The notes under the pieces are model-generated. The model had not been told where the DNA came from, did no database searches, and saw only the letters and a program-made list of their open reading frames with translations. DNA of 22,871 nt from a virus, in the IMG/VR virus record IMGVR_UViG_3300024520_000518, positions 1-22,871 of that record, one strand, 5' to 3'. Both the position numbers and the translations under genes were made by a program. Of this stretch, positions 1 through 22,871 are shown piece by piece (position 1 is the stretch's first letter; each line of letters opens with the position of its first letter).

Positions 1-94
1 AGACCTCAAACTGTCGTGGACTAGTACTGGTGCTACAAGTGATGGTGAAATTAGAGCTACTATTTTGTATCAACAAAATAATAACTTAAGCTAA
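1..94 (+). CDS. C-terminal fragment of an upstream virion gene (5' end outside window)
   Basis: Frame 2 is open from the window edge to a TAA at 92-94 and encodes 30 residues ending in an alternating strand-like stretch (EIRATILYQQ) followed by NNNLS. The fragment is too short to identify. Its position just before a strong hairpin and before a P22 gp4-like adaptor would suit the major coat protein, which precedes gp4 in P22-type gene order. The beta-rich ending also resembles those of the small beta-sandwich virion proteins seen later in this window. The coding call is inferred from the open frame, the directly following hairpin and the gene packing. Confidence 0.6.
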   Translation, partial: DLKLSWTSTGATSDGEIRATILYQQNNNLS

Positions 95-103
95 TAAAAT
101 AAT

Positions 104-125
104 GTGAGCTCCTTCGGGAGCTCAC
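104..125 (+). terminator. Perfect 9-bp hairpin with C(TTCG)G loop between genes
   Basis: Bases 104-112 and 117-125 are perfect inverted repeats enclosing TTCG at 113-116, so the RNA would form a nine-pair stem capped by a C(UUCG)G tetraloop, which is known to be exceptionally stable. No T-run follows (GAAATTAGG), so a classical intrinsic terminator is not complete. A pause or attenuation site, an RNA 3'-end stabiliser, or a partial terminator after an abundant structural mRNA all fit. The next gene's AGGAGG site begins only seven bases after the stem. Confidence 0.5.
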
Positions 126-142
126 GAAATTAGGAGGAATAA

Positions 143-466
143 ATGCAAGGTTTAACAGATGTAAAACAAACCGTGGCGGTAGCGGGAACAGCACAACTAC
201 AAAAGTATGTAGGTACGGTGTTGACTAATATTACACGCGCAAGAATCAAAGGCATCCAAGCTCAGTCTACTGCTGCAGGCGGAAGTATCAAAATTTATGA
301 TAGCGTTGGCGGAACTACAGCTAGTACCATAGTATTTGAAGCACAATTCGGAACAGTAGATAATTCTGACTTTACATATTATGTATCTGAAGCCGGTATT
401 AAGTGTGATACTGGAATGTATGCGGTTCTTTCAGGCGTAGATTTTTTAGTAGTAATTTATAGTTAA
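143..466 (+). CDS. Small beta-rich virion protein (107 aa), unidentified
   Basis: This 107-residue protein starts at an ATG preceded by AGGAGG at 132-137. It is rich in Thr, Ser, Val and Gly, has no signal peptide or membrane segment, and shows alternating hydrophobic patterns ending in FLVVIYS, as expected of an all-beta sandwich. Its length and pattern recall the 107-residue protein at 4127-4450 and the 112-residue protein at 15206-15544. It lies between a strong hairpin and the adaptor genes, so a head decoration or head-tail junction protein is plausible. I recognise no named family. Confidence 0.75.
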   Translation: MQGLTDVKQTVAVAGTAQLQKYVGTVLTNITRARIKGIQAQSTAAGGSIKIYDSVGGTTASTIVFEAQFGTVDNSDFTYYVSEAGIKCDTGMYAVLSGVDFLVVIYS

Positions 467-475
467 GGATATTAG

Positions 476-1264
476 ATGGCGGTATCAGGAACAGTAAAAT
501 TTGATCCTGCGATAGACGACATCATTGAAGAGGCTTTCGAAAGATGTGGGGTTCAAAGTCGTTCTGGTTATGATCTCTTAACTATACGCAGATCTTTAAA
601 TATCCTATTTGCCGATTGGGGAAATAGAGGATTGATTCAATGGAAAATCAATTATGCTAATATTGATCTTGTCCAAGATCAAAACACTTATGATTTTGCA
701 TGGGATGCTGCTGCGGCTACGGAAGGAAGTGTAACCAATGCAAATCATGTTACCGATCTAGCTTCTCCAAGTCCTGCCGCTCTTTATAATATTGATGATA
801 TTTTAAATGTTAGCTATCGTAATATAGCGTCAAGTACGAGTAATCCCACTGATACTACGATGACTAAAATTGATCAGAGCGCATTCGCTGCTTTGGCTAA
901 TAAAAAATCTACAGGAAATCCCAGTCAATTTTTTGTCCAACGTTTTAGATTGTATACTCGTCTATGGGTTTATTTAACTCCAGGAAGTACTCAAGCTTCT
1001 AATTATTTATATGTGTGGTATGTATCAAGAATTGATACCAACACGGCATCTGGTTCATATAGTAATACTTCTGATGTCATTTACCGTTATTATCCTGCCA
1101 TGTGTGCAGGACTCGCATATTATTTGAGTTTAAAAATTGCTCCGGATAGAGTTGAAGCATTAAAATTAATCTACGAAGATGAAATCTTGAGAGCTGAAAA
1201 AATGGCTGGCTCTGAAGCAAGTAGTTATATAACACCTAAAGCCTATTATCCGAGCGTATCGTAA
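476..1264 (+). CDS. P22 gp4-like head-tail adaptor / tail accessory factor
   Basis: This 262-residue protein most likely binds below the portal and begins tail assembly. Two stretches match P22 gp4 as I remember it. The first is an N-terminal helical region with LNILFADWGNRGLI (residues 41-54), comparable to the gp4 segment around AEWYQDGII. The second is a C-terminal helix with LSLKIAPDR (about 217-225), comparable to CRIAPDY, followed by a long amphipathic helix and a YYP-containing tail. The middle (about 65-200) is an inserted beta-rich part, which makes it longer than the roughly 166-residue P22 protein. AAGGA at 465-469 gives good spacing to the ATG. Its TAA overlaps the next ATG as TAATG. 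The match is from memory, not from a search. Confidence 0.75.
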   Translation: MAVSGTVKFDPAIDDIIEEAFERCGVQSRSGYDLLTIRRSLNILFADWGNRGLIQWKINYANIDLVQDQNTYDFAWDAAAATEGSVTNANHVTDLASPSPAALYNIDDILNVSYRNIASSTSNPTDTTMTKIDQSAFAALANKKSTGNPSQFFVQRFRLYTRLWVYLTPGSTQASNYLYVWYVSRIDTNTASGSYSNTSDVIYRYYPAMCAGLAYYLSLKIAPDRVEALKLIYEDEILRAEKMAGSEASSYITPKAYYPSVS

Positions 1265-2121
1265 TGGCTGGAAAATATGCAACAGGTAAACATGCAATAG
1301 CTATTTCCGATCGAAGTGGATTACAGTTTCCCTACAAAGAAATGGTCCGTGAATGGACAGGGGCGTGGGTGCATATTTCTGAATTTGAATCTAAGCAGCC
1401 TCAATTAGAATTAAAAGTTAGAGGAGGAGATGCTGTAGCTTTAGAGCATCCTCGTCCTCCTGAAAGAGCAGCACCCGCTGTTACTATTTTATTACCAATT
1501 AATCCTTTTGAAACGTATGCGGCAGCGTCCAGTATTATTTTAGTTAATTCACCAAGTCATAATAGAGATACTTCAACCACAGTTAGGTTTAGAGGAGCTA
1601 TTGACGTGGCGCCAGGGACAGGTACGGTCGACGATCCTGTGGCTGGATATGCAACTCCGCGCGATTTTGATGGAATTAGTGGTTCTAATCTTATTAAGGC
1701 AGCAGGGTATACAATTACAGTGGGACGATACACTAATGTTACTACCACTTTAGTTTCAGCAATTACAGATACAACAACAAATAGTGGAATTACGTTAACG
1801 GATGGAAGTTCTTTTTTAACAACTAATTCAAATGCACCTCAAGTTGCTTTAGTTGGAAGTGAACTTATTAGATATTCAACGATTAGTTCGAATGTTTTAG
1901 GAGAAGTTTCTCCTCAAGCTACTTCGATGAATACCCAATGGGTTCAAAGAGGAGCTTATGGATCCACTGCGGCTACCCATTCTGCAGGGGCAACAGTAAG
2001 AAATTTAACTAATCCTACTGACTGGTATTATTTTACAGTTGACACAAATACTGCTACAGTGGGAAGCATAAGAGGAGGCGGTCAGTCTGTATCAGCAGGA
2101 CCCGTTACAATAACACCATGA
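1264..2121 (+). CDS. Conserved marine-phage virion protein (285 aa), function unknown
   Basis: The N-terminus (AIAISDRSGLQFPYKEMVREW, starting near residue 12) followed by a segment on histidine/serine, EFESKQPQLEL and ERAAP is a pattern I recognise from many marine phage virion loci. I know no established function. Residues 80-285 are Thr/Ser/Val/Gly-rich and beta-like, with VRFRGAID near 107 and a closing strand-rich region. The gene starts on the last base of the adaptor's stop codon and its own TGA overlaps the next ATG (ATGA), so it is translationally coupled inside the connector block. A head-completion or neck role is inferred from position only. Confidence 0.7.
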   Translation: MAGKYATGKHAIAISDRSGLQFPYKEMVREWTGAWVHISEFESKQPQLELKVRGGDAVALEHPRPPERAAPAVTILLPINPFETYAAASSIILVNSPSHNRDTSTTVRFRGAIDVAPGTGTVDDPVAGYATPRDFDGISGSNLIKAAGYTITVGRYTNVTTTLVSAITDTTTNSGITLTDGSSFLTTNSNAPQVALVGSELIRYSTISSNVLGEVSPQATSMNTQWVQRGAYGSTAATHSAGATVRNLTNPTDWYYFTVDTNTATVGSIRGGGQSVSAGPVTITP

Positions 2122-2795
2122 CCTATGATGAATTAGTCAGCAAAATTAGAAGTTATACCGAAACCACTAGTACAGTTATAGATGCTACTATTGTTAATGA
2201 TTTTATATCGGATGCCGAATATAGAATTATGACCGATGTAGATTTAGATGTTTTTAGACAAAACGATTATTCTAGCTTAACGGCTGGCGTTCCTTTTATA
2301 TCTCTTCCTACAGGCATTTTAGTTATTAGATATGTAACCACGTACCCTGAAGCGAGTCCACAAACTAGAACTTATTTACTGCAAAAAGATATTTCATTCA
2401 TGGATGAATATTCAGGGACCCGAATTACTCAGGGGACTCCTAAATATTATGCCAATTGGAGCGAAACTCAAATGGTCATTTCGCCTACACCAGATACAGC
2501 CTTGAATATTGAGGTCGCTTATGTTAGAAGACCTACAGCGAGTGCTGGAACTGCTTTAGCATCTACTAACACTACAACGTATTTGAGCTTGAACGCTCCC
2601 AATACGCTCACATATGCCTGTCTCGTAGAGGCATTTGCATTCTTAGCAAATGATAGAATGTATCAATTATACGAGCAAAAATATCAACAATCTCTAACAG
2701 GTCTTGGCATTGAACAACAAGGTCGAAGACGAAGAGATGAATATATGAATGGTGTCATCAGAGAAATTCTGAATGCGCCACGAACAAGAGCATAG
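2118..2795 (+). CDS. Head-tail connector / adaptor-like protein
   Basis: This 225-residue protein has the connector plan: an N-terminal helical part (YDELVSKIRSYTE, then a segment ending FISDAEYRIM), a central beta part (SLTAGVPFISLPTG, VIRYV, then MVISPTP and IEVAYVRRP), and a C-terminal helical part with basic and acidic residues (QQGRRRRDEYMNG). This resembles adaptor proteins that sit between portal and tail. With the gp4-like gene at 476-1264, the window therefore encodes two candidate connector proteins, separated by one unknown gene. The start is fixed by the ATGA overlap with the preceding stop. Assignment rests on fold-like pattern and position. Confidence 0.65.
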   Translation: MTYDELVSKIRSYTETTSTVIDATIVNDFISDAEYRIMTDVDLDVFRQNDYSSLTAGVPFISLPTGILVIRYVTTYPEASPQTRTYLLQKDISFMDEYSGTRITQGTPKYYANWSETQMVISPTPDTALNIEVAYVRRPTASAGTALASTNTTTYLSLNAPNTLTYACLVEAFAFLANDRMYQLYEQKYQQSLTGLGIEQQGRRRRDEYMNGVIREILNAPRTRA

Positions 2796-2805
2796 GAGAA
2801 AATAA

Positions 2806-3228
2806 ATGGCAAATGTAGTATGTACAAGTTTTAAAAGTGAGCTGATCAAAGGAGATCATGATTTTGCAAATGATACTTTTAAAATTGCACTCTATACTAG
2901 CTCCGCATCAAGTCTAGCAGATTACACAGCTTACGCAGTTACGAATGAAGCATCCGGTACAGGTTATAGTGCCGGAGGAGTTGTATTAAGTGGTAATACT
3001 GTAGGAACTTCAGGAACAACAGCATATGCTGATTTTACAGATCCTGAATACACAAGTGTAACAATTACTGCAAGGTATGCGTTGATCTATAATACAAGTG
3101 CAACTTTAGTAACTAATGCAGCTTGTTTCTTTTTAGATTTTACGGAAAACAAAACGGCTACGAATGGTACGTTTAAAATTGTTTTCCCTACACCAGGTGC
3201 AAGCGGACTATTAACAGTAACGGGATAA
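2806..3228 (+). CDS. Conserved small marine-phage virion protein (140 aa)
   Basis: The opening MANVVCTSFKSELIKGDHDF, followed by FKIALYTSSAS, the Gly/Ser-rich middle and the segments TARYALIYN and GTFKIVFP are strongly reminiscent of a protein repeated across cyanophage and other marine phage structural loci, usually annotated as hypothetical. It is all-beta in appearance and has no membrane segment. AGGAG at 2794-2798 lies seven bases before the ATG. Its neighbours are a connector protein and a fibre-like gene, so a surface or neck-associated virion component is likely. Confidence 0.75.
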   Translation: MANVVCTSFKSELIKGDHDFANDTFKIALYTSSASSLADYTAYAVTNEASGTGYSAGGVVLSGNTVGTSGTTAYADFTDPEYTSVTITARYALIYNTSATLVTNAACFFLDFTENKTATNGTFKIVFPTPGASGLLTVTG

Positions 3229-3231
3229 TAA

Positions 3232-4101
3232 ATGGCTTTTATCGTAAACGATCGTGTAAAAGAAACTACTACGACGACTGGTACGGGTACTATTACTTTA
3301 CTAGGAGCTGTCGAAGATTTTGAAGGTTTCTCAGCTGGAATTGGAGATGGTAATACTACCTATTACTGTATCTTCCATGAATCCGATTCTTATAATGAAT
3401 GGGAAGTAGGCTATGGAGTTTTTACAGCTTCGGGCGCTACCCTAACGCGAACGGCAATTACTTCTTCTAATGGAGATGCTTTAGAAAGTTTTAGCGCAGG
3501 AACGAAATCTGTTTTCTGTACATTACCAGCAAGTAAAGGTTTGATGAAGAGTACGGATGGAACCGTGGTCTTTGGAGATAATACTGGAGCTCTTTCTTTA
3601 GCAGGTTCTTTAACCATGAATGCTTACAACATTGTCATGGATACTTCTCAAGGAATTGTTGATGATTCTAGTAATGAATTCTTAATGTTTACAAAGACGG
3701 CTAGCGCAGCCAACTATATAAACATTACGAATAAGGATACTGGAAATGCTCCTATCATTGCGGCAGTAGGAGATGCGAATTTAGATTTAAATCTTAACTC
3801 AGCGGGCACCGGGTCCGTGGTCACAAGTAATAATTTAACAGTAGGCTCTAAATTTATAATGCCTAGTGTTACCGCTAACAAAATTTTAATCGCTGATGGT
3901 ACCAGCTACGAAGAAGAGGACATGTCGGGAGATGCAACGATTGCAACCGGCGGAGCTTTAACATTAGCAAACACAGCCGTGAGTGCTGGTTCATATACTG
4001 TGGCTTCTATTACCGTAGATGCTAAAGGAAGATTAACCTCTGCTTCAAGTGGCGTAGCCGCAAGTAAAGGATTCGCAATAGCAATGGCTGTTGCATTATA
4101 G
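3232..4101 (+). CDS. Tail fibre-like protein (289 aa)
   Basis: The N-terminus (MAFIVNDRVKETTTTTGTG) is a common opening in marine phage fibre-like proteins. The body is a repetitive Ser/Thr/Gly/Ala chain with short strand motifs such as LTVGSKFIMPSV and SITVDAKGRLTSAS; the VDAKGRLT element recurs in phage tail fibres. No enzymatic motif, intramolecular chaperone domain or collar motif is visible. It starts four bases after the preceding stop, with only a weak GGGA upstream, so translation is probably coupled. The role is inferred from composition and location. Confidence 0.65.
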   Translation: MAFIVNDRVKETTTTTGTGTITLLGAVEDFEGFSAGIGDGNTTYYCIFHESDSYNEWEVGYGVFTASGATLTRTAITSSNGDALESFSAGTKSVFCTLPASKGLMKSTDGTVVFGDNTGALSLAGSLTMNAYNIVMDTSQGIVDDSSNEFLMFTKTASAANYINITNKDTGNAPIIAAVGDANLDLNLNSAGTGSVVTSNNLTVGSKFIMPSVTANKILIADGTSYEEEDMSGDATIATGGALTLANTAVSAGSYTVASITVDAKGRLTSASSGVAASKGFAIAMAVAL

Positions 4102-4126
4102 TATAATATAGAATAAGGAGGAAAAT

Positions 4127-4450
4127 ATGGCCCAAGATTTTAGAAACAGTCTAAGTTCAGCAACAGGAACTAGTCCAGCAACGTTGTTAACTGCAGGAAA
4201 TTATGATGCTATAATTGGTATTCGCTGCTGTAATATACTTACTACAAGTATTACAGTGAATGTGTATATTACTAATTCAGGTAATCACTATCTTTGCAAA
4301 GACGCAACTATTCCACCCGGTGGATCAATTGAGTTGATTCAGGGTGGAGCAAAAGTAGTTGTCAAAAGTGGTGATGTAGTGTATGCAACATCTAGTGATG
4401 CTTCATCTTTAGATGTAGTTTTTTCATACATTGACACTATAAGTTCATAA
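4127..4450 (+). CDS. Small beta-sandwich virion protein (107 aa)
   Basis: The first half (TSPATLLTAGNYDAIIGIR, then a strand ending in VNVYITNSG) and the second half (IPPGGSIELIQGG, VVVKSGDVVYATSS, DVVFSYID) give the pattern of a small phage beta-sandwich: a hydrophobic strand, a polar loop, a G-D turn and a closing strand. The same layout occurs in the gene at 15206-15544. AAGGAGG upstream (about 4114-4120) gives a strong translation start. Function unknown; a fibre-base or decoration role is possible. Confidence 0.7.
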   Translation: MAQDFRNSLSSATGTSPATLLTAGNYDAIIGIRCCNILTTSITVNVYITNSGNHYLCKDATIPPGGSIELIQGGAKVVVKSGDVVYATSSDASSLDVVFSYIDTISS

Positions 4451-4458
4451 GGAGGAAT

Positions 4459-4635
4459 ATGTCCGGAGTAATTAACGGAATTTTAAATATTGTAGGAACG
4501 ACAGGTCCTAATGAGTTTATTAATAATCAAGCGTCTTCTATCTCTGTAACACAAACAGTGGAAAATGGAGTATTAGGAGGACCTATAAGCGTACCGGTAA
4601 CTATTACTGTAACCGGAACATTGTCGATTGTATAA
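4459..4635 (+). CDS. Short beta-rich protein (58 aa), unidentified
   Basis: An ATG at 4459 opens a 58-codon frame closed by TAA at 4633-4635. It follows a very good AAGGAGG site at 4449-4455, eight bases after the previous stop. The product begins MSGVINGILNIVGTTGPNEF and ends in a strand-like Thr/Val-rich tail (VPVTITVTGTLSIV). The strong ribosome site, exact fit into an otherwise empty interval and composition like its neighbours support a real gene. No family is recognised. The tail resembles the repeat unit of the gene at 10662-11045 (VPVTLTVND), which may only reflect shared beta composition. Confidence 0.6.
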   Translation: MSGVINGILNIVGTTGPNEFINNQASSISVTQTVENGVLGGPISVPVTITVTGTLSIV

Positions 4636-4720
4636 TGGGCAAAAGTGAAATAAAAGCAATTATTATGTATTTACATAAATTTAAAATTAATATAAGTTAG
4701 TTGAGAGGACTAGGAATCAT

Positions 4721-6289
4721 ATGAGCGAAATCAAAGTAAATAAAGTAAGTCCACAATCGGGTACTACTGTTACAGTAGGAGATAGTGGCGATACTGTATC
4801 AGTAAACGCAGACAAAATTGAAGTAAATAAAATCATTCCTGTTACTGGAACAGATACTACATTCGGAGATAGTCTTGATAATCTTTTAATTCCATCAGGG
4901 GCTAAAATAAAAGTCAACTCTAGTGGAGAAATAAAAGTTTTATCCGGTGGAAGTCTAACCGTTGATTGTGGAGCAACAATTACAAACAATGGAACCGCTG
5001 TTGGTCTAGGACGAACAGGGACTGTAAACTGGTGCACGACCGTAAAAACAGCAGGATTCACTGCAGCTAATGGAAGCGGATATTTCGTTAATACAACATC
5101 AGGAGGACTTACAGTCGCACTTCCAACTTCTCCAAGCGTTGGAGATATCATTGCATTAAAAGATTATGCGGAGACGTGGGATACTAATAATGTTACCTTA
5201 TGTAGAGCTGGATCTAATATTAATGGAAGTTCTAACAATGCAGCTTTATCCACAGAAGCTCAATCGGTGACGATGATTTATGTAGATGCAACCAAAGGTT
5301 GGCAAGATATACATGATTCAACGGCAAATGTGACAGGTGCTTCATATATTACTGCTACAGGTGGAAATGCAGTTGTAACATGTGGTAATTATAAAACACA
5401 TATTTTTACAGGAGATGGAACTTTTTGTGTGGCTTCACTCGCAAGTGCGGCTCCCCAAAACGCGGTTGAATATCTCGTAGTCGCTGGCGGCGGTGGAGGC
5501 GGAAAAAGTTATTCCGGAGGTGGCGGCGGAGGCGGATTCAGATATTTTTCAGCATGTAATACTTGCGGCAGTCCTTTAGTAGGACCTGCAGGAATAACAG
5601 TAACAGCATCCCCTTATTCAATTACAGTAGGTGCAGGAGGTCCTGGGAATATTAGTGATAGCCCAGTTCAAGCTCCTGGAGGAGTTTCAACTTTTGATAC
5701 AATAACGTCTGCCGGAGGTGGAGATGGTGGACAATACACCCCATCAGGTGACGACGCAGGAGATGGCGGATCAGGTGGTGGCGGAGGAAATCCAGCTACC
5801 TTTAGTCCGACTCCCGGTCCAGGTGGAACAGGAAATTATCCTGTTGTTAGTCCAGTTCAAGGAACTGATGGTGGAAGTGGAATCGCAACAACAGCTACAT
5901 CGAACCCTAATCACAGACAAGGTGGAGGTGGCGGCGGAGCTCAGACTTCAGGTCAAAATACAACAACCGGCACTTATGGTGGAATAGGTGGAGCCGGCTC
6001 ACAGATCCTCGATGGATTTATCGGTCCAACAGCTCCAACTTATGGAACTCCAGGACCAGTTTCATTAACTAGATATTTCTCAGGCGGTGGAGGCGGAGGA
6101 ATATATATTTCTGATGCGAACTGTACAGCAGGTGGCGCCGGCGGTGGAGGCACTGGCGGAAAATGCGACGCGACACCAGGTACACTAAGTAATAGTGGTG
6201 GTGGAGGCGGTGGAGGGTGTATAAGCCCATCCGGTCCAGGAGGAATAGGTAGTTCTGGGGTAGTAATGATTAGATATAGATATCAATAA
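4721..6289 (+). CDS. Glycine-rich tail fibre / adhesin
   Basis: This 522-residue protein probably forms a tail fibre or receptor-binding tip. The N-terminus carries two copies of an about 21-residue motif, beginning IKVNKVSP at residue 4 and IEVNKIIP at residue 33, each ending in GDS-x-D. The middle (about 130-200) holds a common fibre segment (VALPTSPSVGDIIALKDYA). From residue 251 (YLVVAGGGGGGK) to the C-terminus (SSGVVMIRYRYQ) it is an extreme glycine-rich domain with many Gly runs and PG/GP pairs. This fits phage glycine-rich adhesin domains in which polyglycine helices pack together. TAGGAA precedes the ATG. It stands four bases from the next gene and one gene upstream of the oxygenase block. 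Confidence 0.85.
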   Translation: MSEIKVNKVSPQSGTTVTVGDSGDTVSVNADKIEVNKIIPVTGTDTTFGDSLDNLLIPSGAKIKVNSSGEIKVLSGGSLTVDCGATITNNGTAVGLGRTGTVNWCTTVKTAGFTAANGSGYFVNTTSGGLTVALPTSPSVGDIIALKDYAETWDTNNVTLCRAGSNINGSSNNAALSTEAQSVTMIYVDATKGWQDIHDSTANVTGASYITATGGNAVVTCGNYKTHIFTGDGTFCVASLASAAPQNAVEYLVVAGGGGGGKSYSGGGGGGGFRYFSACNTCGSPLVGPAGITVTASPYSITVGAGGPGNISDSPVQAPGGVSTFDTITSAGGGDGGQYTPSGDDAGDGGSGGGGGNPATFSPTPGPGGTGNYPVVSPVQGTDGGSGIATTATSNPNHRQGGGGGGAQTSGQNTTTGTYGGIGGAGSQILDGFIGPTAPTYGTPGPVSLTRYFSGGGGGGIYISDANCTAGGAGGGGTGGKCDATPGTLSNSGGGGGGGCISPSGPGGIGSSGVVMIRYRYQ

Positions 6290-6292
6290 ATT

Positions 6293-6688
6293 ATGGCACA
6301 TTTTGCAAAATTAGGAATTAACAGTAAAGTTATCGCAGTTCATGTGGTATCCGATAAGAATTGTCAAAACGCTGATGGTGTTGAAGATGAAGAAATAGGT
6401 AGACAATTTTTAGAAAGAGTTCACCACTGGCCTTTATGGAAACAAACTTCTTGGAATACTGCTGGTGGAATTCATTCAACAGGCGGAACTCCTTTAAGAG
6501 GTACCTACGCAGGAATAGGTATGTACTATGATGAAGATAATGATATTTTCCACGCAAAACAACCTTATCCAAGTTGGACTTTAAATACTACAACGGCACA
6601 ATGGGAACCCCCAACACCTAACCCTAATGATGGGCTAGTTTATGATTGGAATGAATCTACTAAAGCTTGGGATCCAGTCATTGTTTAA
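6293..6688 (+). CDS. Conserved marine-phage tail-region protein (131 aa)
   Basis: The opening MAHFAKLGINSKVIAVHVV, then a Trp/His region (HHWPLWKQTSWNT), YAGIGMYYDEDNDIFHAKQP, YPSWTLNTTTAQWEPP and DGLVYDWNE form a pattern I know from cyanophage and other marine phage tail-fibre neighbourhoods, where it is usually listed as hypothetical. The repeated aromatic YPSW...W...Y.W spacing at the C-terminus suggests a small compact beta domain. Function is not established. It is the last gene before the oxygenase block, and its stop codon overlaps a terminator-like hairpin. Confidence 0.75.
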   Translation: MAHFAKLGINSKVIAVHVVSDKNCQNADGVEDEEIGRQFLERVHHWPLWKQTSWNTAGGIHSTGGTPLRGTYAGIGMYYDEDNDIFHAKQPYPSWTLNTTTAQWEPPTPNPNDGLVYDWNESTKAWDPVIV

Positions 6689-6707
6689 TTGATCTCTATC
6701 AATTTTT
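6687..6707 (+). terminator. Weak terminator-like hairpin before the oxygenase block
   Basis: AATTGAT at 6687-6693 pairs with ATCAATT at 6698-6704 around a CTCT loop, and the 3' arm runs into a five-T tract (6703-6707). The stem is seven pairs but mostly A-T, so it would terminate weakly at best. It overlaps the preceding stop codon and lies just upstream of a promoter candidate, which is where a boundary between transcription units would be expected. Confidence 0.35.
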
Positions 6708-6717
6708 AATCCTCACC

Positions 6718-6746
6718 TTTACAAATACCCTTACATCCTATATATT
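6718..6746 (+). promoter_or_regulatory. Sigma70-like promoter for the oxygenase block
   Basis: TTTACA at 6718-6723 (five of six against TTGACA) and TATATT at 6741-6746 (five of six against TATAAT) are separated by exactly 17 bases. Predicted initiation, about seven bases after the -10 box, falls at about 6753-6754, on the start codon chosen for the next gene. The message would therefore be leaderless or nearly so. This agrees with the absence of any Shine-Dalgarno sequence there. Such boxes can arise by chance in A+T-rich DNA, but the spacing and placement are good. Confidence 0.5.
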
Positions 6747-6753
6747 CTTCTAC

Positions 6754-7305
6754 ATGAAGAAGAAAGTATTAAGTCAAATAGATTTATATTCCGGCCCAGT
6801 TGAATGTCCTAAGGGTTTTGAAATTAATCGGACTCAACTCAAAAATGATATTCTTCAATCTTATGCAACTGACAAACGCATCAGTACTAATTCTAAAGAC
6901 TATTCTTATTTAGATTATGTTAGTCCATATTCCCCACCATTAAATTGGTTCAAAGATTACATAAGAGATCATTTTAATGCTGACTATCGCAAGAACCTTA
7001 TTCCTAAGGCTCAGTGGGGTAATGTTTATAAACAGAACCAACAATCTTTTTTAAGAAATACCGTAGACCCTTTAAATTTAAGAGAGTCCGCTGATTATAC
7101 TCTTGTTTATGGGGTTGATGTAAGTGACCAATCCTGTGACATTGTTATAGAATATGATGCCAATCGCAGAGCTAACCGAACCTGGCATGAACCCATGAAA
7201 AATGATTTCTTTGTTATGTTCCCCAGTACACAAAAATATTTTATTACTTCGAATCAATCCAAACAACTTAATGTTCTTTTAACAATCACATATGATAGTA
7301 TTTAA
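6754..7305 (+). CDS. Putative degenerate 2OG-oxygenase-fold protein (no iron ligands)
   Basis: The chosen start at 6754 gives 183 residues. An upstream in-frame ATG at 6667 would add 29 residues encoded through the end of the previous gene, the hairpin and the promoter, so it is rejected. The C-terminal half resembles phage 2OG-FeII_Oxy_5-type proteins: WGNVYKQN (88-95), a strand-rich DYTLVYGVDVS (114-124) and DFFVMFPSTQKYFITSN (151-167), matching the usual W.N.y, SGvyY and lvlFPs..H pattern. The iron ligands are missing: the only histidines are H73 and H145, and K161/Y162 occupy the expected distal His site. If homologous it is probably catalytically dead, perhaps a partner or scaffold. It is the first gene of the block. 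Confidence 0.5.
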   Translation: MKKKVLSQIDLYSGPVECPKGFEINRTQLKNDILQSYATDKRISTNSKDYSYLDYVSPYSPPLNWFKDYIRDHFNADYRKNLIPKAQWGNVYKQNQQSFLRNTVDPLNLRESADYTLVYGVDVSDQSCDIVIEYDANRRANRTWHEPMKNDFFVMFPSTQKYFITSNQSKQLNVLLTITYDSI

Positions 7306-7307
7306 TT

Positions 7308-7964
7308 ATGCAGTGGCCCACTTTAGTTGTAGATAATTTTTTTACTGATCCCCAGGATATCGTGAAACTATCAACGAGATTAAAATATGTACCCTCTCCT
7401 GATAATTCATGGCCTGGTACAAGAACTTTGCCTCTCCATGAAGTAGATAACCAATTCTTTCTGTGGTCAACTCGAAAGATTATAGCTCTCCTTTATCCTA
7501 CTCAAATAATGAGTGATGAGGGGTTAAAGTGGAAAGCAAATCAATATTTTCAACGAGTGCCTTATAATGTCTATGGAGACGAAGGTTGGATACATAGAGA
7601 CACCAAGTATGAGTTCACCGTAATTATTTATTTAAGTGATCATCCTCAAAGTGGAACTTGTTTGTACGAAGGAAAATATTTTAATACTGACTCTGAATAT
7701 TTGGAGGAGAAAAAAAGATTTTATAAAGATTTAAAAGACCCCAAACGTATGGAAAAATATAGAGATAAATCTAATTCTAAATTTCGTAAAAAAATTGAAT
7801 TATTTTCTAATTTTAATAGACTAGTTTTATTTGATGGAAGTACCTGGCATGCGTCCAGAAATGCTGATAAAAGTAAGAGTGACAGGCTCACCTTAATTAC
7901 ATTTTTTGGTACTGTAACAGGTAAAGGTCTGCGGTATCCACTTCCTCAAATGAGGAGAATTTAG
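7308..7964 (+). CDS. DUF6445-like 2OG-Fe(II) oxygenase-fold protein
   Basis: This 218-residue protein opens with TLVVDNFFTDPQDIVKL, the usual start of the DUF6445 type (NFY-x-DP, then PGTRT at 36-40). It carries the metal triad of a double-stranded beta-helix oxygenase: H96-R97-D98 in GWIHRDTKYEF, followed by FTVIIYLS, and a distal H181 in LVLFDGSTWHAS. R193, 12 residues later in DRLTLITFF, is the expected 2-oxoglutarate-binding arginine. A Lys/Arg-rich insertion (about 130-162) separates the halves. It starts two bases after the previous stop with no visible Shine-Dalgarno, so translation is probably coupled. The substrate is unknown. Confidence 0.8.
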   Translation: MQWPTLVVDNFFTDPQDIVKLSTRLKYVPSPDNSWPGTRTLPLHEVDNQFFLWSTRKIIALLYPTQIMSDEGLKWKANQYFQRVPYNVYGDEGWIHRDTKYEFTVIIYLSDHPQSGTCLYEGKYFNTDSEYLEEKKRFYKDLKDPKRMEKYRDKSNSKFRKKIELFSNFNRLVLFDGSTWHASRNADKSKSDRLTLITFFGTVTGKGLRYPLPQMRRI

Positions 7965-7967
7965 ATT

Positions 7968-8612
7968 ATGAATTTAACACATCACTATTGGTATTTTCAA
8001 TCTGTCATTCCCCCTAGAATTTGTGATATGATTATACAATATGGGAAATCAGAAAAGAAAAAAGAAGTCATTGCCATTACTGGAAATCAAGGTCGAAATA
8101 GAAATTTAGATAAGAACCCTTTGACCAAAGATGAAATAAAAGATTTGAAAAAGAAAAGAGATTCTAATGTTGTGTGGATGAGTGACCCATGGCTTTACAA
8201 AGAAATTCACCCTTATGTTTATCGCGCTAACGCAAATTCAGGTTGGAATTTTGATTGGGATTGGTCCGAACCATGTCAATTTACTAAATATAAAAAAGGA
8301 CAATATTATGATTGGCATTTTGATGGCTGGGATAAAACTTATACTGAAAAGGGGCCAACTAAGGGAAAGATTAGAAAGCTCTCTATGACAGTAACTTTAT
8401 CAGATCCTAAGACATATAAAGGGGGAGAATTAGAATTTGATTTGAGAAAGAATGATCCGGATAAAGAATCACAGCCTATTGTATGTAAAGAAATTTTACC
8501 CAAAGGATCTGTTGTTGTGTTTCCAAGTTTTGTATGGCATAGAGTTAAACCCGTAACGAAAGGAGTAAGGTATAGTCTAGTAGTATGGCATCTAGGCTTT
8601 CCGTTTAAATAA
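7968..8612 (+). CDS. Prolyl 4-hydroxylase-type 2OG-Fe(II) oxygenase
   Basis: This 214-residue protein has the full set of motifs of the P4Hc / 2OG-FeII_Oxy_3 group. It starts HYWYFQSVIPPRICDMII, has H117-x-D119 in YDWHFDGWD, a core strand KLSMTVTLSDP and GGELEF, then a segment containing VVFPSFVWHRVKP with distal H191, and R201 in GVRYSLVVWHLG for 2-oxoglutarate. It closely resembles PKHD-type hydroxylases seen in cyanophages. Members hydroxylate peptidyl proline or other side chains, but this one's substrate is not known. GAGGAG at 7952-7957 serves the start. It is the most confidently catalytic member of the block. Confidence 0.9.
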   Translation: MNLTHHYWYFQSVIPPRICDMIIQYGKSEKKKEVIAITGNQGRNRNLDKNPLTKDEIKDLKKKRDSNVVWMSDPWLYKEIHPYVYRANANSGWNFDWDWSEPCQFTKYKKGQYYDWHFDGWDKTYTEKGPTKGKIRKLSMTVTLSDPKTYKGGELEFDLRKNDPDKESQPIVCKEILPKGSVVVFPSFVWHRVKPVTKGVRYSLVVWHLGFPFK

Positions 8613-8613
8613 T

Positions 8614-9327
8614 ATGGAAGGAAGCAATACTCACGTAAAGTTTAATAATGTGACCTATTTCGGTACTCCTGTTTGGACTGCCGACTGTCCTATGTTTGTT
8701 AAACCCATGTTAAAACTAACAGATCGATATTTAAAAAAATCGAGAAAAAAGAATTTACAAGCAGGAATTAAAGAGAGAGATAAATTATTCAAAGCCTCTC
8801 TAGGCGATTTTGCTTTGTCTAACCATTCCGAATCTTTTAATGCTGATCCTGCAGCTAAAGAGTTTGTTGAGTTTGCTGGTGCTAGAAGTTTTCAATTTTT
8901 AGATTGGTGTGGATTTGATTTAAGAAATCACAGTTTACATTTTACGGAATGTTGGGTTCAAGAATTTTCACACAAAGGAGGAGGTAATCATAATACTCAT
9001 ACACATTGGAATCAGCATGTCACAGGGTTTTTCTTTTTAAAAGCGAGTAAGCGAACTTCGATGCCTGTTTTACATGATCCCCGACCTGGAGCTCTGATGA
9101 CTAAGCTTCCTCAAAAAGATCCAAGTAAAATTAGTTTTGGTAATGAAGCGGTTCATTATAACGTTAAACCTGGAACAATGGTTATTATTCCTGGCTATAC
9201 TCCCCATCAATATCCTGTCGATATGGGATTAGAGCCTTTTCGATTTATTCATTGGAATATACAAGTTGTTCCATCCCATATATCTCGGGCAGATAGCATG
9301 AAAAAAGATGAACCTCCAAAAAAATAA
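8614..9327 (+). CDS. 2OG-FeII_Oxy_5-like oxygenase, His-rich active site
   Basis: This 237-residue protein matches the pattern of the 2OG-FeII_Oxy_5 group: ECWVQEFSHKGGG, then H129-T-H131 followed by WNQHVTGFFFLK, which aligns with the family's HiHpgawLSGvYY. HDPRPGA (154-160) and GTMVIIPGYTPHQYPV with distal H198 follow, then R210 in FRFIHWNIQ. The active-site loop is unusually histidine-dense (H126, H129, H131, H135). The N-terminal 100 residues are helical and basic. The start lies one base after the previous stop with no clear ribosome site. Its last 20 bases overlap the next gene, so those two are coupled. Substrate unknown. Confidence 0.75.
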   Translation: MEGSNTHVKFNNVTYFGTPVWTADCPMFVKPMLKLTDRYLKKSRKKNLQAGIKERDKLFKASLGDFALSNHSESFNADPAAKEFVEFAGARSFQFLDWCGFDLRNHSLHFTECWVQEFSHKGGGNHNTHTHWNQHVTGFFFLKASKRTSMPVLHDPRPGALMTKLPQKDPSKISFGNEAVHYNVKPGTMVIIPGYTPHQYPVDMGLEPFRFIHWNIQVVPSHISRADSMKKDEPPKK

Positions 9328-9964
9328 ATATTTTTCTACCCCACTAGGGAGAAGATTTCCTGCTGATGGATGGATAGAAACAAAATTAACTAGTGAGGCA
9401 ATGAAATATTTAAAAGAATGTATAAAGAGGAAATCATCTCAAAGTTATAATTCTAACTTAGCGGGTAACATTAGTCATTCATTTAAAATACAAGATAAAG
9501 ATAAGGTGTTTGGTAGGGATGTTTTACCACCCCTTATAGAAATGTATTTTAAAGAGTTTGGCCGACAGGTAGTCCCCAGTATATTAACCCGTAATTGTCC
9601 CTTTGTCCTAGACAATTTGTGGGTTAATTTTCAAAAAAAATATGAATTTAATCCTCCTCATACTCATAAGGGGATCTTTTCTTTTGTAATATGGGTGACC
9701 ATTCCAACTCATCATAAAAAAGAACATGCATTAAAATTTGCCAGCCATTCATACAGGGCTCAAGCCTCTGATTTTCAGTTTACCTATATAAGTTCTTTGG
9801 GAAGACTAGAACATTTTAGTTATCTGCTTTCTCCTAAAGATGAGGGAACTATGTTATTTTTTCCTGCTAAACTTACGCATCAAGTTTTTCCTTTTTACAC
9901 ATCGAATAAAACTAGGGTTAGTATCTCCGGTAACATTGTATTGGATCCGACTAAGCACAAATGA
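9308..9964 (+). CDS. 2OG-FeII_Oxy_5-like oxygenase with LAGNIS motif
   Basis: This 218-residue protein shows NLAGNISHSF (50-59), a segment I associate with a marine group of 2OG-FeII_Oxy_5 proteins. It continues with LWVNFQKKYEFNPPHTHKG, giving H118-x-H120, then FSFVIWVTIP, a GTMLFFPAKLTHQVFPF stretch with distal H191, and R203 in KTRVSISGNIVL. All elements occur in the expected order and spacing. It belongs to the same broad family as the preceding gene but is not a close copy. The ATG lies inside the end of the preceding gene (20-base overlap) and its TGA overlaps the next ATG. Substrate unknown. Confidence 0.8.
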   Translation: MNLQKNKYFSTPLGRRFPADGWIETKLTSEAMKYLKECIKRKSSQSYNSNLAGNISHSFKIQDKDKVFGRDVLPPLIEMYFKEFGRQVVPSILTRNCPFVLDNLWVNFQKKYEFNPPHTHKGIFSFVIWVTIPTHHKKEHALKFASHSYRAQASDFQFTYISSLGRLEHFSYLLSPKDEGTMLFFPAKLTHQVFPFYTSNKTRVSISGNIVLDPTKHK

Positions 9965-10626
9965 GCTTCAAAAAAAATAAATATATTGTAGTAAAAAAAG
10001 CAATCAGTCCTCAACTGGCAAAATTTATCACTCAATATTTTTCATTAAAAAGAAAAGTTTTTAGAACATTGCTGGATAAAAAATATCTTTCTCAGTTTAC
10101 GGAGGAATGGGGAACATGGGGTGACGATGTAGCAGCTACTTCCTATTGCCATTATTCCGATATAGCTATGGAAACTTTATTGACTTGGGTTCAACCCATC
10201 ATGGAAAAAGAGACAGGTTTCAAGTTACACCCCACCTATACTTATACAAGATTTTATCAAAAAGGAGACGAATTAGTAAGACATAAAGATCGGTTTAGTT
10301 GTGAAATATCCACTACGTTAAGATTAGGGGGAGATAAATGGCCCATCTATTTAAGTCCATATGAAAATGTTGGAAGAGTAGATGGAAAAAAACTAACAAA
10401 CCGGAGTGAGGCTAAAGGAGTAAGCATAGATTTAAATCTAGGGGATCTGTTGGTTTATTCTGGATGTGAATTGGAACACTGGAGAGAGCCTTTTCAAGGG
10501 GAGAGTTGTCTTCAAGTTTTTTTACACTATAATAAAGCTAATTCTAAAGAAGCAAAAGAAAATGAATTTGACACCCGTCCTCATTTAGGTCTTCCTGCTT
10601 GGTTTAAAAAGAGACTTTCATCTTAA
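9961..10626 (+). CDS. 2OG-Fe(II) oxygenase-like protein with altered co-substrate site
   Basis: This 221-residue protein has H108-K-D110 in YQKGDELVRHKDRF, followed by EISTTLRLGG, and a distal H173 in GDLLVYSGCELEHWREPF. The closing strand is CLQVFLHYN. In the four preceding enzymes an arginine sits 10-12 residues after the distal histidine; here that place holds Q185. R175, directly beside the histidine, may substitute, or the fold may bind a different co-substrate. I recall related marine phage proteins with the same HWR...QVFLHYN pattern, so this looks like a subfamily feature rather than decay. It starts in an ATGA overlap and is the last gene of the block. Confidence 0.75.
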   Translation: MSFKKNKYIVVKKAISPQLAKFITQYFSLKRKVFRTLLDKKYLSQFTEEWGTWGDDVAATSYCHYSDIAMETLLTWVQPIMEKETGFKLHPTYTYTRFYQKGDELVRHKDRFSCEISTTLRLGGDKWPIYLSPYENVGRVDGKKLTNRSEAKGVSIDLNLGDLLVYSGCELEHWREPFQGESCLQVFLHYNKANSKEAKENEFDTRPHLGLPAWFKKRLSS

Positions 10627-10631
10627 AATTT

Positions 10632-10653
10632 CCTATGCTATATAGCAAATAGG
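10632..10653 (+). promoter_or_regulatory. Palindromic hairpin covering the next ribosome site
   Basis: CCTA (10632-10635) can pair with TAGG (10650-10653), and inside lies the perfect 12-base palindrome TGCTATATAGCA (10636-10647), leaving an AA bulge. The 3' arm overlaps the only Shine-Dalgarno-like sequence (AGGA, 10651-10654) of the gene at 10662. The structure could hide that site, act as a weak terminator without a T-run, or be a protein-binding operator. It sits in the 35-base gap at the end of the oxygenase block. Confidence 0.35.
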
Positions 10654-10661
10654 ATAAAATT

Positions 10662-11045
10662 ATGTTATTTGGCGATTCAACATGGGCCGGAGCCGCATGG
10701 GCTTCCCAAGCTCTCGAAGTTACTTACACTAGTGTTACAGTTAACGTTACTAACGTACCGATTACGCTTGGGGTTAATGATGTATCAGTTCAGGTTAGTG
10801 TATATCCTGCTGTTACTAATGTTCCTGTTACGCTTACCGTTAATGATGTAACCGTCGTTGTACAAGTAGATGTAGATGTTACAGGAGTAAGCTTGAATGT
10901 CCTTCCAAATGATGTTACTGTGACGGGAAGTGCATTGGTTAATGCAACTCAAGTGCCAGTAACGTTAACGGTCAATGATGGCGCCGCTTATGGGTGGACA
11001 GAAGTCGACTCTTCAAATACAACAACTTGGATTAGGGTACATTAA
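10662..11045 (+). CDS. Beta-repeat virion protein with four 22-residue units
   Basis: This 127-residue protein opens MLFGDSTWAGAAWASQ, an entry I know from small marine phage tail proteins (G-x-S/T-x-W...). From residue 29 it consists of four 22-residue units built on V-T-x-VPVTLTVNDV, the last incomplete; the ND pair recurs at the same place in each. It ends in YGWTEVDSSNTTTWIRV. Valine makes up much of the repeat region, so a stacked-beta or fibrous fold is likely. The role is unknown; its place between the oxygenase block and the collar fibre suggests a tail component. AGGA at 10651-10654 is its ribosome site. Confidence 0.7.
   Translation: MLFGDSTWAGAAWASQALEVTYTSVTVNVTNVPITLGVNDVSVQVSVYPAVTNVPVTLTVNDVTVVVQVDVDVTGVSLNVLPNDVTVTGSALVNATQVPVTLTVNDGAAYGWTEVDSSNTTTWIRVH
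10746..10982 (+). repeat. Four in-frame 66-base direct repeats
   Basis: Units begin at 10746, 10812, 10878 and 10944, exactly 66 bases apart. Units 1, 2 and 4 share VPITL/VPVTL plus VND at protein level; unit 3 is more diverged (VSLNVLPND). At DNA level units 1 and 2 are the most alike. Divergence between copies argues that they are old and maintained at protein level rather than a recent slippage expansion. Confidence 0.85.
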
Positions 11046-12265
11046 TGGCATCGTCATATACAACAAATTTAGGAATTGAATCAATCACAACAGGAGAACA
11101 GTCAGGATCCTGGGGTACAACCAGTAATTATAACTGGAATATTATAGACAGAATTAGAGGCTACAAATCTGTAGCGATCACAGGAACCACTCATACTTTA
11201 TTAGTACAGGCCAGCTCTCCCGTCGATGGAGCTAGTCATACTGAAGATGGGAATTATCCTGTTATTAAATTTACAGGATCCTCTGGGGATCCTACCGTTA
11301 CCATTAGTCCGAATACGGCTAATACATCTTACATCTTTATTAATGGTACAGGAAATACCATTACCTTTACCCAAGGATCAGGAGGAAATGTTTCTTTACA
11401 AAATGGCAAAGCAGCTCAATTTTATTTTGATGGAGCAGGTTCTGGAGCTGCAGCAGTAAGAGGATTAGATAATTTAGAAATTGCTACTTTAGAATGCACA
11501 GGTAATGCTGCCGTGGATGGAACCTTAACGGTTACCGGAGCCACAACACTAAGTACTGTTTTAGGAATTGCAAGTGGGGGGACAGGTTTAACATCCTTTA
11601 CGGCTGGGGATTTAATGTATGCCACAGCTTCTACTACAATTGCTAAATTAGGAATTGGATCCGCAGGTCAATTTCTTAAAACCAATGCAGGGGCCACGGC
11701 ACCCGCGTGGTCAACCGAAACAGATTTATGTCCTGTGGGATCTATAATTATGTATGGAGCTGCAGCGGCACCAACCAATTGGGTATTATGTGATGGGTCC
11801 GCCATCAATCGAACAACTTACGCAGATTTATTTACAGCCATTGGTACTACTTACGGATCTGGAGATGGTTCTTTAACTTTTAATGTTCCCAATTTACAGG
11901 GAGTATTTCCTATCGGTTATGATGGAGGAAGTAGTTATGCACTAGCAGCAACAGGAGGAGCAACCACTGATACTCCAACATTGAGCGGAACAAATGCAGG
12001 TACAACTTTAACCTCTTCACAAATTCCTGCCCATACCCATGGAGGCGTGACAACTGGATGGCCTAGTGGATCATGGACCGGAGGAACGGGAGCAGTTCAA
12101 ACAGCTATTGATGCTTCAGGTTTAAGTGTAGCGAGTGGTTCAGTTAATTTAAGTTTAGAAAATACGGGAGGAGGCAGTTCGCATACCCACACTTGGACTG
12201 GAACTTCATCCGCTGTAGATACCATCCCTCCTTATTTAGTTGTTAATTATATTATTAAAACTTAA
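11045..12265 (+). CDS. Tail collar-domain fibre protein
   Basis: This 406-residue protein starts with a widespread fibre N-terminus (TNLGIESITTGEQSGSWG, from residue 7), which probably attaches to the virion. Near 176-222 it has the fibre linker ASGGTGLTSFTAGDLMYA, then LGIGSAGQFL. Residues 229-290 form a Phage Tail Collar domain (CPVGSIIMYGAAAAPTNW, CDGSAINRTTYADLF, VPNLQG). The C-terminal part contains H330-T-H332 and H380-T-H382, the His-x-His pairs that hold metal ions in trimeric short and long tail fibres, and closes with IPPYLVVNYIIKT. It overlaps the previous stop as TAATG. A host-recognition fibre is the likely role. Confidence 0.9.
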   Translation: MASSYTTNLGIESITTGEQSGSWGTTSNYNWNIIDRIRGYKSVAITGTTHTLLVQASSPVDGASHTEDGNYPVIKFTGSSGDPTVTISPNTANTSYIFINGTGNTITFTQGSGGNVSLQNGKAAQFYFDGAGSGAAAVRGLDNLEIATLECTGNAAVDGTLTVTGATTLSTVLGIASGGTGLTSFTAGDLMYATASTTIAKLGIGSAGQFLKTNAGATAPAWSTETDLCPVGSIIMYGAAAAPTNWVLCDGSAINRTTYADLFTAIGTTYGSGDGSLTFNVPNLQGVFPIGYDGGSSYALAATGGATTDTPTLSGTNAGTTLTSSQIPAHTHGGVTTGWPSGSWTGGTGAVQTAIDASGLSVASGSVNLSLENTGGGSSHTHTWTGTSSAVDTIPPYLVVNYIIKT

Positions 12266-12273
12266 GGAGTTTT

Positions 12274-14199
12274 ATGCCTTTAATACAGGTCCCTTTCAAA
12301 CCCGGAATAGATAAACAGCTCACGGAAACGGGAGCTCAAGGACGTTGGATTGATTCTGACAATGTACGTTTTCGTTATGGTCTTCCAGAAAAAATTGGAG
12401 GTTGGACTAAAGTTATAACGAGTGCATTGATTGGAGCTCCACGAGCTCAACAACCTTTTTCTTCTTTAGATTCTGAAAACTTTGATTTTATAGCCACCAA
12501 TAAAAAACAATACATCTATCAGAAAACAGATAACTCTGTTAATGATGTGAGTCCTCAACGATATGGAGCTTATGGAACTACAGCAGTAGCCAAAAGTTTA
12601 ACTTCAGCTTTTGATACTAATGCGACAACTGAGGTGACAGTGAATTGGACTTCTCATGGAGCAGGGGTAGGCGACTTTGTCACTTTTGCATCAGTAACCG
12701 CTCCCACAGGAGTGGGTTATGTGGATTCTGATTTTGAAAAAGAATTTGAAATTCAAACGGTGGCTACTAATAGTTTTACCATTACCATGGCTACAGCTGC
12801 TACAGGAACTATTTCAGGAAATGGATCTGCTACAGCTACCTTATCTATTGTAACCGGAGATGCTATTTCCGTGTTAGGATTTGGTTGGGGTGCAGGACTC
12901 TGGGGACAATCCACATGGGGAACAGCAAGACCTACAACGGTTGAAGTCGATGCGGTGAACTGGACAGCAGACATGTATGGAGAAGATGTTATTGCCTGTC
13001 GTTATCAAGGTGGACTTTATATTTGGGATACCAGTGTTAATAAAGCGAGTATGCTTCCTATGATTAATCTTCTAGATTATAATAGAAGTACTGGAGGTTT
13101 TAGTCGAGGGGTGAATGCGAGTAAGGTTCCTACTAAAAATGGAATTGCTTTAGTTTCAACTCCAGACAGACACTTATGTGTCTTTGGAACTGAAACTACA
13201 ATTGGAACTTCATCCACGTATGATCCTATGTTGATTCGTTTTTCGGATCAAGAAACAATTACCGATTTTGTTATTACTGCTGATAACACAGCAGGGTCCC
13301 AAAGACTTTCTGACGGAACTGAAATCAGAGCCGCAGTTAGATCGAAGGGACAAATCGTTGTATTGACTGATACCTCAGCTCATTCAATGCAATTTATTGG
13401 ACCACCCTACACGTTTGGCTTTCAACAACTTGGAAGACAATGTGGAGTGGTGGGCCAGCATGCAGCGGTTGATGTCGATGGAGTTGTCTATTGGATGAAC
13501 TCTGCAGGTGGATTTTTAGCTTTTGATGGAGCCGTTAAAACACTTCCATGTACGGTAGAGGATTATATTTTTAATGATATTCGTTTAGTTCCTGAAATTT
13601 ATACGGGAGTTAATGCGGATTTTAATGAAGTGAGTTGGTACTATCCAACAGCGGACTCCAATGAAATTAATCGAGTGGTGACTTTTAATTATTTAGAAAA
13701 TGTTTGGTCCGTGGGCACGTTAGCCAGAACAACCTGGGCAGATCAAGGAGCCTTTGATAGACCTTATGCGACAAGCTACGTGGTGGATGATACGAGCGCC
13801 TCTACTCCAACGGTGCAGGGAGTCACAGCGGGACGAGGTTATCTTTACGCTCAAGAAACAGGGAACAGTGACAATGGTTCTACCATGACAGCCAGTTTAA
13901 CTTCCGGAGATTTTACTTTAGATGGATCCGGAAATGATTTACTTTCCATGTCACGATTCATTCCAGATTTTAAAGCTTTAAGCGGTGACATTGATGTTAC
14001 AATTCAACTGAGAGATTATCCGGGTGATGCTAAAGCAGGTAGTCCTTTAGGTCCGTTTACCGTGGACTCAACAACAACGTATGTAAGTACCAGAGCGAGA
14101 GGAAGACAGGTCGCTTTAAAATTAAATAGTAGTGGAGTTAATGACAGTTGGAGATTTGGAACGTTTAGAGCTGGGATACAACCTAGCGGGAGAAGATAA
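12274..14199 (+). CDS. P22 gp10-like tail hub / DNA stabilisation protein
   Basis: This 641-residue protein most likely forms the hub below the connector. The N-terminal block (KPGIDKQLTETGAQGRW at 9-25, FRYGLPEKIGGW at 33-44) is typical of marine phage proteins annotated as packaged DNA stabilisation protein. Mid-region FGWGAGLWGQSTWGTARP is a hallmark of the same group. The pattern VGQHAAVDVDGVVYWMN, LAFDGAVK and the C-terminal RARGRQVALKLNSSG parallels the P22 gp10 order (ISN..., RRIGRIRKNVGFKL) and suits a beta-propeller. AAGGAG at 12264-12269 gives a strong start. Gene order gp4-like to gp10-like fits P22-type assembly, with fibre and oxygenase genes inserted between. The gp10 link is from memory. 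Confidence 0.75.
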   Translation: MPLIQVPFKPGIDKQLTETGAQGRWIDSDNVRFRYGLPEKIGGWTKVITSALIGAPRAQQPFSSLDSENFDFIATNKKQYIYQKTDNSVNDVSPQRYGAYGTTAVAKSLTSAFDTNATTEVTVNWTSHGAGVGDFVTFASVTAPTGVGYVDSDFEKEFEIQTVATNSFTITMATAATGTISGNGSATATLSIVTGDAISVLGFGWGAGLWGQSTWGTARPTTVEVDAVNWTADMYGEDVIACRYQGGLYIWDTSVNKASMLPMINLLDYNRSTGGFSRGVNASKVPTKNGIALVSTPDRHLCVFGTETTIGTSSTYDPMLIRFSDQETITDFVITADNTAGSQRLSDGTEIRAAVRSKGQIVVLTDTSAHSMQFIGPPYTFGFQQLGRQCGVVGQHAAVDVDGVVYWMNSAGGFLAFDGAVKTLPCTVEDYIFNDIRLVPEIYTGVNADFNEVSWYYPTADSNEINRVVTFNYLENVWSVGTLARTTWADQGAFDRPYATSYVVDDTSASTPTVQGVTAGRGYLYAQETGNSDNGSTMTASLTSGDFTLDGSGNDLLSMSRFIPDFKALSGDIDVTIQLRDYPGDAKAGSPLGPFTVDSTTTYVSTRARGRQVALKLNSSGVNDSWRFGTFRAGIQPSGRR

Positions 14200-15035
14200 T
14201 GGCATTAGAAACAGGCGACGATTTTTACAATTATTATTCAAGTATGATGCCTTGGGGAAACCAAGGAACAGGGACCACGAACCAAGGAACCGGGATCACA
14301 CAACTTGCGACCCCTACAATTAAATATCCACCACAAGGTGGTGGAGGTGGAGGATTCCAGTTGCCTCAAAATTATTATAAAGCTCCCAATCTGGGTACTC
14401 CTGTTAGGAGTATGACATCTGAGGGTCTTAGAGAATATACCACAGGTCTTCCTCAAACTAATCAAGCTCAGGATTTTTGGGGAAAACCATTCTTCGCAGG
14501 TGCCGGCAATTTAATAAAAAAAGGTGTAGGAAGCCTAGCTAGTTTGATAGGAGGTGCTCTACCACAGATGAGTCCGGAGGCCGCAGCTAATCAACGATGG
14601 GCTGTTGATGGGGCAGGTTATGGACAAGGAACTCAACGAGATCAATTTGGTATGTTAGTGGGACAAAGTTTAATGGACCCGAGTCGAACGTATGAAGATC
14701 GATTAGGGGAAAGAGAAGACGAACTAGCTGAGATTCTTGAGTCTCAAAAATTAAGAGGAACATATAAAAAAACAGGTTGGCACCAAAAACAACTCGATCA
14801 TATTAATCTAGTTAATCAGATTAAAGAACAAGAACGAATTGCCAAAGAAAAAGCAGCTGCACAAGCTAAACAACAATGGCAGGCAGACTATGCTAATTGG
14901 CAAAGTCCTTCAGGCCGTGATCATGCAAGTACTGCAGGAATTGGTAGTAAAGAATCTAAAGCAGGAGGAGCTCCTGGAACAGCAAGCGCAAGTAGAGATT
15001 GGCGTTCTAGAGGCGGAATCTTGGGAGCATTTTAA
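14199..15035 (+). CDS. Putative internal virion protein (278 aa)
   Basis: The first 70 residues are low-complexity (repeated NQGTGTTNQGTG, then GGGGGG). A short hydrophobic/Gly stretch (AGNLIKKGVGSLASLIGGALP, about 100-121) could associate with membrane. A charged helical segment (EDRLGEREDELAEIL to KEKAAAQAKQQW, about 165-226) could form a coiled coil. This mix of disordered, amphipathic and coiled regions is usual for podovirus internal or ejection proteins. It begins on the hub gene's stop (TAATG) and leads the run of similar genes. No catalytic motif is visible. Confidence 0.6.
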   Translation: MALETGDDFYNYYSSMMPWGNQGTGTTNQGTGITQLATPTIKYPPQGGGGGGFQLPQNYYKAPNLGTPVRSMTSEGLREYTTGLPQTNQAQDFWGKPFFAGAGNLIKKGVGSLASLIGGALPQMSPEAAANQRWAVDGAGYGQGTQRDQFGMLVGQSLMDPSRTYEDRLGEREDELAEILESQKLRGTYKKTGWHQKQLDHINLVNQIKEQERIAKEKAAAQAKQQWQADYANWQSPSGRDHASTAGIGSKESKAGGAPGTASASRDWRSRGGILGAF

Positions 15036-15205
15036 TGGCATCAAAACTAACAGTCCGATTTCCTAATGCACCCCAACAGTATCAACAAACTCAGATCAAT
15101 GAACTGATTAGATCCTTGGAACAAACCGTATTACAATTGAATAATACTTTTTCCAACAAGATTCCTGAGAATGAATCGGAGAGAGTGGGATGGTTCATAA
15201 GTTAA
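15035..15205 (+). CDS. Short conserved marine-phage protein (56 aa)
   Basis: An ATG at 15035 overlaps the previous stop as TAATG and opens a 56-codon frame ending TAA at 15203-15205, directly followed by the next ATG. The product begins MASKLTVRFPNAPQQYQQTQ, continues with an amphipathic helix (INELIRSLEQTVLQLNN), and ends ERVGWFIS. I recognise the (T/V)R(F/Y)PNAP..Y...Q...LIR.LE pattern from small proteins in marine phage virion loci, of unknown function. A short oligomerising virion component is plausible. Confidence 0.75.
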   Translation: MASKLTVRFPNAPQQYQQTQINELIRSLEQTVLQLNNTFSNKIPENESERVGWFIS

Positions 15206-15544
15206 ATGGCAAATGTTTATAAAAATGTACAAGCTACTATTACATCTTCTGGCTCGGACGATCCGATCTATACAGTGCCCAGTGAAACAACGTCGGTCGT
15301 TAAATCGATTCGATTATATAATACCGACTCCAGTGCACGTACAGTACAAACTACGATCACAGACACTTCTGGAAGTGCTGACTATATATTTGATAACTCC
15401 AGTGTTTTAGCTACTGATTCAGTAGATGTACTTAACTTTAATAATGTGGTAGTCCTGGAGGCAGGAGATATATTAAAGATGCAATGTGCCACGGCGGATG
15501 TGATCAAGGTGACTGTTGCGGTCTTGGAAATGACAAGGACATAA
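15206..15544 (+). CDS. Small beta-sandwich virion protein (112 aa)
   Basis: The pattern YKNVQATITSSGSDDPIYTV, VKSIRLYNTDSSARTVQ, then VVLEAGDILKMQC and VTVAVLEMTRT is common in marine phage structural loci; the IYTVP, SIRLYN and LEAGDILK elements are diagnostic for me. The fold should be an all-beta sandwich. It starts one base after the preceding stop and is two bases from the next gene. It shares layout with the protein at 4127-4450. Function unknown; probably a virion surface or tail component. Confidence 0.75.
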   Translation: MANVYKNVQATITSSGSDDPIYTVPSETTSVVKSIRLYNTDSSARTVQTTITDTSGSADYIFDNSSVLATDSVDVLNFNNVVVLEAGDILKMQCATADVIKVTVAVLEMTRT

Positions 15545-15546
15545 AA

Positions 15547-15801
15547 ATGTTGAATAAAGAGAAAAAAAACGGTAAAAGTGAAATAGGATATATGATGTAT
15601 AAGGGTCAGAAGATCCCAGTGTTAAAAGCTGATCCCAAAGAAACCATATCTAATATACGAACAGGCAAAAAATATGCTGATATGAAAGCATTTTTAGCTG
15701 ATGTCGCTGATCCTAACACTGCTACCATTGAAAATGATTTAAGAAAAGATTTAACGGTTACCGTCCAACCAATACGAATAGTAGGAATGACAAATAAGTA
15801 A
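15547..15801 (+). CDS. Small uncharacterised protein (84 aa)
   Basis: The chosen start at 15547 has AAGGA at 15535-15539, seven bases upstream, and follows the previous stop by two bases. An upstream in-frame ATG at 15484 would overlap the preceding gene by 61 bases and add a Cys-rich stretch that is just that gene read in another frame. The product is charged (MLNKEKKNGKSEIGYMMYKG, then KKYADMKAFLADVADP) and ends VTVQPIRIVGMTNK. No family is recognised. Its context among internal virion genes suggests a small virion or assembly protein. Confidence 0.65.
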   Translation: MLNKEKKNGKSEIGYMMYKGQKIPVLKADPKETISNIRTGKKYADMKAFLADVADPNTATIENDLRKDLTVTVQPIRIVGMTNK

Positions 15802-17141
15802 TGGGATTTTTTAGCAAAATAACTCGAGCCATCACCAAACCAATCAAGAAGGTTATTAAAAGTCCTATTGGTAAAGCAGCTTTACTAGGACTAGGAGCTT
15901 ATTATGGACCATCTATGATGGGCAAAGCAGGATGGACAGGTCCTCAAGGAGTTTTTGCTGGTGGAGGTAAAGGTTCCATGATGGCAAAATTATTTGGAAC
16001 GCAGGCGCAAAATATTGCTGGACCAGTTCAAGGAATATTAGGAACAGGAAGTGCAGGTACCCAAGGACTATTAGGTAAATGGGGTTTAACTAAAGGTGCA
16101 GGATCCATGATGCCGACAGGTTTAGGATGGGCCGGGATCGCTGGTCTCGGAACAGCTGCAGCTGCAGCTGGCCAACCGAAGGTCGATGAGATTCAAGGTT
16201 TTGGAGATGAAGGTAAAGGACATCAAGCTTATTTAAATGCTAGACGTTATATGCCTTTCGGAGATGAGAGTTCACCCCATTACACAGCACCGATGTGGAA
16301 TGCAAACCAAGGTGGAAGAGTTAGAGCACAAGAAGGAATGTATGCAGGACAAGGAATTGAAAGTTTACAAAGTCAAACGGATTTAGATAATGTGAGTCAG
16401 CCTGTAGATCAAGGGGTCCTTGATTCAGGGACCACGGAACAATCTGATGATGCAAAATTAATTCAATTGATCCAGCAACTAGCGGCACTAGGAATTCCAA
16501 TGGAACAATTAAGAGGACGAACGGAACAAGAATTAGTTGAGATGATGGTTTATCTTTCTTCTCAAATGGGAAGTCAACAAGGTGGAAATCAAATGGCTGC
16601 CGCTCAAGGTGGAAGAGTTGGATTACGAACGGGTGGAGACAACAGTTTATTTTTAGAAGAATCCTCGGAAGTAATTCGAGGAGGACAAGATGGAGATTCA
16701 GTGGTGGATGAAACAGAAAATATAGAAGTGGCGTCTGATCCAAGCCTAGAGGATTCACGAAATGAAATGTCTTTGATGTTATTTGGGAAGCCTATACATG
16801 AATTAACAGACGAAGAACTTCAAATATTAAATGATCAGGGCGCAATGCCCGCTCAATCACCCACTATGGCTAATCAAGGTGGATTGATGAGAACAGGTTA
16901 TGCGATGGGTACAGAACATCCAATCATTCCATCCAAGGATGGAAAACAATTAGACATGAGAGACACAGGAGGCTATCAGCCTCACGGAGCTAAAGAAAAA
17001 CACGATGACGTGCGAGCTTTACTTGCACAAGGAGAATTTGTTATGACGTCTGATGCCGTTAAGGGATTAGGCGGAGGCGACCGGGAAGCCGGCGCGAAAA
17101 AAATGTATGATGTAATGCACAACTTGGAGGCAATGGCATAA
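15801..17141 (+). CDS. Putative internal virion / ejection protein with GGRV repeats
   Basis: This 446-residue protein begins with a basic amphipathic and hydrophobic region (FFSKITRAITKPIKKVIKS, then GKAALLGLGAYYG). It carries three related short motifs: QGGRV at 170-174, QGGRV at 269-273 and QGGLM at 359-363. The C-terminus holds DDVRALLAQGEFVMTSDAVK (402-421), close to the D-x-VPA-LL-x-x-GEFV element that recurs near the ends of many phage tape-measure and internal proteins. A DNA-ejection role is likely for the region as a whole but is inferred. Start and stop overlap the neighbours as TAATG. Confidence 0.65.
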   Translation: MGFFSKITRAITKPIKKVIKSPIGKAALLGLGAYYGPSMMGKAGWTGPQGVFAGGGKGSMMAKLFGTQAQNIAGPVQGILGTGSAGTQGLLGKWGLTKGAGSMMPTGLGWAGIAGLGTAAAAAGQPKVDEIQGFGDEGKGHQAYLNARRYMPFGDESSPHYTAPMWNANQGGRVRAQEGMYAGQGIESLQSQTDLDNVSQPVDQGVLDSGTTEQSDDAKLIQLIQQLAALGIPMEQLRGRTEQELVEMMVYLSSQMGSQQGGNQMAAAQGGRVGLRTGGDNSLFLEESSEVIRGGQDGDSVVDETENIEVASDPSLEDSRNEMSLMLFGKPIHELTDEELQILNDQGAMPAQSPTMANQGGLMRTGYAMGTEHPIIPSKDGKQLDMRDTGGYQPHGAKEKHDDVRALLAQGEFVMTSDAVKGLGGGDREAGAKKMYDVMHNLEAMA

Positions 17142-18061
17142 TGGCAGATATAACTAAAACACAAGCCTTACCGGCACCGTTTATAGAAGGTCTCGGTAAA
17201 ACTTTTGGAGAAGGATTATTACAACCCACAACAGCAGGTGGTGTAGGGATTGGTACGGCCATTGATACTAGTAAATTTGCACCAAGTGTTGCTCCACAAA
17301 TTACTGGAGGCTTTACTCAGGCAGCCCAACAGGCAGCCGCAACGCAAGCAGGATTAGGAGCACTACAATTTGATGCAACAACTGGAGCGGTTTCAGGAAT
17401 GGGAGCCGGCACAGGCATCTCAGGGTACGAAGGCTTTTTAGATGATGCAGCGGCTTTAACAGGAACAGGAGCAGGAACTGGAGCAGGTTCTATTGCATCC
17501 TATCAAAGTCCTTATACCGATGCTGTGAAGTCAGCGATGGAAACTCAAATGCTCCAAGAAAAAAACAGACAAGATACAGCACGAGCGGCTCAGGCGGTGG
17601 GCGCAGGAGCTTTCGGTGGAGGAAGATTCGGAGCAGAGAGCGCAGTAGCGGACTCTCAATACGCACAAAATTTAGCAGCCATGCAAGCACAAATGGACAT
17701 GCAGGGATTCCAACAGGCATCCGCTGCAAGACAAGGAGACTTAAGAAATTTACAAGGACTCGCTCAACTACAACCTCAATTAGCTGGCCAAGAGATCGGA
17801 CAACTCGGTCAAATGGGTCAAGCAGGATTGGGTTATAGACAAGCAGTTACCGATGCTGCTGCGCAAGGTGAGAAACTTGGAGCTTACGAACCATATCAAC
17901 GATACGGTTTCTTCGGTGAACAATTAACAGGATTAATGGGAGGATACCCTGGTGGCACGAGAATGCAAGCTACTCCAACGGCAAGTCCTTTACAACAAGG
18001 ATTGATGACCGGACTTGGAGGACTGGCTGCATACAAAGGTGTCAAGGGTATGTTTGGGTAA
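17141..18061 (+). CDS. Ala/Gly/Gln-rich internal virion protein
   Basis: This 306-residue protein has the central segment YQSPYTDAVKSAMETQML (starting near residue 123), followed by a stretch with FGGGRFGAESAVADSQYAQN, a pattern I know from marine phage ejection-type proteins. Flanking regions are poly-Ala/Gly (GAGTGAGTGAG) and Gln-rich helices (QMDMQGFQQASAAR, LQPQLAGQEIGQLGQMGQ). The C-terminus is hydrophobic (GLMTGLGGLAAYKGVKGMFG). This resembles small ejection proteins such as P22 gp7 or T7 gp14 in style, not in detectable sequence. Start and stop both overlap neighbours by one base. Confidence 0.65.
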   Translation: MADITKTQALPAPFIEGLGKTFGEGLLQPTTAGGVGIGTAIDTSKFAPSVAPQITGGFTQAAQQAAATQAGLGALQFDATTGAVSGMGAGTGISGYEGFLDDAAALTGTGAGTGAGSIASYQSPYTDAVKSAMETQMLQEKNRQDTARAAQAVGAGAFGGGRFGAESAVADSQYAQNLAAMQAQMDMQGFQQASAARQGDLRNLQGLAQLQPQLAGQEIGQLGQMGQAGLGYRQAVTDAAAQGEKLGAYEPYQRYGFFGEQLTGLMGGYPGGTRMQATPTASPLQQGLMTGLGGLAAYKGVKGMFG

Positions 18062-19155
18062 TGGCATATTCTAAAGTTTTAAACAGACCGATGTTCAATA
18101 AACATAACTCTGCTTACGGCAGAGGGATTGCTAGTAATTTGGTTACTGATGAAGAAAGACAACGATTTAATTATGGTGGAAGAGTGGGGTATGACATTGG
18201 TGGAAATCAAAAAGGTCGTACGTATTATGATCCTGAAGCTCAACTTACAGCCGAAGAAATTTTAAAAGGTCCTTTATATACTAAACCTTATATTACAGAT
18301 ATGTTTGAAAGAGACTATTATCTAGATACGGAGGAAGGAACCGAAGGAATTCCTATCGCTGGTATGCAAGGTATGATTGACACTACAGCAGATTATGATC
18401 TTGAAGGAAGACCAATTTTAAATAAGTTGGAAAGGAGAACACGAAAATTATTAAAAGAAAATCCTGAAGCTTATAAGGATTATTTTAAGAAGTTCTCGGA
18501 CCCTTATAAGAAAAAAGCTATAGAACAAGAGAAAATTTTAACCACGGGTGGGTATAAGGATAAGGCTAAAGATCTATATACTAAAGATGAAGTGATAGAA
18601 AAAGCAGAAATTGAAGACCCCGCAGGTGACGGTTTACCTACAGATCCAGACAGTGATCAATTGTACACGGACGAAGAAAAAAAAGAAAAAAGAAGTCAAA
18701 TGATGTTGTCCATGGCTGAACGATTGATTGGTGGTTCCAGAGATAAATGGGGAAGCACCGCTCAAATGAAAAATATTTCAGGAGCGATCGGTGACATTCG
18801 TAAAATAGCAGATCCTTCAGAGCGAAGAGAAATGTTAGCAAAATATAAAGCGTGGGGAAAAGCTCAAGCGAATAGAGACAAAGCGATGTACTCCGATGAT
18901 ATGTTAGTTAAACAACTCATATCTAAAGGAGCCGGTCCAAAAAGAGCCAAAGAGTCAGTTTATTTTGGAGAAGATATAACACAAATGGCTAGAGGACCAT
19001 CAGGAAAAACTATTCGAGAAGCTTTTTCAGAAAATCCTGGTCAATTTAAAATTATCTTTGATGAAGAGAAACAGGTTTATATAATTCCAAGTTTAGGAAA
19101 AGAAGTAACTTCTATAGAAGAGCTTATTAAATTACGTAAACAAAAGAAAATTTAA
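18061..19155 (+). CDS. Putative internal virion protein (364 aa), unidentified
   Basis: The N-terminus contains YGGRVGYDIGG (38-48), the same GGRV element found in the 446-residue neighbour. The rest is strongly charged and helical (LERRTRKLLKENPEAYKDYF, DEEKKEKRSQMMLSMAERL), with a conserved-looking SRDKWGSTAQMKNISGAI-type stretch near 225-242 and a C-terminal KEVTSIEELIKLRKQKKI. No enzyme motif or membrane segment stands out. It overlaps the preceding stop as TAATG and is followed by AAGGAG for the next gene. A virion-internal role is inferred from operon position. Confidence 0.6.
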   Translation: MAYSKVLNRPMFNKHNSAYGRGIASNLVTDEERQRFNYGGRVGYDIGGNQKGRTYYDPEAQLTAEEILKGPLYTKPYITDMFERDYYLDTEEGTEGIPIAGMQGMIDTTADYDLEGRPILNKLERRTRKLLKENPEAYKDYFKKFSDPYKKKAIEQEKILTTGGYKDKAKDLYTKDEVIEKAEIEDPAGDGLPTDPDSDQLYTDEEKKEKRSQMMLSMAERLIGGSRDKWGSTAQMKNISGAIGDIRKIADPSERREMLAKYKAWGKAQANRDKAMYSDDMLVKQLISKGAGPKRAKESVYFGEDITQMARGPSGKTIREAFSENPGQFKIIFDEEKQVYIIPSLGKEVTSIEELIKLRKQKKI

Positions 19156-19166
19156 GGAGATAATGG

Positions 19167-22100
19167 ATGGCTATTCGTGAATGGGATCCTTCTAAACTTT
19201 CTCCCTCTGAACAATCTAATGACCCAAGTCTTATCTCCTCAGTTCTATCCGGTATTGCTACCGGTTTAATTCGAATACCTGAAGGCGCTGTTTCATTAGG
19301 CGCAACCCTTTTAGATCTTACCGGTGACACTGACAAAGCCACAGAAGTTGAACAGTGGTTTGATGAAAACATTTATAAAAAATTAGGAAACATAGAAGAG
19401 AAAGCCGAGTCCACGACCGCTGGAAAAATTGCAGCAGCCTTAGTTAACATTGGTGTGCCAGCAACCATGGCGTTCCGATATGGAACCAAGGCAGCAACCA
19501 AAGCAATCATGGCTGCGAAGAAGGGTAATTACTTTACTCTAAGCAATCCAACCCTGGCTAAAGGAGCACAGGAAGCTCTTCAATTAAATGCCAAAGGCAA
19601 GACGGCAAAATTTATGGCGGGTGCTGTGTCGGGTGGTATCGCTGAAGGAATTTTTGTTGCAGACGTTGGAGAGTTTGGAACCATTGGAGATCTTTTAGGA
19701 GGACCCACTGCTTTAGATACGGAATCTGATGAGGGTGGAAAAGAACAAGCGGTCAGAGAAATTGTTAACCGAATTAAATTTGGAACAGAAGGAGCTTTAC
19801 TTACAGGAATTATTGGAGGAACGGGCTCCATCATTAAACAGTTAGCCACACGAGGAAAAGAATTAAAATATTCTAACAGCTTATGGGATAGAGCTTTAAA
19901 TAAAGTAGCCTCAGGAGGCAGACCGAGAGGAGATATTCCTGAAGATGCTTTCTTAACCAGACGAGAACAAATTGGAAAAAGAGGGGCCGATATGAATCGA
20001 GCCTACGAATTATCGAGAGCTGTAGATAAAGACCTCGATAGAATTTTTCCTAATATCAAATCAACTTTCAATAAAACAACCCGAGCAGAAAAGTTTAAAC
20101 TCTATGAAGATTTAGATGAACTTTTATTCTCAGGTAAATCCGGCCTTGATAAGGCCGGTCGAGTGACCATGGGTGAAATGGATGCAAAAATGATGGAGAA
20201 TATTGGTGAGAAGCTCATGAACAATGGAGCCAAGTCAGAACATGTCATGAATATTTTCAACAACATGGGCATGATGAGAAATAAATGGGGGGATATGGCA
20301 ACACTCATTCGATCCAATCTTCCGATCGAAGCGCAGCCTGTTTTTAAAAATATTATGGGAGATCAATTTAGAGGGTGGTTGAGTCGAACCTATAATGTAT
20401 TTCAAAATAAATCTTTAATTCCTTTCTTAAATTTTAAACCAACCGCCGAAGCCGTTGAAAAGGTAGCGAGTATATTCATGAGACAGAATAGAAGAGCCAT
20501 CTCGAGAGCTGAAGCGAAAAGAACTGCCGGCGAGATGGTAGATGTTCCAGCGCCCTTGACCTATGAAAATGCCAAGACGCAAGTCGATTACATTCTTAAA
20601 AATATTAAACCCCAGGATAGCTTAGTTAGATTAATGAGAGAAGCGGATAAGTTTAAAGCTCCCTCCGCTCCTACCTTTAAAGTTCCTGCGAGTTTTGTAA
20701 AAGACTCTGTGGCTGCTGACCTGGTTCAAAATGGAACCTTTGTAAAAAGATTAGAACAAGTCGCCACTAAAGGAAGGTATGCTCTCCCTGGAGCAGAAGG
20801 GATTCCTGGACCGACGACCATCGGGAGAGGAAGCAAAGCTTTTAGAGAACTTTTTGGAGAAGTCAAAGATGTACGAGCAAAAATGATTCATGGTACTCAA
20901 CGATTATCCATGGTTGCCCGTAAGGGAGAATTTTTACAAAAGTTAGTTGATAAATCTGCTACCAACATTGCAGCAGGAGGAAGAGGATTTTTTTATGGAA
21001 CTGAATCGGCTGCCAGAAATGCCTTAGGCGAAGCGGACGTTGCTCTTTATAAAGGAAGCGTGGTCACGGATCCACAAACTGGAGTACGAGTAGCCAGACC
21101 TTGGGGAGAAACGGCTATGGAAAACCCTATACGAAGTGCCTTTCCTGATGGAGCCTGGGGCGAACGATCTTTAATGGAAGCCCTCGAGGGAGCAGAAAAA
21201 AATATTATTAATAATAAAACTGCCAGCTTTATTTATGACAGTTTGTTTTTATTTCCTAAGGCAACATCACAGTTTGCAAAGACGGTGTTGTCACCGGTTA
21301 CTCATGCCAGAAACTTTTTCAGTGCGGCTACTTTTCAAACCGCTAATGGAATCTGGTTTGAAAACCCTAAAGTATTAGCTCAAGCGTGGAAGAAAGCTGT
21401 GGGTTCTGTTCAACCTCAAATGTTCAAGGCGAATGCTCCCGAAGCTCAGGCTTTCTATAGAGAATTATTAGAGCTCGGAGTAGTGAATACCAATGTAAGG
21501 TATGGAGATATCTCTAGACTAATGGGCGATATTAATTTTGGTCAAAGATTGACTACCGATCGTGCGGCTCGAATGATGCTGCAACCGAACTGGGCTAAGA
21601 AATTTGCGAAGTTTAGTCAGGACATGTACGTCATGGAAGATGACTTCTGGAAAATTAGTAACTTTGTCATGGAAAATTATCGTTATGGCAACGCCTATAA
21701 ACGAGCCTTCGATAAAGGTTTAATTAAAAAGATGCCGAGCATTCGAGAGATTAAAGAAAAGGCCGCTGATATTGTAAGAAATACCGTACCTAACTATGAA
21801 TATGTCCCTGAATTTATTCGAACTTTAAGAAGATTTCCCGTTGGAAATTTCGTTTCTTTTCCTGCAGAAATATTAAGAACTGGTACCGGGATTGTGCAAC
21901 AATCTATTAAAGAAATTAATGATCCTATTTTAAGAACGATTGGGATGAAAAGACTAGCGGGGTTGGCAGCAACCACAGCTATAGTACCTGCGGCTACTGT
22001 AGAGATGTTTAAAACCATCTACGACTATACCGACGACGAATTGGCAGCGTTGAAAAGATTCTTACCTTCATGGTCCAAGAACTCCACCATCTTACCCATG

Positions 22101-22871
22101 AGAGATGAAGAAACTGGAGACTTAAAATACATCGACTTCAGTCATGGCTTTGCCTACGATACTTTAACTCGACCTATTCAAACCATTCTTAATAAAGTAG
22201 CGGAGGGAGAGACGAATGAAGAAGCTTTAATGGAAAGCTTCATGAAAGGATTAGCCACATCTACAGCCGAACTCGGTGAGCCTTTTATATCTGAATCCAT
22301 TTGGACCGAAGCTATGTTGGATGTGGTAAGAGGAGGCGGAAAAACTAAAGATGGCAAAGTTTTATATACCGATGCTACTCCGACTGGAGAAAAGGTATCT
22401 AATATTATCGCTCACCTCGTTAGATCTCAAGCACCTTTTTCTTTACAACAGTTAATTCGTTTAGGTTTTGCTGCGACAGGAGAACCAAGCAGAACGATCG
22501 GACCTTACCAGGGAACAGGACAGACATATAATCTAACCGATGAAGCACTAGGATTTACAGGTTACCGACCGGTGACAGTAGATCCTGCACGAAGCTTAGA
22601 CTTTAAGATGAGTGGATACCAAAGAGGTATTCGTGATGCTCGTAGAGAATTTAATTCTAAACTTTTAAGAGGAGATCCTATCTCTCCTCAAGATGTCGTG
22701 GATAGATATATCATTGCCAACAAAGCAAAGTGGGAAGAGATGAAAGAAATGTCTCGAGATCTTACAGCCGGTATGATCTTAGGTACCTCTGAAAATCAGA
22801 TCATGAATGTGCTTGGAAGAATTTCTAGAAAAGATGGCGCGGCTTTATTAACGAATCAATTTATTCCATTT
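19167..22871 (+). CDS. Large internal virion protein, 3'-truncated by window end
   Basis: From ATG 19167 the frame stays open for 1,235 codons to the last base, so the gene is partial. AAGGAG at 19154-19159 lies seven bases upstream; the nearby ATG at 19163 is out of frame and stops after five codons. The N-terminus is acidic with moderately hydrophobic Gly/Ala stretches (SSVLSGIATGLIRIPEGAVS, GALLTGIIGGTG). Long helical charged regions follow. Near residue 880 comes RFPVGNFVSFPAEILRTGTG, which I associate with very large marine phage internal proteins, then a hydrophobic helix (RLAGLAATTAIVPAATVEMF). No lysozyme or transglycosylase motif was seen. Ejection of DNA through the cell envelope is the probable role. 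Confidence 0.7.
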   Translation, partial: MAIREWDPSKLSPSEQSNDPSLISSVLSGIATGLIRIPEGAVSLGATLLDLTGDTDKATEVEQWFDENIYKKLGNIEEKAESTTAGKIAAALVNIGVPATMAFRYGTKAATKAIMAAKKGNYFTLSNPTLAKGAQEALQLNAKGKTAKFMAGAVSGGIAEGIFVADVGEFGTIGDLLGGPTALDTESDEGGKEQAVREIVNRIKFGTEGALLTGIIGGTGSIIKQLATRGKELKYSNSLWDRALNKVASGGRPRGDIPEDAFLTRREQIGKRGADMNRAYELSRAVDKDLDRIFPNIKSTFNKTTRAEKFKLYEDLDELLFSGKSGLDKAGRVTMGEMDAKMMENIGEKLMNNGAKSEHVMNIFNNMGMMRNKWGDMATLIRSNLPIEAQPVFKNIMGDQFRGWLSRTYNVFQNKSLIPFLNFKPTAEAVEKVASIFMRQNRRAISRAEAKRTAGEMVDVPAPLTYENAKTQVDYILKNIKPQDSLVRLMREADKFKAPSAPTFKVPASFVKDSVAADLVQNGTFVKRLEQVATKGRYALPGAEGIPGPTTIGRGSKAFRELFGEVKDVRAKMIHGTQRLSMVARKGEFLQKLVDKSATNIAAGGRGFFYGTESAARNALGEADVALYKGSVVTDPQTGVRVARPWGETAMENPIRSAFPDGAWGERSLMEALEGAEKNIINNKTASFIYDSLFLFPKATSQFAKTVLSPVTHARNFFSAATFQTANGIWFENPKVLAQAWKKAVGSVQPQMFKANAPEAQAFYRELLELGVVNTNVRYGDISRLMGDINFGQRLTTDRAARMMLQPNWAKKFAKFSQDMYVMEDDFWKISNFVMENYRYGNAYKRAFDKGLIKKMPSIREIKEKAADIVRNTVPNYEYVPEFIRTLRRFPVGNFVSFPAEILRTGTGIVQQSIKEINDPILRTIGMKRLAGLAATTAIVPAATVEMFKTIYDYTDDELAALKRFLPSWSKNSTILPMRDEETGDLKYIDFSHGFAYDTLTRPIQTILNKVAEGETNEEALMESFMKGLATSTAELGEPFISESIWTEAMLDVVRGGGKTKDGKVLYTDATPTGEKVSNIIAHLVRSQAPFSLQQLIRLGFAATGEPSRTIGPYQGTGQTYNLTDEALGFTGYRPVTVDPARSLDFKMSGYQRGIRDARREFNSKLLRGDPISPQDVVDRYIIANKAKWEEMKEMSRDLTAGMILGTSENQIMNVLGRISRKDGAALLTNQFIPF

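Follow-up and report, generated by a model that had tools for sequence, protein, structure and literature searches.

A cassette of six tightly packed plus-strand genes (g1 to g6) fills positions 6754 to 10626 of the window, the 22,871-nt stretch of a marine virus of bacteria analyzed here. Four of its products (g2-g5) match recognized oxygenase-domain families in Pfam and PHROG, a fifth (g6), publicly labeled as a ferrochelatase, most likely belongs to another oxygenase family, and the sixth (g1) looks like a pseudo-oxygenase that retains the fold in the predicted structure and lacks the iron ligands. Two of the six gene families are unrecognized or misnamed in public annotation. The cassette is a further member of an already known type of gene cluster that is common in ocean phages, and its recurrent pairing with genes for Gly_rich_2 fibers favors a putative role in the hydroxylation of virion fiber proteins.

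Organization of the cassette

The first four genes are separated by gaps of 2, 3 and 1 nt, and the last three are joined by overlaps of 20 nt (g4/g5) and 4 nt (g5/g6). Promoter- and terminator-like signals showed no excess over shuffled sequence. The initial annotation had described five different genes of the Fe(II) oxygenase type, tightly coupled in one run within a virion gene cluster and placed between two fiber genes, and this description is borne out by the open reading frames, the Pfam matches and the ligand triads, as well as by the flanking genes. Upstream lies a tail-fiber-type protein with a C-terminal Gly_rich_2 domain (4721-6289, plus strand; PF21722, 55.1 bits), a candidate substrate or fiber partner of the cassette, and downstream a fiber protein with a Phage Tail Collar domain (11045-12265, plus strand; PF07484, 9.4e-23). 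A short protein of the phrog_7759 family (6293-6688, plus strand; 3e-36) is encoded directly upstream of the cassette and is possibly a fiber accessory or substrate. Homologs of this gene precede the cassette in 159 loci, mostly at less than 100 nt from the first oxygenase-type gene. The idea that it might be a proline-rich substrate of prolyl hydroxylases was dropped, as P91 and P107 are the only prolines conserved above 90%.

Families and metal ligands of g2-g5

Pfam searches assigned g2 (7308-7964, plus strand) to the DUF6445 family (PF20043, 58.7 bits, 1.1e-15), with an additional weak match to PF13640 below the cut-off (5e-4), and g3 (7968-8612, plus strand), a P4Hc/PKHD-type 2OG-Fe(II) oxygenase, to 2OG-FeII_Oxy_3 (PF13640, 62.4 bits, 8.2e-17). 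The latter also matches phrog_61 (1.2e-39) and has the PKHD-type hydroxylase PiuC as its closest solved relative (2.9e-7). Both g4 (8614-9327, plus strand; 38.8 bits, 1.3e-9) and g5 (9308-9964, plus strand; 43 bits, 6.5e-11) are 2OG-FeII_Oxy_5-type proteins (PF13759); g4, which is of the TIGR02466 type, has a solved relative in 3bvc (3.7e-5), and g5 matches phrog_81 (3.7e-29). The matches of all four proteins to these families score above the curated Pfam cut-offs. The same search returned no match for g1 or g6.

The ligand triads listed for g2-g6 in the initial annotation were confirmed at their positions, and alignments of the respective families, comprising 11 to 151 sequences, show them to be 99-100% conserved. 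In g2, the HxD...H...R residues H96/D98/H181/R193 are kept in 11/11 sequences; H117/D119/H191/R201 are invariant in the g3 family (n=151), and H129/H131/H198/R210 of g4 and H118/H120/H191/R203 of g5 are conserved at 99-100% (n=151) and 100% (n=79), respectively. The arginine in each of these sets stands some 10-12 positions after the distal histidine, where a basic residue for the 2-oxoglutarate carboxylate would be expected; in g6 such a residue is absent at that spacing. The site in g4 and g5 is an all-histidine H-x-H...H arrangement rather than a 2-His-1-carboxylate triad. The aligned 3bvc displays the same motif, indicating that an all-histidine site is normal for this family, but its presence makes dependence on 2-oxoglutarate less certain for g4 and g5. 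The products of g2-g6 are probably active Fe(II) enzymes.

The initial annotation also held that these genes are not recent duplicates, in agreement with a pairwise comparison of the six proteins in which most pairs gave trivial local matches and the best one, g3/g4, had only 45/192 identical residues. Pairwise hhalign comparisons among the six families did not exceed 32% probability, owing to the limited depth of alignments made from close relatives. They were replaced by profiles broadened to include cyanophage members and by leave-out tests, and the E-values of the first iterative profiles were set aside, since the families under test could enter their own profile.

The g6 family and its ferrochelatase label

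The product of g6 (9961-10626, plus strand) matches phrog_2954 (4.3e-48), a family labeled as ferrochelatase. Two ecology papers have treated it as such, using the label for a heme/iron auxiliary gene in one case and for a seasonal marker in the other (PMC9599517, PMC11561400). Searches with g6 against ferrochelatase models and solved structures in Pfam, NCBIfam and the PDB returned no match. Among PDB sequences, the g6 profile matched only Tet-like dioxygenases, below threshold (E 0.28). Its H108/D110/H173 triad, together with R97 and R175, is invariant in 36 sequences extending down to 28% identity.

Superfamily profiles from which the g6 family had been withheld recovered 37/46 (g3-seeded) and 31/46 (g5-seeded) of its members at E<1e-3, and matched 0/205 negatives. 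The window's own g6 scored weakly in this test (E 0.0033 with the g3-seeded profile, no match with the g5-seeded one), and leave-out scores were modest overall. Furthermore, a g6-type domain is naturally fused to an Oxy_3 domain in phrog_3531 and S-SCSM2R_301. The HxD...H triad and the profile matches place this family among the Fe(II)/2OG oxygenases, and sequence comparison hence suggests that it is most likely another oxygenase, not a ferrochelatase.

A conserved ligand-less homolog

A structural model of g1 (6754-7305, plus strand) was generated with AF2 from a 60-sequence alignment, which replaced single-sequence folding (pLDDT 30) and yielded a pLDDT of 90.7 and a pTM of 0.87. The best PDB matches of this model in Foldseek were 3bvc, TlxI and PHD2, with E-values between 5e-8 and 1e-5, so that the double-stranded beta-helix fold is predicted to be present. 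The family alignment (n=140) contains no conserved histidine triad, the mark of an active enzyme, and the distal histidine position is occupied by Tyr or Phe in 134/140 sequences. In leave-out tests, profiles built without direct g1 relatives recovered 22/47 and 30/47 g1 members; the g1 of the window was again weak, with an E-value of 0.026 for the g3-seeded profile and no match for the g5-seeded one. The initial observation that this gene lacks ligands therefore stands, but it is predicted to encode a homolog with the same fold rather than an unrelated passenger, and, judging from the model, looks like a pseudo-oxygenase with the oxygenase jelly-roll fold. For a putative partner role of this conserved, apparently dead oxygenase, the TlxI-J and TlxA-C pairs provide a precedent of degenerate oxygenase partners (PMC11880133).

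Recurrence in other phages

Comparative analysis revealed the gene order g1-(g2)-g3-g4-(g5)-g6 in more than 150 IMG/VR contigs, with g2 as a variable and rare member (14 ORFs among the fetched loci) and g5 as an optional one. Flanks permitting, no copy of g1, g3, g4 or g6 is more than 2.5 kb away from a further cassette gene. Part of this order is present in pelagiphages HTVC023P and HTVC033P, and runs of five to nine oxygenase genes occur in HTVC008M, Mosig, S-CREM1 (nine genes), S-SM1 and S-RSM4. The genes are grouped in conserved order in related genomes rather than scattered, and the notion that such a compact run is unusual does not hold; co-located oxygenase genes had in fact already been published for HTVC023P-type pelagiphages (PMC9599517).

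Association with Gly_rich_2 fibers and proposed function

In 108 related loci, a Gly_rich_2 homolog is encoded no more than 4 kb upstream of the cassette, and such genes adjoin the oxygenase runs of HTVC023P, HTVC033P, HTVC008M, Mosig, S-CREM1 and S-SM1. In a panel of seven cyanomyoviruses, which are mutually related and were not picked for this pairing, 5/7 have a Gly_rich_2 gene within 5 kb of an oxygenase cluster (P ~2e-4 under random placement); distances beyond this limit were seen in Syn9 (5.9 kb) and P-SSM2 (24 kb) and for one of the copies in S-CREM1 (44 kb). In S-P4, g6 stands alone. This adjacency may also reflect a shared insertion hot spot, both gene types being located in the tail-fiber region. 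A search of one literature library found no paper joining phage glycine-rich tail fibers, hydroxylation and oxygenases.

Family membership (through a predicted fold in g1), conserved ligands, conserved order and fiber adjacency are shown here, and we infer catalysis, substrate, complex formation and timing. Tentatively, and as somewhat short of probable, we propose a late-gene cassette that hydroxylates virion proteins. Encoded, and probably produced, together with the neighboring tail-fiber genes, the probably active enzymes g2-g6 would bind Fe(II) in a facial triad, and most of them would hydroxylate side chains in newly made virion proteins with the help of 2-oxoglutarate and O2. The first candidate target would be the neighboring Gly_rich_2 fiber, before or during tail assembly. 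Use of 2-oxoglutarate is unproven for g4 and g5, given their HxH...H site, and for g6, which has no Arg or Lys 10-12 residues after the distal histidine. By analogy with TlxI and TlxJ in fungi, g1 could stabilize or aim one of the enzymes as a non-catalytic partner. The initially suggested multi-step pathway, here taken as acting on one substrate, or a physical complex is hypothetical; a broader version, in which dead g1 organizes a multi-enzyme assembly decorating glycine-rich tail fibers as a form of oxidative adhesin maturation across different marine phage groups, appears doubtful.

Other functions were considered. The strongest contender, itself unlikely, is that these are host-metabolism genes whose products target small molecules or the 2-oxoglutarate pool (nitrogen signaling, energy), a role that Sullivan et al. 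put forward for cyanophages (PMC3037559), with the fiber region as a merely permissive late region. Single oxygenase genes are indeed scattered around cyanophage genomes, but the multi-gene order is conserved and the Gly_rich_2 pairing recurrent, and draining one metabolite would not require five enzymes and a dead homolog. Somewhat less likely is the modification of the host cell surface or host proteins, such as envelope or receptor changes excluding competing phages, in which the cassette would have no virion role. The relationship of g3 to PiuC and the glycosyltransferase genes near oxygenases in HTVC027P and S-SCSM2R fit this idea, but the cassette sits inside a structural block and no glycosyltransferase was found in the 22,871-nt window. 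An AlkB- or Tet-like function in nucleic-acid modification or repair, consistent with the sub-threshold Tet-like matches of g6 and with the DNA-repair role suggested for cyanophage oxygenases (PMC3037559), is improbable in view of the resemblance of g3, g4 and g5 to PKHD hydroxylase or TIGR02466 types and of a cassette that is not close to replication genes in the window. Finally, the published reading of g6 as a true ferrochelatase partnering the oxygenases in iron or heme metabolism, which has its annotation and constant adjacency to oxygenases in its favor (PMC9599517, PMC11561400), is very hard to reconcile with its invariant triad, the leave-out profiles, the natural Oxy_3 fusion and the lack of ferrochelatase matches.

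Oxygenases are among the commonest unexplained genes of ocean phages, and as many as 24 have been reported for a single genome (PMC9602691). The reassignment of a supposed ferrochelatase as most likely an oxygenase and the conserved pseudo-oxygenase are two corrections that make this problem more tractable. Should the fiber be the substrate, the cassette genes would acquire a concrete function, visible by mass spectrometry in virions of cultured pelagiphages.

Comparison with known systems

Among the closest known arrangements is gp64-gp67 of HTVC023P, where g1-like, Oxy_3, g4-like and g6-like genes follow the same order as in the window, likewise downstream of Gly_rich_2 fibers and of a gene resembling that at 6293-6688. 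The window differs in having g2 and g5 as well, and for g1, g4 and g6 the identity to the HTVC023P counterparts is only 44-52%. In the published description of HTVC023P-type phages the last gene was taken as a ferrochelatase, and the oxygenases were called nearby though not adjacent (PMC9599517). The runs of cyanomyoviruses and pelagimyoviruses (SCREM1_72-80 of S-CREM1, S-SM1, S-RSM4, HTVC008M and Mosig) share with the window a tandem arrangement of divergent oxygenases as well as a member of the g6 family and a nearby Gly_rich_2 gene, but they belong to other phage families, have other members in another order and are often longer; in some of them a tryptophan halogenase is encoded near the run. 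TIGR02466/3bvc-type proteins have the HxH...H motif in common with g4 and g5, which score below the curated TIGR02466 cut-off, and 3bvc is also the best PDB fold match of the predicted g1, in which the ligands are lost. Lastly, the TlxI-TlxJ heterodimer of fungal meroterpenoid synthesis resembles the cassette in that a degenerate oxygenase-fold protein is encoded beside active ones (PMC11880133), and the predicted g1 fold has TlxI as one of its closest matches. In TlxI, the 2OG-binding arginine and a lid loop are missing, whereas in g1 it is the iron ligands, and a dimer involving g1 is hypothetical.

Composition of the oxygenase-type cassette

At 22,871 bases, the window comprises an entire virus record of IMG/VR. 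It contains a plus-strand cassette of six genes (g1, 6754-7305; g2, 7308-7964; g3, 7968-8612; g4, 8614-9327; g5, 9308-9964; g6, 9961-10626). The six open reading frames were confirmed as initially annotated, with spacings of 1 to 3 nt or overlaps of 4 or 20 nt. Pfam recognises g2 to g5, with no recognition of g1 or g6, and PHROG families were assigned to g3 (phrog_61), g4 and g5 (phrog_81), g2 (phrog_1644, 'minor coat protein') and g6 (phrog_2954, 'ferrochelatase'). Family alignments revealed that all the iron-ligand triads proposed in the initial annotation (H96/D98/H181 in g2, H117/D119/H191 in g3, H129/H131/H198 in g4, H118/H120/H191 in g5 and H108/D110/H173 in g6) are kept at 99-100% across relatives. 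The iron site of g4 and g5 is H-x-H...H, a motif shared by the aligned solved protein 3bvc, and 2-oxoglutarate use by these two proteins is therefore probable rather than proven; both families also keep an Arg at +12. The 'minor coat protein' label of phrog_1644, the phage family that g2 matches best, stands against the HxD...H...R pattern and DUF6445 match of g2, which may be a virion protein or mislabelled.

Searches of Pfam, NCBIfam and PDB matched no ferrochelatase model or structure to g6. In 36 sequences of its family, among them 'ferrochelatases' of cyanophages and pelagimyoviruses (identity with g6, 28-74%), residues R97, H108, D110, H173 and R175 are invariant. Oxygenase-superfamily profiles built without any g6-family member recovered 37 (g3-seeded) and 31 (g5-seeded) of 46 members at E<1e-3, and picked up no negative out of 205. 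For the g6 of the window, the g3-seeded profile gave a weak match (E 0.0033) and the g5-seeded one no match. Furthermore, the protein S-SCSM2R_301 fuses a g6-like domain to a 2OG-FeII_Oxy_3 domain, and phrog_3531 covers both types. On these sequence comparisons, the g6 family is very probably oxygenase-type. In S-SCSM2R (L301:3980-8489), genes for three glycosyltransferases, one of them GT25-type, and for a radical SAM maturase come after the fusion gene; this locus could combine hydroxylation and glycosylation of a protein or peptide.

The reported lack of iron ligands in g1 was upheld, and an oxygenase-type predicted fold was found in addition. The AlphaFold2 model, from an alignment of 60 relatives, was confident (pLDDT 90.7, pTM 0.87). 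A Foldseek search with it matched 331 chains of the PDB at E<=0.001. Each of the 50 that were listed is either an oxygenase of the Fe(II)/2OG type, as are TlxI and PHD2, or one of two related, uncharacterised proteins (3bvc and 2rg4). Many BFVD matches were cyanophage oxygenases. No His triad is conserved across 140 family members, of which 134 have Tyr or Phe where the distal His would stand (FPS-x-x-x-Y162). Given this predicted fold and these substitutions, g1 is best read as a conserved pseudo-oxygenase.

Conservation of gene order

About 298 loci were obtained by scanning IMG/VR for relatives of every cassette gene and adding annotated phage regions. Family profiles bore out clustering in related genomes, in the order g1-(g2)-g3-g4-(g5)-g6. 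The runs counted, many of them cut by contig ends, were g3-g4-g6 (61), g1-g3-g4-g6 (56) and g1-g3-g4-g5-g6 (23); the complete six-gene form occurred three times, some of these being the window or a contig almost identical to it. Where flanks allow, all members of g1 (46), g3 (61), g4 (58) and g6 (55), and 31 of 44 members of g5, had a same-strand cassette neighbour no more than 2.5 kb away. Since these loci are the window's nearest relatives, the comparison shows that a broad group of related phages keeps this order; it does not show that the order arose independently more than once. The cultured relatives are pelagiphages HTVC023P and HTVC033P, the former also matching the window's structural protein at 12274-14199 (43%).

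Fibre neighbourhood and putative role

Upstream of the cassette lie a fibre-type gene with a Gly_rich_2 domain (4721-6289) and then a short gene of the phrog_7759 family (6293-6688); homologues of the two stand upstream in 108 and 159 related loci, respectively. The phrog_7759 family, directly upstream of oxygenase genes in the window's relatives, is found in phages of SAR11, roseobacters, OM43 and cyanobacteria. Gly_rich_2 genes adjoin oxygenase clusters in other phage groups too. In a panel of 15 T4-like cyanophages drawn from the genomes that Sullivan et al. compared (PMC3037559), five of the seven genomes having both present Gly_rich_2 within 5 kb of an oxygenase cluster (~2e-4 under random placement, for genomes that are kin to one another and gene types that both favour the tail-fibre region). 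In cyanophages S-CREM1 and S-RIM44, tryptophan halogenase genes adjoin oxygenase runs and Gly_rich_2 genes (L161:302-3268, L304:1-41), hinting at a shared modification locus.

On the favoured but tentative reading, the cassette oxygenases would be made late and would act as hydroxylases of virion fibre proteins, and g1 would be a partner devoid of catalytic activity; both catalysis and substrate are putative. Rival readings would have the oxygenases serve host metabolism, modify the host surface or modify nucleic acid. Fungal TlxI and TlxC, degenerate oxygenase-fold partners that an active enzyme requires (PMC11880133), offer a precedent for a degenerate partner, not evidence for the same role of g1.

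Comparison with known oxygenase runs

The initial view of this run as unusual was not borne out, as runs of 5 to 9 oxygenase-type genes occur in S-CREM1 (nine consecutive annotated genes), HTVC008M and Mosig (five each) and S-RSM4, the densest of the panel, with nine oxygenase matches within 6 kb. Clustering exceeded random placement (P<0.05) in 9 of the 15 panel cyanophages. 'DNA endonuclease V'-labelled phage proteins inside oxygenase runs (L159:12698-13177, L300:4663-5172, L303:598-1083) present HTD/HVD...H motifs typical of oxygenases, and the phrog_274 'DNA endonuclease V' profile also matches g2 and g3; for this group, the label is probably wrong.

Eight non-orthologous oxygenase genes co-located with a 'ferrochelatase' have already been described for pelagiphage genomes, and were read as oxygenases plus a partner, near one another though not adjacent (PMC9599517); S-SCSM1 encodes 24 oxygenase genes (PMC9602691). 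What this literature described forms an unbroken run once the genes in between, labelled 'hypothetical', 'ferrochelatase' or 'DNA endonuclease V', are recognised. The block in the window is real and of a kind already known; it brings a useful annotation correction and poses a testable question.
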